Assembly (NCBI GenBank): GCA_026416715.1 | Contig: JAOAEQ010000020.1 | Location: forward strand, 1-64,000 | Direction of reading: 5' to 3' | From: a bacterium | GTDB taxonomy: Bacteria; UBP4; UBA4092; JAOAEQ01 | DNA length: 64,000 bases | Shown: piece by piece, positions 1 to 64,000 of the stretch | Position numbering within the stretch: position 1 is the stretch's first letter | How the letters are laid out: every line of letters begins with the position of its first letter | The notes under the pieces: model-generated | Seen by the model: the letters and a program-made list of their open reading frames with translations, nothing else | What the model was told of the DNA's origin: nothing | Database searches by the model: none | Made by a program: the position numbers and the translations under genes

Positions 1-126
1 TTATTTAACCAATCCGGAGAAAAACAAGCCAAAGTACACGAGCTGGAACGGCAGATAGATAAAGTGGTATATCAACTCTACGAGTTAACCCCGGAAGAAA
101 TCGCTATCATCGAAGGAAATGTATAA
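1..126 (+). CDS. C-terminal end of a probable Eco57I-type DNA methyltransferase/restriction protein (partial)
   Basis: Only the last 41 codons are present; the gene begins outside the window and ends at the TAA at 124-126. The visible tail contains ELERQIDKVVYQLYELTPEE followed by IAIIEGNV. This Q-I-D-x-x-V-Y-x-L-Y-x-L-T-x-E-E-I-x-I-I-E-G pattern is typical of the extreme C-terminus of class I N6-adenine methyltransferases fused to type II/IIS (Eco57I-like) or BREX/PglX-like restriction systems, as known from those families. The catalytic NPPY region lies off the edge, so the enzyme class is an inference from the tail alone. Confidence 0.6.
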   Translation, partial: LFNQSGEKQAKVHELERQIDKVVYQLYELTPEEIAIIEGNV

Positions 127-250
127 TCGCCGGATAAGCAGTGAAGTACCTCAGGCTGGTAGCCTGTAAAAAAACTGCGCTCCTTGATACCGATTGATAA
201 CCAACAGTACTTCTCCAAAAGTCGCTTCCTGTGAGGCGCTAGGAGAAGAA

Positions 251-286
251 TACCGGCTGGGTTACCAGCCGGTGATACTTTTTATG
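251..286 (+). terminator. Probable Rho-independent terminator after the partial methyltransferase gene
   Basis: The arms CCGGCTGG (253-260) and CCAGCCGG (265-272) form a perfect stem around a GTTA loop, extended by an A-T pair, and are followed by a T-rich stretch (TGATACTTTTTA). It lies about 125 bases beyond the stop codon and reads in the same direction. Confidence 0.6.
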
Positions 287-512
287 TTTATTTGCGAATA
301 ATCAAACTGAACAATGGTAAGTTTGTTTTATGAATCGGTTTTCGTTCGCTGAACCTGTTCCTGAAATGATATAGCATCTTGGCTTTAGTTAAGTGAAATG
401 GCTTATGCATACATCTTTGATGGTTTCTTTAACTTCCAAATCCTAAAATTGCGTAAAAGCTGGTTATTAGAAAAGAAAACTCTATCTCTACAAAATTTTT
501 TATTGTATTGAT

Positions 513-542
513 TTGACAAAAGATAGCGTCAGGTAGTATCAT
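513..542 (+). promoter_or_regulatory. Sigma-70-type promoter for the bactofilin gene
   Basis: A perfect TTGACA (-35) at 513-518 is followed, after an 18-base spacer, by TATCAT (-10, 5 of 6 matches) at 537-542. Transcription would start near 549, giving a leader of about 95 bases before the start codon at 643. Confidence 0.6.
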
Positions 543-642
543 AAACAGTAATTTCGTATATCGAGACATTTAAATAAAATGAGTTATTTGAACATTGAAC
601 ATTGCTAAGTGAATATGTAAAATTATTACAGAGGAGGTTCTA

Positions 643-1179
643 ATGTTTCTGGGTCGAGATAAACCAGCAGCATCTTCACCAGCACAACAACCTACATCAA
701 CAAGTTCTATTCCAAAATCTAATTCAGCAGGAGTAACAACTTCATCAATGCAAAAGGAGTATAGTCCTATGGCAGAAAAAAATATAACGATTATTGCGCA
801 GGGATCGAGTTTTAAAGGAACACTTAAATCGGAATCATCGGTTCAAATCGATGGCGATTTTGAAGGCGATATCGTAGTTAAAGATACGGTTACCATAGGT
901 GCACAAGCTGCAATTAAAGCGAATATTACCGCTGGTGAAGTTAAAATTAGCGGGAAAGTTGTCGGGAACGTTATCGCTAAAGACCGGCTTGAAATCCAGT
1001 CGCAAGGGAAAATGTTCGGTGATATTAAAACGCCACGATTGATTATCGCTGAAGGTGTCGTTTTTGAAGGGCATTGTTCGATGGGCAAGTCAGAAGAACC
1101 AGCGGCTGAACCGCAGAAAAAACCTGCGGAATCCGCTGGCGGTGGTTCTCTATTATCTAGCGGGAGTAAACCTGCATAA
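643..1179 (+). CDS. Bactofilin-family polymer-forming cytoskeletal protein
   Basis: 178 residues. The bactofilin (DUF583) domain spans about residues 47-147, a run of short beta-helix repeats of the kind VQIDGDFEGDI, VTIGAQAAI, VKISGKVVGNVI. It is flanked by a Ser/Thr/Pro-rich N-terminal tail of about 43 residues and an Ala/Pro/Gly-rich C-terminal tail, the usual layout. Bactofilins assemble without nucleotide into filaments used in cell shape, polarity or envelope anchoring. The start is supported by a strong AGGAGG at 632-637; an internal ATG at residue 43 would remove only the tail. The gene is monocistronic, with its own promoter. There is no membrane segment, so membrane contact, if any, would be peripheral. 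Confidence 0.93.
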   Translation: MFLGRDKPAASSPAQQPTSTSSIPKSNSAGVTTSSMQKEYSPMAEKNITIIAQGSSFKGTLKSESSVQIDGDFEGDIVVKDTVTIGAQAAIKANITAGEVKISGKVVGNVIAKDRLEIQSQGKMFGDIKTPRLIIAEGVVFEGHCSMGKSEEPAAEPQKKPAESAGGGSLLSSGSKPA

Positions 1180-1450
1180 GAGAAACTAAAGCTAGAAACG
1201 AGAAGCAAAAAACTAAAAGCAAGGAACCTTGCAGGAAACAATAATTTATCTCTTCCAGTTAAACTTCCTGAGTTGAAACTCGGGACATTCAATGTATTAT
1301 GGTTAATTAACCTCTATCTTTAAGATAGGGAGTTCATAACTCAAAACTTATATCGGGCATTAGCCCAGAATAACTATCTCTGGTATTTAGTGAAGTTTCA
1401 TAGAATACAAGCAAAAATAGTAGGCAGAATATAGAATTTAGCGGTACAAT

Positions 1451-1496
1451 ATCTATGCGACTCGAGATAATTTCGTTGAGTCGCATAGATTTTTTT
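1451..1496 (+). terminator. Strong Rho-independent terminator after bactofilin gene
   Basis: A perfect 13-base-pair stem, ATCTATGCGACTC (1451-1463) with GAGTCGCATAGAT (1478-1490), encloses a 14-base loop and runs straight into six T residues. This is one of the clearest terminators in the window. Confidence 0.85.
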
Positions 1497-1541
1497 ATCT
1501 CTATTTTCGTCAAAGAACAGCATTTTTCGGTATATAACTAG

Positions 1542-1584
1542 GGAGTATAGTGAGAATTGAACCGTTCAATTCTCACTATACTCC
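1542..1584. repeat. Perfect 43-base palindrome (21-base arms, 1-base centre)
   Basis: The left arm (1542-1562) begins GGAGTATAGTGAG and continues to GAATTGAAC; the right arm (1564-1584) is its exact reverse complement, with only C1563 between them. There is no T-tract on either side, so it is not a standard terminator. It lies 36 bases before the preferred glcD start. It could be an operator, a processed RNA hairpin or the remnant of a small palindromic element. Confidence 0.9.
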
Positions 1585-1619
1585 ACTATTGCTACCAATT
1601 AATCCATTATAAAGTCAAA

Positions 1620-2999
1620 ATGTATAAGCAGGATATACTATATAAATTACAAGGTATTGTTGGGGAAAAATATGCAACTGCGGATTTAGAAGACCGAATC
1701 TGCTATGCGTATGACGCTACTGGCCAACGAGTTCAACCAGATTATGTGGTTAAACCAGCTAACCCTAATGAAATCAGTCGAATAATGAAATTAGCTACCC
1801 GATTTCGGATTCCGGTATATCCCCGTGGGGCTGGTAGCGGGTTAACCGGCGGTTCGGTTCCAATTAAAAAGGGTATAGCGCTTGTTTTAACGCGGTTAAA
1901 TCGCATTTTAGAACTCGATAAAGCTAATCATACGGTAACAGTCGAATCAGGCGTTTTCGTAGCGGAATTACAAAAATTCGTTGAATCTCAAGGGTTATTT
2001 TATCCACCTGACCCTGCTAGTGCTGATTTCTCGACTATCGGCGGGAATATCGCTGAAAATGCTGGCGGGTTACGTGCGTGCCGATATGGAGTAACCCGAG
2101 ATTATGTTCTCCAGCTTGAAGCGGTTCTGCCGACTGGTGAAATCATCCATACCGGCGCAAAAACGGTTAAAAGTGTTAGCGGCTACGATGTAACTCGATT
2201 GCTGGTCGGTTCGGAAGGGACACTAGCGATTATTACCAAAGCGGTTTTGCGGTTGATTGCGAAAGTGCCTGCACGTAAAACAATGTATGCGGTTTTCCCG
2301 CAGATAACTAACGCTGCGGAAACGGTTTCTGATATTGTAGCGCAATCGGTTATCCCATCAACGTTAGAGTTGATGGATCAGAGAACCATCGAATGTATTG
2401 AAGCATATAAACCTACCGGACTGCCGAAACAAGCTGGTGCGATTCTGTTCATTGAAGAAGACGGGCTCCCAGAACAGATTGAGCAAGTTATCCGTCAGAT
2501 AGTATGTATTTGTAAAAAGCATAATGCGCTTACGATTCGCGTCGCTAAAAATGCTGAAGAACGCGAACGGTTATGGGAGCTACGTCGGGCAGTTTCGCCA
2601 GCGATAACCCGAATTGCAGGTAAGAAAATTAATGAAGATATTTGCGTGCCACGAAGTGAATTAGCGCGGTTATTTATCGCTATTCAACAAATCGAGAAGA
2701 AATATCGGGTTCCGATTGTTAACTATGGTCATGCTGGCGATGGGAATATCCATGTCAATGTTATGGTTAATCCCGATGATACACAAGAAATTGCGCGTGG
2801 GCATAAAGCGGTAGAAGAGATTTTTAAAGTTGTACTCAAACTCGGGGGAACCTTATCCGGTGAACATGGTATCGGGAATACTAAATCCGCTTATCTCAGT
2901 TGGGAAATACCGCCAGCGGAATTGCGTTTGATGAAAGAAATCAAGAAGTTATTCGACCCAAATAATATTTTGAATCCAGGGAAGATATTCTATAAATAA
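1620..2999 (+). CDS. glcD: Glycolate oxidase/D-lactate dehydrogenase-type FAD subunit GlcD
   Basis: 459 residues from the ATG at 1620. The N-terminal PCMH-type FAD-binding domain shows PRGAGSGLTGG at about residues 68-78. The C-terminal FAD-oxidase domain shows HAGDGNIHVN (about 370) and the conserved GEHGIG (about 414), ending NPGKIF, as in GlcD and bacterial D-lactate dehydrogenases. It oxidises a 2-hydroxy acid and passes electrons to the iron-sulfur partner encoded 14 bases downstream. A TTG at 1557 would extend the protein by 21 residues, but it lies within the palindrome and the added residues are unlike the family, so ATG 1620 is preferred. Substrate (glycolate or D-lactate) cannot be told from sequence. 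Confidence 0.9.
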   Translation: MYKQDILYKLQGIVGEKYATADLEDRICYAYDATGQRVQPDYVVKPANPNEISRIMKLATRFRIPVYPRGAGSGLTGGSVPIKKGIALVLTRLNRILELDKANHTVTVESGVFVAELQKFVESQGLFYPPDPASADFSTIGGNIAENAGGLRACRYGVTRDYVLQLEAVLPTGEIIHTGAKTVKSVSGYDVTRLLVGSEGTLAIITKAVLRLIAKVPARKTMYAVFPQITNAAETVSDIVAQSVIPSTLELMDQRTIECIEAYKPTGLPKQAGAILFIEEDGLPEQIEQVIRQIVCICKKHNALTIRVAKNAEERERLWELRRAVSPAITRIAGKKINEDICVPRSELARLFIAIQQIEKKYRVPIVNYGHAGDGNIHVNVMVNPDDTQEIARGHKAVEEIFKVVLKLGGTLSGEHGIGNTKSAYLSWEIPPAELRLMKEIKKLFDPNNILNPGKIFYK

Positions 3000-3013
3000 G
3001 CAAGTAAAAGTCT

Positions 3014-4135
3014 ATGAACTTGAAAGTTTTCGGGAAAATACTAGCTGAAATCAATAAGTGTAACCAATGCGGGAAATGTTTAGCGGTATGTCCGACATAT
3101 TGGATAACCGCAAATGAATGTGATACTGCCCGCGGGTTACTTGAACTCATCAAAACGGTACATACTGGGAACCTCGCAATAACCGATAAATACGTTACGC
3201 ATGTATATCGCTGTTTATCCTGTCGAGCGTGTGAAGAAGTTTGTCCGAGTAATATTGCGCTTAATGAAGTGTTTACTTGGGCGAGAGAGCAAATTCCAGT
3301 GACCAGAGGTAAGAAATTCGAAATGAGAGAAATCCCGTATTCGTCGACATCAGAAGTTTGGAAAGAATATCTTGCGAATCAGTTTGGTCGAATACAACAA
3401 AGAACAGCATTTTTAACTTCTATTCCTGAACGAGTAGGGAAGAAAAATGCGAAAGAACGGGTCGGGTATTTCGTAGGCTGTCTAATGGATATAGGATATC
3501 CGGAGACCGCAGAAAAAAATGTTGCCTGGTTAGTAGCGAATCGGTATGAAGTTATTATTCCGAAAGAGCAAGAATGTTGCGGGATGCCAGCGATATCATT
3601 CGGTGCGATTCGTTCTGCGAAAGATAAAATTGAAAAGAATATTGCGATATTTAAATCGTATAGCGTTCGAACGATTATCACCGGTTGTCCGCATTGCGTG
3701 GTAATGATTCGGAATCAATGGAGTAGAATAGCGAGACGGATTCCGTTTAATATTTGCCATATCGCAGAAGTGGTCGCAATATCTGGTGGTAATTTAAATT
3801 CGAACATAACTAAAAAGAATCGGGTAGGATATCAACCGGCGTGTTATTTACATCGTGGGGTAGCATTTGTTCCGAATATCAATACTTTGTTTACTGAATC
3901 AGTAAAGAATTATGTTGAACTGAACCATGCGATAACCTGTTGCGGGCAGGCGGGTATTAATGGATTCTTGTTTCCTGCGGTAGCAAAAGAAATCGCATCC
4001 CGACAAATAGAAAGATATGTTTGCGCTAATGTTGATTGTATAATTACCGTTTGTCCTTGGTGTCATCTGATGTATGATAAGATTAAAAGGAAGAATGTTG
4101 ACATACATTCATTAGGGGATATTTTAAAAGTATAA
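3014..4135 (+). CDS. glcF: Glycolate oxidase iron-sulfur subunit GlcF
   Basis: 373 residues. Two 4Fe-4S ferredoxin motifs lie near the N-terminus: Cys16, 19, 22, 26 (CNQCGKCLAVCP) and Cys67, 70, 73, 77 (CLSCRACEEVCP). Two cysteine-rich CCG domains follow, with CCGMPA near residue 188 and CCGQAG near 308, as in GlcF and heterodisulfide reductase HdrD-type subunits. It accepts electrons from GlcD, probably at the inner face of the membrane, and delivers them to the quinone pool or another carrier. It lies directly after glcD and is probably co-transcribed. No third subunit (GlcE) is present here, which is common outside the enterobacteria. Confidence 0.9.
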   Translation: MNLKVFGKILAEINKCNQCGKCLAVCPTYWITANECDTARGLLELIKTVHTGNLAITDKYVTHVYRCLSCRACEEVCPSNIALNEVFTWAREQIPVTRGKKFEMREIPYSSTSEVWKEYLANQFGRIQQRTAFLTSIPERVGKKNAKERVGYFVGCLMDIGYPETAEKNVAWLVANRYEVIIPKEQECCGMPAISFGAIRSAKDKIEKNIAIFKSYSVRTIITGCPHCVVMIRNQWSRIARRIPFNICHIAEVVAISGGNLNSNITKKNRVGYQPACYLHRGVAFVPNINTLFTESVKNYVELNHAITCCGQAGINGFLFPAVAKEIASRQIERYVCANVDCIITVCPWCHLMYDKIKRKNVDIHSLGDILKV

Positions 4136-4456
4136 CACTAACTCCGTCGGCGTGCGCTAGCTTGTTGTTCCCGCTATGATTTAATGCAATTTGCCTTGCA
4201 TAATATTAATAGTATTGAATATGATTGCGAATATGATTGCGAAACTAGCTTCGGAACCACAAAGCGAAAACAAACTTTCGCAGTCCAAAAGATTGAAAAA
4301 CTATAGAAAAAGGAAAACGATTTATACCGAATCTAAGGTTCAACCATACTAGAATAAGCTGCACCTACCCGAATCCACTTGTTTTAATTTATAATATATT
4401 GCTTTAAAAAGTAACTTTTTTATCCGATAGCACCTTATTAAGAAGGAGGGTCGATT
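4136..4456. other. Intergenic region before yebC
   Basis: No gene seen. It contains a 12-base tandem duplication (GAATATGATTGC, 4217-4240) and a TATAAT box at 4390-4395 without a clear -35, which could drive the yebC-ruv block. Confidence 0.4.
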
Positions 4457-5206
4457 ATGTCAGGCCATTCGAAGTGGGCAACGATTCGCCATAAAAAAAG
4501 TCTGTTAGATGCACGCCGTGGTCGGATATTTACGAAGCTAATTCGCGAAATTACTATAGCGGCGCGAATGGGTGGCGGTGACCCGAACGCGAATCCGCGA
4601 TTACGAACCGCAATAGAATCAGCCCGCGCCGCAAATATGCCGCAAGATAATATCATTCGTGCAATTAAAAAAGGGACTGGTGAACTTGAAGGCGTAAATT
4701 ATGAAGAAGTAACTTATGAAGGATATGGACCTGGTGGCGTAGCAGTGTTAGTGGAATGTCAGACTGATAATAAGAATCGGACTGCGTCAGAAATTCGTAG
4801 TATATTCACGCGACATAACTCAAGTTTAGGAGCAGTCGGTTGTGTAAGCTGGCTATTCCATAAAAAAGGATTGATTGTTATTGAAGCTCCGGGCGTAACT
4901 GAAGATGATATTTTAGCGGCAACGCTTGATGCCGGCGTTGAAGATGTAAAATCTGAGAATAATGTTTTTGAAGTGATTACTTCACTACAGGATTTTGAAA
5001 AGGTTAAAGCTGCTTTGCAAAAAGCGAATATTCCATTTACGTCAGCGAAATTAACGATGATCCCGCAAAGTACTGTTCGGTTAGAAGATAAAGAAGCGGA
5101 ACAGATGCTGAAATTAATGGAAGCATTAGAAGACCACGATGATGTCCAGAATGTGTATGCGAATTTCGATATTTCTGAAGAAGTAATGCAGCGAATCGCA
5201 GCGTAA
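4457..5206 (+). CDS. yebC: YebC/PmpR-family protein (TACO1-type)
   Basis: 249 residues, starting with the family signature [13 protein letters not shown] and with [15 protein letters not shown] in the middle domain, typical of YebC/TACO1. Members act in relief of ribosome stalling or as DNA-binding regulators; which applies here is not settled by sequence. A strong AAGGAGG at 4443-4449 fixes the start at 4457. It heads the conserved yebC-ruvC-ruvA-ruvB order found in many bacteria, with 53 bases to ruvC. Confidence 0.95.
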
Positions 5207-5245
5207 AAATACTATTAGTCACTGTATCACCTTGTAGAGAGGAAT

Positions 5246-5272
5246 ATGCATAATACCCCATGCGTATTTTAG
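5246..5272 (+). other. Eight-codon mini-ORF overlapping the ruvC start
   Basis: ATG at 5246 reads MHNTPCVF then TAG at 5270-5272, in a different frame from ruvC, whose ATG is at 5260. The only Shine-Dalgarno-like sequence here (GAGAGG, about 5237-5242) is placed for this ATG rather than for ruvC, 18 bases further on. It could be a translated leader that couples to ruvC, or chance. Confidence 0.25.
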
Positions 5273-5760
5273 GGATAGACCCGGGTTTAGCTACGTTAGG
5301 GTTTGGTGTTATTGACCTGCAAAAGAATAATCAACTCCAGTTGGTTGAGTTCGGCTGTATCCGAACCACGACGCAACTTTCATTACCACAACGGATTGAA
5401 CAGATATATCGAGAGCTGACGGATATATTAGGTAAATATAGCCCTGAAGTTGTAGTGGTAGAAGAATTATTTTTTAGTAAAAATGTTAAAACTGCAGTTC
5501 AAATTGGAGAAGTGCGCGGAGTGGTTCTTTTGACTGCGGTGCAACATAATTTGGAAGTGCGAGAATACACTCCGCTCCAGGTCAAACTTGCGGTGGTTGG
5601 CTATGGCCGAGCAAGTAAAGACCAGATTCAAAAGATGGTTAAAGTCCTGCTTCGCTTACCCCAGATTCCGAAACCAGACGATGCCGCAGATGCGTTAGCG
5701 GTAGCTATTTGTCATGCGCATGCATATACATTTGACCGATTAATTCGAAACATACAATAG
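5260..5760 (+). CDS. ruvC: Holliday junction endonuclease RuvC
   Basis: 166 residues. The acidic catalytic set is visible: Asp7 in GIDPGLATLGFG, Glu68 in VVVEELFF and Asp141/Asp144 in KPDDAADALA, matching the Asp7/Glu66/Asp138/Asp141 arrangement of E. coli RuvC. It cuts four-way junctions symmetrically in the RuvABC resolvasome, in the cytoplasm. The start gives the invariant MRILGIDPG beginning. It lies between yebC and ruvA in the same direction; a mini-ORF overlaps its start. Confidence 0.97.
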   Translation: MRILGIDPGLATLGFGVIDLQKNNQLQLVEFGCIRTTTQLSLPQRIEQIYRELTDILGKYSPEVVVVEELFFSKNVKTAVQIGEVRGVVLLTAVQHNLEVREYTPLQVKLAVVGYGRASKDQIQKMVKVLLRLPQIPKPDDAADALAVAICHAHAYTFDRLIRNIQ

Positions 5761-5780
5761 TTCGTATTTATTCTAAACCA

Positions 5781-6386
5781 ATGATTGGTTCATTAACCGG
5801 AAAAATTAGCGCAAAATCACCGACGCAAGTTATCATCGAAGTTAACGGAATCGGATACCTAGTTCATATCCCGTTGTTTACTTACGACGCACTCCCAGCA
5901 ATAGGCGAAACGGTTAAACTCTATACCGTAATGACCGTTCGGGAAGATGCGATTACATTATATGGATTCGCTACCGAACCGGAAAAACAGTTATTCGAAG
6001 TATTAATCGGAATCAATAATATCGGTCCAAAATCAGCGTTAGGGATACTATCCAGTTTACCGGTGTATGATTTTTGCTATGCAATAGTTCATGAGGATTT
6101 GGCTACCTTAACTGATATTCAGGGAGTAGGACCTAAAACTGCACAACGGTTGATTCTTGAGTTGAAAGAGAAAATCGGAACCGTATTAAACAAACTACAA
6201 CCGCCAGCGGAAACGCAAAAAGCGGGATTATCTGCGATTATCGAAGATGCAATTGAAGCGCTAATCGCGCTTGGGTGCAAACCTGCGGTAGCGAAAAATG
6301 CTATTGAAAAAGCATATAAAATCATCGGGACTACGGCTACGGTCGAGGCGTTGATTAAAGAAGGGCTAAAACATCGAAATGGATAG
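5781..6386 (+). CDS. ruvA: Holliday junction branch-migration protein RuvA
   Basis: 201 residues. The N-terminal OB-fold begins MIGSLTGKI and includes VNGIGYLVHIP. The helix-hairpin-helix pair shows LIGINNIGPKSALGIL and IQGVGPKTAQRLILELKEK, and a small C-terminal RuvB-contact domain (about 150-201) ends the protein. RuvA binds the open junction as a tetramer and loads RuvB. It begins 20 bases after ruvC. No Shine-Dalgarno is obvious, as for several genes here. Confidence 0.97.
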   Translation: MIGSLTGKISAKSPTQVIIEVNGIGYLVHIPLFTYDALPAIGETVKLYTVMTVREDAITLYGFATEPEKQLFEVLIGINNIGPKSALGILSSLPVYDFCYAIVHEDLATLTDIQGVGPKTAQRLILELKEKIGTVLNKLQPPAETQKAGLSAIIEDAIEALIALGCKPAVAKNAIEKAYKIIGTTATVEALIKEGLKHRNG

Positions 6387-6430
6387 AAATAGCGGTTAAC
6401 CGCTATCTGTAATCTACCATTTGAAATATT

Positions 6431-7453
6431 ATGACCGTTAATCCATTAATCAATTCGAGAATACTTGATGAGGAAGAGCGGAAACTTGACCAGACGTTAC
6501 GTCCGCAGCGGTTGTCGGAATTTATCGGACAACAGAAGATAAAAGATAATCTTGAGGTGTTCATTTCTGCTGCTAAAGGAAGAAGAGAAGCGTTAGACCA
6601 CGTTTTACTGCATGGTCCGCCCGGATTAGGAAAAACTACATTAGCGCATATTATTGCGCATGAGTTAGGGGTCAATATTCGAGCAACGTCCGGACCGATT
6701 ATCGAACGGAAAGATGATTTAGCGGCGATTTTAACTGATTTACAGGAAGGAGATGTGCTGTTTATTGACGAAATCCATCGGTTGAATCGAACGATTGAAG
6801 AATGTCTCTATCCCGCATTAGAAGAATATAAAATTGATATTGTTATCGGAGAAGGGCCGCATGCGAAAGCAATTAAACTTGATATCCCGCGGTTTACATT
6901 GGTTGGCGCAACGACTCGAGCTGGGATGTTAACTGCGCCATTACGTGGTCGGTTCGGCATAATCAGCCGACTTGATTTTTATACCGTGGCTGATATGTTT
7001 CAGATAGTCCAGCGGTCAGCGCGAATCCTGAATATTCCAATTGATACCGCTGGAGCAGAAGAAATCGCTAAACGTTCACGCAATACACCACGGATAGCGA
7101 ATCGGTTACTACGTCGGGTTCGGGATTATGCCGAAGTCAAAGCAGATGGAAAAATAACCAAAGAAACCGCTAGTCAAGCATTGCACTTTTTTGATATCGA
7201 CGAGCTCGGTCTTGATGTTATGGATCGGCAATTTCTCATGACGATAATCGAGAAATTTAACGGAGGACCGGTTGGGATAAATACGTTGGGTGTAGCCCTA
7301 GGTGAAGACACTGAAACGATTGAAGATATCTATGAACCTTTTTTAATCCAAATTGGATTTTTGAATCGGACACCAAAAGGAAGAGTTGTTACCCAGTTAG
7401 CAAAACAGCATCTGAAAGTTAAACCCAACCAACCGTTAGAATTATTTTCGTAA
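6431..7453 (+). CDS. ruvB: Holliday junction DNA helicase RuvB
   Basis: 340 residues, normal length. AAA+ ATPase motifs: Walker A GPPGLGKT at 62-69, Walker B with DEIHR at about 113-117, sensor 1 in GATTRAG, and a C-terminal winged helix ([15 protein letters not shown]). The hexamer drives branch migration on RuvA-bound junctions using ATP. It follows ruvA after 44 bases and precedes the small DUF2905 gene after 7 bases. Confidence 0.98.
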
Positions 7454-7460
7454 GGGAATT

Positions 7461-7697
7461 ATGTCAGCGCATCTTGTAGCAAAACTGCTGATTCTGACCG
7501 GTATTGGTTTAGTCATTATTGGGATTCTAGTATATTTTTCAGAGAAAATTCCGATTGGAAAATGGTTCCATATCGGCAAACTTCCCGGTGATATTTATAT
7601 CCAGAAAAAGAATTTTACTTTCTACTTTCCGATAACTAGTTGTATTGTAATCAGTGTTATTTTAACTTTCCTCATGTGGATATTGTTTCGAAAATAG
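7461..7697 (+). CDS. DUF2905-family small membrane protein
   Basis: 78 residues with two predicted membrane helices (about 7-27 and 52-75) separated by a loop carrying KIPIGKWFHIGKLPGDIYI, the recognisable DUF2905 signature (x-G-x-LPGDI). The family is known for sitting next to ruvB; its function is not established. It begins 7 bases after the ruvB stop, so co-translation with the ruv operon is likely. An inner-membrane location is inferred. Confidence 0.85.
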   Translation: MSAHLVAKLLILTGIGLVIIGILVYFSEKIPIGKWFHIGKLPGDIYIQKKNFTFYFPITSCIVISVILTFLMWILFRK

Positions 7698-7759
7698 CGT
7701 TTATGGTATGATAATTTTCCATTTTTGATTAGGTAATATTACTTTTTTGTAGACAGTAT

Positions 7760-7787
7760 TTGCATATCGTGATAACCTATATATAAG
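7760..7787 (+). promoter_or_regulatory. Probable promoter for the zinc-ribbon protein gene
   Basis: TTGCAT (7760-7765) and TATAAG (7782-7787) are separated by 16 bases. Transcription would start about 25 bases before the start codon at 7819, just ahead of the AGGAGG ribosome-binding site. Confidence 0.45.
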
Positions 7788-7818
7788 AGTAAGGTTGGTT
7801 TTAGGTTAGGAGGAGATA

Positions 7819-8268
7819 ATGAAAGTCTGTAAGAAATGTAAAGCGACCTTAATCAATAATAAATGGATTCCGACAAAGAATTTACGGAAACGGGTTACTT
7901 ATACCCTCTGTCCGACCTGCGCTAAGGAAACGAAAGAAGTCGGAAACAGTGTCGTTTTATTAGATGCGAAATTTTTCAAACAGAACGAAAAAGCTTCTAT
8001 GCAATTACTGCACGAAGTTGAAAAACGGATTCGGTCTACAAATTTTTATTCGCGAATATTATTGGTTAATCCGAAACAAAATCCGATTCTGATTAAAACC
8101 AGCCATCCTAGTCTAGCTATCCAAATCGGAAAACAATTCCATAAAACGTTTCATGGGAAGTTAATCATTTCTCAAAACGGACAGAAAGGTGTTCTTGTTC
8201 GATGGATTAATTCGTTTGTTCCGCAAACCCAAGAAATGAAACCGTCGCATCAACCAACACCAGCATAA
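7819..8268 (+). CDS. Zinc-ribbon protein with NMD3/BCAM0308-like features
   Basis: 149 residues. Two Cys-x2-Cys knuckles, Cys4/Cys7 (VCKKC) and Cys31/Cys34 (CPTC), form a treble-clef or ribbon zinc site; the rest is a basic alpha/beta region (about 55-130) with no catalytic motif that I recognise. The N-terminus recalls the NMD3-like ribbon found in some small bacterial proteins called BCAM0308, but this is a pattern match by eye. AGGAGG just before the ATG supports the start. It lies between the ruv block and uvrB with its own promoter. Possible RNA- or ribosome-binding role is inference only. Confidence 0.55.
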   Translation: MKVCKKCKATLINNKWIPTKNLRKRVTYTLCPTCAKETKEVGNSVVLLDAKFFKQNEKASMQLLHEVEKRIRSTNFYSRILLVNPKQNPILIKTSHPSLAIQIGKQFHKTFHGKLIISQNGQKGVLVRWINSFVPQTQEMKPSHQPTPA

Positions 8269-8310
8269 AATTATCAATTGGAAACCCTACGTCAGCTTAA
8301 TCAGAAATTT

Positions 8311-8319
8311 TGGTATAAT
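8311..8319 (+). promoter_or_regulatory. Extended -10 promoter placed for a leaderless uvrB message
   Basis: TGGTATAAT (TGn plus a perfect TATAAT at 8314-8319) ends six bases before the ATG at 8326. Normal spacing from the -10 puts transcription start at the first base of the start codon. No TTGACA-like -35 is seen, which fits an extended -10 promoter, and no Shine-Dalgarno is present. Confidence 0.55.
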
Positions 8320-8325
8320 AATACT

Positions 8326-10311
8326 ATGTCTTTGTTTAAGCTGAAGACTGATTTCCAACCGACTGGTGACCAACCTCGTGCCATTGAACAACTAACCCGA
8401 TGGATTAACCAAAATAACCGATACCAGACCTTACTGGGCGTAACCGGTTCTGGAAAGACTTTTACGATTGCTAATGTTATTGCTCAGGTAAATAAGCCTA
8501 CCTTGGTTATTGCTCACAATAAGACGCTTGCCGCTCAACTATATGCCGAGTTTAAAGAATTCTTTCCCGAGAACGCCGTAGAATATTTCGTCAGCTATTA
8601 TGATTATTATCAGCCGGAAGCATATCTTCCGCATACGGATACCTATATTGAAAAAGACGCTTCAATTAACGATGAAATAGATAAACTACGACATCGAGCG
8701 ACCGTTTCGCTATTGACCCGGCGCGATTGTATTATTGTTGCTAGCGTCTCTTGTATCTATGGATTAGGTTCACCAGAGGTATATCAAGGAATGGTAGTAT
8801 ATCTGAAACGAGGAATGCGCATTGACCGTGATGCTGTGCTTAAAAAGTTGGTAGATATACTCTATGAGCGAAATGAAACCGAGTTAACGCGCGGGAAGTT
8901 TCGAGTTCGGGGAGATATCATCGAAATCTTTCCTGCAGATATGGATACTGCATTTCGGATAGAATTTTTCGGTGATGAAATAGATAGGATTGTAGAAATC
9001 GACCCATTACGGGGAATTATGCTTAATGAATTAACGCAAGTAGCCGTTTTCCCCGCGAAACATTGGGTAACTCCATATACCCAACTGCAACGTGCAATTA
9101 AAGATATTCAAGCAGAATTAAAGGAACGCATAGCCTATTTTCAACGTCTAAATAAATTAGTTGAAGCGCAACGCTTAGAACAGCGAACTAACTATGATAT
9201 TGAGTTAATACTCGAATTAGGATATTGTAACGGTATCGAGAATTATTCCCGGCATTTGTCAGGTCGACCAGCAGGGTCACCGCCAGAAACGTTAGTTGAT
9301 TATTTACCGGAAGATGGTTTGGTGGTTATCGATGAATCGCATGTTACGATACCGCAAATTCATGGGATGTATGCGGGTGACCGGTCGCGCAAAACTAATT
9401 TAGTTGAATATGGGTTCCGATTGCCATCGGCGTATGATAACCGGCCGTTAACTTTTGATGAGTTCCACGCGCGGGTAAACCAGTTTATTTTTGTTTCCGC
9501 GACGCCGGGCGATTGGGAATTGAAGGTTTCGGAAGGACACATTGCAGAACAAATCGTTCGCCCGACGGGGTTGCTTGATCCGGAAGTAAAATTGAAACCT
9601 GTGCAGGGACAAATAGACGATTTGCTGGAAGAAATCCGACTCCGCATTGAACGGAAAGAACGGGTTTTAGTGACTACATTAACCAAACGGATGGCAGAAG
9701 ATTTAACCGAATACTTAGCGGAACTTGGAATTCGGGTACGATACTTACATTCGGTCATCGAAACATTAGAACGAGTTGAAATTCTACGCGGGCTTCGATT
9801 AGGTGAATTTGATGTTCTGGTAGGAGTGAATCTATTAAGGGAAGGACTTGATTTACCGGAAGTATCGTTAGTAGCGATACTTGATGCGGATAAAGAAGGT
9901 TATCTTCGTTCGCACCGATCGCTAATTCAAACCATAGGTCGTGCAGCGCGAAATGAACGAGCGCAAGCGATATTTTATGCAGATCGATTAACCGAATCAA
10001 TGCGAAAAGCGATAGAAGAAACTAACCGGCGTCGGCAGATTCAGCTGGCATATAATCAAAAACATAATATTGTACCCAAGACGATACTGCGGCGAGTCCA
10101 GGATTCGCTCGTTGAAAAATCAATTGAAAAAACGCAACGATTGAAAGAGACCGTTCTACCGAGCGAATTTAAGTCTGACCAAGAGATATTTCGGTTTATC
10201 TCGGAATTAGAACGAAAAATGAAACAAGCAGCGAAAGAGCTTGATTTCGAAAAAGCAGCGCAACTTCGCGACCAGATAATAGACCTAAAAAATTGGATGC
10301 TTGGTCTATAA
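8326..10311 (+). CDS. uvrB: Excinuclease ABC subunit UvrB
   Basis: 661 residues from the ATG at 8326. Walker A GVTGSGKT at 38-45, the damage-probing beta-hairpin [12 protein letters not shown] near residue 95, the DESH box, helicase motifs V/VI ([10 protein letters not shown]) and the C-terminal UVR domain ([22 protein letters not shown]) that binds UvrC. It verifies damage and loads UvrC in nucleotide excision repair. A TTG at 8278 would add 16 residues, but these precede the conserved [14 protein letters not shown] beginning and the promoter lies between, so ATG 8326 is chosen. uvrA and uvrC are not in the window. Confidence 0.97.
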
Positions 10312-10429
10312 TTTATCTGACTTTAGGCAGAGGTTAACCAGCTAGATTTAGCTAGATATCCGCAAGGGCAATAAACCGTAGTAGGTTCTAGCCCGTAGAA
10401 AATTAAATGTTTACAGTAAGCGAACGCAA

Positions 10430-12031
10430 ATGATACATATTAAATTTGAAATAAAGAAGTTTTTATTCGAACATTGGCTCATTTGTTTGATAACGGTTAT
10501 TGCTGCGGGTATGCGATTTTATGCGTTATCCGAGAAAAGTTTTTGGGTAGATGAAATTATCGCTACGTTGGTATCAAGCCGACCGATTGACCGCATATTT
10601 GCAATTCGGGTAGATGATGTTACGCCACCGTTACGCGATTATTTAGCTCATTTTTTATTTCTTGTTTTCGGACGCGGTGAATTTGCGTTACGGTTACCAT
10701 CCGCGGTTTTCGGTACCGCTAGTATTCCGTTACTTTATTTCATCGGGTACAAATGGTTCAATAAGTCAACCGGAATAATCGCAGCAATACTATTAACCAT
10801 TTCTCCGTTTTTCTTACATCATTCACAGGATGGCAGAATGTATCCGATGTTCATCTTCTTTTCGATCAGCAGTTTATTTCTACTATTACTTGCAATAGAA
10901 AAAGAAAAGAAAACGTGGCTATATTGGCTGGGGTTTATTGTAGTTACAGCGCTCAATATTTATACTACATATTTTGCATTCTGGGCATTAATCGCCGAAC
11001 TTGTTATTGCGGTAATATTTATTATCGTACAAAAAATAAGTAACAAACAACAGAAACCGTTTTTGTGGAAAAAAATAGGGGCGCTAATGTTTTGTTTAAT
11101 TGTCATTATGGTATTGTATCTCCCTTGGTTACCGGTTCTCATCGATTTTATCGCTAAAAATATCCATGCCCCGTTACCGTATAAATATACTTTTAAAGTA
11201 TCACCGACGGAAAAGGAAATCGCCAACACCTTATATCCATTTCGGGTTTGGTTTGGCCAGAGCTTTTTTGAAGATTTGCTAGAAAAATATGGGGTGGTCT
11301 CCTATGGAGCGTATCTCTATCTCCTTTTTTATCTCATCGGAATATTTGCAGCATTTGACCGGAATCCGAAATATGCAATGGTACTAATATTATGGTTTAT
11401 CATTCCACTCATTATCCTTTTTTCTCCGCCAGCAAAAGTATTATTTTTTCCTCGGTATATCAGTTTTATTATGCCATTATATCTTCTGGGAATTGCTTAT
11501 GGAATTGGTATAACAAGTGAGAGAATTACCAGAAAGTTGTTTCGTGGAAAATCAAAGAGTTACCTTCCCGTAACCGGGTTCATCATGTTATTGTTTGCAC
11601 TAGTGGTTGTAAAACCAATTGCAGATTATTATCGAACCGAGAAACAGAACTGGCGTGGCGCAGTTGAATATCTAGCTTCACACGCAGAAAATAACGATAT
11701 TATTGTGGTCGGACCGTATAATGCGAAATGGTGTGTGTTGTATTATGTTCCACCGGAAGCAGAATCAAAACAAATCCAGTTAGTTGAAAAATGTAATACG
11801 GTTAAAGAACTGCAACGGCTCTGTGCCAAACATTCTCGAGTCTGGTTTATCACCGCATATTATCGCTATTATGAATATCGGACACCGCAATATTTCGATT
11901 GGATTGAACAACATTTTGGTCCGCCGGTAATCTTCACGGGGAAAACCGATAGCGATAATATTTATGTTTTCCTATACCAACATGAAGAACCAACTCAATC
12001 ATTGTTAACCCCACGATTAGCTAAGAAATAG
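10430..12031 (+). CDS. GT39/ArnT-like membrane glycosyltransferase
   Basis: 533 residues with about ten hydrophobic helices through residue 400 and a soluble C-terminal part of about 130 residues. The first outside loop carries SFWVDEIIATLVSSRP, the acidic motif of dolichyl/undecaprenyl-phosphate-sugar transferases of the GT39/ArnT/PMT superfamily (Asp-Glu thought to be catalytic). A second signature is SPFFLHHSQDGRMYPMF. Such proteins transfer a sugar from a lipid carrier to lipid A or protein at the outer side of the inner membrane. Acceptor and sugar cannot be predicted. It stands alone with no neighbouring polysaccharide genes. Confidence 0.8.
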   Translation: MIHIKFEIKKFLFEHWLICLITVIAAGMRFYALSEKSFWVDEIIATLVSSRPIDRIFAIRVDDVTPPLRDYLAHFLFLVFGRGEFALRLPSAVFGTASIPLLYFIGYKWFNKSTGIIAAILLTISPFFLHHSQDGRMYPMFIFFSISSLFLLLLAIEKEKKTWLYWLGFIVVTALNIYTTYFAFWALIAELVIAVIFIIVQKISNKQQKPFLWKKIGALMFCLIVIMVLYLPWLPVLIDFIAKNIHAPLPYKYTFKVSPTEKEIANTLYPFRVWFGQSFFEDLLEKYGVVSYGAYLYLLFYLIGIFAAFDRNPKYAMVLILWFIIPLIILFSPPAKVLFFPRYISFIMPLYLLGIAYGIGITSERITRKLFRGKSKSYLPVTGFIMLLFALVVVKPIADYYRTEKQNWRGAVEYLASHAENNDIIVVGPYNAKWCVLYYVPPEAESKQIQLVEKCNTVKELQRLCAKHSRVWFITAYYRYYEYRTPQYFDWIEQHFGPPVIFTGKTDSDNIYVFLYQHEEPTQSLLTPRLAKK

Positions 12032-12256
12032 GAACTCGATTTATCGACCCTCTATCTAACGAAGCAGTTGCTTCGAATCCAGATGCGACGTTGGTAATTG
12101 CTTTTACAAGGTCAAACTCCAAACAATATTTCGTTGCTATCCGCTGATAAGTTTATCATACTCCGAATCGATACGATTTTTCAGGTATTCGTGGTGTATA
12201 GTATTATATATACAAATTACCAAATGAAAATCTAAAAAAAGAGGTGATGACTCCGA

Positions 12257-12762
12257 ATGCAAAAGAAAACCATTATTATCATCGTTGTTGCCGTAGTGGC
12301 GGCATTCTTTTTTATCGCAGTAGCGATTTTTGGTATAAGATTCTTTCTAGCGTATAAAGTTAACAAAGAAGCTGGAATAACTGATATGCATACACTAGTT
12401 GATAAACAAGGTAGCGGCGGAAAAATCGAATTGAAAGACGGTCAAATTGAAGTCGGAAAAGCCGCACAATGGCCTGCGGATATCCCGTCTGATGTGCCGG
12501 AATTCACTTACGGGAAAGTGAAAGTTGTTACTAAAAGCGAAATGAAAAATAAAAAAGGTTGGAATGTCCTTCTCGAGAATGTCTCCGCAGACGCTTTGGA
12601 AAATACAAACAGGATTTGACTGATAAAGGATGGGATGTACAACAAACGATAAATTCCGGTCAAAGTGGGTCAATTATGGCAGAAACGGATACCCATACTT
12701 TGTTCATTATTTTCGATATGCAGGATAATACCGCCAGTCTAGGCGTTAACGAAAAAGAGTAA
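12257..12762 (+). pseudogene. Small membrane-anchored protein gene broken by a one-base frameshift
   Basis: The frame from 12257 (GAGGTGAT ribosome-binding site at 12241-12248) encodes an N-terminal membrane helix (about 5-30) and a soluble domain including WPADIPSDVPEFTYGKV, then hits TGA at 12617. Shifting by -1 around 12598-12604 (TTGGAAAATAC) restores an open frame to 12762 reading KYKQDLTDKGWDVQQTINSG and so on. One missing A in the GAAAA run explains this, giving a protein of about 168 residues. I do not recognise the family. It may be a true pseudogene or an assembly/sequencing error. No proper slippery heptamer is present, so programmed frameshifting is unlikely. Confidence 0.7.
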
Positions 12763-12820
12763 TTAATTTTGTAGGTCAAATTGTGAACGAGGTAACCTTA
12801 CCTGATAGATAAAATGAGAA

Positions 12821-12856
12821 TCGGGGTTTGATAAAATCAAACCCCGACTTATTTTA
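12821..12856 (+). terminator. Rho-independent terminator after the frameshifted gene
   Basis: An 11-base-pair perfect stem, TCGGGGTTTGA (12821-12831) with TCAAACCCCGA (12837-12847), loop TAAAA, followed by CTTATTTTA. It lies 58 bases after the restored stop codon. Confidence 0.75.
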
Positions 12857-13129
12857 CTCAAGTAGGTTAGGTCTAGAAATTTAATCGTTTCACTGGTTTT
12901 GCTCACGTTCTTTCACACATTCGCTAGTCCGATTTGGTTTTTATTCATTCCGATAATATCAACTAAAAATATAAATTTACCTTTTAATGACTCAATACAA
13001 GATGAAACAATTGCGCTTAATCTCAGAGTGTCAAAGAGATTTTGCTGGGATACCCTTCCGGACGTATAACTAAAGGAACTCTTCGTTAACCTAGCTGAAG
13101 TTCCCTCGCCCGCAAGGTAGAACTATAAA

Positions 13130-13138
13130 TGATATAAT
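13130..13138 (+). promoter_or_regulatory. Extended -10 promoter close to the MFS start codon
   Basis: TGATATAAT (TGn plus a perfect TATAAT at 13133-13138) ends 14 bases before the ATG at 13153. Transcription would begin about 7-8 bases ahead of the start codon, leaving no room for a Shine-Dalgarno. No clear -35 is seen. Confidence 0.5.
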
Positions 13139-13152
13139 ATATACTCAAATCT

Positions 13153-14301
13153 ATGAATCCGAATCTTCAAATTATATTGATTGTTTCAATTCTTTTTGGG
13201 TTAGCGACGGGTATCTATGACCTAGCGTTACCCTATTATCTTCACGAGCAAAATATCTCATTTCAAAATATGGGTATAATTTTCGCTATTGCCGCGTTAG
13301 GGATATTTTTCGTGCGCATATACATAGGACATTTATCTGATATTTCCGGTCGGAAAATATATTATGCCCTTGCATTATGCGGAAACGCGTTTGCAAACCT
13401 GATTACTCCGCTAACCGCAAATGTCGCTATCCAATCTTTCTTAAAAACTGTGCGGGAAACTTCAGTGATGATCAAAGAATCGCTGCAATCCGTTCTAGTC
13501 TATGAACACGATAAAAAACGGTTCACTGACTGGATAGGGAAAACCCGCGGGATGGAATATTTCACTGAAGGGCTTGGAACAATTCTGGTTGCTGGGTTTC
13601 TTTTATTTACAGGATATCGCGGGTCTTTGGTTATAGCTGGTGGATTGCTGGTTATCGCATTTCTGATATTCGTATTGCGGTTCCACGAGCCAGAAAAAGT
13701 CGAATTTATGGAATCATTCATTCCACCGCATCCGCGTATGTATGATTTTTTCAATCTCCCGCGCGAATTGAAAATCATTGCGGTTGCCGGGTTCATCTGT
13801 GGAATTGGAACCAGCGCTAGTCATTGTTTCGTTATGCCACTATTTTTCGCGAAGAAATTCGATGCGAGCCCGCAAATTGTTGCGGTTATACTTGCGTTAC
13901 ACCGGGTGGTTCTTGCTCTGCCGATGATTTTTGTAAGTAAATTTCTTACCAAAAATCTTAAATGGATTTATATCTGGTTTCTCGCAATTCAAAGTATCTC
14001 GATTTCTGCGACTGCTTTAATTCCAGCACCTTATTTATGGACTGCAGTCGGGGTCTGGTTCATCCACGATTTAGTTGGCGGGGGTATCTGGGCTCCGGCT
14101 TATTATGCGCTCATCCAACAAAACTCCCGAACGGAAACTCGTGCATTAGATACAAGCAAAGTTATGGCAATTAATCAGCTCGGCTGGGTGGTTGGACCCC
14201 TTTTAGCAGGATGGTTATTCTCCATTTCGTATAGCTATCCATTTTTCTTTGGTGGGCTGATTAGTTTAAGTTCAGTGTTTATCCTGCTGAAATTGAAATA
14301 G
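13153..14301 (+). CDS. MFS transporter
   Basis: 382 residues with about 12 hydrophobic helices. The loop between helices 2 and 3 shows GHLSDISGRKIYYAL, the major facilitator signature G-x3-D-x2-GR-R/K. A second half-repeat follows a central cytoplasmic loop (about residues 180-210). The substrate is unknown; the general shape suits a drug or metabolite exporter. It faces the minus-strand TPR gene tail-to-tail, with an 84-base gap lacking an obvious terminator. Confidence 0.85.
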   Translation: MNPNLQIILIVSILFGLATGIYDLALPYYLHEQNISFQNMGIIFAIAALGIFFVRIYIGHLSDISGRKIYYALALCGNAFANLITPLTANVAIQSFLKTVRETSVMIKESLQSVLVYEHDKKRFTDWIGKTRGMEYFTEGLGTILVAGFLLFTGYRGSLVIAGGLLVIAFLIFVLRFHEPEKVEFMESFIPPHPRMYDFFNLPRELKIIAVAGFICGIGTSASHCFVMPLFFAKKFDASPQIVAVILALHRVVLALPMIFVSKFLTKNLKWIYIWFLAIQSISISATALIPAPYLWTAVGVWFIHDLVGGGIWAPAYYALIQQNSRTETRALDTSKVMAINQLGWVVGPLLAGWLFSISYSYPFFFGGLISLSSVFILLKLK

Positions 14302-14385
14302 TTAGGAGGAAATTCAACAAATCCGAATTCGTGAGCTTGATCTCTTTTGTACGTTTAGTGACATGATAGCAATGAATTGTTTTGA

Positions 14386-17300
14386 TTACCCTAATTTGCG
14401 CAGTTGTTTGGTTGCAGTGCGGTTATTCGGTTCAAGTTGCAGGACTTTTTCGTAATATTCTTTTGCGGTTTGTGTTTCACCTTTTTTAACGTACAGGTCT
14501 GCGATCGCAAGATAATCATCGACTAGCTCTAATTCTAAACCTTCTTGCAGATGTGTATCGATTAGTCCTAGGTAGAGTGCAACATTTTCTGGATCGAGTT
14601 TTATCGCTGCTCGATACGCGTTGACCGCATCAGTTGGCTTGCCTTGTTGTGCATAGAGTTTCGCCAGTTCCTGATATTGTGCTACCGCTTCAGTATTTTT
14701 TTTCGTATTTAACAATAAATCAATAAACTCTTTCCGGAGTGCAACATTTTCCGGGTCGAACTTTATCGCTTCCTGATATGCGGTAATCGCTTCCGGAATC
14801 GCTTTCCGTTTATAGAAAATCGTACCTAGCGCTTGTGAATATTTAACCGCATCCGATTTCCGTCCTTGCATTAAAGCGATTTTTATTAAATTTGAATGAC
14901 TTTCTACATTTTCTGGTTCAAGCTCGAGAATGGTTTCATAAATTTCTTTCGCCTTATTAATTTTATCTTTTTCAAAATAGGTTTTTGCGAGTTTCTGATA
15001 AATTTCTATAGCACTCGATTTCTTTTTCGTGGTTTTATGCAGATTCGCTACTGTTTCCAACAGCATGGTGTTTTCCGGGTCTAGCGCAATCGCGCGCTGA
15101 TATATCGCAATCGATTTATCGGTATCTCCTGATTGCAGATATGCCTGCGCGATTGCCATATATTGTGCGATTGCTTCTGAATACGCTCCCCGCCGTTCAT
15201 ACATTTCCGCAATTACTACTCGAATTTGCAGATTATTCGGGTCAATATTCAGCATCGTTAAAAAAATCCGAATTGCATCATCAAACTTATTCTGTTGCGC
15301 AAATAACGTCGCAAGTGCATCGTATTCAAGTAACGCTTCATGAATCATTCCCGATTTCAGATAAAACTGACCGAGTTTCTCACGCCGTTCTGGGTTTTCT
15401 GGATCAAGGGAAACAATGGTTCGCAAAATCTCACCAATTTTTTCAGTTTCCCCTTGTTTAGTGTAAATATTCGCGAGTTGCGTATATAAATTGATTGCAG
15501 AATTAATCTGCTGGGTTTCTGTATATAATTGAGCGAGATTAGTAATGATTTCGGTATTTTCGGGAAATAGTTTCAATTGTTGTTCATAAGCTGCAATAGC
15601 ATTGGGTAAGTCTTGTGCTGAACGATATTGTTCTGCGATAATGTGCAAGTGGTTCCCCGCTTCCTGGTAATTTTTCGTATTCAGATATGCAGCAACCAAT
15701 TTTTTCCGCGTTTCTAAATGATTCGGCTCAATCTGGAGAATATGCTGTAATTCATCTATCGCAGAATCCAACTTCTTCTGAGCAAGTAAAACATCAACTA
15801 ATTTTAGTAGGATTTGCAGGGCGGTATCTTTCCTGCCGGTTTTCTGGTAGGTATCTGCAAGCAGACGATAAACCGATTCTTCATCTGGGGCTAGGCTTAC
15901 TATCTGTTCAGCAAGGGCTTCTGCTTCTGAGAAAAGGTTCTTCTGCAGATATATTTTGGCTAATTGGAGCATATGACTTACGCGTTGTTTCACTGGCATC
16001 AAGGTTGGATAGTTACCAGCATGGGTAGCTTCCAGTTTAACTAAGGTCTCTGCAGTCGTTAAGTCGTTCGGGTCAAGTTTAAGGATGTATTCGTAGGTTT
16101 CAATTGCGCGTTTGAAATCCCGTTTTTGTTCGAAAATGCCGCCTAATTGCGTATAGATTTTTTTCGCTTCAGATATTGCGCGTAATTCCGTGAGCAACTC
16201 TGCTAAACTCAAAAGAACCTCCGGTTTATTCGGGGTGATTTCTAACTCCCGACGATACATATTCGCTGCTTTATTGATATCTTTAATATCAACATACGCT
16301 TGGGCTAACTTATCGTAGATGGCGGCTACTTCCGTCAGTTTATTCTGGCTCTGATAACATTCTAATAGTAAACTTAAGGTTGGAATATGTTTGGGTTCGT
16401 CCGCTAAAATCTCCTGCGCTAATGCAATCGCTTTTGCTATTTCATTTTTCTTCTGATATATTTGTGCGAGTGCGAGTTTCATCTCGCGAATTTTATCCGG
16501 TTGTTTGAGTTGCGTATATATGGTAATCAGTTTTTCACGGACGCCAATATGATCCGAATCAATCGCAATAATCTGATTGTATTTTTCAATCGCTTGATTA
16601 AACTCGCGTTTTGCTTCTAGCAGTGTTCCCATTTCTAGATATTCCTGAATTGCTTCTTTATACTTTTCCAACTTCTGATATAATTCCGCTAGTGCGGTAT
16701 GGATAGCAATATCATCAGGCGATAATTTTAACATCGCTTGATAAATCTCTACAGCAGAAGTTGGTTCATTCTCAGCAAGATAGAGATTAACTAATTGCTG
16801 ATACTGTTCAAATGCCAACTCTTTTTTCCCAAGTTTGATATAGACATCAATCAGTTTATATCGCAGGTCAGTATCTTGCGGGACCAATGCAATTTGTCGC
16901 TGATATATTCCTGCAACTTTATCCAGTTCATTTTTCTGCAGATATTGTTCTGCAAGATATTCCATTAGCGGAGCAGCATCGTGAATTTGGTTGGTTGCAA
17001 GTAGCAATTCGATACGCTGTTCGACGAGCGATAAATTTTCTGGGTCAGCAAGAAACGCTTGGTTTAATACCTGCAATGCTTCAGCAATTTTATTCTGTTT
17101 TGCAAACCGGTCAGCTAATTGCTGTAATATGCCAACCGCTTTTTGGGTTTGGTCAGTCGCTATATAAGCTTCAGCCAACTGTTTCTGCCACTTAATCTCG
17201 GTCGGCGCTAATTCCGTTAACCGAGTTAGAACCTTAATGGTTTCCTCAAAATTCGCTTGATATTGATATTGGGTAAGCAGTTTTTCTAACACGTGAATTG

Positions 17301-18123
17301 CTTGGTCAGTCTGCCCAACCTGGGCATATAATTCTGCTCCCTGGAGCTTATATTCCGTTAGATCCGGATATAAATCAATTAATTTCTCAATGATTTGGAG
17401 TGCCGATTGATATTCTTTCTGCTCAATGTATACCGGAAGAATTTTTTTCCACAACTCGGTTGCTTTTTCCGTTTGTTTTTCATCGAGATAAAGTTCAGCG
17501 AGTAATTCGTTCCCGAGCAGGTGGGTTGGGTTCCATTCGATTAACTGCGTAAGGAAAACCATCGCTTGTTTTCGGTTCTTTTTCTCATCGGCTAATTTTG
17601 CCGCATAAAACGCTCGTTCAACCGCAATGTCAATCAGCCCGGTTTCTTTATATAGATCAAGAATCCGCTGCCATAACGACCAGTTTGTCGGCGCAAAATC
17701 AAGTAATGCTTGAAATTCTTGAATCGCTGTTTCCCGTTTACCTGCACTGACTAATGACTCTGCTCTCGCGATCGCATCAGCAATAAGTTCATCCGTTGCG
17801 GGAAGTTGTCCTTCTATTTTCAACTCTTTTGCCCAGAAAAGTATAGCGGTCGCTAACGGTTGTTTTGTTGAAAAGCAGTATAAATCGAGCAGCGTTCCAC
17901 CTTTATTTCCTGGACAGAGTGTATACGCACATTTAAATCGCAACTGGTCTTTATAAATACTGAGAGAACGAAATATACTTTCTTTATGAATCGGACAAAA
18001 ACATTTTATCGTCTGTCCTTCAATATTGCATGTGGCAAGATTAACCCCGATCTTCTCGATAACCAATTCAGCCGTTAATTTGTTATTTACTTTATCAATA
18101 ACTTCTTGCGGGATAACAGCCAT
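14386..18123 (-). CDS. Giant TPR protein with an N-terminal CHC2 (DnaG-primase-type) zinc finger
   Basis: 1245 residues. The first about 100 residues form a CHC2-like zinc finger: Cys43-x2-His46, then Cys65-x4-Cys70, with the flanking FRSLSIYKD and GNKGGTLLDL resembling the FSVSPEK and GGDVFSFV parts of DnaG. No TOPRIM primase domain follows. Instead about 30 tandem TPR repeats of about 34 residues (patterns such as AIEIYQKLAKTYFEKDKINK, LDPEN) run to the end, forming a long scaffold. No signal peptide or membrane segment, so probably cytoplasmic. ATG 18123 is preferred over TTG 18141 because a TATACT box at 18147-18142 lies directly against the TTG. Function unknown; nucleic-acid binding by the finger is inference. 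Confidence 0.8.
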   Translation of the reverse strand: MAVIPQEVIDKVNNKLTAELVIEKIGVNLATCNIEGQTIKCFCPIHKESIFRSLSIYKDQLRFKCAYTLCPGNKGGTLLDLYCFSTKQPLATAILFWAKELKIEGQLPATDELIADAIARAESLVSAGKRETAIQEFQALLDFAPTNWSLWQRILDLYKETGLIDIAVERAFYAAKLADEKKNRKQAMVFLTQLIEWNPTHLLGNELLAELYLDEKQTEKATELWKKILPVYIEQKEYQSALQIIEKLIDLYPDLTEYKLQGAELYAQVGQTDQAIHVLEKLLTQYQYQANFEETIKVLTRLTELAPTEIKWQKQLAEAYIATDQTQKAVGILQQLADRFAKQNKIAEALQVLNQAFLADPENLSLVEQRIELLLATNQIHDAAPLMEYLAEQYLQKNELDKVAGIYQRQIALVPQDTDLRYKLIDVYIKLGKKELAFEQYQQLVNLYLAENEPTSAVEIYQAMLKLSPDDIAIHTALAELYQKLEKYKEAIQEYLEMGTLLEAKREFNQAIEKYNQIIAIDSDHIGVREKLITIYTQLKQPDKIREMKLALAQIYQKKNEIAKAIALAQEILADEPKHIPTLSLLLECYQSQNKLTEVAAIYDKLAQAYVDIKDINKAANMYRRELEITPNKPEVLLSLAELLTELRAISEAKKIYTQLGGIFEQKRDFKRAIETYEYILKLDPNDLTTAETLVKLEATHAGNYPTLMPVKQRVSHMLQLAKIYLQKNLFSEAEALAEQIVSLAPDEESVYRLLADTYQKTGRKDTALQILLKLVDVLLAQKKLDSAIDELQHILQIEPNHLETRKKLVAAYLNTKNYQEAGNHLHIIAEQYRSAQDLPNAIAAYEQQLKLFPENTEIITNLAQLYTETQQINSAINLYTQLANIYTKQGETEKIGEILRTIVSLDPENPERREKLGQFYLKSGMIHEALLEYDALATLFAQQNKFDDAIRIFLTMLNIDPNNLQIRVVIAEMYERRGAYSEAIAQYMAIAQAYLQSGDTDKSIAIYQRAIALDPENTMLLETVANLHKTTKKKSSAIEIYQKLAKTYFEKDKINKAKEIYETILELEPENVESHSNLIKIALMQGRKSDAVKYSQALGTIFYKRKAIPEAITAYQEAIKFDPENVALRKEFIDLLLNTKKNTEAVAQYQELAKLYAQQGKPTDAVNAYRAAIKLDPENVALYLGLIDTHLQEGLELELVDDYLAIADLYVKKGETQTAKEYYEKVLQLEPNNRTATKQLRKLG

Positions 18124-18141
18124 AGACTTTTGCCGGTACAA

Positions 18142-18147
18142 AGTATA
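18142..18147 (-). promoter_or_regulatory. -10 box for the CHC2-TPR gene
   Basis: Read leftward, TATACT lies 18 bases before the ATG at 18123, giving a leader of about 12 bases. No convincing -35 is visible. It argues against the TTG at 18141 as the start. Confidence 0.4.
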
Positions 18148-18214
18148 AAGTGCGTAATACTAATACTATATATTTCATGCTTTCTACTATGCACCGAATT
18201 AGAGAATATTATGG

Positions 18215-21200
18215 TTAACTAGAAATTTTTATGTTATCCAAATATAATACCGCTACTGTAGCAGGATTATCACGAATCGAAATCGTGTTTAATGCCTCTG
18301 GAGTTCCTGGAACCCGAGCTGCAGTAACTACCTTATTTCCATCTACATATCCATTAACTACCGCATTGGTTAAATCAACCTCATACTTAATATGAACCCA
18401 TTTCCCTAACTGATACGGCACTGATTCGCCTTGGAGCCGCAAACTAGCTTGGGTTCCATCTTCCGGAGTATGGATAACCGTATGTACTGCTTTCCGGAAG
18501 TCTTCGTCCGCTTCAAGATATACACCTAAAAAATATTTATTTTTCTTTTCACAACATAAATCGAATTCAATGGTAAATTTCCCGGTCGCATTCGGGAACC
18601 GACAGCGATAATGCGTTGACCCGCTTCCTTCCTTCTTTTCAAATTTTAATGCGTTTCCAGTATCATTTGCACGAACTGAGTTTTGTACCTGAATCGTTGC
18701 ATAAGCAAACTCGCCGTTCCACCCAGCGGGTCGCATACCAGATGATTCGCTATCAAAATCTTGTTCGAAAATTACGCCAGGAGCCGTTGGTGCACTAACC
18801 GAAGTAATCGGAGCGGTGACTTCCGATGGTGCTACAACCGGTTCTGTCGGTGGTACAGGAGTAGGTGTCGGTGGTGGAGTAGGTGGTGGTGGAGCTGTCG
18901 AAGTAGGTTCGGGTGCTGGAGGTGTTTTCTTTTGCCGTTCTTTTTCCGCTTCCTGTTGAGTTTTCAGCGATTTGCGAGCGAACTCTGCTTTCCGTTTCGG
19001 GTCAGGGTTGTTCGGATCAATCTGGCTTGCTTGTAAAAATGAGGCGATTGCATCTTCAAATTTTCCTTGCTCCAGTTCATCCAGTCCTTTCTGGTACCAC
19101 TTTTCATATTCCTGCTGTTTAGCAGCTGCTTTTTCTCGTTCTTCACGTTCTTTAGCTTCTCGTTCTGCAGCTAATTTCGCTTCCAGTTCTCGTTTCTTCT
19201 TTCCGCCAAATAACGAAAATCCTTTCTTCTTTTCCGCAACAGTGGGTTTTGTCGGCGCTGGTGTCACTTTGGCTGGTTCAGGAGCAGATTCCGAGACTAC
19301 TGCCGCTTTAACTTTAACTGGTTTCGGTTTCCGTTCCCGGGATAGTATACTTTTCATTATTGTTGGAACAATAAAAATTAAGCCAGCTATTATTAAAATA
19401 CCCGCACCTATATATATAATCCAATTCCAGAGTTTGCTCTTTTTTGCCTGTTCGATTTCTTTTATTTTTAATTCCGCGTTTGCAATAGCTTCTTTTGCTT
19501 CGATATGGTTTGGATCTTCGCGTAAAATTTGTTGCCATTGTTCAATCGCTTGATTAATGATATCAATATCACTCTGCGCAGCACCGGATGCGTAAAGGTT
19601 ACGCGCTTCTTTATATTTTTTATCCAATTCTGCAGTTTTATCCGCTTTAGCTTTCAATTCTTCTTTTTTAGTATCCGGTAATGGTGCTAGACGTTCTTTC
19701 GCTAAAGCGATGTAGAGTGTCGCGCGTGGATCACGGGGATCAATTCTTAAAACCTGATTCCAAGTTTCGACTGCTGCTAAATAATTGGCTTGCTCCCATA
19801 AATTCATCGCTTTTGCATTTAATGCATCTACCTCTTTTCGTTTCGCTTCTTCTTCAGCAATTCGTCGTTTCTGTTCTTCGAGCACCAACCGTGATTCTTC
19901 GCTTAATTTTTCGTGCGCTTCTTGCAATCGCTGAATTGCTTTCGTATTATCCGCCTGAAGTTGCAACAATCGTTCTAATTGGAGAATCGCTTGGTCATAT
20001 TGTTTTTTTGCAAATAACTCTTCTGCACGGTCTGCAATTGCGGTAAGTTCCCGTTTCTTTTGTTCTTCTTGCTCAGGAGTTAATGCTATCTGCGGTCGAA
20101 CTTCACCGGCACGAACTATCCGTAAATCAGTATATCCTTCAGCTTTCAATTTTGGGATTAATCCAGCAGCTTCTGTTTCTGAATTAAATGCACCTATGAG
20201 CAGGTTATATAGTGGTTCTTCAGCTTCAACAAAAACAGGCCAAAATCCTTTCGCTTCAAGTTTTGCTTTTTGTAATAACGCTTCTTTCTGGTCAGGAAAC
20301 GATGCAATGAATACTCGGTATACGATTTTGGTTACCGCTGGCGGTGGTGCGCCACCAGCACCACCAGCGAAAATCCAGAAATCACCGGTTAATCCCGGGA
20401 ACACCAATCCACGTTGCGGATCTTTCAACGCGGCAACAATCCGTTGCGCTGTCGTTATACTCGGAAAAGGACCAAGACGTACTTTCTGATAATTCTGTTC
20501 CTGATTAATAACGACATTAGTAAATCCGAGTTTCTCGATTGCTTTCTTAACCGCTTGCGCATTTGATTCAACTCGATACGCACCTATCTGAATCCAGTAA
20601 TTCCCAACACCAATAGGTGTTCCTGGCGGTTGAGCTGCGGTAACCCCAGTTATCGGGACTGATTTAATTGCTTTTAGGTTACTATCCATAATCCAGCATC
20701 CACTAAAATCCGGTGAAACGAGCCGAGCATTAATATCATTCGCTAGATTAACCGCATCGTCAATCGTATTGAAATTACCGACCTGAACGCGATAATACTG
20801 TCCATCAAACACAATATTAATTCCACTATAACCTAGCGAAGCTAATTGCGATTTTATTCCATTCGCTTTACTTTCGGAAGAAAATGCGGCAATTTGCACC
20901 CGATATGTTACCGGTGCCGCAGATGAAGTTGCAGTAATGCCCGTAGACCATTTCTGGAGAGGAGCATTAGTGAACTGCGCGATGTATAATGTTGTTCCGT
21001 CAGGAGTAATAGCTATCCCACGCGGAGAACGAAATCCGGGAGTACCGCCGACAATATCCGTTTCAAAAATACCAGTTGATGAGAAAACTTTAATTCGATC
21101 AGCGCCGGTTTCTGCGATATAAATTCTCCCTTCTTTATCCAGCTCAACAGCTCCCGGTCGAGATAAATTTGAAGCCACTGTTCCAACAAGTTGATATTGA

Positions 21201-21883
21201 ACGCGATTACCCGAAATTTTGCCAGCGAATTTTAATACTTCCCCGGGGTTTTCAGCGGTAATATAGACCGTTGCGCCGTCTGGAGTAACCGTGATACCGC
21301 GAAACATTGACCGACTACCAACGATAGTAACTGGACTCCCTTCTAGTTCGTTTCCATCAGCATCTAGAACATGAAATGCGTTACCGGTTTTTTCAGCGAT
21401 AAAAATATGTCCGGAATCGGATATAGCTATATCGCCGAGTGAATATTTTAAGGTTATCCCTGGTAATGCTGTTCCGAAGGCATTATATTTATAAATTCGT
21501 TTCGGGCTGATCATTGCATCGTCAGAAATATAAATTATTCCTTGTTTATCAATGGCAATTCCGGATGGATTTTCGAGTTTAACCGCATTACCTAAATGGT
21601 CGAGTCCAGAATTGATTGGTGAAAAGCTCGCTTCTTGTCCATCGGGCATATATATTCGTATTTCATGGTCGGAATATGCGGCAACCCAAACTTTTCCATC
21701 AGGTGCGACCGTAACAAACTGAGCACCGTTCATATTTCTACCGAAATTCGATTCGAATTGGAATGCTGGAAAACCCAAAATAGCAAAGATAACGCAGCCG
21801 AACAATGTTATTGAAATCGTACGTAACAGCCGTAGTCTTGATAAGTTACGAGCGGAAATGTTTAGCATTAAATGAAATCGCAT
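18215..21883 (-). CDS. Giant envelope protein: NHL repeats, three SPOR domains, TPRs, membrane helix, LamG-like domain
   Basis: 1222 residues. Order: N-terminal hydrophobic signal/anchor (about 20-42); NHL beta-propeller repeats such as NPSGIAIDKQGIIYISDD (about 50-315); three SPOR peptidoglycan-binding repeats starting near 324 (YRVQIAAFSS), 425 (YWIQIGAYRV) and 519 (YRVFIASFPD); charged TPR/coiled region (about 600-810); a membrane helix (about 817-842); a Lys/Ala/Pro-rich stretch with one more TPR; and a LamG/concanavalin-like beta-sandwich (about 1036-1222, starting FEQDFDSESSGMRP). SPOR domains bind denuded glycan at division sites, so a wall-associated scaffold is likely. AGGAGA just before the ATG fixes the start. 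The whole architecture is unfamiliar to me. Confidence 0.8.
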   Translation of the reverse strand: MRFHLMLNISARNLSRLRLLRTISITLFGCVIFAILGFPAFQFESNFGRNMNGAQFVTVAPDGKVWVAAYSDHEIRIYMPDGQEASFSPINSGLDHLGNAVKLENPSGIAIDKQGIIYISDDAMISPKRIYKYNAFGTALPGITLKYSLGDIAISDSGHIFIAEKTGNAFHVLDADGNELEGSPVTIVGSRSMFRGITVTPDGATVYITAENPGEVLKFAGKISGNRVQYQLVGTVASNLSRPGAVELDKEGRIYIAETGADRIKVFSSTGIFETDIVGGTPGFRSPRGIAITPDGTTLYIAQFTNAPLQKWSTGITATSSAAPVTYRVQIAAFSSESKANGIKSQLASLGYSGINIVFDGQYYRVQVGNFNTIDDAVNLANDINARLVSPDFSGCWIMDSNLKAIKSVPITGVTAAQPPGTPIGVGNYWIQIGAYRVESNAQAVKKAIEKLGFTNVVINQEQNYQKVRLGPFPSITTAQRIVAALKDPQRGLVFPGLTGDFWIFAGGAGGAPPPAVTKIVYRVFIASFPDQKEALLQKAKLEAKGFWPVFVEAEEPLYNLLIGAFNSETEAAGLIPKLKAEGYTDLRIVRAGEVRPQIALTPEQEEQKKRELTAIADRAEELFAKKQYDQAILQLERLLQLQADNTKAIQRLQEAHEKLSEESRLVLEEQKRRIAEEEAKRKEVDALNAKAMNLWEQANYLAAVETWNQVLRIDPRDPRATLYIALAKERLAPLPDTKKEELKAKADKTAELDKKYKEARNLYASGAAQSDIDIINQAIEQWQQILREDPNHIEAKEAIANAELKIKEIEQAKKSKLWNWIIYIGAGILIIAGLIFIVPTIMKSILSRERKPKPVKVKAAVVSESAPEPAKVTPAPTKPTVAEKKKGFSLFGGKKKRELEAKLAAEREAKEREEREKAAAKQQEYEKWYQKGLDELEQGKFEDAIASFLQASQIDPNNPDPKRKAEFARKSLKTQQEAEKERQKKTPPAPEPTSTAPPPPTPPPTPTPVPPTEPVVAPSEVTAPITSVSAPTAPGVIFEQDFDSESSGMRPAGWNGEFAYATIQVQNSVRANDTGNALKFEKKEGSGSTHYRCRFPNATGKFTIEFDLCCEKKNKYFLGVYLEADEDFRKAVHTVIHTPEDGTQASLRLQGESVPYQLGKWVHIKYEVDLTNAVVNGYVDGNKVVTAARVPGTPEALNTISIRDNPATVAVLYLDNIKISS

Positions 21884-22351
21884 AAAAAATTTCTCCTAAA
21901 AAATGAATTTGTCGATAAAATATAACACTTTATCTTACTCAAAAGTCAGTCATTCGTCAAGTGTTTAGTGATAGATTGATTAGATTTAATGAAATTCACG
22001 ATAGATTTCGTGGGGACGAAGGAGATTAACCTAAAGATAGACCACAGCGGCGTTAGGGCGGAGAAGAAATATCATGCCATTCGGGACTAACGGTCTACGG
22101 TTATCTATCACAATCCAGTCATAAATATCTAGGTTAGTATCAATCATCTGAATCAACGGATATTAACAAGAAGGAATTGTGCAATACTAATTTCCAACGG
22201 TGCTGAGCACACGGTTGGTAACCATTTAGAGTTAAAAATTCTTTTCAGGCTAATGTTTGATTGATTTTGAATTAGGCAAAAATATATTTATCTTTAGTTG
22301 ATATCTATGGTACAATTCATAGTTAAACCTAACGTCTTTTATTTAGATTTT
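21884..22351. other. Divergent intergenic region between the SPOR giant and the shell-protein gene
   Basis: It contains the leftward promoter at 21932-21960. The rest, up to the shell-protein gene, has no gene, terminator or repeat that I can support. An in-frame ATG at 22307 and TTG at 22298 precede the preferred start at 22352. Confidence 0.4.
21932..21960 (-). promoter_or_regulatory. Probable promoter for the NHL-SPOR-TPR gene
   Basis: Read leftward, TTGACG (21960-21955) and TAAGAT (21937-21932) are 17 bases apart. Transcription would start near 21925, about 40 bases before the ATG at 21883. Confidence 0.4.
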
Positions 22352-22906
22352 ATGCATAAATCTATCGGGTTATTAGAGTTTAGAAGTATTGCGAAAGGAA
22401 TCGAATCTGCTGATGCGATGGTTAAAACCGCTCCGGTAGATTTGATTATTGCAGGAACATTATGTCCTGGGAAATATATTGCTGTCGTGAGCGGAGAAGT
22501 GGCGGCGGTAGAATCAGCGGTTCGTGCTGGAGCTGCGCTTGGTCGGGAAGAGTTAGTTGATGAATTAGTTATTGCCAATGTTCATCCGGATATATTTCCG
22601 GCATTAACCGCAAGTACTGATATTAACCTAAATGAGATCCAGTCGGTTGGGATTATTGAAACATTTTCAATAGCCGCTTCCGTTGCTGCAGCAGATTTAG
22701 CGGCGAAAGCCGCAAATGTAAAATTGATTGAAGTCCGACTCGCGCGCGGACTTGGCGGGAAATCGTTTGTCTGCTTAGCCGGGACGGTTGCTGAAGTTCG
22801 AGCAGCGGTTGAAGCTGGTTCCCAGTATGCGAAAGATCAAGGGTTATTAGTCAGTTCAGTGGTAATCCCATCCGCACACCCTTCCTTACTAGAAAAACTA
22901 TTATAA
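22352..22906 (+). CDS. PduT-like tandem-domain bacterial microcompartment shell protein (BMC-T)
   Basis: 184 residues from ATG 22352, the same length as Salmonella PduT as I recall it. Two BMC domains in tandem: SIGLLEFRSIAKGIESADAM... (about 4-90) and SVGIIETFSIAASVAAADLA... (about 96-180). The first contains TLCPGKY with Cys at position 38, the pore cysteine that in PduT binds a 4Fe-4S cluster. Shared stretches such as ELVDELVIANVHPDIFPAL match PduT, not EutL. Longer starts (ATG 22307, TTG 22298) would shift the cysteine to 53, so 22352 is preferred; no Shine-Dalgarno helps. No other shell protein or cargo enzyme is in the window. A trimeric shell tile with a possible electron-transfer pore is the inferred role. 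Confidence 0.88.
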   Translation: MHKSIGLLEFRSIAKGIESADAMVKTAPVDLIIAGTLCPGKYIAVVSGEVAAVESAVRAGAALGREELVDELVIANVHPDIFPALTASTDINLNEIQSVGIIETFSIAASVAAADLAAKAANVKLIEVRLARGLGGKSFVCLAGTVAEVRAAVEAGSQYAKDQGLLVSSVVIPSAHPSLLEKLL

Positions 22907-23044
22907 ATTAAAGACGTTCTGGCAAGTTAGCTAACAATAATTAACTCCAACCAACCATAAAATATAACTATGATTTTTGTATAAAAGTGGTTGTTTTTGC
23001 GAGAAATATAGAATTTAGATTTAGGTTTTGGAGTTTTTGAGAGT

Positions 23045-23683
23045 ATGTCTGATTTACTCTTGATATTTTTTGGTTCTTTTATCATTGGGTTGTCCGGAGC
23101 GATGATGCCAGGTCCGATGTTTACCGTAACGATAAGTCACGCTGCGAAACAGGGAGTTATTGCTGGACCGTTAGTCGTTCTCGGTCATGCGATTTTAGAA
23201 TCCGCGTTAGTTTTAGCAGTTGGCTTTGGATTAGGAAAATTATTGCTTATTAAAAGTGTTACTGCAGTTATCGGAATTTTCGGCGGCGCAATTCTACTCT
23301 GGATGGGATTTGGAATGATTCGAAACGTGAAATCGCTTACGTTGTCTTTTTCGATCAGTCAACCGAAGAATACTTCCCGGTCAATTATTGACGGAATTAT
23401 CACAAGTCTCGCAAATCCATATTGGTTCATTTGGTGGGCGAGTATCGGATTAGCATTAATCCTGAAAGCATGGGACATTGGGATGCTTGGTTTGATATTT
23501 TTCTTTTTCGGTCATATAGCATCCGATTTTGCCTGGTATACCGCAGTATCAACAGCGGTTGCGGCGGGAAAGAAAATTATGAATGACATAGCATACCGTG
23601 TAATGATAGGTATTTGCGGGATAATACTTATCGGATTTGGATTCTATTTTGGTTTCGATGGATTAAAGAAAATAATTCTCTAA
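23045..23683 (+). CDS. LysE-family translocator
   Basis: 212 residues with six hydrophobic helices. The N-terminal GLSGAMMPGPMFTVTISHAAKQG resembles the LysE/RhtB start (G-x2-PGP) and TSLANPYWFIWWASIGLAL is the conserved Asn-Pro motif of helix 4. Family members export amino acids such as lysine, threonine or homoserine lactone; the substrate here is unknown. The stop overlaps the start of the next gene (TAATG at 23681-23685), suggesting coupled translation. Confidence 0.88.
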   Translation: MSDLLLIFFGSFIIGLSGAMMPGPMFTVTISHAAKQGVIAGPLVVLGHAILESALVLAVGFGLGKLLLIKSVTAVIGIFGGAILLWMGFGMIRNVKSLTLSFSISQPKNTSRSIIDGIITSLANPYWFIWWASIGLALILKAWDIGMLGLIFFFFGHIASDFAWYTAVSTAVAAGKKIMNDIAYRVMIGICGIILIGFGFYFGFDGLKKIIL

Positions 23684-25134
23684 TGCAAAAAACATTTAGT
23701 ATTATAGTAATTTTATTACTTTTTATATCAGAAGTTACTACTATGGGTCAATCGAATAATATTTTAGTTGTTGCAACAAATCAAAATATATATCATTGGA
23801 AAGCGGTTAATGTAGTTACGCGAGAATATCCGATAAACCTTGATGCGAGCGGATATAGAGCCATATATCTAGAGATGGATCAACCTGAAACAATACAGCT
23901 TGTTGATTTCGATAACGAAATCTGGGAATATCAAAAAACAGATTTAGAACCGCAGAAATCAGTCATAATACCATTTACTGCATTTAAGCTGATAGGGAAT
24001 GTAAAGAATAAACATCTAGATACTTCTGACTTGAAATCAATCCGAATTATTAAGCCAGATCAAGTATATAGTCCTGTAATCATAAAAAAGCTCGGGTTTA
24101 CTGATTCATTAGGAATATTCGGACCAACGATTAGTATCGACCCGTTATTCGAATTTTATAAACCTAAGTCTTGGCATGAATGGGCGAAAGACATCAAATC
24201 ATTTGGATTTACTGCGGTTCGGCTAGTTATCGTTACCGATATCCCGATTGCTACTCAGCTGGAAATTGTTACTGCATTCCATCAGGAAGGACTGGGATGT
24301 GTTCTTCAGATATTCCCAACCACTGATTTCGCTGCATATGAACAACATCCAGAATGGCGACAACGGCTATTAAGTGGTGGGAGTAAATATGATTGGCGGG
24401 TATATTTGTGTCCGAATCATTCGGAATTTGTTAAGTTTATGTGCGCTCGAATTGAACGAACACTTCGTCGGGTTCCATATGACGGGATTCAATTAGCGGA
24501 ACCGTGGTTTGAAGTCTGGGGCGGACCGTATGAAGATAATCCAGCGAAAGGCGGTTATGCTTGTTTATGCGATAGTTGTGTGAAAGAATTCAGGAGATTT
24601 ACCGGAGTAAATCCGCGCGATATGTTCGATGAAAAGAATAAATATTATTTTACAAAACCAGACAATAGGAACCTTTATGAACAATGGATTGAGTTTCGGA
24701 TAGATACCATCACTGCATTTTCAAAAAAGTTGTTTGATACGGCAAAACAAGCTCGACCGGGGATTAAAACGTTCGGGATGTATTTATCCGATTGTCGAAT
24801 TAAACTTGATGCGGTTCGAGAATATCAAGCGCAGGATTTGGAAAAGATTATTGATGTTGTTCAACCGGATGCGATAACCATACAAGATGCTTGGCAGGAC
24901 TGGACGCAACCGGATTTAAAACCGGATTTTATTTTAGCGTATGCAAACGCGTACGTTTCCCGAATTCGGAACCGAGCGAAATATCCGATTATAATTCAAA
25001 CGCATGCGGATATGGGTTCCCGGAAGGAAACGAAACGGGATTATCAATGGCTGCGACAATTTTCGGCGTATTCTAGACTTGGTGGATTCGATGCCCCAAG
25101 CTATTATGAGTATAGTGTAGCTAATCTTAAATAA
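23683..25134 (+). CDS. Secreted GHL10-like putative glycoside hydrolase
   Basis: 483 residues from the ATG that overlaps the lysE-type stop. A signal peptide (about 1-22) is followed by a beta-rich part (about 30-150) and a TIM-barrel-like region. The barrel contains WHEWAKDIKSFGFTAVRLV, PYDGIQLAEPWFEVWGG and a Cys pair in CLCDSCVKEFRRFTGVNP. The C-x2-C-x3-F-x3-G pattern is typical of hypothetical glycoside hydrolases of the GHL10 / family-10-like group. Catalytic acids are likely among the Glu in QLAEPWFEVW, but that is inference. A longer GTG-start frame inside the previous gene is rejected because it would destroy the signal peptide. Confidence 0.65.
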   Translation: MQKTFSIIVILLLFISEVTTMGQSNNILVVATNQNIYHWKAVNVVTREYPINLDASGYRAIYLEMDQPETIQLVDFDNEIWEYQKTDLEPQKSVIIPFTAFKLIGNVKNKHLDTSDLKSIRIIKPDQVYSPVIIKKLGFTDSLGIFGPTISIDPLFEFYKPKSWHEWAKDIKSFGFTAVRLVIVTDIPIATQLEIVTAFHQEGLGCVLQIFPTTDFAAYEQHPEWRQRLLSGGSKYDWRVYLCPNHSEFVKFMCARIERTLRRVPYDGIQLAEPWFEVWGGPYEDNPAKGGYACLCDSCVKEFRRFTGVNPRDMFDEKNKYYFTKPDNRNLYEQWIEFRIDTITAFSKKLFDTAKQARPGIKTFGMYLSDCRIKLDAVREYQAQDLEKIIDVVQPDAITIQDAWQDWTQPDLKPDFILAYANAYVSRIRNRAKYPIIIQTHADMGSRKETKRDYQWLRQFSAYSRLGGFDAPSYYEYSVANLK

Positions 25135-25185
25135 AACTCTACTTTCCAAAATATACCCCGTATAGATGCAGGGTTTCAAAAGCAT

Positions 25186-26127
25186 ATGAAATCCACGACG
25201 ATGTTTATGATATCAGTAGTATCAGGGTTGAATTTCCTACCAAATTCATCATTTGCGAACGAGGAGAAGAACATGAAGCAGTTAACTTTGATGAGTTATA
25301 ACATTCATATCTGCGTTCCAGATGGTTATCGGTTCGGTGAATATATTCCGACGCGAGAAGATGTTAAGAAAGTAGCGGAAACGATTCTATCTGCAACTCC
25401 GGATATCGTTGCTCTACAGGAGGTAGATAATCAGTTCGGCTCCCCGACAAATTCAAGAACTAATTATTTGAATCTAGCCAAAGAATTGGCTGGATTTACC
25501 GGATACTATTATGCGTTCGGTTCAACGATAGATGCTGATCCGCTCGCTATCGGAAGTAGCGCCGGATATATCGAATGGGGGAACGCGAAACGAACAACAA
25601 CAAACGGGAATCCGCATGGAGAATATGGAAATGCGATGCTAAGCCGATATCCGATCAAACAGGTGCGGAATTTCGATTTGCCAAACCAACTAGGATATGA
25701 GAATCGAGCGTGTTTAAATGCACGGATTAAAATCGGAAAACAGCTATTTTCGATTTATGTTACGCATCTACAGCATAATAGCGCTCTTGACCGAGTAAAC
25801 CAGATTCAAATGATTATGAAAATTATGCAACAGGATAGAACGAACAGTATCAAAATTCTGCTGGGAGATATGAATTACGACCCGGATAAAGCGAAACGCG
25901 ATGGAACCTATCAAGAAGAATTTGATGTTATTAAACCTATACTCGCAGCAGGATATATTGATTCTGCGGCATCAGTCGGGAATCCAGCGTTAACGTTTTC
26001 GGCGCGAAATCTTTTTGAACGAATAGATTATATTTTTGTGCCTAAAGAAGTTAAGGTTATTAAATCGTTTACTATCCCATCAACTACATCTGACCATATT
26101 CCATTAGTTACCGTAATTAGCTATTAA
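25186..26127 (+). CDS. Secreted endonuclease/exonuclease/phosphatase-family protein
   Basis: 313 residues. A probable signal peptide (about 1-24, ending near SSFA) precedes the EEP fold: LMSYNIH, DIVALQEVD (metal-binding Glu), YVTHLQHNSALDRVNQ, LLGDMNYDPD (catalytic Asp/Asn) and the closing DYIFVP...TSDHIPLV with its catalytic Asp-His. These are the standard motifs for phosphodiester or phosphomonoester hydrolysis in this superfamily (nucleases, sphingomyelinases, inositol phosphatases). Which substrate is cut is not shown. It lies between two GHL10-like genes in the same direction. Confidence 0.88.
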   Translation: MKSTTMFMISVVSGLNFLPNSSFANEEKNMKQLTLMSYNIHICVPDGYRFGEYIPTREDVKKVAETILSATPDIVALQEVDNQFGSPTNSRTNYLNLAKELAGFTGYYYAFGSTIDADPLAIGSSAGYIEWGNAKRTTTNGNPHGEYGNAMLSRYPIKQVRNFDLPNQLGYENRACLNARIKIGKQLFSIYVTHLQHNSALDRVNQIQMIMKIMQQDRTNSIKILLGDMNYDPDKAKRDGTYQEEFDVIKPILAAGYIDSAASVGNPALTFSARNLFERIDYIFVPKEVKVIKSFTIPSTTSDHIPLVTVISY

Positions 26128-26220
26128 TCAATATATAAATGAATATATAGTTATGTTGCGATTCAAGTTGCTTGGGTTGAAAATTAAAAACCCTGTATTT
26201 GTGATTTAATAGTGGAGTGT

Positions 26221-26249
26221 CTACGAACGAGATATTATCTCGTTCGTAG
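26221..26249. repeat. 12-base-pair inverted repeat (stem-loop) between EEP and GHL10-like genes
   Basis: CTACGAACGAGA (26221-26232) pairs exactly with TCTCGTTCGTAG (26238-26249) around TATTA. It is followed by only two T residues, so it is either a weak terminator, an RNA-stability hairpin or an operator. Confidence 0.6.
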
Positions 26250-26278
26250 TTACGCCAGTACAAATTCGTTCTCATTAA

Positions 26279-27430
26279 ATGCATAGTAACCATGCAAAAT
26301 CAACAAAAATTAATAAAAGTAACCCGATGTATTTTATAATAATATGGTTAATCTTTTTTGGGCTAATTTTTATGTCGGGTAGGGGTTTTGGGGAAATGCT
26401 GTTGCCAATGAAAGCCATTTATGGATTAAAATCTGATTTAAGTCAATTTCTAGGGTTAACACCGGAACAAGTCGCCGACCAATTAAAATCTTGGGGGATA
26501 ACCGCAGTTTTTGGCGGATATGAAAATCAGGAGTTAGTTGCCGCATTGCATAAACAAAGAATTTCGGTTTATGCAGAAATAGCGATTTTCGCCGGAGAAA
26601 AATATTGGAAATCACATCCAGAGTCAAGACCGATTACTGATAAAGGGATTCCGCTAGAAAAAGACCAATGGTATGCCGGAGTATGTCCGAATCAAGATTG
26701 GTTGCGAGAAGAAAAGTTGAACCAGATAAGAACGTTGTGTAGGAATTATCAGGTTGATGGTATCTGGTTGGATTTTATTCGATATCCGTGTCATTGGGAA
26801 GTGAAACAGCCGCGGTTCGACCGAACTTGTTTTTGTCGGGTATGTTTAAACAAATTTCAGAAAGAAACAGGGATTCGAATTCCGAATCATTTAACTTCCG
26901 TAGTTGATACGGCAAAATGGTTGGTGACCGTTAAAAAAGATGAATGGAATAAATGGCGATGTCAACAGATAACCAGTTTCGTTCAGCAAGCACGAAAGGT
27001 AATTAAGCAGGAAAACCCGCAAATCGTAGTGGGAATGTTCGGTGTTCCCTGGCGAGAACAGGAGGTTGATTTCAACTATGCAATTATTGAATATATCGCA
27101 CAGGATTACCGCGCGTTAGCAAAAGAGATCGATATCTTTTCGCCTATGGTATATCATAAAATGTGCGGGCACGAAATCGGTTGGATAACCGATATCACTA
27201 AATATTTAGCTGATTTAACGAATCGACCGGTAGTTCCGATAGTACAAGCGTGTAGTATTCCTGAAACAATAGATAATATGGAATTTAGTAAGGTATTAAC
27301 AGCAGGGTTAGCGGAGCCATCTTCCGGCGTAATTATCTTTACTTTAGATTATTTAAACAAGGAAAATAAAATCGAAACGATGAAATCAATTCTCAATCCA
27401 AAGTCCGAAGTTCGGAGTCATAAACTGTAA
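26279..27430 (+). CDS. Membrane-anchored or secreted GHL10-like putative glycoside hydrolase
   Basis: 383 residues. A hydrophobic segment (about residues 15-37) acts as signal anchor. The TIM-barrel-like region has YQVDGIWLDFIRYPCHW (the typical D-G-I-x-x-D-x-x-R-Y-P of family-10-like hydrolases), the Cys pair CRVCLNKFQKETGIRIP, and DIFSPMVYHKMCG. The Cys-containing motif is shared with the gene at 23683, so the two are probably distant relatives. A Met at residue 17 could also serve as start, with the same hydrophobic segment. Substrate unknown. Confidence 0.7.
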   Translation: MHSNHAKSTKINKSNPMYFIIIWLIFFGLIFMSGRGFGEMLLPMKAIYGLKSDLSQFLGLTPEQVADQLKSWGITAVFGGYENQELVAALHKQRISVYAEIAIFAGEKYWKSHPESRPITDKGIPLEKDQWYAGVCPNQDWLREEKLNQIRTLCRNYQVDGIWLDFIRYPCHWEVKQPRFDRTCFCRVCLNKFQKETGIRIPNHLTSVVDTAKWLVTVKKDEWNKWRCQQITSFVQQARKVIKQENPQIVVGMFGVPWREQEVDFNYAIIEYIAQDYRALAKEIDIFSPMVYHKMCGHEIGWITDITKYLADLTNRPVVPIVQACSIPETIDNMEFSKVLTAGLAEPSSGVIIFTLDYLNKENKIETMKSILNPKSEVRSHKL

Positions 27431-27450
27431 AACGTAGGGGTTTGGTATGT

Positions 27451-28056
27451 ATGATAGCAATTATAGACTATGGTATGGGTAATTTGCAGAGTGTGCAGAA
27501 AGCGTTTCTAAAACTCGGGTTTTCTGCAGAGATTATTTCTGATGCGAATAAGTTGAACAATGTTTCGCATATCGTGCTTCCTGGAGTTGGTGCATTTAAA
27601 GATGCGATGTATGGATTGAACCAAACGGGGTTTATCGAGCCGCTCATGCAATCAATCCAAACTGGGAAACCGTTGCTTGGAATTTGTTTAGGTCTACAAC
27701 TTCTATTTACCGAGAGTAGTGAAGGCGGACGATATCAAGGATTAAATCTTATTCCTGGTCGGGTTGATCGATTCCCAGATTCGGTCAAAGTACCGCAAAT
27801 CGGTTGGAATCAAATTAAACAAACGAAACCCAATAATCCCTTATTGCAGGGTGTCCCGGATAATGCATATGTCTATTTTGTGCATTCCTATTATGTTATT
27901 CCGGAGGACAATACAGTTATCGCAACCACCACAGAGTATGGGATAGCATTTACGTCCATGATTTGGAAAGATAACATTTTTGCGACCCAATTTCATCCGG
28001 AAAAAAGCCAGAAAATCGGGTTGCAAATTCTCGCGAATTTCGCTACACTTAAATAA
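27451..28056 (+). CDS. hisH: Imidazole glycerol phosphate synthase, glutaminase subunit HisH
   Basis: 201 residues. Class I glutamine amidotransferase: IVLPGVGAF, nucleophile Cys79 in LLGICLGLQLLF, and the His-Glu pair in FHPEKSQ near residue 180. It supplies ammonia to HisF in histidine synthesis. ATG 27451 gives the family beginning MIAIIDYGMGNLQS; a TTG three codons earlier is less likely. hisA follows, but hisF, its obligate partner, is not in the window. Confidence 0.95.
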   Translation: MIAIIDYGMGNLQSVQKAFLKLGFSAEIISDANKLNNVSHIVLPGVGAFKDAMYGLNQTGFIEPLMQSIQTGKPLLGICLGLQLLFTESSEGGRYQGLNLIPGRVDRFPDSVKVPQIGWNQIKQTKPNNPLLQGVPDNAYVYFVHSYYVIPEDNTVIATTTEYGIAFTSMIWKDNIFATQFHPEKSQKIGLQILANFATLK

Positions 28057-28149
28057 ACGATGATACCTGCGGATTTATGCGGGTTCAAATAGATATGTTG
28101 TAGGTAGCTAATTGCCATCAACTTCAAACCGCTTAAATCATTGTAACCA

Positions 28150-28872
28150 ATGCAAATTATTCCTGCGATAGATATCCTCGAGGGACAATGCGTCCGATTG
28201 CAACAAGGGGAATATTCCCGGAAAACCGTGTATTCCGATGACCCGGTATCGGTTGCGAAACGATGGGAATCCGCTGGGGCGAAATGGTTGCATATTGTCG
28301 ATTTAGATGGCGCCAAAACCGGTTCTTTGAAAAATTTAGATACCGTTGTTCGCATTGTTAACGCTGTAACTATTCCGGTTGAACTCGGAGGCGGGATCCG
28401 CGATTTAGCTAGTATTAAACAAGTATTATCGTTAGGAATTCAGCGCGTCGTGTTAGGGACAATAGCGTATTCTTATGCGGCAATGGTGGAAGAAGCATGT
28501 AATCGATTTGGTGAGAAAATTGCGGTTGGAATTGATGCGCGGCACGGTCGTGTGATGATTAAAGGATGGCTTGAGAAAACCGATATACCGGCACTGGATT
28601 TAGCGAAACGAATGGAAAACAGCGGGGTTAAAACCATAATTTATACGGATATTAGTAAAGATGGTATGCTGGAAGGTCCAAATTTAGCTGCAATAAAACA
28701 TATTGCGTGTAATGTTGGAATATCAGTTATTGCATCCGGCGGGATTGCTACTATTAATGATATTCAAAATCTCAAACAACTCGGCTGTCCAAATCTTATC
28801 GGAGCCATCGTTGGTAAAGCGATTTATGACGGGCAGTTGGATTTACACCAGGCAATACTCGCCGCAGGATAA
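28150..28872 (+). CDS. hisA: Phosphoribosyl-formimino-AICAR ribotide isomerase HisA
   Basis: 240 residues, TIM barrel. IPAIDILEGQCVRL (general-base Asp8), PVELGGGIRD, YTDISKDGMLEGPN (second catalytic Asp) and IASGGIATINDI are HisA hallmarks. It performs the fourth step of histidine synthesis, producing the HisFH substrate. It lies 93 bases after hisH in the same direction. The GxL-G-x-Q-R-V-V-L-G-T motif is present. No other his genes are near, so the pathway is split across the genome. Confidence 0.95.
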   Translation: MQIIPAIDILEGQCVRLQQGEYSRKTVYSDDPVSVAKRWESAGAKWLHIVDLDGAKTGSLKNLDTVVRIVNAVTIPVELGGGIRDLASIKQVLSLGIQRVVLGTIAYSYAAMVEEACNRFGEKIAVGIDARHGRVMIKGWLEKTDIPALDLAKRMENSGVKTIIYTDISKDGMLEGPNLAAIKHIACNVGISVIASGGIATINDIQNLKQLGCPNLIGAIVGKAIYDGQLDLHQAILAAG

Positions 28873-28962
28873 CGGAAGTATGAATGGACGAAAGAATGCC
28901 GGAGGAAACATCAACAGTTTTTAGTTATTAATTTTTTTCCGTTTTTCCATTCATATCGGTAG

Positions 28963-30522
28963 TTAAAATTTTTGAATTTTTGCTTTCGGTAGATATCCTT
29001 CCTCTTTTAGCAGCTGAACCAATTTCTGATATTGTTTTCTATTAATAATTAAATCTTTTGGTGAAACTACACCAAGTATATATGGTTTAAATTTCACTGA
29101 GGATTGGATTTCTTTCGCTAAAAGTTCATTATCGCAACGAAGCAGGAATACCTCAGCGAAATAAATTTTTCCATATTGTTTTTCCCATTCTTCAAGAGTA
29201 TACACTACATTTTGGGGTAGCGGTTTTTCTGAAAGTGATTGTAGAATTCGTAAAATCTTTTTTATGGTATATTCCGCTTCGAGTGCTCGGTGTACACTCC
29301 GTTTATTTAATCGCAAAGTTATATACCGGTCAACTTTAATCGGGTCAGCAAATAATTCTATTTCCCACCGAATCTGCAAAGGACAATTCGAATCAAGGAG
29401 TATTTCAAAGTTCGGCTGTAAAATTAGCGTGGGTTTATGTTCGCATATCGGCAGTTTCCCTTCAGGTAGAAGGAGATGTTTACCGAGCTCAGTGAGCGCA
29501 AGGAGCGATTCGTTGGATATTTTATGTTTTCCCAAGGCAATGAACCCAAGATGAAATAATCCAGGAAATAGATACGAGTTGATTTCTGCACGATAAGATT
29601 TTTCCCATTGCTGATCTGGCATTATTAATCGCGCGACCTCAAATAGAGAAGATATCGATATCCAAGTTGATACCGGCAATCCGGCGAGAATAGATAAAAT
29701 GACACTTGATTCTGGTAAGGTTGAAAAGTGATTCTTAATCCAAGAAAAATATAGTGATTTTAACTGCTCGAGTTTTGTTAAGCTAAACCAATGAGATATC
29801 GATTGTTCATTAACTTGCCAGGTTAGATTATCCGAGATGATGAACTGCGCGCTCCGACAGAAATTTAGAATTAATTTCAATCGAGTTGGGTAATCGTCTT
29901 TAGGATAAGGAAGTTTATCGTTAACTTCAAACAGCCGTTCGATTTCCTGAATAGTCTTTTTAAACAAGCGCGTTTCCTTGGACAATACCGGCGGGGTTCG
30001 TCTTACATACGAAAGAAAACTGAACGTATCGCGCAGTATCGACCACGTTTGAACTAATTGCACTCCGTAAATTTCATTTTGTGGAACCGCGATTAAATGC
30101 GATTGTATATCGGCGGTTAAAATCGGGATTAATATTATCCGGATATCTTGAGGAATCAAATATCGTGGGATATGCTGCGATTTTGTTGAACCGGTATAAA
30201 CGAGTCCATGAGCTATTAAAGGTTGAATGATTTGTTCTGGGGTTAATAGATTCGTTTGAACTCGTTCGAGTAGTCTCTGATGTAATTGTTGAACTGGTAA
30301 TCCAGCGATGCCTCCGAGATAAACCATTAACCGGAGCGCTAGTTTTGTTTCTGCATTAAATCCAGCGATGAGTTCAGCGAGAATCTTCGGATTCCGTAAT
30401 CGAATGGATATTTGCCGAATTAAATCTGATTTCGAGTTGAATTTTACCGTTGCACCGAGATACGATGCAATTGACTGTAAAAATTCTATCGGCGCTACCG
30501 TCAGGCAATCAATGAGATTCAT
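28963..30522 (-). CDS. Helicase-associated protein, probable partner of XPB (Helicase_C_3-like)
   Basis: 519 residues, mostly helical. The C-terminal half (about 330-515) includes the pattern LILQPNFEILLD, RYITLRLNKRSVHRAL and LEEWEKQYGKI, which matches the XPB/Ssl2 helicase-associated domain (PF13625-type) found in bacteria next to XPB genes. The N-terminal half (about 1-250) consists of winged-helix-like segments. No ATPase motifs are present. The gene lies 79 bases downstream of the XPB helicase on the same strand. A regulatory or DNA-binding partner of XPB is inferred from context. Confidence 0.7.
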   Translation of the reverse strand: MNLIDCLTVAPIEFLQSIASYLGATVKFNSKSDLIRQISIRLRNPKILAELIAGFNAETKLALRLMVYLGGIAGLPVQQLHQRLLERVQTNLLTPEQIIQPLIAHGLVYTGSTKSQHIPRYLIPQDIRIILIPILTADIQSHLIAVPQNEIYGVQLVQTWSILRDTFSFLSYVRRTPPVLSKETRLFKKTIQEIERLFEVNDKLPYPKDDYPTRLKLILNFCRSAQFIISDNLTWQVNEQSISHWFSLTKLEQLKSLYFSWIKNHFSTLPESSVILSILAGLPVSTWISISSLFEVARLIMPDQQWEKSYRAEINSYLFPGLFHLGFIALGKHKISNESLLALTELGKHLLLPEGKLPICEHKPTLILQPNFEILLDSNCPLQIRWEIELFADPIKVDRYITLRLNKRSVHRALEAEYTIKKILRILQSLSEKPLPQNVVYTLEEWEKQYGKIYFAEVFLLRCDNELLAKEIQSSVKFKPYILGVVSPKDLIINRKQYQKLVQLLKEEGYLPKAKIQKF

Positions 30523-30601
30523 AACTAATTAACAAAGTCGTTTCGATATATTCCCAAAATAATTAAAGTATTGTTTTTTCAATATTCGGTGATTAAATAG
30601 G

Positions 30602-32281
30602 TTATTCTATTTCATTTGCGTCTAAAATTGTATACTTATATCCTTGCTCAGTTAAAAATAATTGACGATTAGCTGCATAATCCTGTTCTTTGGTATCGCG
30701 AGTGATAATTGAATAAAAATGTGCGATAGTACCATCTAATTTCGGTCGAAGAATACGACCGAGCCGTTGTGCTTCTTCCTGACGAGAACCGAAGGTACCG
30801 GAAATTTGTATAGCGACATTTGCATCCGGTAAATCAATTGCAAAATTCGCTACTTTCGATACAACTAATAACTTAATCGTTCCCGCTCTGAACTCAGCAT
30901 AAAGTTTTTCTCGTTCATCATTCGGTGTTTGACCAGTTATAATTGGCGCATTGAGTTCTTTTGCAAAATGTTCTAATTGTTGAATATATTGACCAATAAT
31001 TAAAATCTGGTCATTGTTATGGCGCGCAACCAACTTCTTGACCAGTGGTTCTTTCATCGGATTTTCTGAGGCAATGCGAAATTTCGTTCGCGAATCCGCT
31101 ATCGCATACTCTAGCCGAAGATGTTCTGGCAGATTTAATCGGATTTCATGACATTCAGCGGTAGCAATCCAACCCTGTTTCTCTAATTCTTTCCAGGGGA
31201 CGTCATATCGTTTCGGACCGATTAAACTGAAAACGTCGTCTTCTTTGCCATCTTCCCGAACCAAGGTTGCGGTTAATCCTAATCTACGTCGCGCTTGAAT
31301 TTCTGCTGTGATGCGAAAAACCGGTGCTGGTAATAAATGCACTTCATCATAAATAATTAAGCCCCAATTTTTTTTGTTAAATAGACTAAAATGCGGGAAA
31401 TCACTTGCGGTATTCGGCCGGTAGATCAAAATCTGATAAGTAGCAACGGTTATCGGTTTAATTTCTTTAATTTCACCAGAATATTCACCGATTAAATCTG
31501 GCGATATATCGGTTTTATCTAAAATTTCTGTTAACCATTGGCGAACTGCAACAACATTCGTTGCTAAAATTAATGTTGCGCATTGAAGTTTGGCAATTAT
31601 TCCGAGTCCAACAATAGTTTTCCCAGCACCACACGGTAACACGATTACACCACTACCACCAGCCACCGAGCCATTCGCATAAAAAATATCAACCGCTTCT
31701 TGTTGATAGTGTCGTAAGGTAAAAGGTTTTCCAGTTTGCGTTGTTTTTTTTAAGCTTATTTTAAGTGGATCTCCGGTGATATACCCAGCTAAATCCTCTA
31801 CCGGAAATCCGAGTTTGATTAACGCCTGTTTGATATGTCCACGAAACTGCGGTTTGGTGAGAATAGTATTTTTATCGAGTAATTTTGTAACAAAAGGTTG
31901 AACGGATTTTTGATGCCAGATTTCTTGAATTAAATATGGGTCAGCTGAACATATTGCAAGTTGACCATTAACATTCATTAGTTTAAGTTTACCGTAACGT
32001 TCCGAAAATTCAATGATATCCCGAGCAACGTTTGCTGGGATTTCATACCGACTATATTGAGCAAGTCGTTCGAGAATCTGGTTGGCAGTATATCCGGCAG
32101 CCGCTGCATTCCATAGAGATAGAGGTGTTAACCGATATGTATGAATATGTTCCGGACTTTTAACCAGCTCCGCAAACCGAATTAGTTCATCGCGAGCGAG
32201 TTCATATTGCGGATTATCTACTTCAAGTAAAATCGTCCGGTCACTTTGGATAATGATGGGTTTTTCAGAGTGAGAATTCAT
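30602..32281 (-). CDS. XPB/Ssl2-type DNA repair helicase
   Basis: 559 residues. An N-terminal damage-recognition-like region (about 1-180) precedes the SF2 core: Walker A in VLPCGAGKT (about 212-219), DEVH box in IIYDEVHLLP (about 310), RLGLTATLVREDGKED containing the XPB-specific RED motif (about 340), and motif VI QRLGRILRPK (about 503-512). This is the archaeal/bacterial XPB family, a 3'-5' helicase thought to work in nucleotide excision repair. Bacterial XPB is patchily distributed. It pairs with the helicase-associated gene just downstream. uvrB is also in the window but far away. Confidence 0.9.
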   Translation of the reverse strand: MNSHSEKPIIIQSDRTILLEVDNPQYELARDELIRFAELVKSPEHIHTYRLTPLSLWNAAAAGYTANQILERLAQYSRYEIPANVARDIIEFSERYGKLKLMNVNGQLAICSADPYLIQEIWHQKSVQPFVTKLLDKNTILTKPQFRGHIKQALIKLGFPVEDLAGYITGDPLKISLKKTTQTGKPFTLRHYQQEAVDIFYANGSVAGGSGVIVLPCGAGKTIVGLGIIAKLQCATLILATNVVAVRQWLTEILDKTDISPDLIGEYSGEIKEIKPITVATYQILIYRPNTASDFPHFSLFNKKNWGLIIYDEVHLLPAPVFRITAEIQARRRLGLTATLVREDGKEDDVFSLIGPKRYDVPWKELEKQGWIATAECHEIRLNLPEHLRLEYAIADSRTKFRIASENPMKEPLVKKLVARHNNDQILIIGQYIQQLEHFAKELNAPIITGQTPNDEREKLYAEFRAGTIKLLVVSKVANFAIDLPDANVAIQISGTFGSRQEEAQRLGRILRPKLDGTIAHFYSIITRDTKEQDYAANRQLFLTEQGYKYTILDANEIE

Positions 32282-32355
32282 AAAAAGTACCTGATACTAA
32301 AACGAAGTTAACTCTGAAGTCTTGGGTACTTGTCAGTTGTTAATACTCGGTTGAC

Positions 32356-33843
32356 TTATCCGATACTTTGCGCACAAACTTTATTTCGGCCGGAGTGTTT
32401 TGCCATATAGAGTTGTTCGTCAGCATCTTTCAAAAGTTGTTCAGCAGATGAAGTATGTTCGGTCAAAGTTGCAACACCTACACTAATAGTTAAATTTCCG
32501 TTCGGCTGTTTTTCTTCGTTATGGAACCGATGCGATTCTACTGCCGCTCGGATTTTCTCTGCGACAACACAAGCGCCGGATAAATCCGTCTGTTGTAAAA
32601 TTAATCCAAATTCTTCTCCGCCATACCGAGCAGCTAAATCAGTTTCGCGGGTGTTACTTTTAATTAAATACGCTACTTCTTCTAATACTATATCGCCTAA
32701 TGGATGACCATTGGTATCATTATAAACTTTAAAATGGTCTATATCAATCATAATTACTGATAACGCATTGTTATATCGTCTCGCTGCTTGGAAAAACTCA
32801 TTTAAACGGAGCATAAAATAATTATGGTTAAATAATTTAGTTAATCCGTCAGTAATTGCCATTTGTTCACTACGTCCAAACACGGCAGAATTCTCTAATG
32901 CTAACCCGACAAACCCAGCTATGGTTTCAGAGATAAGCCGTTCATCTTGAAATTCGACTCCGCTTTTTTCTAGATAAATTGCACCATGCAGCTGATTCTG
33001 ATATAGAATCGGTATCGCAAACGTTACTTCCGTTAACCAGGTTTTACCACCGGCAGTTTGCCAACTATCTTTCGATGACCATTCATATCGCATAGTCTGT
33101 CTAGTTTCAGCTACACGGCCAAGCAACCCTTCACCTAACGGGATTTTATCAGGTGGTTCTTCATGGAGCGGAGTCCCGGCGCTTCCTTTTCGTTCAAGTA
33201 AATTTAGATGGGGATTAAATAGATAGACCGCACAATACTTGGTGTTCGGCGATTTAGCTAGCGATTCTATCGTGACATTAACAATAGCTGATACCCGTTT
33301 GTTCCCTTTTGTTGTTTCATCATGTTCCGGTACAGCTAATTCCGCTAAATTAACTTTTTTCGCAAAATTAGCTACAGTAATGATTAACGATGAAGTATGC
33401 AACAAATCTTTTTTTAGGTTTTCACAGGTCTGCGTTAATTTCCGGAGTTGTTCACGGTCTTCCTGAAGTTGGCGTTGTAAAGCAACATCAGACTTAGCCT
33501 GGATTTGCAAAGTAATTAATTTTGTTATTGCGGTGATAAGCATAGCGTTAAACAATAGTAACCCAACAGGGAAAAGGTGGTTCCAGGGTTCTTGCCGGAT
33601 AACTAAAACGCCAGGTTCTTTATAGAGTAAGATACCGTGGCTAACTACCGCACCAATGAGAACAATTAACGCTCCGGTCACTCCCCAAAAATATGCTGCA
33701 CCAAAAATAACTAAGAGATAAAGCTGGGCGGCTATAACTTTCTGGATGATGGTACTATCCTTATCGGTTAACAGTAGGAAATTGATAAAAAACGCTAAAC
33801 TAAATATGAAGATAATTATGATAATTTTAATCGCTTTTTGCAT
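32356..33843 (-). CDS. Membrane diguanylate cyclase with GAF and GGDEF domains
   Basis: 495 residues. Four hydrophobic helices (about 5-115), a coiled stretch (about 120-150), a GAF sensor domain (about 160-320) and a C-terminal GGDEF domain (about 325-490). The active-site motif is GGEEF near residue 406, preceded by RETD five residues upstream, the RxxD inhibitory site that binds cyclic di-GMP. It should therefore make cyclic di-GMP with product feedback. The ligand of the GAF domain is unknown. No EAL domain or c-di-GMP effector is encoded nearby. Confidence 0.92.
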   Translation of the reverse strand: MQKAIKIIIIIFIFSLAFFINFLLLTDKDSTIIQKVIAAQLYLLVIFGAAYFWGVTGALIVLIGAVVSHGILLYKEPGVLVIRQEPWNHLFPVGLLLFNAMLITAITKLITLQIQAKSDVALQRQLQEDREQLRKLTQTCENLKKDLLHTSSLIITVANFAKKVNLAELAVPEHDETTKGNKRVSAIVNVTIESLAKSPNTKYCAVYLFNPHLNLLERKGSAGTPLHEEPPDKIPLGEGLLGRVAETRQTMRYEWSSKDSWQTAGGKTWLTEVTFAIPILYQNQLHGAIYLEKSGVEFQDERLISETIAGFVGLALENSAVFGRSEQMAITDGLTKLFNHNYFMLRLNEFFQAARRYNNALSVIMIDIDHFKVYNDTNGHPLGDIVLEEVAYLIKSNTRETDLAARYGGEEFGLILQQTDLSGACVVAEKIRAAVESHRFHNEEKQPNGNLTISVGVATLTEHTSSAEQLLKDADEQLYMAKHSGRNKVCAQSIG

Positions 33844-34248
33844 ACCGAAGTTAGATAATGATAGTATTGATTAGCAACCAATTATGTAAGCTTATATTTT
33901 AACACTTTTTGGTTCAAAAAGAAATAGGAATCGAAGAATAGCTAGGGCAACAAGAAGGCAATTGCAATTCCATAACGTATAATCATTGGTAAATATTTCC
34001 AGAAGTCCGGCTGATGTGGATTAATTCATTGATGGTAGATGTTAATTGAACGATCCTTAAAGTAACATTCATGATTTTTGCTTGTGCTTAGAAGAAACCA
34101 TATACTCCAAATCAACACCAAATAGACCAAGATAGAATAATCCAATAATCCATTATTGCACCAATGTAATAAAATAAAATGGAAAAACCCCGATTTCTTT
34201 GCTATGATTTACATTGAGAAATATTCTTAGAGAGGAGATGAAATACGT
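33844..34248. other. Divergent intergenic region between the diguanylate cyclase and galT
   Basis: No gene is supported. A leftward TATAAG box is at 33896-33891, with poor -35 candidates. A small CTTTTT-GGTTC-AAAAAG hairpin lies near 33904-33920. The rightward promoter for galT is at 34180-34208. Confidence 0.4.
34180..34208 (+). promoter_or_regulatory. Promoter for galT with extended -10
   Basis: TGGAAA (34180-34185, 4 of 6 matches) and TATGAT (34203-34208, 5 of 6) are 17 bases apart, and TG at 34200-34201 makes an extended -10. Transcription would start near 34215, with AGAGGAG at 34231-34237 in the leader. Confidence 0.45.
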
Positions 34249-35244
34249 ATGCCGGAATTCAGACAAAATATGGCAACAAATGAATGGGTGATTATCGCTA
34301 CAGAACGAGCGAAACGTCCAGAAGACTTTCAAAAGAAGATTGAGGGGAAACCGCAATTACCGCCTTACAAAACCGATTGCCCATTCTGCCCAGGAAATGA
34401 ATCGAAAACACCGCCAGCAACGTTAACCATAGAACGAAACGGAAACTGGTCAGTTCGAGTGGTCCCGAATAAATTTGCGGCGGTACAAAAAGGAATAGAG
34501 TTTAAGCCGGAAAGAGTCGGTCGGTTTCTAAAAATGTCCGGGTATGGAATAGCAGAAGTGATTATTGAAACGCCCAACCATAATGTTACGTTAGCAACGA
34601 TGGATATCGCTGGGGTTCAGGATGTTATTCAGGCATATAAAGAGCGGAGTTTATCCGTTGCTCGAGAAGACCGAATTGGATTTATCAATCTATTTCGGAA
34701 TCATGGAATTAAAGCTGGGACTTCATTAGAACATCCGCATTCGCAACTTATTGCGACTCCAATAATTCCACCACATGTGCGAAATCCGATTGAGCAAGCA
34801 GTACGGTATCATGATACACACAGTCGCTGTATCTATTGCGATATGCTCGCAGAAGAAATCCAATTGAAAGATAGGATTATTTTTGAGACAGAACATTTCG
34901 TTGCATATTGTCCCTTTGCATCCCGCACACCATTTGAAGTCCGGATTATGCCGAAACAACATCGGGCGTCATTTGCGTATATTACAGCATCTGAAACAGC
35001 TGATTTTTCCCGATGCGTTAAAGATATTTTAGCTAGAATTTATTTCGGATTAGATAATCCAGATTATAATTTTATCATTCGCTCTGCTCCAGTCGGCGAT
35101 GAAGATGCAAAGTATTATCATTGGTATATGGTCATTATTCTAAAACTTACTACACCAGCAGGATTTGAAATCGGAACCGGAATTTATATCAATATAACTT
35201 ATCCTGAACAATGCGCCGATTTCCTTAAAAAGATTGAATATTAG
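34249..35244 (+). CDS. galT: Galactose-1-phosphate uridylyltransferase family protein
   Basis: 331 residues. HIT superfamily: the nucleophile motif HPHSQ at about 161-165, a zinc knuckle CPFC at Cys44/Cys47 and a second Cys pair in CIYCD near 194-198. MATNEWVIIATERAKRPEDF opens the protein, as in the prokaryotic/archaeal type of GalT. It exchanges UDP between glucose-1-phosphate and galactose-1-phosphate in the Leloir pathway; related members use ADP-glucose or other nucleotides. No galK or galE is nearby, so the symbol is by family only. Confidence 0.82.
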   Translation: MPEFRQNMATNEWVIIATERAKRPEDFQKKIEGKPQLPPYKTDCPFCPGNESKTPPATLTIERNGNWSVRVVPNKFAAVQKGIEFKPERVGRFLKMSGYGIAEVIIETPNHNVTLATMDIAGVQDVIQAYKERSLSVAREDRIGFINLFRNHGIKAGTSLEHPHSQLIATPIIPPHVRNPIEQAVRYHDTHSRCIYCDMLAEEIQLKDRIIFETEHFVAYCPFASRTPFEVRIMPKQHRASFAYITASETADFSRCVKDILARIYFGLDNPDYNFIIRSAPVGDEDAKYYHWYMVIILKLTTPAGFEIGTGIYINITYPEQCADFLKKIEY

Positions 35245-35298
35245 GATGTTATAGCTGCGAAAACAGGAAAATTCAATTATCCAAAATAGGCGGTAATA

Positions 35299-38292
35299 AT
35301 GTTTAGAAAATTTTTCTTATTGATCCTAACTCTTGTTCTATGTAGTCAGTCTATAGTATTTGCTGCAAGTAGTATCATCACTACTGATGTACTTGTAATT
35401 GGTGGTGGTTGCGGCGGAGTTGCAGCTTCAATCCAAGCAGCTCGGTTAGGAGTAAGTGTTATATTAGTCGAAAATACTCCTTGGCTTGGTGGAATGATGA
35501 GTTCTGCTGGAGTAAGTTGTTTTGATGGAAATAATGGTACACTGCGTACAGGTTTATTCAGAGAAGTATGTACTACCATCGCTAATTATTATGGAAGTGT
35601 TGCGAGTACAAACACTGGATGCTGGGTTACCGATTTTGCTTTTGAACCGAAAGTGGGAAATATCGCATGGCAGCAATTGGTTTCGACTACTTCTCGAATA
35701 ACAACTTTATTTAATTCCACCTGTGTTCAAGTGTTGGTAAGTTCCAATACTGTTTTAGGTGCAGTGATTCAGACGCACACCAATGATACCATAACTATTT
35801 ATGCTCATGTAACCATTGATGCAACTGAGTACGGCGATATTTTACCACTTGCCGGTGTGGAATATAAAATTGGCCGAGAAGCGCAATCTGATACCGGTGA
35901 ATATGCGGCTCCGACAACTGCAGATGACTTGGTACAGGATATAACATATTGTGCGATATTCAAAAATTACGCACCAGATACAGTTTTAATCCCTAAGCCG
36001 CCTGGATATGATGCTAGCAAATATGATGGAAGTATTCTCGAAACAACAAGCGATATAACGATCCATTTACATACGGTTTATAATTTTAATTATATGATGA
36101 GTTATGGAAAATTGCAGAATCGGAAATTTATGATTAACTGGCCAATCCACGGCAATGATTGGGAAGGAAACTTAATAGAAATGTCCCCGACACAACGTTT
36201 AATAGCACTTGATTCCGCGAAGAATGAAACGTTAGGTTTTCTGTATTATATTCAAAATGTTTATGGTGCCAAAACGATCGGTTTGGATACCACGGAATAT
36301 CCAACAGCTGACCACTTACCATTTTATCCTTATATTCGCGAGTGTCGTAGAATGGTTAGTGCAGTAACGTATCGACTTCCGGATGTGACGGATCGATATG
36401 GTACACCATCCGGTGATCTATATAAGACCAGTGTGGCAGTAGGTAATTATTCAATTGACCATCATCATAAAAAATTCCATCCAGATACAAACAATCCGTT
36501 TCGGATACAGGGCGAAAATTATCCGAAGAATCAAACCTTAACAATTCCTTATGGGAGTTTGCTTCCTAAACAAATGGATGGATTTATGGCCGCAGAAAAG
36601 AACATCGGAGTAACGCATATCGTTAACGGTGCAACTCGACTCCAACCAATAGTTATCCTGACTGGACAAGCAGCAGGAGCTGCAGCTGCTATATCCTGCT
36701 TGTCTGCCATTCAACCGAGGCGGGTAAATATTCGTCAATTACAACAGGTTTTACTCGATGCACGAGCTGCTCTTTTCCCATATAGCGATGTTGAAGATTC
36801 TCGTTGGTCATTTCAAGCAATTAATCGGACTTCATTATCGGGCGTTTTTATGGCTACAGATAGTACCGAAAGCTGGATAAAATATTCTTATTTCTATCCG
36901 ACAAAAATCCAAACGAAATTTAATGCTGGTCAAGCAGTTTCAATAGCGTTAGGATTCGATAGTATTACTTCAAATTATATAAATATTATTTCAACCGATA
37001 CCTTAACCCGAGCTGAACTCGCATTGTTTATATGGGAGCAAACCGGATACGGAAATCCAACCAGCTGGATCCCGTATTTTACGGATGTTTCCAGTACCCA
37101 TAGTGCATTTACTGCTGTTCAGGTTTTTAAAGAACGTGGATATACTCGTGGTTGGGCAGATGGAACAACCTATTTGCCAAACAGTGGGGTGACTCGCGAA
37201 ATTCTTGCGGTAGTAATTGACCGCGCAATTGACCCATTTCATCGCTTGCCAGTCCAACTTATTCCAGTACCGCGGGCTATCCATAAATTACCAGTAAAGT
37301 GGAAAAGGCATTTAACCAATTCTGTTGAAGGGTGGACCGGATATCCACCGAGTTGGTTCATACCCACTTCAGATTATTATCGAGATATGGCATTAAATCC
37401 GATGACTAAACATTTACTCATTACTGATTTTTTAAATACGACGATCCATATTGTTAGTGCACGTGACGGTTCTGATATCGGTAGATTAGATAATGATGGA
37501 ATAGGGACCGGTATTCGAAATCTAATGGCAATTGATGTTGATACAACCGGGGTGATTTATGCTTGTAACTACGACCAATCTGCATTCCGAATATATCGCT
37601 GGGCAAATGAATCGGCTCGTTGTTATCTCGCTTGCCAAACTTCATTATCAGCACCAGCGGGACGGGTTATTAATGTTTACGGTTCCGGAACCCAAACCAG
37701 AATTTATATTACGAGTGGTATTTCTTCTGGTTGGTTTCATATATTCACAACATCGAATGGTTCTACGTTCAAGTTATTAGAAACCGCTGCTCCAACTGGA
37801 ATTAACGTGGGTTCTAACGGATTATATGGACTTGCAATAGAAACTAGTGATAGAGTGTATACCAAAGGGCTCACTTCGGGTCTACGCCGATATTTTAAAT
37901 CCGGAACGAATTGGTATAATGATGCAGCATTCGATAACAATGGATTTTACAATAGTGGGATTTCTGATTTACGCTATGTTTCGGAACGGAATTGGTTAAT
38001 TGGATTCGCTTGCAATCCCTATGGACCGGTAACAACATATAATGGTGCAACCGTTAATTCAACTGGTGCGTTAATTTATACTTTAGGATTTAATGGAAAA
38101 CCTATGACAACAGCTATTGCGCCGTTAGAAGAAACAATTACCAACCTAAACGATTCTGGTGGATTGGCTTATGACCCTGATACCCAAACGGTTTATGTTC
38201 TCATGGCACAAAATGGTTATGCAGCTTATAGTACAACTCCTATTGAACCTTATCCAATTTCCGTTGAACTTTCCGCATTTTCTGCTGAATAA
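35299..38292 (+). CDS. Secreted FAD-dependent oxidoreductase with SLH-like repeats and a C-terminal propeller-like region
   Basis: 997 residues. Signal peptide (about 1-23). The FAD_oxidored-type domain begins with the dinucleotide motif VLVIGGGCGGVAAS (about 32-45) and includes GQAAGAAAAISCLSA near 455-470. Residues about 534-650 contain two S-layer-homology-like repeats: LTRAELALFIWEQTGY with YFTDVSSTHSAFTAV, then RGWADGTTYLPNSGVTREIL. The C-terminal third is NHL/propeller-like (MALNPMTKHLLITDF). It ends PISVELSAFSAE, a phrase that usually opens a further FN3-like sorting module in other secreted proteins. Substrate unknown; cell-surface attachment through the SLH repeats is inferred. Confidence 0.75.
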   Translation: MFRKFFLLILTLVLCSQSIVFAASSIITTDVLVIGGGCGGVAASIQAARLGVSVILVENTPWLGGMMSSAGVSCFDGNNGTLRTGLFREVCTTIANYYGSVASTNTGCWVTDFAFEPKVGNIAWQQLVSTTSRITTLFNSTCVQVLVSSNTVLGAVIQTHTNDTITIYAHVTIDATEYGDILPLAGVEYKIGREAQSDTGEYAAPTTADDLVQDITYCAIFKNYAPDTVLIPKPPGYDASKYDGSILETTSDITIHLHTVYNFNYMMSYGKLQNRKFMINWPIHGNDWEGNLIEMSPTQRLIALDSAKNETLGFLYYIQNVYGAKTIGLDTTEYPTADHLPFYPYIRECRRMVSAVTYRLPDVTDRYGTPSGDLYKTSVAVGNYSIDHHHKKFHPDTNNPFRIQGENYPKNQTLTIPYGSLLPKQMDGFMAAEKNIGVTHIVNGATRLQPIVILTGQAAGAAAAISCLSAIQPRRVNIRQLQQVLLDARAALFPYSDVEDSRWSFQAINRTSLSGVFMATDSTESWIKYSYFYPTKIQTKFNAGQAVSIALGFDSITSNYINIISTDTLTRAELALFIWEQTGYGNPTSWIPYFTDVSSTHSAFTAVQVFKERGYTRGWADGTTYLPNSGVTREILAVVIDRAIDPFHRLPVQLIPVPRAIHKLPVKWKRHLTNSVEGWTGYPPSWFIPTSDYYRDMALNPMTKHLLITDFLNTTIHIVSARDGSDIGRLDNDGIGTGIRNLMAIDVDTTGVIYACNYDQSAFRIYRWANESARCYLACQTSLSAPAGRVINVYGSGTQTRIYITSGISSGWFHIFTTSNGSTFKLLETAAPTGINVGSNGLYGLAIETSDRVYTKGLTSGLRRYFKSGTNWYNDAAFDNNGFYNSGISDLRYVSERNWLIGFACNPYGPVTTYNGATVNSTGALIYTLGFNGKPMTTAIAPLEETITNLNDSGGLAYDPDTQTVYVLMAQNGYAAYSTTPIEPYPISVELSAFSAE

Positions 38293-38516
38293 AGACGTTA
38301 ATCAAACCCCTAGTATTTTCTAAAATATATAGACGAGTTCAAGCGTTTTTCACTATAATTCTTTATTAATTTTGAGTATTGAAATGCTGTGCAAAGTTTA
38401 CGGTATAACCTCTTATGTATAGATAATATAGTAAATATGGTGTTATGAGGATCTATTGGTGGTGCAGTTAACAATAGAGGTTAAAATCAATCATTTCAAA
38501 TCATTTCAATCAGGTT

Positions 38517-38546
38517 TTGCAAAACGGTGTATGTTACAAATATAAA
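38517..38546 (+). promoter_or_regulatory. Possible promoter for aroK-liv
   Basis: TTGCAA (38517-38522) and TATAAA (38541-38546) are 18 bases apart. Transcription would begin near 38553, some 13 bases ahead of the aroK ATG at 38566. Confidence 0.35.
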
Positions 38547-38565
38547 AAATTAATTCGATCAGATT

Positions 38566-39087
38566 ATGGAAAAACCAAATAATATTATCCTTACCGGATT
38601 TATGGGAACCGGGAAGACCACGATTGGGAAGCTTTTAGCCGTAAAATTAAACTGGAGTTATATTGATACGGATGCTGTAATAGAAGAGAGACTTCAAATG
38701 TCTATCACGACAATATTTGCAAAATTTGGCGAACCTTATTTTCGCGATGTTGAATCGGCGGTTATTAGAGAAATAATGCAAAAAAACCAACAAGTTATTG
38801 CGACAGGCGGTGGGATTGTTCTCCGTGAACAAAATGTTACGGTAATGAAATCAAATGGTATCATTCTCTGGTTAACTGCGCCTGCGGAGGTAATTTATAA
38901 ACGAATACAGTCTGATACGACTCGACCATTATTACAAGTTGCTGATCCGTTACAGCGCATTAAAGAGTTGTTGCACGAACGAATACCATATTATGCGAAA
39001 GCGGATTTGGTTATTGACACGAGCACAAAAGCTCCAGAAGAACTGGTTGAACTTATTCACTCAAGCTTAATGTTAAAAGAAAAGTAA
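38566..39087 (+). CDS. aroK: Shikimate kinase AroK
   Basis: 173 residues. P-loop GFMGTGKTT (about 11-19), Mg/shikimate-binding DTD (34-36), FRDVESAVI, the GGG shikimate motif in IATGGGIVL, and the lid Arg in DTTRPLL. It phosphorylates shikimate in chorismate synthesis. It precedes the liv transport genes by 73 bases and may share their message, an unexpected pairing. No other aro gene is in the window. Confidence 0.94.
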   Translation: MEKPNNIILTGFMGTGKTTIGKLLAVKLNWSYIDTDAVIEERLQMSITTIFAKFGEPYFRDVESAVIREIMQKNQQVIATGGGIVLREQNVTVMKSNGIILWLTAPAEVIYKRIQSDTTRPLLQVADPLQRIKELLHERIPYYAKADLVIDTSTKAPEELVELIHSSLMLKEK

Positions 39088-39159
39088 ACGATACAAAGTA
39101 TTGTTATGAGTAAAATTATGATTTAAGCAATAGGATTCTATCAGGATTATTTTCACATT

Positions 39160-40050
39160 ATGTTTATCCAACAGCTTATAAATGGATTAACTTTGGGAGC
39201 AATATATGCACTCATTGCTTTGGGCTATACTATGGTCTATGGAATCCTTCAGTTAATAAATTTCGCTCACGGTGAAATTTATATGATTGGAGGATATATT
39301 GGTGTTTTCGTAGTCTCAGTATTTGGTCCAACACTAATAGCTTCAGGTAATGCGATATATCTCCTTCCAATAATTTTTATCGTTTCAATGTTATTTTGTG
39401 CAGGGTTAGGTATAACGATAGAACGTCTGGCATATCGTCCACTACGAAATGCACCGCGATTAGCGCCGTTAATTACTGCAGTTGGGGTTTCACTCGTGCT
39501 TCAGAACGCAGCGATGCTGATTTTTGGGTCAGAAAATAAAATATTTCCGTCGATTTTTCCGGAAGGAGCAATTATGTTGAACAATGCTCGGATTAGTTAT
39601 CTTCAGATATTTATTATAATTTTCTGTATTCTTTTGATGGTAGGATTAGAGTTATTTATCAAAAAAACTAAGCTTGGAATAGCGATGCGTGCAACCGCAC
39701 AAGACCGTGATGCTGCAGCGCTGATGGGAATCAATATCAATCGAGTTATTGCGACAACATTTTTTATCGGGTCAGCATTAGGTGCGGCTGCTGGCGTTAT
39801 GGTTGGGATGTATTATGGAGTAGTCAAATATGATATGGGATATATTGCAGGGGTTAAAGCGTTTACCGCTGCCGTTCTCGGTGGTATCGGAAATATACCT
39901 GGCGCAATGTTTGGTGGCATATTACTGGGGGTATTAGAAAGTTTTGGTGCCGGATATATCTCGAGCGCATATAAAGATGCCTTTGCGTTTGGAATATTAG
40001 TAATTGTATTAATCTTTAAACCTTCAGGTTTGTTTGGGGAAAAGTCGTAA
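39160..40050 (+). CDS. livH: Branched-chain amino acid ABC transporter permease LivH
   Basis: 296 residues, about eight membrane helices. FIQQLINGLTLGAIYALIALGYTMVYGIL is the standard LivH opening (written here in family terms), with GIAMRATAQDRDAAALMGIN as the cytoplasmic EAA-like loop, contacting the ATPases. First gene of livHMGF. Substrates in the family are branched-chain amino acids, amides or urea; not decided by sequence. No substrate-binding protein gene accompanies it. Confidence 0.92.
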   Translation: MFIQQLINGLTLGAIYALIALGYTMVYGILQLINFAHGEIYMIGGYIGVFVVSVFGPTLIASGNAIYLLPIIFIVSMLFCAGLGITIERLAYRPLRNAPRLAPLITAVGVSLVLQNAAMLIFGSENKIFPSIFPEGAIMLNNARISYLQIFIIIFCILLMVGLELFIKKTKLGIAMRATAQDRDAAALMGININRVIATTFFIGSALGAAAGVMVGMYYGVVKYDMGYIAGVKAFTAAVLGGIGNIPGAMFGGILLGVLESFGAGYISSAYKDAFAFGILVIVLIFKPSGLFGEKS

Positions 40051-40132
40051 ACCCCGAAGAGTGGAAACCTAAGGACATTGATTTTCGCAAAGAGAACAGG
40101 AAAAACTTGGAGAATACAAAAAAATACCATAT

Positions 40133-41161
40133 ATGAAGAGTAGAGCAATCCAAATTTGGATAATTTATTTAGTGGTGTTTATTTTCCCATTAGCGATAAG
40201 TAACGCGTGGTATCAGAATTTATATATTATCCATATTTTATTTGATGTTGGATGTTATGTTATGCTTGCGTTAGGTTTAAATATTGTTCTCGGGTTTACC
40301 GGGTTATTGAATTTAGGATATATCGCTTTTTTTGGAATCGGCGCATATACCTATGCGATTTTAAATACTTTTTTTACACTTTCCTTCTGGGTTGCATTAC
40401 CTATTGCCGGAATTATTACCGCTGTTTTTGGATTATTACTCGGCATACCTAGTTTGCGGGTTCGAGGCGATTATTTAGCGATAGTAACCCTAGGGTTTGG
40501 TGAAATCGTTCGGATTATTCTGAACAATTGGGAATCAGTAACGAATGGACCACGCGGGATGGATAATCTAGCTCCTCCAATTTTAATTCGTACTGTTCAT
40601 TTTTTCCCGATCATATTTAGTTCTGAGGTATTTTTTTATTATTTAATTTTAACATTGATTTTACTAACCGTTTTTATTGTAAGACGCCTTGACCAATCCC
40701 GCATTGGTCGAGCTTGGGTAGCGATTCGAGAAGATGAGGTGGCAGCAGCAACTATGGGAATTCCGGTGACTAGGTTGAAATGGCTAGCATTTTCACTCGG
40801 AGCGACATTTGCTGGATTAGTTGGATGTGTTTTTGCCTCGCGTCAAGGATTTATTTCCCCAGAAAGTTTTACTTTTATGGAATCCGTAATTGTAGTCAGC
40901 ATGGTAGTTCTTGGTGGATTAGGAAGTATTCCTGGTGCGATTGTTGGCGCAATTATTTTAGCGATATTACCTGAACTACTCCGTTTACGCGGATTTGAAA
41001 GTTATCGGATGTTATTATTTGGTCTAGCGATGATTCTTTTGATGCTTTTTCGGCCTCAAGGATTGTTTGGTAGTAAACGCCGGTATCTCGAACTTCATCC
41101 TACTGAAGAGAAAATTAAACTAGCTGAAGATGAAGTCTTATCAGAGATAGAAAAGAAATAA
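40133..41161 (+). CDS. livM: Branched-chain amino acid ABC transporter permease LivM
   Basis: 342 residues with about nine helices. YVMLALGLNIVLGFTGLLNL and the cytoplasmic loop GRAWVAIREDEVAAATMGI are LivM signatures; LFRPQGLFG near the C-terminus is the usual ending, followed by a charged tail of about 35 residues. Forms the translocation channel with LivH. It begins 82 bases after livH. Confidence 0.92.
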   Translation: MKSRAIQIWIIYLVVFIFPLAISNAWYQNLYIIHILFDVGCYVMLALGLNIVLGFTGLLNLGYIAFFGIGAYTYAILNTFFTLSFWVALPIAGIITAVFGLLLGIPSLRVRGDYLAIVTLGFGEIVRIILNNWESVTNGPRGMDNLAPPILIRTVHFFPIIFSSEVFFYYLILTLILLTVFIVRRLDQSRIGRAWVAIREDEVAAATMGIPVTRLKWLAFSLGATFAGLVGCVFASRQGFISPESFTFMESVIVVSMVVLGGLGSIPGAIVGAIILAILPELLRLRGFESYRMLLFGLAMILLMLFRPQGLFGSKRRYLELHPTEEKIKLAEDEVLSEIEKK

Positions 41162-41226
41162 ATTATATAGATTGAATTTAATGATTTCGGATTTCGATAT
41201 TCGAAATTCAGACTTATTTTATATAT

Positions 41227-41994
41227 ATGGCATTACTTGAAATCGAAGGGTTGACCAAATATTTTGGTGGATTAGCTGCGGTTGAGAAAGTCGATTTAGT
41301 TGTCAACCACGGTGAAATTGTTAGTCTCATCGGCCCGAATGGTGCTGGGAAGACAACTTTTTTCAACTGTTTAACTGGTTTATATCAACCGACATCAGGA
41401 AAAATGTACTTTGATGGCAAGAAATATAATTTATTCAAAAAACAACCGTATGAAATCACACGGTATGGAATCGGTAGAACATTTCAGAACATCCGATTGT
41501 TTGCGAATATGACCGTATTAGAGAATGTTATGGTGGCTCGATATTGTCGGACGAAATCAGGATTTTTTCATATTCTTTTCCAGCTCCCAAGTATGAAAAA
41601 GGAAGAAGAAGAAACTATAGCCCAATCTTATCAATTATTAGGTTTTGTCGGCTTAGCTGACCGAACAAATCTATTAGCTAATAGTTTGCCCTACGGAGAC
41701 CAACGCCGGCTTGAAATTGCACGCGCGTTAGCGACTCAACCGAAATTGCTACTATTAGATGAACCTGCTGCTGGTATGAATCCCCAAGAAACCGCGTCTT
41801 TAATGCAATTATTGTTAAAAATCAGAGAACAGGGAATAACTATTTTATTAATCGAACATGATATGAAAGTGGTGATGAATATTTCCGATCGGGTTGCAGT
41901 GCTTGATTATGGTATTAAGATATCTGAAGGTACCCCGGAGCAGGTTAGAAAAGACCCAAGGGTTATTGAAGCTTATCTTGGGAAATCAGGTTAA
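41227..41994 (+). CDS. livG: Branched-chain amino acid ABC transporter ATP-binding protein LivG
   Basis: 255 residues. Walker A GPNGAGKT (36-43), Q-loop in GIGRTFQNIRLF, signature region SLPYGDQRRLEIAR (LPYGDQ in place of LSGGQ, normal for LivG), Walker B LLLLDEPAAG, and His in the H-loop LLIEHDMKVVM. It powers transport together with LivF. Confidence 0.95.
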   Translation: MALLEIEGLTKYFGGLAAVEKVDLVVNHGEIVSLIGPNGAGKTTFFNCLTGLYQPTSGKMYFDGKKYNLFKKQPYEITRYGIGRTFQNIRLFANMTVLENVMVARYCRTKSGFFHILFQLPSMKKEEEETIAQSYQLLGFVGLADRTNLLANSLPYGDQRRLEIARALATQPKLLLLDEPAAGMNPQETASLMQLLLKIREQGITILLIEHDMKVVMNISDRVAVLDYGIKISEGTPEQVRKDPRVIEAYLGKSG

Positions 41995-42026
41995 TATTAA
42001 ATATATTTTATATAATCTGTATTGGT

Positions 42027-42734
42027 ATGTTAGAGCTAAAAGGCTTGGAGGTTAAATACGGAAATATCAGTGCACTTAAAGGGATAGATATCAGGATCGC
42101 TGAAACAGAGGTTGTTGCGTTAATTGGTGCGAATGGCGCTGGAAAATCGACTACATTAAAAACTATTTCCGGGTTGATAAGACCGAGTGCGGGTTCTATC
42201 TGGTTTGGAAGAACAGAGATTAGTCGTAAATCACCGGATGAAATAGTTAAACTTGGCATTTGTCATGTTCCTGAAGGGAGACGCATTTTTTCGCGATTAA
42301 CGGTATTAGAGAATTTGCTAATGGGCGCATTTACCCGAGTAAATAAAACTGAAATTGTGCACAACCTTGAAAAAATATTTACGTTGTTCCCGATATTAAA
42401 AGAACGACGATATCAATTAGGTGGAACCTTATCGGGTGGAGAACAACAGATGTTAGCAATTGCTCGAGCATTAATGGCACAGCCGAAATTATTACTTTTA
42501 GATGAGCCATCGCTCGGATTAGCGCCGAAATTCGTTGAAATTATCTTCCGGATAATTCAAGAGATTAATCGCCATGGAACTACTATCCTGTTAGTCGAAC
42601 AAAATGCGTTAATGGCACTACAGACCGCACATCGCGGGTATGTCCTTGAAACCGGGAACGTCGTGCTTAACGATACCGGGTCTAACCTTTTACAAAATCC
42701 GCAAGTTAAATATGCTTACCTTGGTGAAGATTGA
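42027..42734 (+). CDS. livF: Branched-chain amino acid ABC transporter ATP-binding protein LivF
   Basis: 235 residues. Walker A GANGAGKS, signature LSGGEQQML, Walker B LLLLDEPSLGLAP and H-loop-region VEQNALMAL, with Gln replacing His in the LivF manner. ICHVPEGRRIFSRLTV is typical of the family. It follows livG by 32 bases and closes the operon. Confidence 0.95.
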   Translation: MLELKGLEVKYGNISALKGIDIRIAETEVVALIGANGAGKSTTLKTISGLIRPSAGSIWFGRTEISRKSPDEIVKLGICHVPEGRRIFSRLTVLENLLMGAFTRVNKTEIVHNLEKIFTLFPILKERRYQLGGTLSGGEQQMLAIARALMAQPKLLLLDEPSLGLAPKFVEIIFRIIQEINRHGTTILLVEQNALMALQTAHRGYVLETGNVVLNDTGSNLLQNPQVKYAYLGED

Positions 42735-42918
42735 TTAATGTAAAATTCAACACGTCAAACCAACCCTATTTCAAAAGCCTATTATACACTAGAAATAAAT
42801 TCTAAAGAGATAAAAGTAACCTTGATTATAACTATCACAATCCATTAAGCGTTTTATGATATAGTTATTTATTGCGAATGAATCGAATAGTTGGATCTGC
42901 ATTGTGTAAAGTTCACTT

Positions 42919-44676
42919 ATGACAAACTATCTTGCCCTACGGTTTATCCGTTTTCTTAAGCCATATTGGAAAAAAATCATTTTAGCGATTTTTCTGACCT
43001 TTTTGTTAACCGCATTAAATCTCTTAATGCCGAAACTGTTACAGTTCTTTATTGACGACATCATCGGAAAACAGCATTGGGATTGGCTTATTCCTCTTTG
43101 TTTAGTTATGTTCGGAATATTTATTATTCAAGGATTTTGCTCGTATTATAATTCATATACTATAACCTATATCGGTCAGCGGGTGATTTATGATATTCGC
43201 CTACAATTGTATAAAACGTTACAACAGCTTTCCTTAAGTTTCTATGACCGTATGAATACCGGTGCGATTATTTCCCGTATGATGGATGATGTTACCATGG
43301 TGCAGAATGTGATGACCGGTGCAACGATTAGCGTTATTACCGATTTATTTACGCTGATATTTGTGGTGGTAATCCTATTCAAAATGAATTGGATGATGAC
43401 ATTAACAGTATTTGCTTTCCTTCCATTCTATGCGGCTAACTTTCGATTCTTTAAACGACGCCGTCGTGCAGCGCATCGAGCTGTTCGTGAAAAAATGGAT
43501 CAGATTATGTCGGATTTAGAAGAGCGGATTTCTGGAATGCAGGTTGTTAAGACTTTTTCCAAAGAGAAATTCGAAACTCGAGAATTTGTTGCTGATAGTC
43601 GTGAGGCTTTAGATATGAATATGCATGCAGCGTTTCTCGGGATGACGTTCTCAAGTATCGGAGGAATTATTAGTGGGGTAGGGAGTGCGGTAACTTTATG
43701 TTTTGGTGCATGGAATGTGTTACATCAGCAGATGACCGTTGGCGAAATGATGGCATTTTCCGCATGGGCAGCTTACCTATATAGCCCAACTGCGCGATTA
43801 ACTGAAATTGCTAATACTATTCAGCAAGCAGGAATATCGCTCCAACGTATCTTCGAAATTTTTGATACTGCTCCAGAGGTTAAAGAAAAAAAAGATGCCA
43901 TAACATTACCGAAAATCAGAGGACGAGTCACCTTTGAGCATGTTTCATTCGAATATCTCCCCGGCCAAAAGGTATTAGATGATATCAATCTCGACATCGC
44001 ACCTGGAACAATAGTTGCCTTAGTTGGTCATACTGGTTGTGGAAAAACTACATTAACTAGTCTCTTGCTGCGTTTTTACGATGTTACCGCAGGAAGAATT
44101 ACTATTGATGGTTATGATATCCGAGATATTACCTTAGCTTCATTAAGGAACCAGATTGGTGTGGTGTTACAGGATCCAGCGTTGTATAATGAAACAATCA
44201 AAGAAAATATTCGATATGGTGAACCGGAAGCATCGGATGAACAGGTTGTAAAAGCAGCGCAAGTTGCTGAAATCCATGAGTTTATCTCTAAGTTACCGGA
44301 AAAATATGAAACAAAACTCGGTGAAGAGGGAATAAAATTGTCAGTAGGTGAGAAACAACGGCTATCGATTGCACGGGCAGTGGTTGGAGAACCAGCAATT
44401 CTCATTTTGGATGAAGCTACATCCTCGCTGGATTCTGAATCAGAAGCTTTAATTCAAAAAGCGTTGTCTAACGTTATGCGCGGAAAAACCTGCTTTATTA
44501 TAGCGCACCGATTATCAACGATTATTAGATCCGATATTATCGTTGTTATGGATAAGGGGAAAATCGTCGAAATAGGAAGCCATCAAGAATTAGTTAAGAA
44601 ACCAAATGGGTTTTATGCAACGTTATATAAACGCCAGTTTACGATACCGTTTAAGATAGCTACTGCAGGTAAATAG
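42919..44676 (+). CDS. Heterodimeric ABC exporter, half-transporter A (degenerate signature)
   Basis: 585 residues: six-helix exporter domain (about 1-325) fused to an ATPase domain. Walker A GHTGCGKT (about 371-378), Q-loop LQDPALYNETIKENIRYG, Walker B with canonical Glu in LILDEATSSLD (about 498), and H-loop AHRLST. The signature reads LSVGE instead of LSGGQ. Together with the next gene (53 bases downstream), which has the opposite defect, it forms an asymmetric exporter of the TM287/288 or BmrCD kind. Substrate unknown (drugs, lipids or peptides in the family). Confidence 0.9.
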   Translation: MTNYLALRFIRFLKPYWKKIILAIFLTFLLTALNLLMPKLLQFFIDDIIGKQHWDWLIPLCLVMFGIFIIQGFCSYYNSYTITYIGQRVIYDIRLQLYKTLQQLSLSFYDRMNTGAIISRMMDDVTMVQNVMTGATISVITDLFTLIFVVVILFKMNWMMTLTVFAFLPFYAANFRFFKRRRRAAHRAVREKMDQIMSDLEERISGMQVVKTFSKEKFETREFVADSREALDMNMHAAFLGMTFSSIGGIISGVGSAVTLCFGAWNVLHQQMTVGEMMAFSAWAAYLYSPTARLTEIANTIQQAGISLQRIFEIFDTAPEVKEKKDAITLPKIRGRVTFEHVSFEYLPGQKVLDDINLDIAPGTIVALVGHTGCGKTTLTSLLLRFYDVTAGRITIDGYDIRDITLASLRNQIGVVLQDPALYNETIKENIRYGEPEASDEQVVKAAQVAEIHEFISKLPEKYETKLGEEGIKLSVGEKQRLSIARAVVGEPAILILDEATSSLDSESEALIQKALSNVMRGKTCFIIAHRLSTIIRSDIIVVMDKGKIVEIGSHQELVKKPNGFYATLYKRQFTIPFKIATAGK

Positions 44677-44729
44677 ATAAAGCGAAGAAGTCAATCAGTC
44701 GTCGGATGGGAGAGATAAGGTGAGATTTT

Positions 44730-46481
44730 ATGAAAAATTTTGTGAGGTTATTACAAGAGTTCATCAAACCATACTGGGTTATGATACTGCAGGCATCGGT
44801 GTTGATGGCATTGGTGACGTTTCTTTGGTTACCGATGCTGTTTTTAACTAAAATGCTGGTTGACCAGGTTATCCCGCATCAGGATGACAAATTGCTTTTA
44901 ATTGTTCTGCTCGGGTTTATCAGTATCCATTTATCTCGAGGACTTATTTCTTTTGCGTTGCAATACATTATTTCATTTCTCGGGCAACGGGTGGTATTCC
45001 ATCTTCGACGTCGATTACACGAAAAACTCGGTCAACTCCAGATGAGTTATTTCGATCAGCGGTTAACGGGAAAAATTATGGCACGGGTTATGAATGATGT
45101 TGCTACGGTACAGCATTTAGTAACCGGTGGATTTATCACGATGTTTACCGATGTTATAATGGTGATTGCGGTTATCGGGGTTATGTTTTGGTTTAACTGG
45201 CAGTTAGCTTTGATGGCGATGACGGTATTACCGTTCTATGTATTCAACTATAACTTTTTTGTTAAACATATTCGAGAAATAAGTCGTAAGATTCGCGAGA
45301 AAGTATCTGAGATGTATGGATTATTAGGTGAACGGCTTAGTGCTGTTCGATTAGTTAAATCATTTGCGCAGGAAGAATTCGAAATTCGTCGGTTCGACCA
45401 GAAAATTAAGGATTATTTAAAATTTAATCTTCGCAATACCATGCTTAATACTTCGTTAAGTTCGATAGCTGGAATTATTAGCGGGGTCGGAACAATAATA
45501 ATCATCGGTTACGGTGGCTTACTAATTCGGAGTGGACAATTAACCTTAGGGAGCTTTATTGCGTTCCAATCATCGATTATCTATCTCTACGGGCCAATTG
45601 TTCGGTTAACACAAATTAATACAGTTATCCAATGGGTTATGGTGAGTATCAATCGGATATTTGAGGTCTTTGATGAACCGATATTGATTTTGGATAAACC
45701 AAACTCCATTGAATTATCCGCAGTCAAAAACCGCATTCAATTCAAACAAGTATCATTTACCTATCGGTTTGATGATAATCCAATTTTGAAAAATATCGAT
45801 TTGGATATCCCAGTTGGTACCGTGGTCGGCATCGTTGGTCCGAGCGGAAGCGGGAAAAGCACTTTGTTGAGTTTACTGCTCCGTTTGTATGATGTAACGA
45901 AAGGTGCTATTCTCATAGATGGGTATGATATTCGGGATATAAAAATATCCAATTTACGGCGTTTAATTGGTTTCGTTCCGCAGGAAAGTTTTTTGTTTTC
46001 CGGAACGATTAGTTCTAATATCAGATATGGGAGAATGGATGCGACAGATACAGAAATTATCGCTGCAGCAAAAGCTGCTGAACTCCATGAGTTTATCGAA
46101 GGGCTGCCAAAAAAATATGAGACGGAAATCGGAGAACGGGGTATCACTTTATCTGGAGGACAGAAACAACGATTGGCATTAGCCCGCGCATTATTAACCA
46201 ATCCATATATTCTACTGCTAGATGATTGTACCAGCTCATTAGATGCAGAAACGGAATCGAAAATTCAGAAGACTCTCGATAAACTTATGGCTGACCGAAC
46301 CTGTTTTATTGTTGCGCATCGGTTGTCGTCGGTTATGAATGCAGATATAATCATTGTTCTTGATGATGGTAAGATTATTGAAAAAGGAACCCATTATGAA
46401 CTGATAAATCAGGATGGATATTATGCACGGTTATTTGAAGAACAATATAGTTCTGTACTCGAATCCTCAGAGGTAGTATAA
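44730..46481 (+). CDS. Heterodimeric ABC exporter, half-transporter B (Asp in place of catalytic Glu)
   Basis: 583 residues: exporter membrane domain (about 1-325) and ATPase domain. Walker A GPSGSGKS (about 370-377), Q-loop VPQESFLFSGTISSNIRYG, canonical signature LSGGQ (about 473), H-loop AHRLSS. Walker B reads LLLDDCTSSLD, with Asp where the catalytic Glu should be. Its weak Walker B site faces the LSVGE signature of half-transporter A, so both defects fall in one composite nucleotide site. Functional partner of the preceding gene. Confidence 0.9.
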   Translation: MKNFVRLLQEFIKPYWVMILQASVLMALVTFLWLPMLFLTKMLVDQVIPHQDDKLLLIVLLGFISIHLSRGLISFALQYIISFLGQRVVFHLRRRLHEKLGQLQMSYFDQRLTGKIMARVMNDVATVQHLVTGGFITMFTDVIMVIAVIGVMFWFNWQLALMAMTVLPFYVFNYNFFVKHIREISRKIREKVSEMYGLLGERLSAVRLVKSFAQEEFEIRRFDQKIKDYLKFNLRNTMLNTSLSSIAGIISGVGTIIIIGYGGLLIRSGQLTLGSFIAFQSSIIYLYGPIVRLTQINTVIQWVMVSINRIFEVFDEPILILDKPNSIELSAVKNRIQFKQVSFTYRFDDNPILKNIDLDIPVGTVVGIVGPSGSGKSTLLSLLLRLYDVTKGAILIDGYDIRDIKISNLRRLIGFVPQESFLFSGTISSNIRYGRMDATDTEIIAAAKAAELHEFIEGLPKKYETEIGERGITLSGGQKQRLALARALLTNPYILLLDDCTSSLDAETESKIQKTLDKLMADRTCFIVAHRLSSVMNADIIIVLDDGKIIEKGTHYELINQDGYYARLFEEQYSSVLESSEVV

Positions 46482-46953
46482 AATTATGGTAACTGATGAT
46501 ATATTAAATGGAATCCGACCGCAGATAGTTGTCCCATAAGTAAAGATTTAGCAAAGACCACTTTTGTGCAAAGGTAGTACTTTTGTTTTATTAGTTACAA
46601 TCGTTGCGTTCGGGTGTGAATATTATATAGATTTTGAACTCGGACAGCGGGATAATATATTTAAAAGAAATCTCATAAATATCGAGAATAGATTTAGTCG
46701 TTGACTTAACCATGAATTGTATGACGATACGGAGAAAAACCCGAATTGATCGGTTCAATTCGGGTTCAACTCCAGATATAAGTGCGGAATTGTTATGCTT
46801 AATGTAGAAGTTGTAAATTATATATGTAACTTTAATAAATCCAAATGATTATATCGGTAAAAACATGGAAGATAGACCATGTTCTTGCTATTGTTGGGGT
46901 GACATTCTTTTACAAGAATTGAATTAGGGTTTGGACATTACTTTCTGCAAAAT
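46482..46953. other. Convergent intergenic region between the ABC exporter and the pilin gene
   Basis: It contains the leftward terminator at 46733-46766. Otherwise no gene, tRNA or repeat is supported; a 17-codon ATG frame at 46486 has no ribosome-binding site and is not called. Confidence 0.4.
46733..46766 (-). terminator. Leftward Rho-independent terminator after the pilin gene
   Basis: AACCCGAATTGA (46738-46749) pairs with TCAATTCGGGTT (46755-46766); reading leftward, the stem is followed by a run of T (complement of the A run at 46735-46739). It lies about 190 bases beyond the pilin stop. Its core shares 16 of 17 bases with the palindrome before glcD. Confidence 0.6.
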
Positions 46954-47562
46954 CTAGGGTGTTGCGTGGAAAGAACTACCACCTAATCGGCAGATATCCC
47001 CGACACTAATTGTTCCATTTGTCGGGTCGTAAATCCGCCAGATTTGGTTAGCGTCATCATCAGGACGGTAATCATACCATTCAACCGCTTGATATTTCTG
47101 GTCAGGACCCAGACTTTCGATGCAATATGCATTATGGTCAATGCAACTTGGCACTAAATCCGCCCAGTTCCAATATCCACCGGGAGATACTGCTGGTCCG
47201 CCGAGTTTCTTATAATTGAATACCTTATAGTTTATCGGCATACCGTTCCAAGTTGCATATCCGCTAAACGGGTCTCGAAATGAAACTGAACTTAAGTAGG
47301 ATACTGGTGTAGTTAGTTCGGTATGGATACTAACTTGATAATCACCAGGATTAGCCCGCCAGTCCTGCAAATAGCTATTATTATCCACATAGTATGATTC
47401 AATAGCAGTTGAAATTGTTCGTAACTCTCCTTTCACTCGAGATACTTTTGCGCGAGTTTGCGCTGCTAAAAAATTCGGAATCGCGATCGCAGCAAGAATC
47501 GCAATAATCGCTACAACAATCAAAAGTTCAATTAAGGTAAAACCATGACTATTTTTCTTCAT
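46954..47562 (-). CDS. Type IV pilin/type II secretion pseudopilin-like protein
   Basis: 202 residues. The class III prepilin signal MKKNSHG/FTLIELLIVVAI has Gly7 before the cleavage point and Glu at mature position 5, followed by the hydrophobic alpha-1 helix and YYVDNNSY. The C-terminal part (SLGPDQKYQ, YDPTNGTISVGDICRLG) resembles GspG-like/DUF1559-related pseudopilins common in candidate-phylum bacteria and planctomycetes. ATG 47562 with AGGAGA at 47574-47569 is preferred over a start 33 bases upstream. It overlaps the rmuC stop by 14 bases. Pilus assembly or secretion genes are not in the window. Adhesion, secretion or DNA uptake are all possible. Confidence 0.88.
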   Translation of the reverse strand: MKKNSHGFTLIELLIVVAIIAILAAIAIPNFLAAQTRAKVSRVKGELRTISTAIESYYVDNNSYLQDWRANPGDYQVSIHTELTTPVSYLSSVSFRDPFSGYATWNGMPINYKVFNYKKLGGPAVSPGGYWNWADLVPSCIDHNAYCIESLGPDQKYQAVEWYDYRPDDDANQIWRIYDPTNGTISVGDICRLGGSSFHATP

Positions 47563-48769
47563 ATACTTTCTCCTGTTCAATGAGTTGGGTATCAATAATT
47601 TCGGGTATCGGTAATTGTTTTTGTACTCGTAGTTCCTCTATTTTGGCGAGCGCTTTATCCAGTTTATTTTTTCGAGTAGTGATTAACGCAGTATATTCTT
47701 TTTGAGCATCTTCAATGCGTTTTCCCATTTTTTCTAACGTATTCAAAAATGCATGCCATTCTTTATAAAAGGTTCCGAGAAGTGATAGGATATGCGTTGC
47801 AGTTTCTTCTAAATTAAAATTATCTACTGCTTGTCGGATCACCGCTAAAATCGCATACAGCGTTATTGGCGAACAGAGAATAACCTTATTTTTCAACGCA
47901 TCATCAAGTAAAGTTGTGTCTTCAGCATGAATAAATCCATAGACTTGTTCGTTGGGTATAAATACTAGAACATAATCTACGGTATGTTCTTCAGGATTAA
48001 TATAATCTCGAGTAGTTACTGCTTTAATTCGAGACCGAACATCTTTTAAGAACTGTTTTTTATATGCTTCCTTCTCAGCATCAGTTGTAGCGTTCATATA
48101 CTGGATAAAGTTATCCAACGGAAACTTGACATCCATATTTAATTTCAATCCCTGCGGCAAGAAAAACGTATAATCCGGTCGAGTGGTTCCAGTTTCAAGC
48201 TTTTGTTGTTTGAAATAATTTATTCCCTCAATAAACCCTGCTAGACGAAGAACATCTTCCGCCATTCGTTCTCCCCATTGTCCACGAACTTTAGAACTCG
48301 CTAATGCTGATTGGAGTTGACCGGTTACTTCGTATAGTCTGCGGGTTTGTTCTGCGGTTAATTGTAATTGTGTGGCTAACGCACCGAACTTTTGTTCTCG
48401 GTCTTTTTCGAACTGGGTAACCAAATCTTGCAGTTTTAATAAATCCGATTTCATTGATTGTAATGTTTGGTCAATGAGTTTCTGTTTCCCTTCGAGTTCT
48501 TTTTCACCAATTTGAGTTTGTTTTGATAACGTTTCATTTGCGAGCTTCAAAAATGCTTCGGTATTTTTCGATAATATATCGAGTGAAATTGCCCCAAACG
48601 AATCTTTAATACGATTCAATAATCCTTCAACATCCTGCATCTTTTGAGTTTCGGTTTGGGCAACCAATGCTTGTGCAATAGTCTGTGCATCTTTTTTCCG
48701 TATCCAATTAATTAGGAGAACTAATCCAACCCCAACAAGAAATCCGCAAATAAAATATATGATGTTCAT
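47549..48769 (-). CDS. rmuC: RmuC-family DNA recombination protein
   Basis: 406 residues. An N-terminal membrane helix (about 2-20) is followed by a coiled coil (about 25-160) and the RmuC nuclease-like domain with KVRGQWGERMAEDVLRLAGF, RPDYTFFLPQG, MDVKFPLDNF and the conserved FIPNEQVYGFI. The family limits inversions or rearrangements at short inverted repeats; its biochemistry is poorly known. ATG 48769 is preferred to a TTG at 48787. The end of the gene overlaps the pilin start. Confidence 0.9.
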   Translation of the reverse strand: MNIIYFICGFLVGVGLVLLINWIRKKDAQTIAQALVAQTETQKMQDVEGLLNRIKDSFGAISLDILSKNTEAFLKLANETLSKQTQIGEKELEGKQKLIDQTLQSMKSDLLKLQDLVTQFEKDREQKFGALATQLQLTAEQTRRLYEVTGQLQSALASSKVRGQWGERMAEDVLRLAGFIEGINYFKQQKLETGTTRPDYTFFLPQGLKLNMDVKFPLDNFIQYMNATTDAEKEAYKKQFLKDVRSRIKAVTTRDYINPEEHTVDYVLVFIPNEQVYGFIHAEDTTLLDDALKNKVILCSPITLYAILAVIRQAVDNFNLEETATHILSLLGTFYKEWHAFLNTLEKMGKRIEDAQKEYTALITTRKNKLDKALAKIEELRVQKQLPIPEIIDTQLIEQEKVYEEK

Positions 48770-48799
48770 AGGCTTATTTTTCTTCAAAAGTATTTCTAT

Positions 48800-48827
48800 T
48801 TGAAACCAACTAATTTTAGGGTATAAT
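48800..48827 (+). promoter_or_regulatory. Promoter for the DUF362 gene
   Basis: TTGAAA (48800-48805, 5 of 6) and a perfect TATAAT (48822-48827) are 16 bases apart. It reads rightward, starting about 77 bases before the ATG at 48911. Confidence 0.5.
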
Positions 48828-48910
48828 TATCTAAAAAGCAAGTTATATTTAAGAAAACAAGAATAATCTTTAATGTATTTTTAGAAAAAGCGTTTTGTAG
48901 AGTTTAGGTT

Positions 48911-49993
48911 ATGAAGAAAGCAAAAGTAGCAGTGGTTAAAACTTCGCCAGAAACGGTTATCACAGATATCCAGCGAGTAATGCAGTTAGCTGAATTTGAG
49001 AAATTTTTACCAAAAGAAAATGAGACGATCTTAAAAATCAATATTTCCTGGCATCATTATTATCCTGCCTGTTCAACCACACCGTGGCAATTCGACGGGG
49101 TTATTCAAACTTTGCGAAATGCTGGATATAGTGGCTTAATCCCAGCGCAGAATCGAACCGTAGTTGTTGATCCCAAAATCGGTGCGGTAAAAAATCATCT
49201 AGTTTCAGTCTTAAAGAAACACCAACTTGAATTTGTTTATCTCTATGAACCGCATATCGAATGGATTACCTATGAACCGAAAACGCCGATGTTAGTGCTA
49301 GATAGGGTTTTTAAAAAAGGAATAACTATCCCAAAAATGTTTATTGGGAAAAATGCCGTTCATCTACCGACGATGAAAACCCATGTGTTTACTACCACAA
49401 CCGGAGCAATGAAAAATGCATTTGGCGGTTTACTTCACGATAATCGACATTGGACGCATAGTGTTATCCACGAAACGTTAGTCGATTTGTTGGTAATCCA
49501 ACAAGAAATACATCCGGGTTTATTTGCGGTGATGGATGGGACAATTGCCGGGTCAGGACCAGGTCCTCGTGCCATGATTCCACATATCAAAAACTATCTA
49601 CTTGCTTCAGCGGACCAGGTAGCAATTGATGCGGTAGCAGCGAAAATGATGGGATTTGATCCGTTATCTATCAAATATCTGCGGTTGGCAGCTGAAAAAG
49701 GATTGGGAACCGCTGATGTGAAAGAAATGGAAATAGTCGGCGAAGATATTTCAGAAATTAATTTTCAATTTAAAACTGGGGATACCTTTGCCAGTCGCGG
49801 CCAAAAAGCAATTTATTACGGTTGTTTGAAACCGTTTGAGCATATATTATTACGGAGTCCACTTGTTCCGTGGTCATATTGCGCTTCCCGGTTATATCAC
49901 GATGTCTATTGGTATCCATTTATCGGAAAACGTCGAGTGAAAAAAATTCTCGCTAGTGAATGGGGGAAATTGTTTGATCAATATGCACAATAA
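48911..49993 (+). CDS. DUF362-domain protein
   Basis: 360 residues. The DUF362 pattern is visible in ILKINISWHHYYPACSTTPW, GKNAVHLPTMKTHVFTTTTGAMKNAFGGLL and DGTIAGSGPGPRAMIPHIKNYLLAS followed by DQVAIDAVAAKMMGFDP. Many DUF362 proteins carry ferredoxin domains; this one shows no 4Fe-4S cysteine set. Function not established. It stands alone between two minus-strand genes. Confidence 0.85.
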   Translation: MKKAKVAVVKTSPETVITDIQRVMQLAEFEKFLPKENETILKINISWHHYYPACSTTPWQFDGVIQTLRNAGYSGLIPAQNRTVVVDPKIGAVKNHLVSVLKKHQLEFVYLYEPHIEWITYEPKTPMLVLDRVFKKGITIPKMFIGKNAVHLPTMKTHVFTTTTGAMKNAFGGLLHDNRHWTHSVIHETLVDLLVIQQEIHPGLFAVMDGTIAGSGPGPRAMIPHIKNYLLASADQVAIDAVAAKMMGFDPLSIKYLRLAAEKGLGTADVKEMEIVGEDISEINFQFKTGDTFASRGQKAIYYGCLKPFEHILLRSPLVPWSYCASRLYHDVYWYPFIGKRRVKKILASEWGKLFDQYAQ

Positions 49994-50050
49994 CTGGATA
50001 CAGTTGTTCTGCAAATCATAGATTTCCCACTTAAAATTAGGTTTTTGTGG

Positions 50051-51835
50051 TTATTCCGTTAACATTAAATCTCTATATATAGTTCCCGTAAATTTCATTT
50101 GACCTGTTTGCTGAAGCGGACTAGGTGTACCTCCAGTTTGAGGTTCGATCATTGGACCCGGTGCAGGGCCTGCCTCAGGTCCCCGCATAGGTGGTTGCCC
50201 ACCTAATTCTGGTGGCATACCTTCGGGCCCAACCGGTCCGCGACCCATAGGTCCCGCTTCAAGGGTCGGACCCATTGGCTGGGGAGTAACTCCGCCACCG
50301 GAAAAAGTAGCAATATTAAACTCTAAATTCATACTGTCTGAAGTTCGAACCATTTTCCCTTCTTTATAAGCAAAATATATGGTACCGGTTCCATTCATTG
50401 TTGCGGTTATTTTAGTCTGTTGCGCTGGTTGGTCTGGTCTTGGTTTAACCGTACCATTAAAGGTCAATTGTATATCTTCATATTTACTTTCAATTTTAGC
50501 GCAAGCATATTTCCCTATCTCTTCAAATCCAACTAGTGTATAGCGAATACGTCCGTTCACATTCATCTTTCCTAGGGAACCGAGATTAATCTGTTGATTA
50601 ATTGGATCCAACCATTTTTCTCCTACCCGAACCGTATCTAAGGGTAAGGTGGATAGATAACCGGAGCCAACTCCAATGAACATTGATTCCGTGCCCATAA
50701 TTCCTTCGCCAGAAATGCTGCTTAGATCAACTATTCTGACTGGTTTGCCGAGATTTGATATTCTTGAACTGAACGATTTCCTTTGCATATCTGGAATTGG
50801 TACATTTTGTTTCATCCCAGCAACATTCATAGTCAGCTGCAAGCCATCAACAGATGAAATCATATCAAATTCATCACCTTCGACCTTTTCAATTCTATTC
50901 CGTAGGGTCCCAGAAAGGTCGAATTCTTGATTAACTGTTGGCATAGTTCCCTGCGGAATTTTCATAACCGTTTTCAGGGTCATCTTGTATTTCCATCGTT
51001 CACCAGCCTGTGGTTTATACCGAAGCTGAACCGCAAGTTGTTTCGTTTTCTCTTTAACCAGATTATCTATATTAGGCCCAGGATAACTAGCATCAACCTG
51101 CTGATATTTTTGCGCTGCTTTAGCAAAATCCTGTGCTTCTAGATAAGCATCTCCTTCAGCAAATAAACTCGTTACCAGTTCCTTGATTTTTGCGATACTT
51201 TGATTTGCTAACTCGCCAGTATTATACATTGTGACTTTCGCATATAGTTCTAATGCATTATTATAATTTTTTAAAACAACATACTCATCGCCTTTAGCTA
51301 TTAACGCTTTACAAGTTTCTTCAATTTTACGGTTCGCTTCTGTAATATACTCAGGTTCTGGATGAGTTCGAGCAACTTCACGGAATGATTTTATTGCATC
51401 GTCATAGAATCCTTTTGTTAACAATCGGTCACCTTCAGCAAACATTGGGGCTAACCGTTGAATATTGGTTTGCGTTAATTTCGCTAAAGCTTCATTCAAT
51501 TTATTTTGAACTTCTACCAGATTAGGATTGAGACGTAGTGCAGCTGTATATTCGGTCGTTGCAGCGGCATAATCACCTTTATCCATATAATAATCCCCGT
51601 TACGAATATGATTTACTTCTTGGTCTTCTTGTTGGATCTCAGCAACTAAATTGCGATTAATGGTAGTGGTGCCAACCACGGTTTTCACGGTTAACGTGGT
51701 TGGACTTTCGCCGATGATATTCCCGGTGATTCGCCGTCCGTTTTTCAAGATAATAATATCGGCAAAACTCAATTGAATGCAACCAACGACTCCAATTACA
51801 ATGGATACTGCGAAACTGAATATAATTCGTTTCAT
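50051..51835 (-). CDS. Secreted TPR protein with SHi-like N-terminal and DUF6263-like C-terminal regions
   Basis: 594 residues from the ATG at 51835, with GGAG about nine bases ahead. Signal peptide (about 1-26; a Cys in VVGC could alternatively be a lipobox). Residues about 27-70 (IILKNGRRITGNIIGESPTT) form a small beta-barrel-like segment; TPRs follow (about 75-260, e.g. MDKGDYAAATTEYTAALRLN). Then comes a beta-rich domain starting YKPQAGERWKYKMTL, which resembles DUF6263-type proteins of uncertain role, and a Pro/Gly/Met-rich stretch before the C-terminal KFTGTIYRDLML. Periplasmic or outer-membrane location is inferred. Function unknown. Confidence 0.7.
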   Translation of the reverse strand: MKRIIFSFAVSIVIGVVGCIQLSFADIIILKNGRRITGNIIGESPTTLTVKTVVGTTTINRNLVAEIQQEDQEVNHIRNGDYYMDKGDYAAATTEYTAALRLNPNLVEVQNKLNEALAKLTQTNIQRLAPMFAEGDRLLTKGFYDDAIKSFREVARTHPEPEYITEANRKIEETCKALIAKGDEYVVLKNYNNALELYAKVTMYNTGELANQSIAKIKELVTSLFAEGDAYLEAQDFAKAAQKYQQVDASYPGPNIDNLVKEKTKQLAVQLRYKPQAGERWKYKMTLKTVMKIPQGTMPTVNQEFDLSGTLRNRIEKVEGDEFDMISSVDGLQLTMNVAGMKQNVPIPDMQRKSFSSRISNLGKPVRIVDLSSISGEGIMGTESMFIGVGSGYLSTLPLDTVRVGEKWLDPINQQINLGSLGKMNVNGRIRYTLVGFEEIGKYACAKIESKYEDIQLTFNGTVKPRPDQPAQQTKITATMNGTGTIYFAYKEGKMVRTSDSMNLEFNIATFSGGGVTPQPMGPTLEAGPMGRGPVGPEGMPPELGGQPPMRGPEAGPAPGPMIEPQTGGTPSPLQQTGQMKFTGTIYRDLMLTE

Positions 51836-51875
51836 AACATTCACTCCAGTTAAATTGGTGGTTTTGTTATAAGAT

Positions 51876-52331
51876 TTAAATAACGTTAAATCTCCACATT
51901 ATTTGAAGTAATACGTTTGTATAGATTCCGGCAATAACATCATCCGCAACAATCCCAAGTCCACCGGATAACTTTTGACTTTGTCGACCCGGATATGGTT
52001 TAATGATATCAATGATCCGAAATATAACGAAACTTATTACTATATATTTTACCCTAAAAGGGTTAAGAAACATAGCAATTAAATACCCAATTATTTCATC
52101 AATTACAATTTTTGGGCAATCTTTTTGGTGAAACTGCTGTTCTGCGATTGTCGCAGACCAAATGGCTAGCGCAATACAAGCAATGAGCGTAATGCCGTAT
52201 TGCCACCAAGTAAAGTTTCGAAATAGAAGATATATTATAACTCCAACTATCGTTCCTACTGTGCCGGGAATAACCGGACTATATCCGCTACAAAAACCAG
52301 TTGCAATAAATATCGGGATAACCTTCTGCAC
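51876..52331 (-). CDS. pgpA: Phosphatidylglycerophosphatase A PgpA
   Basis: 151 residues, GTG start. Motifs: GYSPVIPGTVGT, CPKIVIDEIIGYLIAMF with the acidic DE pair, and a DIIKPYPGRQSQKLSGGLGIVADDVIAGIY stretch with the Asp-Asp metal site. It removes phosphate from phosphatidylglycerophosphate at the inner membrane. It begins 2 bases after the pgsA stop, so the two consecutive steps are encoded together. Confidence 0.93.
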   Translation of the reverse strand: MQKVIPIFIATGFCSGYSPVIPGTVGTIVGVIIYLLFRNFTWWQYGITLIACIALAIWSATIAEQQFHQKDCPKIVIDEIIGYLIAMFLNPFRVKYIVISFVIFRIIDIIKPYPGRQSQKLSGGLGIVADDVIAGIYTNVLLQIMWRFNVI

Positions 52332-52333
52332 GC

Positions 52334-52957
52334 CTATTCGACCACCTCACGAATTAAATGTCGGTGCCGCTTAATATAACTTACGCCGGAGATTACCGTT
52401 GCTAAAACCGTCCATACCATTAGAAGATATATCGCACCATAAATCCATACATCCACCTGGTCATTCCAAGTTCCGTATATCCGCATTGTATCTTTAATTG
52501 CCAAATATAAGAGAATAACTATTGCAGTTGCCATTTGCGAAACCGTTTTATATTTACCTAATGGACCTGCAGGGATAACTTCGCCTTTTTTCGCGCCAAG
52601 GATGCGTAGTCCGGTGATAATAAACTCGCGCCCGATGATGATTACAACCATCCATGCGGGCATGATTCGTAATTCGACAAAGCAAATAAATACAGTGCTA
52701 ATTAAAAGCTTATCAGCGATTGGGTCAAAAAAACTACCGAATGGCGTTATAATTTTCCGTTTTCGGGCGATGCGTCCATCATATAAATCAGTGAGCGTAG
52801 CGGCGATAAAAATCAATAATGCTACATATTTGCTCGTTACGATAAGAATTTGACTATGGATAGTGTATCCGTTTGTTGCATTTTCAAATAATATCGCACC
52901 CATAACAAACGGAATAGCAATAATTCGACTAAATGTAAGTTTATTTGCAAGATTCAT
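52334..52957 (-). CDS. pgsA: CDP-diacylglycerol-glycerol-3-phosphate 3-phosphatidyltransferase PgsA
   Basis: 207 residues, membrane enzyme. The CDP-alcohol phosphatidyltransferase signature D-G-x2-A-R-x8-G-x3-D-x3-D is fully present in DGRIARKRKIITPFG followed by SFFDPIADK. It makes phosphatidylglycerophosphate from CDP-diacylglycerol; the neighbouring pgpA product finishes phosphatidylglycerol. It opens with MNLANKLTFSRIIAIPF, the usual start. Confidence 0.95.
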   Translation of the reverse strand: MNLANKLTFSRIIAIPFVMGAILFENATNGYTIHSQILIVTSKYVALLIFIAATLTDLYDGRIARKRKIITPFGSFFDPIADKLLISTVFICFVELRIMPAWMVVIIIGREFIITGLRILGAKKGEVIPAGPLGKYKTVSQMATAIVILLYLAIKDTMRIYGTWNDQVDVWIYGAIYLLMVWTVLATVISGVSYIKRHRHLIREVVE

Positions 52958-53038
52958 AATAGAGTTTAAGAATAGAAGATTGATATTTAAAGCATCGCAT
53001 TATTTTTAAGTTGTTTAATCAAAATCCTGCAACGTTCA

Positions 53039-54406
53039 TTAGCATTCAGCAATTAAATCATAATCGTTCATATCGACTATTTTAGCTGATATAATATCTC
53101 CTGGAAGTATTTTTCGTTTACTTTTATTCCATACATAGATTACACCGTCGATATCCGGTGCGTGAAATTCACTTCTTCCGATATAAATTCGCTCTTTTAC
53201 ATCATATTCAGTATCAAGCAGAATTGTCATTTCTTTTCCAAGTAGCATCTGGTTTTTCTGAAGAACTATCGGATACTGTATTTGCATAATAATTTCTGCC
53301 CGACGCTGTTTAACATTTTTCGGAAGCTGAGGTTTAAGATAATATGCTGTAGTTTGTTTTTCTCGGCTATATGGAAAAACCCCTAATCGGTCGAATTTCT
53401 GTTCTTGAATAAATTTGACTAACCGTTGGAATTGTCGGTCGGACTCTCCAGGAAATCCGACTAGGAGTGAGGTGCGAATCGTTATATTAGGTATCCGGTT
53501 ACGCAATTTCGCTAATAACGTTTTAATCTGTTGACTTGATGTATTACGATTCATTTGTTTTAAAATTGTATCATCAATATGTTGAATAGGCATATCTATA
53601 TATTTACATATTTTATCTTCCCGTGCAATGACTTCAATTAATTCGTCAGAAAAATTTGCTGGATTTGTATACAGGAGTCGCAACCAGCGTAGTTCAGGTA
53701 TTTTAACGAGTTTATTTAGGAGTAATACTAAAGCATAGCCGTTATACAGATCGCTCCCGTATGCGGTAATATCTTGTGCGATAAGATTAATCTCTTTAAC
53801 TCCAGACCGAGTTAGCTGGGTTACTTCAGCAACAATAGATTCGATCGGGCGACTGCGAAAGCGACCGCGAATCCGCGGAATGGTGCAGAATGAACAGTAA
53901 TGATTACATCCTTCAGCAATTTTAACGTAAGCAGTATGCGGTTGAGTAGCGAGTTGGCGTGGAGTCGTATGGGTATAAATGAAGGTTGGTTGTGCAATAG
54001 CAATGATGGGTTTTGTTCGTTCTGCGTGTTTAATTAAGTTAACAATTTGATAAAATTCACCAACCCCAACTAATCCGTCAATTTCAGGAAATTTAGTTAA
54101 AATCGTTTCTTGTTCTCGTTGCGGAAGACAACCGAGTATGAATAATTTTTTGTTCCTTTGAGTCTGCTTCAATTTAACCAGATCGCGGATGGTCTGAAAT
54201 GATTCATCTATAGCCGGTTGAATAAACGCGCAAGTGTTAACTAATAGAATATCGGCTTTTTCTATGTCGGATACCATCCGATAACCAGCATACTGCATCG
54301 TTCCGATTACAATTTCACTATCAACTAAATTCTTTGGGCAACCGAGACTGATTATGCTAAACGTAATGCGATGATTGTTACTACGCTCATGTTTTGTTTT
54401 TTTCAT
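53039..54406 (-). CDS. rimO: Ribosomal protein S12 methylthiotransferase RimO
   Basis: 455 residues. N-terminal UPF0004 domain with SLGCPKNLVDSE (Cys23), NTCAFI and LGCLPQRE; radical SAM CxxxCxxC in GCNHYCSFC near residue 165-172, followed by IPRIRGRFRSRP; C-terminal TRAM domain. SLGCPKNLVDSE points to RimO rather than MiaB. It methylthiolates an Asp of ribosomal protein S12 using two 4Fe-4S clusters. The start overlaps the lolA stop by four bases (ATGA), indicating coupling. Confidence 0.93.
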   Translation of the reverse strand: MKKTKHERSNNHRITFSIISLGCPKNLVDSEIVIGTMQYAGYRMVSDIEKADILLVNTCAFIQPAIDESFQTIRDLVKLKQTQRNKKLFILGCLPQREQETILTKFPEIDGLVGVGEFYQIVNLIKHAERTKPIIAIAQPTFIYTHTTPRQLATQPHTAYVKIAEGCNHYCSFCTIPRIRGRFRSRPIESIVAEVTQLTRSGVKEINLIAQDITAYGSDLYNGYALVLLLNKLVKIPELRWLRLLYTNPANFSDELIEVIAREDKICKYIDMPIQHIDDTILKQMNRNTSSQQIKTLLAKLRNRIPNITIRTSLLVGFPGESDRQFQRLVKFIQEQKFDRLGVFPYSREKQTTAYYLKPQLPKNVKQRRAEIIMQIQYPIVLQKNQMLLGKEMTILLDTEYDVKERIYIGRSEFHAPDIDGVIYVWNKSKRKILPGDIISAKIVDMNDYDLIAEC

Positions 54407-55089
54407 CTATTCAGAGAAGTTAAATCAGTCAATTCGCAATCTGGCGGAATTGATAATGCAAATAAATTTGTTGTGAACTCAATATTTGGTTCAAATTCAG
54501 AAAAAGTTAAAGTTATATTAACGTTTGACGGGTCTATAATTTTTGTTTTAACCGGCAGATAGGTTATTCGGTTAAACCAAAATATCAATTCCGGTTTTTT
54601 ATCTACATTGTTTTTCGGTTTAAATTTAATTCGATAAGTGGTAATAGAAGAAAGAAGTTCAGATTTCATCAATTGAATTGAATAGGTTTTGCGGAATTCA
54701 TTTCGGTCAATATTCTTAGCTCCGATAAAAGGAAGTAAATGAATCGGTAGAGAAACAGATTGCAAATTTTGCTTGGTAACCTGTTTTAATTCTGCAGTGT
54801 ATATCCATAAATATTTTCCATCGTAAACTATAATTTGCTCGGTAGGTTTAGTATAATGGATTCGCAATTTATCCGGAGTTTGGTAAAAGAGCGTTCCGAT
54901 ATACGTTGTTGTTGACATTGAAGTAAATTCAATATTCGTTTGAGAAATTGAAACTTTCAATGTAGAAAGTGTATCAAATCTATCCTGAATATTTTTTAAT
55001 ATTTCACTGCTTTTTTCTGCAAAACAAACTGGGGAAATGGATATTATTAATATTATTATAAGTGACAATAATCGATGTTTATTACACAT
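54403..55089 (-). CDS. lolA: LolA-like outer-membrane lipoprotein carrier
   Basis: 228 residues from ATG 55089, with AGGAGA at 55099-55094. A signal peptide (about 1-24) ends near VCFAEK. The mature part starts ILKNIQDRFDTLSTLKVSISQ, with LFYQTPDKLRIHYTKPTEQIIVYDGKYLWIY, typical of LolA/DUF4292-type carriers with a half-barrel fold. It ferries lipoproteins through the periplasm, which indicates an outer membrane. A longer frame from 55170 lacks a ribosome-binding site and spoils the signal peptide. It is followed immediately by rimO. Confidence 0.85.
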   Translation of the reverse strand: MCNKHRLLSLIIILIISISPVCFAEKSSEILKNIQDRFDTLSTLKVSISQTNIEFTSMSTTTYIGTLFYQTPDKLRIHYTKPTEQIIVYDGKYLWIYTAELKQVTKQNLQSVSLPIHLLPFIGAKNIDRNEFRKTYSIQLMKSELLSSITTYRIKFKPKNNVDKKPELIFWFNRITYLPVKTKIIDPSNVNITLTFSEFEPNIEFTTNLFALSIPPDCELTDLTSLNR

Positions 55090-55401
55090 GTTATCTCCTG
55101 AGATTATAAGCAAAGTCACTGATTTTTCCCTAATATGAACTGTAAAATTATATTTTATCGTAGAAGGCATCTAAACCGCAATGAACTATCTCTTAATTAG
55201 GCTTTTGTCAGTTTAGAAAGAATTGTTTCCTGATACGTAATATTTATAATGTAACGATTTGATTTATCGAACCCGATTCAATTGAACCGTTGATCAAATA
55301 TGATGGTGGTTTTGAGCGAACCGAGTTTTAGAGTAGGTAGTGATTGCAGCGTGTATCTCTTGAAGCGCAATGATATTAATCTGCGGTTTGGTTTAAACAG
55401 T
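55090..55401. other. Intergenic region between sdhB and lolA
   Basis: A leftward TATAAT at 55108-55103 lies only 13 bases before the lolA ATG. A third copy of the core AATTGAACCG is at 55280-55289. No gene or clear terminator for the sdh operon is seen. Confidence 0.4.
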
Positions 55402-56115
55402 TTAAGTCATGGTTATTCCGGTTTTTTTAGCGATCAAGTGCCGTTTTAGATTCGCAATACTTCCGGTAGGGTCACAATCTTTCGGACAAACTTTCTGACA
55501 GTTGAATATAGTATGACATCGCCATACGCCATGTTCACCATCAACTAACCGTAATCGTTCAGAGACCGCATTATCGCGTGAGTCAATCAAAAATCGATTT
55601 GCTTTCAAGAATGCGGCGGGTCCGATATAGTTTGGATCGGTTAACGTTACCGTGCAAGAAGAATAACAGGACCCGCAAAGGATGCAATCGATTATTCCCA
55701 TCAATTTCTCTTGGTCTTGCGGTGTTTGCGGTCGTTCTTGGACTGGTGCAGGTGTCCCGGGCATTAGATACGGTTTAATGAGATGGAGTTTTTGCCAGAA
55801 CGGTTCCATATCAACAATTAAATCTTTTAATACACGGAGATGGGCTAGGGGACGAATCGTAACCGTTTGTGCTTTTAATGCGGCAATTTGCGTTTCACAG
55901 GCGAGCCGATATTGCCCATTGATATGCATGGCACAAGAACCACATACCGCTGCTCGACAAGAGGAACGAAATGCTAATGAACCATCACGATACTCACGAA
56001 TAAAATACAATCCTTCTAGAACTGTCATGCCGGGTTTTGTATTCACTTCAAAGGAATCAAAATGCGGAGTTTTATCTTTCGTTGGGTCATATCGAAATAT
56101 TTTGAAAGTAATCAT
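55402..56115 (-). CDS. sdhB: Succinate dehydrogenase/fumarate reductase iron-sulfur subunit SdhB
   Basis: 237 residues. 2Fe-2S cysteines Cys53, 58, 61, 73 (CRAAVCGSCAMHINGQYRLA); 4Fe-4S set Cys144, 147, 150, 154 (CILCGSCYSSC); and the 3Fe-4S/4Fe-4S set Cys200, 206, 210, 214 (CHTIFNCQKVCPKDC). It moves electrons from SdhA to the membrane anchor. The start at 56115 gives the normal MITFKIFRYDP; a start eight codons earlier has no support. Last gene of the operon. Confidence 0.95.
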   Translation of the reverse strand: MITFKIFRYDPTKDKTPHFDSFEVNTKPGMTVLEGLYFIREYRDGSLAFRSSCRAAVCGSCAMHINGQYRLACETQIAALKAQTVTIRPLAHLRVLKDLIVDMEPFWQKLHLIKPYLMPGTPAPVQERPQTPQDQEKLMGIIDCILCGSCYSSCTVTLTDPNYIGPAAFLKANRFLIDSRDNAVSERLRLVDGEHGVWRCHTIFNCQKVCPKDCDPTGSIANLKRHLIAKKTGITMT

Positions 56116-56221
56116 AACTAAAATGAACATTGAATACACAGATATATAAATCCAAATTACACAAATTTATTTTTATTTGACTCGATGTAATCGGATTTAG
56201 AAATCTGTGTCTTCTGTAATA

Positions 56222-57922
56222 TTAATATTTCCTTTCTACAAGCTCGAATATGCCTAACGTCACCGGTCGGTAACTTAGTTTTGGTCCTTCAAGGGTATAT
56301 TCAGCAATCGTATGTTTCAACCAGTTCGTATCATCTCGTTTCGGAAAATCGCGACGAAAATGCGACCCGCGACTTTCGGTTCTAGCAAGCGCGCCAGCTA
56401 CTATAGCTTCAGCGACTGCTAGGTTTCCCTCCAACTCTAGATGCCAGACTAAGTCAAAATTGAACCGTAACCCGAACTCAGCAATTTGCGCTTTTTTAAA
56501 TCGTTCCTTCAGTTCTTTTATTTTTTGCTCTGCATCTTTCATTTCAGCTTCCGTTCGGAAAATTCCAACTTTCTCAACCATAGTAAATGCAAGTTCGTCT
56601 TTAATTGCAGCGGTTCTTTCAGTTCCATTGACCTGGAAGAAATCATTGAGTTTTTTTTCTTGCTCTTTTGCTTTCAGGAGCAGGATATCTTTTCCTTTAC
56701 GATTCGCTTTTTTATTTGTAACATAGTTAACCGCAGCGTTACCGGCGCGCGCTCCGAAAACAATAGTTTCGAGTAGAGAATTACCACCTAACCGATTCGC
56801 GCCGTGAACGCTAACACATGCACACTCACCTGCTGCAAAGAATCCAGCAACTCGAGTTTCACCGTCAGCATTACAATCAATTCCGCCCATCGTATAATGT
56901 TGACCAGGTTGAACCGGAATAGGTTTTTTAATCGGGTCAACACCGGCAAAATGAACCGCGATATCCCATATCCCAGGTAACCGTTCCATAATTTTTTCCT
57001 GACCAAGATGCCGCAAATCGAGATGGACATAAGCTTTTTCGAACCCGCGTCCTTCATCAATTTCTGTTTGGATAGCTCGAGCAACGATATCGCGTGGCGC
57101 TAATTCCATTGCATCGCGCGCATATTTTTCCATGAATCGTTCACCGCGATTGTTTAATAGATAACCACCTTCACCGCGTGCACCTTCAGTAATCAAAATA
57201 TTTGTCCCGTATAATGTTGTTGGGTGATATTGGACAAATTCCATATCTTTTAGCGGGATTCCTGCCCAATAGGGTATCGCCATACCTAACCCCGTACTAA
57301 TATACGCATTGGTTGTGTTCCGGTATACTCTCCCAGCACCTCCGGTTCCAAAAATTATCGCTTCCGCCATCATTGGTTCGATTTTGCCCGAGCGTAAATC
57401 TAGGGTTATAATTCCTTGACAAGTATTATCTTCTACTACTAAGGCGATTACCATATATTCTTCATAAACCGGAATTTCGTGACGAATAGTTTGTTCATAT
57501 AATGTGTGTAATAAAACGTGTCCGGTTTTATCCGCACAATAACAGGTTCGAGGAAATCCCGCGCCACCAAATGGTCGTTGCGCAATTTTCCCATCAACAG
57601 TTCGAGAAAATGGACAACCCCAATGTTCCATTTCATAGATTCGTGGTATAGCTTCTTCAGTCATAATCATTACTGCATCCTGATCAGCTAAAAAATCGCT
57701 GCCTTTAATCGTATCATAAGCATGGAGTTGGGGGGTATCATATCGTCCTTTTGGATGATTACCCAACGCAGCATTGATTCCACCTTGTGCCGCTAGGGAA
57801 TGTGAACGAACTGGATGAACTTTAGACACTATTGCGACATCCATATTATGTTCACTAACCGCAATAGCTGCGCGGAGACCAGCTAATCCGCCGCCAACAA
57901 CAATAACTTTATGGTAAATCAC
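56222..57922 (-). CDS. sdhA: Succinate dehydrogenase/fumarate reductase flavoprotein subunit SdhA
   Basis: 566 residues. FAD-binding GGGLAG (10-15) and the His-containing HSLAAQGGINAALG (His41, the usual covalent FAD site), substrate motif EGARGEGGYLLNNRGERFM, and ANRLGGNSLLE. Succinate oxidation to fumarate (or the reverse) at the inner membrane. A GTG at 57922, placed nine bases after AAGGAGGG (57939-57932), is the best start and gives MIYHKVIVVGGG; a frame extending to 57982 has no such site. Confidence 0.95.
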   Translation of the reverse strand: MIYHKVIVVGGGLAGLRAAIAVSEHNMDVAIVSKVHPVRSHSLAAQGGINAALGNHPKGRYDTPQLHAYDTIKGSDFLADQDAVMIMTEEAIPRIYEMEHWGCPFSRTVDGKIAQRPFGGAGFPRTCYCADKTGHVLLHTLYEQTIRHEIPVYEEYMVIALVVEDNTCQGIITLDLRSGKIEPMMAEAIIFGTGGAGRVYRNTTNAYISTGLGMAIPYWAGIPLKDMEFVQYHPTTLYGTNILITEGARGEGGYLLNNRGERFMEKYARDAMELAPRDIVARAIQTEIDEGRGFEKAYVHLDLRHLGQEKIMERLPGIWDIAVHFAGVDPIKKPIPVQPGQHYTMGGIDCNADGETRVAGFFAAGECACVSVHGANRLGGNSLLETIVFGARAGNAAVNYVTNKKANRKGKDILLLKAKEQEKKLNDFFQVNGTERTAAIKDELAFTMVEKVGIFRTEAEMKDAEQKIKELKERFKKAQIAEFGLRFNFDLVWHLELEGNLAVAEAIVAGALARTESRGSHFRRDFPKRDDTNWLKHTIAEYTLEGPKLSYRPVTLGIFELVERKY

Positions 57923-57999
57923 GGGATTCGTCCCTCCTTCTTTATGAATGGAGCCTGATACATCAAGAAAACCTTTCACCAAGTTAAAAAGCGAAAAAG

Positions 58000-58413
58000 C
58001 TATTTGACAAAAATATATCCACCTGCATATAAAACAAATTTTGGGAAATACGTAACGATGCTAAACACAAAAATGACAAAACAACCGATAGATACCAGCC
58101 ATAACATTTGCTGCTGTTTGCGACTTAACGGGAAGAAATCAACCAAAATAATCCGTAATCCGTTAAGAAGATGAAATGCTACACCTAGAATCATCGCTAG
58201 TTCTAGCACCCAAACAATAGGATTGTTCAGAGCGTTTATCAGTTTCGTAAATGCATTTCCGCCATAGATAGCTGCAGTACTAATGATAAGGATATGCGGG
58301 AAAATATAAAGCGCTAATAATACACCGGTAATCCGTTGAATCCAGAATGACCCCATTCCCATATTAGGATTGAGAAAACTATCTTTTATTAACTCCTTAA
58401 TTAATCGAATCAT
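58000..58413 (-). CDS. sdhC: Succinate dehydrogenase membrane anchor, cytochrome b subunit (SdhC-like)
   Basis: 137 residues, three membrane helices. QRITGVLLALYIFPHILII and VAFHLLNGLRIILVDF contain the haem-ligand candidate histidines of SdhC-type anchors. GGAGAA before the ATG supports the start. It anchors SdhAB and passes electrons to quinone. It follows the second anchor gene by 33 bases. Confidence 0.85.
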   Translation of the reverse strand: MIRLIKELIKDSFLNPNMGMGSFWIQRITGVLLALYIFPHILIISTAAIYGGNAFTKLINALNNPIVWVLELAMILGVAFHLLNGLRIILVDFFPLSRKQQQMLWLVSIGCFVIFVFSIVTYFPKFVLYAGGYIFVK

Positions 58414-58446
58414 ATCTAGTTCTCCATTTTCGAGTTCAAAAGTGAT

Positions 58447-58791
58447 TTATTTTGTATATGCCATTAATGCCCAGAACCCGAAGATAAATGTTGCTATACC
58501 AAAAAGAGTAACGAACCATCCGAGATAATTTTTTACTTTTTCATTTGGTGCAAAATCGAGTAATACTGCCCAGAGTCCATTTAATCCGTGATATAAGACT
58601 AGACCAAGTAAGGTTAAATCAAATATCTGCCAAGCATGTGTTTGTAATCGAGTTGTCACACGTTCAAAAGTTATCGGTTCATGCGATTCGAAATGTAATG
58701 TGATAAAATGCACAACCATTCCGACCACTAGCAACAAGCCAGTAATTCGTTGTAAGAACCAAGACCAGAGCCCGCGTTTGATGATGAGCAT
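58447..58791 (-). CDS. sdhD: Second succinate dehydrogenase membrane anchor (SdhD-like)
   Basis: 114 residues, three membrane helices. QRITGLLLVVGMVVHFITLHF and LVLYHGLNGLWAVLLDF mirror the first anchor, including the histidines, so the two look like paralogous SdhC/SdhD halves. A textbook AGGAGGTGA precedes the ATG. Which of the two is C and which D is by order only. Confidence 0.8.
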   Translation of the reverse strand: MLIIKRGLWSWFLQRITGLLLVVGMVVHFITLHFESHEPITFERVTTRLQTHAWQIFDLTLLGLVLYHGLNGLWAVLLDFAPNEKVKNYLGWFVTLFGIATFIFGFWALMAYTK

Positions 58792-58809
58792 TATTTCACC
58801 TCCTAAAAT

Positions 58810-60228
58810 TTAATAATGCGTTGATGAAATCAGCTTGCAGAACGGTGAACTGATAAACCGAGCGATAAACTTCCCATAGCCCGGCTGACCAATAAAGGTT
58901 CCGTTCTGTGCGACTATTTTCCCTCGACACAGGGTCAATATTGGTAAACCAATTATCCGATACCCCTGATAGGGAGACCAATCGCAAGCAGTAGATAATG
59001 TATTAGGGGAAATAATTTTTTCTTGTTTAGGGTCGAAAATGACCAGGTCTGCATCAGCTCCAACTTGAATAGTTCCTTTTCTTGGATATAACCCGAATAA
59101 TTTTGCAGGATTAGTGCTAACAAGCTGAATCAGTTGGGTTAAGGTAATGCGTTTTTTTCTGACTCCTTCTGAATAGAGCAAAGGTATTATCGTCTCGACC
59201 CCTGGTATGCCATAGGGGATTTTCCGAAAATCGTTACTCCCTCGCGATTTCTGTTTTCGTGTAAAGGAACAGGTATCAGTTGCAACAATATCAATGGTTC
59301 CGTCAGCGAGATGCTGCCAGAGTTTTGCGATATCCTGTTTGGTTCGTACCGGCGGACATGTGGCGTATAGGTATCCGGTTTTCTTTTTGAAAACCGCATC
59401 GGTTAGTAATAAATATTGCGGGCATGATTCCGCAAAAACTGTTATTCCCTTGGCTTTAGCAGAATGTATCGCAGTTACTCCTTCACCGGTTGACGTATGC
59501 ACGATATAAAGAGCACCACCGGTTGCTTCCGCCCAGGTTATGACCCGATGTATCGCTTCTACTTCGACAAAATTCGGCCGTGATAGTGATAATGCATAAG
59601 TGCCAAATTTTTTTCTAAATTCGCGTTGGCCATATCGTTGCGTGAGCAGATTGATAATCGCCTCATTTTCCGCGTGAACCATAATTAATGCATTAAGGCG
59701 CCTTGCTTCTTCTAACGCGGAAAATAACACCGCATCATCTGCATTCCATCCACGGTCTCCATATACCATAAAGAATTTAAAACTCGGAATCCCTAATTCA
59801 ACCAGTTTTGATAATTCTTTTTTCGATTGTTCATTCCAATCGGTTATAGCGCAATGTAACGAATAATCAATGCAAACCTGATTGTCCGCTTCTTGTTTTC
59901 TTTTTTTGATAGTTTGAGATAACGATTCCCCTCTTTGTTGGGTAGCAAAATCAATAATTGTGGTTATCCCACCGCAAGCAGCTGCCATCGTTCCGGTGGT
60001 AAATGTCTCTGAAGTAGATAGTCCTTTTTTGATAGTTAATTGAAAATGAGTGTGAACATCAATTCCGCCGGGAAAGACATACTTACCTGTTGCATCAATC
60101 ACTGGAATGTTCTTTGGTATAGCGAGTTTAGGAGTTAATACAGCAATTTTTTCTCCTTTAATCCCGATATGAGCTTGGTAAACCTTATCTTCAGAAACGA
60201 TTCGCCCTCCGTATATGATTGTATCCAT
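58810..60228 (-). CDS. Dihydropyrimidinase/D-hydantoinase-family amidohydrolase
   Basis: 472 residues. Metal ligands are recognisable: GGIDVHTHF, carboxylated Lys in SFKFFMVYGD, MVHAENEA, LYIVHTSTGEG and the catalytic Asp in IVATDTCSFTRKQK. The position after the Asp is Thr where many relatives have His (DHCPF), a known variant in part of the family. IPYGIPGVETIIPLLYS is characteristic. It opens dihydropyrimidine or hydantoin rings in pyrimidine catabolism. It lies between the fumarase subunit and the sdh genes with gaps of 4 and 18 bases, so it seems to be inside that operon. Confidence 0.9.
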   Translation of the reverse strand: MDTIIYGGRIVSEDKVYQAHIGIKGEKIAVLTPKLAIPKNIPVIDATGKYVFPGGIDVHTHFQLTIKKGLSTSETFTTGTMAAACGGITTIIDFATQQRGESLSQTIKKRKQEADNQVCIDYSLHCAITDWNEQSKKELSKLVELGIPSFKFFMVYGDRGWNADDAVLFSALEEARRLNALIMVHAENEAIINLLTQRYGQREFRKKFGTYALSLSRPNFVEVEAIHRVITWAEATGGALYIVHTSTGEGVTAIHSAKAKGITVFAESCPQYLLLTDAVFKKKTGYLYATCPPVRTKQDIAKLWQHLADGTIDIVATDTCSFTRKQKSRGSNDFRKIPYGIPGVETIIPLLYSEGVRKKRITLTQLIQLVSTNPAKLFGLYPRKGTIQVGADADLVIFDPKQEKIISPNTLSTACDWSPYQGYRIIGLPILTLCRGKIVAQNGTFIGQPGYGKFIARFISSPFCKLISSTHY

Positions 60229-60232
60229 ACGT

Positions 60233-60793
60233 TTATTTCAATTGCGAATATTCCTTAATTCCTTCAAGATATAAATCATTTCCATAACAGTCGTTAATAA
60301 CAATCGCCGGAAAATCTGCTACTTCTAGCCGGTAGATAGCTTCCGGTCCTAATTCGGGATAAGCAACAAGTTCAGCTTTTTTTATCGTTTTCGCTAATAA
60401 TGCGCCTGCGCCACCGGTTGCCGCAAAGTAGACTCCTTTATATTGTTTAATTGCCTCTTTAACTTCTGTGGTTCGCATTCCTTTTCCAATCATTCCTTTT
60501 AATCCATAGGCAAGAAGAGCAGGAGCATAAATATCCATTCTACCAGACGTGGTTGGTCCCGCAGAACCGATAACCTTACCAGGTCGAGCAGGGGTTGGTC
60601 CCACGTAATAGATAATTTGCCCGAGTAAATCTATCGGTAGTTTCTGTCCAGATTTCAGCAGTTCGAACATCCGTTTATGCGCCGCGTCACGACCAGTAAA
60701 AACAATTCCGCTGATTAGAACTCGGTCACCGCTTTTCAATCCGGCTACTTGTTCATCGGTTAAAGGTGGCGTAATTCGAACTATTCTTGACAT
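60233..60793 (-). CDS. Class I fumarate hydratase, beta (C-terminal) subunit
   Basis: 186 residues. The Fe-S hydro-lyase beta domain is shown by LKSGDRVLISGIVFTGRDAAHKR, YYVGPTPARPGKVIGSAGPTTSGRMD and TGGAGALLAKTIKKAE, as in two-subunit fumarases and tartrate dehydratases. With its alpha subunit it interconverts fumarate and malate, next after SDH in the TCA cycle. The alpha subunit, which binds the cluster, is not adjacent or elsewhere in the window. First gene of the run that continues into the hydantoinase and sdh genes. Confidence 0.92.
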   Translation of the reverse strand: MSRIVRITPPLTDEQVAGLKSGDRVLISGIVFTGRDAAHKRMFELLKSGQKLPIDLLGQIIYYVGPTPARPGKVIGSAGPTTSGRMDIYAPALLAYGLKGMIGKGMRTTEVKEAIKQYKGVYFAATGGAGALLAKTIKKAELVAYPELGPEAIYRLEVADFPAIVINDCYGNDLYLEGIKEYSQLK

Positions 60794-61109
60794 AAAATAA
60801 ATATATTTCCTTCTGATCTTCTGATTTTCTGGTCAGGTTTTACACCTATTATAGTTGAACCTAATCCAGCGAAAACTTCGGTTGCGCTACCGTTTAGGAT
60901 TTGTGTGCTTTAGGGTATAGTCATTATCCTATAATAAATATTATAAAGGTTATAATATTTTTTGTCTATATACCGTGGGAGCTTAATTGATCAAAACCGC
61001 AATATTGAAGTGATGTATTAATCAAGTGATTTGGGTTTAACGAATTGAAACCTAATCTAAACTCAGTTCCATCACAAAAACATTTCCAGCCAACAAACGC
61101 AATACTTCT
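60794..61109. other. Intergenic region between the fumarase subunit and DUF2207 genes
   Basis: A perfect AT-only stem, AAATATTATAA (60936-60946) with TTATAATATTT (60950-60960), lies here, without a T-tract on the leftward side. A promoter for the fumarase-sdh run should lie here, but no box pair is convincing. Confidence 0.4.
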
Positions 61110-63077
61110 TTACCAGCCGCCACCGCCACCGCCGCCGCCACCACCACCCGATGAACCACCGCCACCGGAACCGGAACTCGAACCTGGTGCATGCGACGAT
61201 GAAGCAACTGCGTTTGAGAACCCGTTACTCATTGATGAGACGAATCCAGTAGTACCGATGGCGGTGAATGGAATCGAACCGGAATACCACCTCGGCGAAT
61301 ATTCTTTTCCATCCACGGTTGATTTCGTCAGCACATTAGCAAATTGTTCCGCCCATGCTTGCTCAACATCAAGAGCTAGCGCATACGGGAGATATTGTTC
61401 AAATACTTCTGGCGTTTTCCCAACTGGATTAAAAACGTTCAACCGCTCTTTTTCAGCTATGGTTAAGAACATTTTGAAACCTTCGATTTTATCTAATACT
61501 TGCCGACCTGCACGTGTCGGCGCTTTTAAAAGATGATAAAACAGATAATTCAATCCGGCTAAGATGATTAGATAGAGAACGAACCAGCCGGACGTTGCCA
61601 TAGAAAACATATAAATACCGGCGATTTCCCCCCCAATAAACGGAAGTGAAAAAAAGGTGAAAAATATTGCTGAAATTAGCGAAGTTACTCGATGCATACT
61701 TCCGAACAAAACATTTTTCCAACTGGTAACAACCATTACCACCAAGAAGATTACACCAACCGTCCAGCCCGAGAGCCAAACCGTCATGAATAATAAGAGA
61801 AAAATTGATTCACCACCTTTAGCTAGCGCTGTTGGGATGGCAGTAAGCAAAGCAATGAGTATTGAAATACTTAACCCGACAATGAAATACTTGAAATTCG
61901 TTAAAAAATACAGTTTTTCATAATTTAATTGGAGATGATTTTTCAATGTTTGCAATAGTTCATTAATTGTAGTGTGTCGGGTAGCAGTAAACGTGAACTC
62001 ATCGGATACTTTAAATAGCCGCATAACAATTTTCTGTTCTTCTGGAGTCAATTCGATATTCGCATTGTTCCGTTTCCGTAAGGTATATACACCGTTTTTT
62101 TCTTCAATCGATAGATATCCTTTAACCGCTAAATTCAAAATAGTTGCGGTAAATGCTTTCGTATCAAAACCCATTTTGGTGATATATCGGACTGCCGCAG
62201 GTGACAATCCTTTTGGTGGATAATATTGCGGGATAATCGTTCCTTTAACCGGGTCTTTTCCGAATAAGCCCCAAATAATGAGATAGTAAATTACGATTAA
62301 AATGAGACCAACAAACGCAAAGAGAATCCCAAAATTATCCTTGATAAAATATTTAAATTTTAATTGAGCGCTCGGTGCTTCAATCAGTCCTTTTTTCCAG
62401 CAGACTACAATCGTTAACCCCTCATTAGCGCATAACTGACGCGTGGTTCTGAATGTTGGATTGCCAGCAGGATCGGTTGATACCGTACAATCTTTCCCTT
62501 TTTCACCCTGAAATCCGGTATATGCATCTGTTTCAAGAATATGTGTACGAACCTTTGCCGGAAGAATAACGGTTGCGGTAACGGTATCAATCATAAATTT
62601 CCACCCGGTGCCGGTAACATTCCAATAAAGTTCGTCGTGGTCTGAGAAAAATCCGAGCTGTCGGTTAGTTTGATAGGTTATGGTATACGTATAAATTCCC
62701 GGAGTTAAAAAAACATCTTCCTTGCCGATATAGATGCGGATCCCATTGCTTATTGACTCAGTGTGGTACGGTTCCGGAAAACCGTTTTTTCTGATATCAA
62801 GAAGGTTAAATTCGACAACATAGCGATTGTTGAATCTATCACGGTATTTCGTTGGAAAATCGCGATATATCCCACGTTTAATTTCCTGACCTAGACAGCG
62901 AACAGTGATATTTTCGGTTACGGTCATTGTGCGGTCTTGATGCACTTCAATTCGGCTAGCATAATTCAGGATTTTTTCGAATTCATCAGATTGTGCTTGC
63001 GATAACAAGGATAAGGTGAGATATCCGAAAAAAATGAGACCTACTAGATAAGAAAATCTTTTTATATGATTAATCAC
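61110..63077 (-). CDS. DUF2207-domain membrane protein with Gly-rich tail
   Basis: 655 residues, GTG start. Signal peptide (about 1-28), a beta-rich DUF2207 extracytoplasmic domain (about 35-235) with RCLGQEIKRGIYRDFPT and YWNVTGTGWKF, a membrane helix (about 245-268), a cytoplasmic winged-helix-like part, further helices (about 400-525) and a tail of Ser and Gly ending in a run of Gly then Trp. The Gly-rich end is typical of the YciQ-like DUF2207 family. Usually encoded next to lemA, as here (46 bases downstream of it). Function unknown, possibly envelope stress or remodelling. Confidence 0.9.
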   Translation of the reverse strand: MINHIKRFSYLVGLIFFGYLTLSLLSQAQSDEFEKILNYASRIEVHQDRTMTVTENITVRCLGQEIKRGIYRDFPTKYRDRFNNRYVVEFNLLDIRKNGFPEPYHTESISNGIRIYIGKEDVFLTPGIYTYTITYQTNRQLGFFSDHDELYWNVTGTGWKFMIDTVTATVILPAKVRTHILETDAYTGFQGEKGKDCTVSTDPAGNPTFRTTRQLCANEGLTIVVCWKKGLIEAPSAQLKFKYFIKDNFGILFAFVGLILIVIYYLIIWGLFGKDPVKGTIIPQYYPPKGLSPAAVRYITKMGFDTKAFTATILNLAVKGYLSIEEKNGVYTLRKRNNANIELTPEEQKIVMRLFKVSDEFTFTATRHTTINELLQTLKNHLQLNYEKLYFLTNFKYFIVGLSISILIALLTAIPTALAKGGESIFLLLFMTVWLSGWTVGVIFLVVMVVTSWKNVLFGSMHRVTSLISAIFFTFFSLPFIGGEIAGIYMFSMATSGWFVLYLIILAGLNYLFYHLLKAPTRAGRQVLDKIEGFKMFLTIAEKERLNVFNPVGKTPEVFEQYLPYALALDVEQAWAEQFANVLTKSTVDGKEYSPRWYSGSIPFTAIGTTGFVSSMSNGFSNAVASSSHAPGSSSGSGGGGSSGGGGGGGGGGGW

Positions 63078-63123
63078 GATACAAAACTTTTGCCATTGTA
63101 AAGTGGCATTTAGATTGTAGGAT

Positions 63124-63687
63124 TTATAATGAAAATTTTACCGATGGTGTTTCTCGTTGCGTAGCGGTTTCGATTTCAAAAAATTCCGCACGCTTATATC
63201 CGAACAGTTTTCCGACAAGATTGCTCGGAAACGATTCGAGAAGAATATTATACTCGCGTACTGTTCCGTTATAATATCGCCGGGATAACTGGATTTCATC
63301 TTCGATAGCAGATAAATTTTTCTGGAGGTCGAGAAAATGCTGATTCGCTTTCAAGTCTGGATACAATTCTGCGACTGCAAATAAACTCCGAATTTGGCTC
63401 GTTAACGCATTTTCCAATTGTTCTTTCGACTTTACACCTTGCGCAAGAATACATTGGCTCCGGATATTCGCAATATCATCAAACAACCTCCGTTCGTATT
63501 GGCTATATCCTTTCACCGATTCAACCAGATTCGGAATTAAATCGTACCGACGTTTTAGTTGCACGTCTATCCCACTCCACGCTTCCGCAATGAGATTTTT
63601 CCGACGAATAAACCGATTGTATATGGTCACCAGCCAAACAATAATTAATCCTAAAATCAAAATGGAAATAACCGTTAAAAATTGCAT
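63124..63687 (-). CDS. lemA: LemA-family protein
   Basis: 187 residues. An N-terminal membrane helix (about 3-22) is followed by the LemA helical bundle: YNRFIRRKNLIAEAWSGIDVQLKRRYDLIPNLVESVKGY, FFAVAELYPDLKANQ-type segment (AVAELYPDLKANQHFLDLQ) and ISRRYYNGTVREYN-like SRRYYNGTVREYNILLESFPSN. Members are anchored with the bulk probably outside or in the cytoplasm depending on species; function unsettled. It precedes and is probably co-transcribed with the DUF2207 gene. Confidence 0.94.
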   Translation of the reverse strand: MQFLTVISILILGLIIVWLVTIYNRFIRRKNLIAEAWSGIDVQLKRRYDLIPNLVESVKGYSQYERRLFDDIANIRSQCILAQGVKSKEQLENALTSQIRSLFAVAELYPDLKANQHFLDLQKNLSAIEDEIQLSRRYYNGTVREYNILLESFPSNLVGKLFGYKRAEFFEIETATQRETPSVKFSL

Positions 63688-64000
63688 AGCTAGTGTTTAA
63701 TTAGTAAGCTAGGAAGAAACGGAATTGATATGATTAACTCCGTTTCCTACTGGTACAAAACCAAAAATTATTTAGAAGGAAAGAAAGTGTGTAATATTGA
63801 TAATAAAGCAATTGAATAATAAAAATAAAGTATTTACTTAAATATGATGATTATTTTTCCTTTTCCATAAGTTGTTTTTTATAGATAATTTTATCTTTAC
63901 AATATTATTTCTTGATGCCGGGCAGCGTGGCATTGGATATTTATTGCAACCGGCAAACTGGCGATATGGCAAGGGTGAATTTCAACGTTGACCGCTAACG
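63688..64000. other. Right-end intergenic region upstream of lemA
   Basis: No gene is visible. GAAACGGA and TCCGTTTC (about 63716-63746) form a loose hairpin in the probable lemA leader. The last 70 bases become more GC-rich and may lead into another gene beyond the window. Confidence 0.35.

Follow-up and report, generated by a model that had tools for sequence, protein, structure and literature searches.

A PduT-type shell protein gene apart from the other genes of a probable dispersed aldolase metabolosome in a UBP4 bacterium

Introduction

PduT-type BMC-T tiles of bacterial microcompartments (BMCs) carry a pore cysteine in the motif C-P/S/A-G-K/R/S-Y/F, and the cluster of PduT is ligated by three such cysteines (PMC6325248). 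Citrobacter PduT holds a [4Fe-4S] cluster with a midpoint of +99 mV and is purified together with PduS, a flavoprotein that depends on NADH (PMC2982820), and export of electrons through a shell tile has been proposed for other BMCs (PMC6325248, PMC8547011). The PduT structures 3n79 and 3pac are those of Pang et al. 2011, as cited in PMC8547011. The sugar phosphate utilisation (SPU) type of BMC has the signature pair DeoC and RpiB, which is thought to serve DNA-derived sugar, and the FRAG types occur in Ignavibacteriae and candidate phyla (PMC8217296). A main locus by definition holds both BMC-H and BMC-P genes (PMC8217296). The literature already covers tiles of the PduT type, satellite loci of shell genes (PMC4207490, PMC8217296), the pairing of PduS with PduT and the hypothesis of an electron conduit; what is new here is a tile in a dispersed metabolosome with two aldolases, a count of stand-alone PduS-PduT pairs and a table of cysteine-PduS co-occurrence.

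A PduT-type tile without shell neighbours

The genome comprises 2.96 Mb in 64 contigs, with completeness rated 100%, and the whole stretch of DNA analysed around the tile, hereafter the window, is its first 64,000 nucleotides of contig C20 (C20:1-64000). The tile gene and its features are as follows:

22352..22906, + strand, PduT-type BMC-T shell protein gene, 184 aa (open reading frame call, PF00936, PduT-type structural relatives)
22307 (ATG) and 22298 (TTG), + strand, alternative in-frame starts of the tile gene
22361..22579, + strand, first BMC domain (PF00936, 83.7 bits, E 2.3e-23)
22643..22873, + strand, second BMC domain (PF00936, 83.1 bits, E 3.3e-23)
22463..22465, + strand, codon (TGT) of the pore-loop cysteine Cys38 in TLCPGKY, numbered from the 22352 start

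The full reading frame runs from 22298 (TTG) to 22906 with in-frame ATG codons at 22307 and 22352, and homologues start near 22352. Two PF00936 domains, scored against a cut-off of 24.5 bits, lie in a single chain as in other PduT-type BMC-T proteins, and CPGKY fits the published pore-cysteine motif, so that the tandem domains and the cysteine described in the initial annotation are both borne out; Cys38 is invariant in A2 and A3. The top solved relatives by sequence are 3nwg (E 3e-51), 3pac (1e-46), titled 'PduT with 4Fe-4S cluster binding site', and 3n79 (4e-46), which is PduT C38S, and by this measure the match to PduT-type solved proteins is far beyond chance. An AF2 monomer built from the window sequence and homologues has a pLDDT of 92.9 and places Cys38 in loop 37-41, between strands 30-36 and 42-48, which is the pore loop of the fold. 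In a Foldseek search of the model, the nearest solved structure was 3nwg, a microcompartment protein of Desulfitobacterium hafniense (50% identity, TM 0.94, rmsd 1.2), and PduT (3pac and 3n79) shared the tandem BMC fold at 42-44% identity in the structure alignment and TM 0.84-0.87. Against TIGR02526, the NCBI PduT equivalog model, the tile scores 134.8 bits, under the cut-off of 250.3, which on sequence grounds makes it a PduT-like member of a broad family outside the Eut/Pdu equivalog; because of this score, 'PduT-type' is the right name, and not 'PduT of the Pdu/Eut system'.

The neighbours of the tile are housekeeping or unrelated genes, namely a TPR/SPOR protein upstream, a LysE transporter, glycosidase-like proteins and histidine biosynthesis genes. 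Pfam scans of nearly all open reading frames of at least 130 aa in the window returned no further gene for BMC-H, BMC-P or BMC cargo, in agreement with the initial annotation, and genome-wide searches for shell genes gave no second match on C20. The lack of BMC neighbours is therefore real, but limited to the window. No tRNA was found in the window, and Rfam at the gathering score gave no match. Two very long TPR-rich proteins of 1251 and 1222 aa, the latter also containing NHL and SPOR repeats, adjoin the tile gene at 14386-21883 on the minus strand, and at 1557-4135 an FAD-linked oxidase is followed by a cysteine-rich Fe-S protein, a pair of the GlcD/GlcF or lactate dehydrogenase type.

Shell, cargo and PduS genes elsewhere in the genome

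The initial annotation called the tile an orphan and held that a complete BMC operon elsewhere in the same genome would make it an ordinary split locus. A genome-wide search returned two BMC-H and three BMC-P genes, cargo enzymes and PduS, and the orphan label is accordingly withdrawn in favour of the split locus:

C1:185048 and C1:185502, - strand, two BMC-H genes (genome-wide search)
C1:37035, C1:37485 and C2:56256, three BMC-P genes (genome-wide search)
C1:185879-186760, - strand, class II aldolase (Aldolase_II 166.9 bits)
C1 core operon, - strand, PduL (PTAC/PduL 239 bits, over the cut-off)
C1:181785-183215, - strand, aldehyde dehydrogenase of PduP/EutE type (NF011927 618.8 bits, over the cut-off)
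C1:174015-175343, - strand (that of the core operon), PduS (PF01512, SLBB, Fer4_17 and C-terminal RnfC_N)
C2:45287 (C2:45305 in a separate search), RpiB
C2:45931, phosphorylase
C2:47243, DeoC (TIGR00126 285 bits)
C2:58855, PNP
C2:59791, phosphopentomutase

The core operon lies on the minus strand at C1:181.8-186.8 kb in the order class II aldolase, BMC-H, BMC-H, PduL, TIGR02536-like flavoprotein and aldehyde dehydrogenase. RpiB, the phosphorylase, DeoC, one BMC-P, PNP and phosphopentomutase form a cluster within 16 kb (C2:45.3-61.0 kb). PduS lies 6.4 kb past the end of the core operon and has the domain composition described for PduS in PMC6325248. The tile thus has a PduS partner in its genome, with the two genes on different contigs and not adjoining. 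A role of this protein as an Rnf subunit was ruled out: its score against TIGR01945 (rnfC) is barely above the cut-off, and its RnfC_N domain is C-terminal (364-436), after PF01512, SLBB and Fer4_17. Between the core operon and PduS lie nitrite reductase genes (L008:1793-3629), of which NrfH is intact and NrfA is split over two reading frames, an apparent interruption that may reflect either a pseudogene or an error of sequencing.

Amphipathic, tag-like ends were ranked against all windows of the same protein. Those of the aldehyde dehydrogenase, DeoC (N-terminal) and the class II aldolase (C-terminal) fall in the top 0.5%, that of the TIGR02536-like protein falls in the top 3.2%, and none was found on PduL, RpiB or PduS by the same ranking. 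The only strong Fe-ADH match in the genome is one gene on C19 with no obvious tag, and no alcohol dehydrogenase was found among the identified cargo in a search that covered the Fe-ADH family alone. The B12-dependent diol dehydratase (PF02286) was not detected in the genome, a weak search with no control match. A simple search for an upstream motif shared by the split loci gave only two overlapping A/T-rich 12-mers, within the range of shuffled sequence. The database has a single further genome of this class, which lacks a PduT-like gene.

Comparison with described BMC types

The genome probably encodes an aldolase metabolosome with dispersed genes that resembles the SPU and FRAG BMCs, and the PduT-type tile lies apart at what may be a satellite locus. 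With the SPU BMC it shares a DeoC-type aldolase (pfam01791), RpiB (pfam02502), an aldehyde dehydrogenase and an inferred breakdown of nucleic acids (PMC8217296). It differs from SPU in an extra, C-terminally tagged class II aldolase, in an RpiB copy without a visible tag and in the splitting of enzyme and shell genes over several places: BMC-H at C1:185 kb, BMC-P at C1:37 kb and C2:56 kb, and DeoC at C2:47 kb, where SPU has a main locus that unites BMC-H, BMC-P and the enzymes. Dispersed shell genes and three BMC-P are shared, by published description, with the FRAG types (PMC8217296), the three BMC-P occupying two sites here, and BMC-H and BMC-T one separate site each; the aldolases, however, are identifiable here, whereas known enzymes lie far from most FRAG genes (PMC8217296). 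The ACI and PVM-like BMCs, which use a class II aldolase, share the aldehyde dehydrogenase and, in ACI, a pfam00596 aldolase with a C-terminal tag, but here DeoC, RpiB, PduS and PduT are also present, and ACI is confined to Acidobacteria.

PduT of the Pdu BMC likewise has Cys38 in a C-P/S-G-K-Y/F pore loop and a PduS partner in the genome. Differences from Pdu are the TIGR02526 score given above, the lack of a detected diol dehydratase locus and a tile gene unlinked from PduS and the shell operon. The tile locus is distal and insufficient alone, other shell loci being present in the genome, and since no locus holds BMC-H and BMC-P together, there is no formal main locus and the whole organelle is dispersed.

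Cys38 and PduS across relatives

The 80 nearest homologues were selected by a pattern of the second BMC domain and not by the cysteine. All 80 have Cys38, so the loss in close relatives that would have weakened the redox idea of the initial annotation was not seen. Within the flanks, whose reach depends on where contigs end and on what the proteins of the source genome detect, PduS lies on the same strand in 76/80, nearly always directly 5', and 42/80 have no other BMC gene.

An independent sample was taken from a separate set of whole genomes and comprised 58 full-length relatives from many families. Cys38 occurs with a nearby PduS in 40 of them and alone in five, 13 have neither, and none has a typical PduS without the cysteine (Fisher p 2.7e-9, a value that overstates the association because the relatives are not independent). 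On the tree, the association amounts to four changes in total, with one independent pair on well-supported branches. Two of the five Cys38-only genomes (G035 and G180) have PduS elsewhere, as in the source genome, and in G256 PduS is cut by a contig end; G215 and G074 encode no PduS-like protein. G189 has two tiles, a Cys copy with PduS beside it and a Ser copy without. Cys38 is lost only in distant homologues, which likewise lack a typical PduS nearby, and among homologues in aldolase BMC loci, position 38 can be Ser, Thr, Gln, Asp or His. Taken at the level of sequence, Cys38 and a typical nearby PduS appear to come and go together across the 58 relatives.

In G067 and G208, a Ser38 tile sits beside a diverged PduS that scores under the threshold of this count. 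This PduS-like protein lies 5' of the Ser38 BMC-T (L181 in G067, L186 in G208), and it keeps the cysteines of both Fe-S motifs and lacks the N-terminal flavin motif.

In the 58-relative sample, 19 of the 40 PduS-tile pairs are apart from any other detected BMC gene. BMC-P was nevertheless present in all 22 tested genomes with an unlinked PduT-like gene, usually in three copies. Since PduS and PduT are often encoded as an isolated pair although the genome has vertex proteins, the redox tile behaves as a separable accessory.

Proposed role of the tile

The tile is probably a PduT-type BMC-T that belongs to a catabolic microcompartment with genes in four or more separate genomic places, and an electron route through a pore cluster is proposed for it. 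The four places are C20 with the tile, the C1 core operon with PduS (C1:174.0-175.3 kb), C1:37 kb and the C2 cluster. By analogy with PduT and PduS of other bacteria, the tile would trimerise into a pseudo-hexagonal tile with one [4Fe-4S] cluster held by three Cys38 in the central pore. PduS, with FMN and two [4Fe-4S] clusters, would dock at the luminal face and take electrons from the NADH produced by the aldehyde dehydrogenase, and the electrons would leave through the pore to the cytosol, regenerating NAD+ inside the shell without a recognised alcohol dehydrogenase cargo. The gene content suggests that the substrates are nucleoside-derived deoxyribose phosphate and another sugar phosphate. 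Electron export to recycle NAD+ is plausible because both partners are in the genome, the aldehyde dehydrogenase is of an NAD(H) type and the identified cargo has no alcohol dehydrogenase.

The distribution of Cys38 and PduS, together with the vertex proteins in genomes with unlinked tiles, speaks for a [4Fe-4S] cluster in the pore that would receive electrons from PduS inside a compartment, the cluster and the flow being inferred. The pore might instead conduct metabolites without a cluster in a dispersed shell, with Cys38 a mere relic or a structural or gating residue. The substituted homologues in aldolase BMC loci and the two genomes that keep Cys38 without PduS are in keeping with this, and a metal is invisible to sequence tools; the reading is nonetheless unlikely, given the cysteine in 80/80 near homologues chosen by another domain, its tracking of PduS in the independent sample and the presence of PduS in this genome. 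PduS and the tile might instead serve to recycle vitamin B12, in the manner of the Pdu compartment. This role has in its favour that Citrobacter PduS reduces cobalamin (PMC2982820), but it is improbable here, as no identified cargo uses B12, the diol dehydratase was not detected in that weak search and PduS/PduT are also found in B12-independent GRM loci (PMC6325248). The initial annotation also considered electron transfer by the tile outside any compartment. This reading, in which the tile would be a free trimer, draws on the physical isolation of its gene and on the absence of BMC-H from the G220 and G177 assemblies, which are 86% and 81% complete; set against the vertex proteins in 22/22 relatives with an unlinked PduT-like gene and the full shell complement of the source genome, it has hardly any probability left.

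Several points count against the preferred reading of a PduS-fed tile in a dispersed metabolosome. PduS is encoded apart from the tile gene, unlike in most relatives, and joint expression of the loci is presumed. The Cys38-PduS link depends on few independent changes and has exceptions in G215 and G074 and in G067 and G208, the TIGR02526 score is under its cut-off, and the Fe-ADH on C19 is untagged. A more tentative extension, which we regard as possible but somewhat doubtful, is that PduS and PduT form a redox module that is portable and stands on its own, is often encoded at a distance from the shell operon, and would regenerate NAD+ by electron export via the shell pore in aldolase metabolosomes that encapsulate no alcohol dehydrogenase.

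The apparent orphan can thereby be read as part of a dispersed metabolosome, and the 58 relatives put the idea of PduT as an electron conduit to a comparative test. If NADH does drive electrons through a tile of this kind, this would bear on NAD+ recycling in shells without alcohol dehydrogenase cargo.

A cysteine linker in both aldolases

Both aldolases of the genome, DeoC on C2 (L010:744-1637) and the class II aldolase on C1 (L008:10880-11761), have a four-cysteine linker between the encapsulation tag and the catalytic domain, despite their unrelated folds. No published report of this linker was found in the literature searches made. Its typical pattern is C-xn-C-x2-C-G-x-C, and it may bind Fe-S or Zn. 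The linker occurs in nearly all BMC-linked DeoC matches and in about one in two BMC class II aldolases, with homologues in L064, L066, L114, L116, L121, L127, L132, L164, L191, L197, L199, L208, L210 and L213, and it is present also where Cys38 and PduS are missing.
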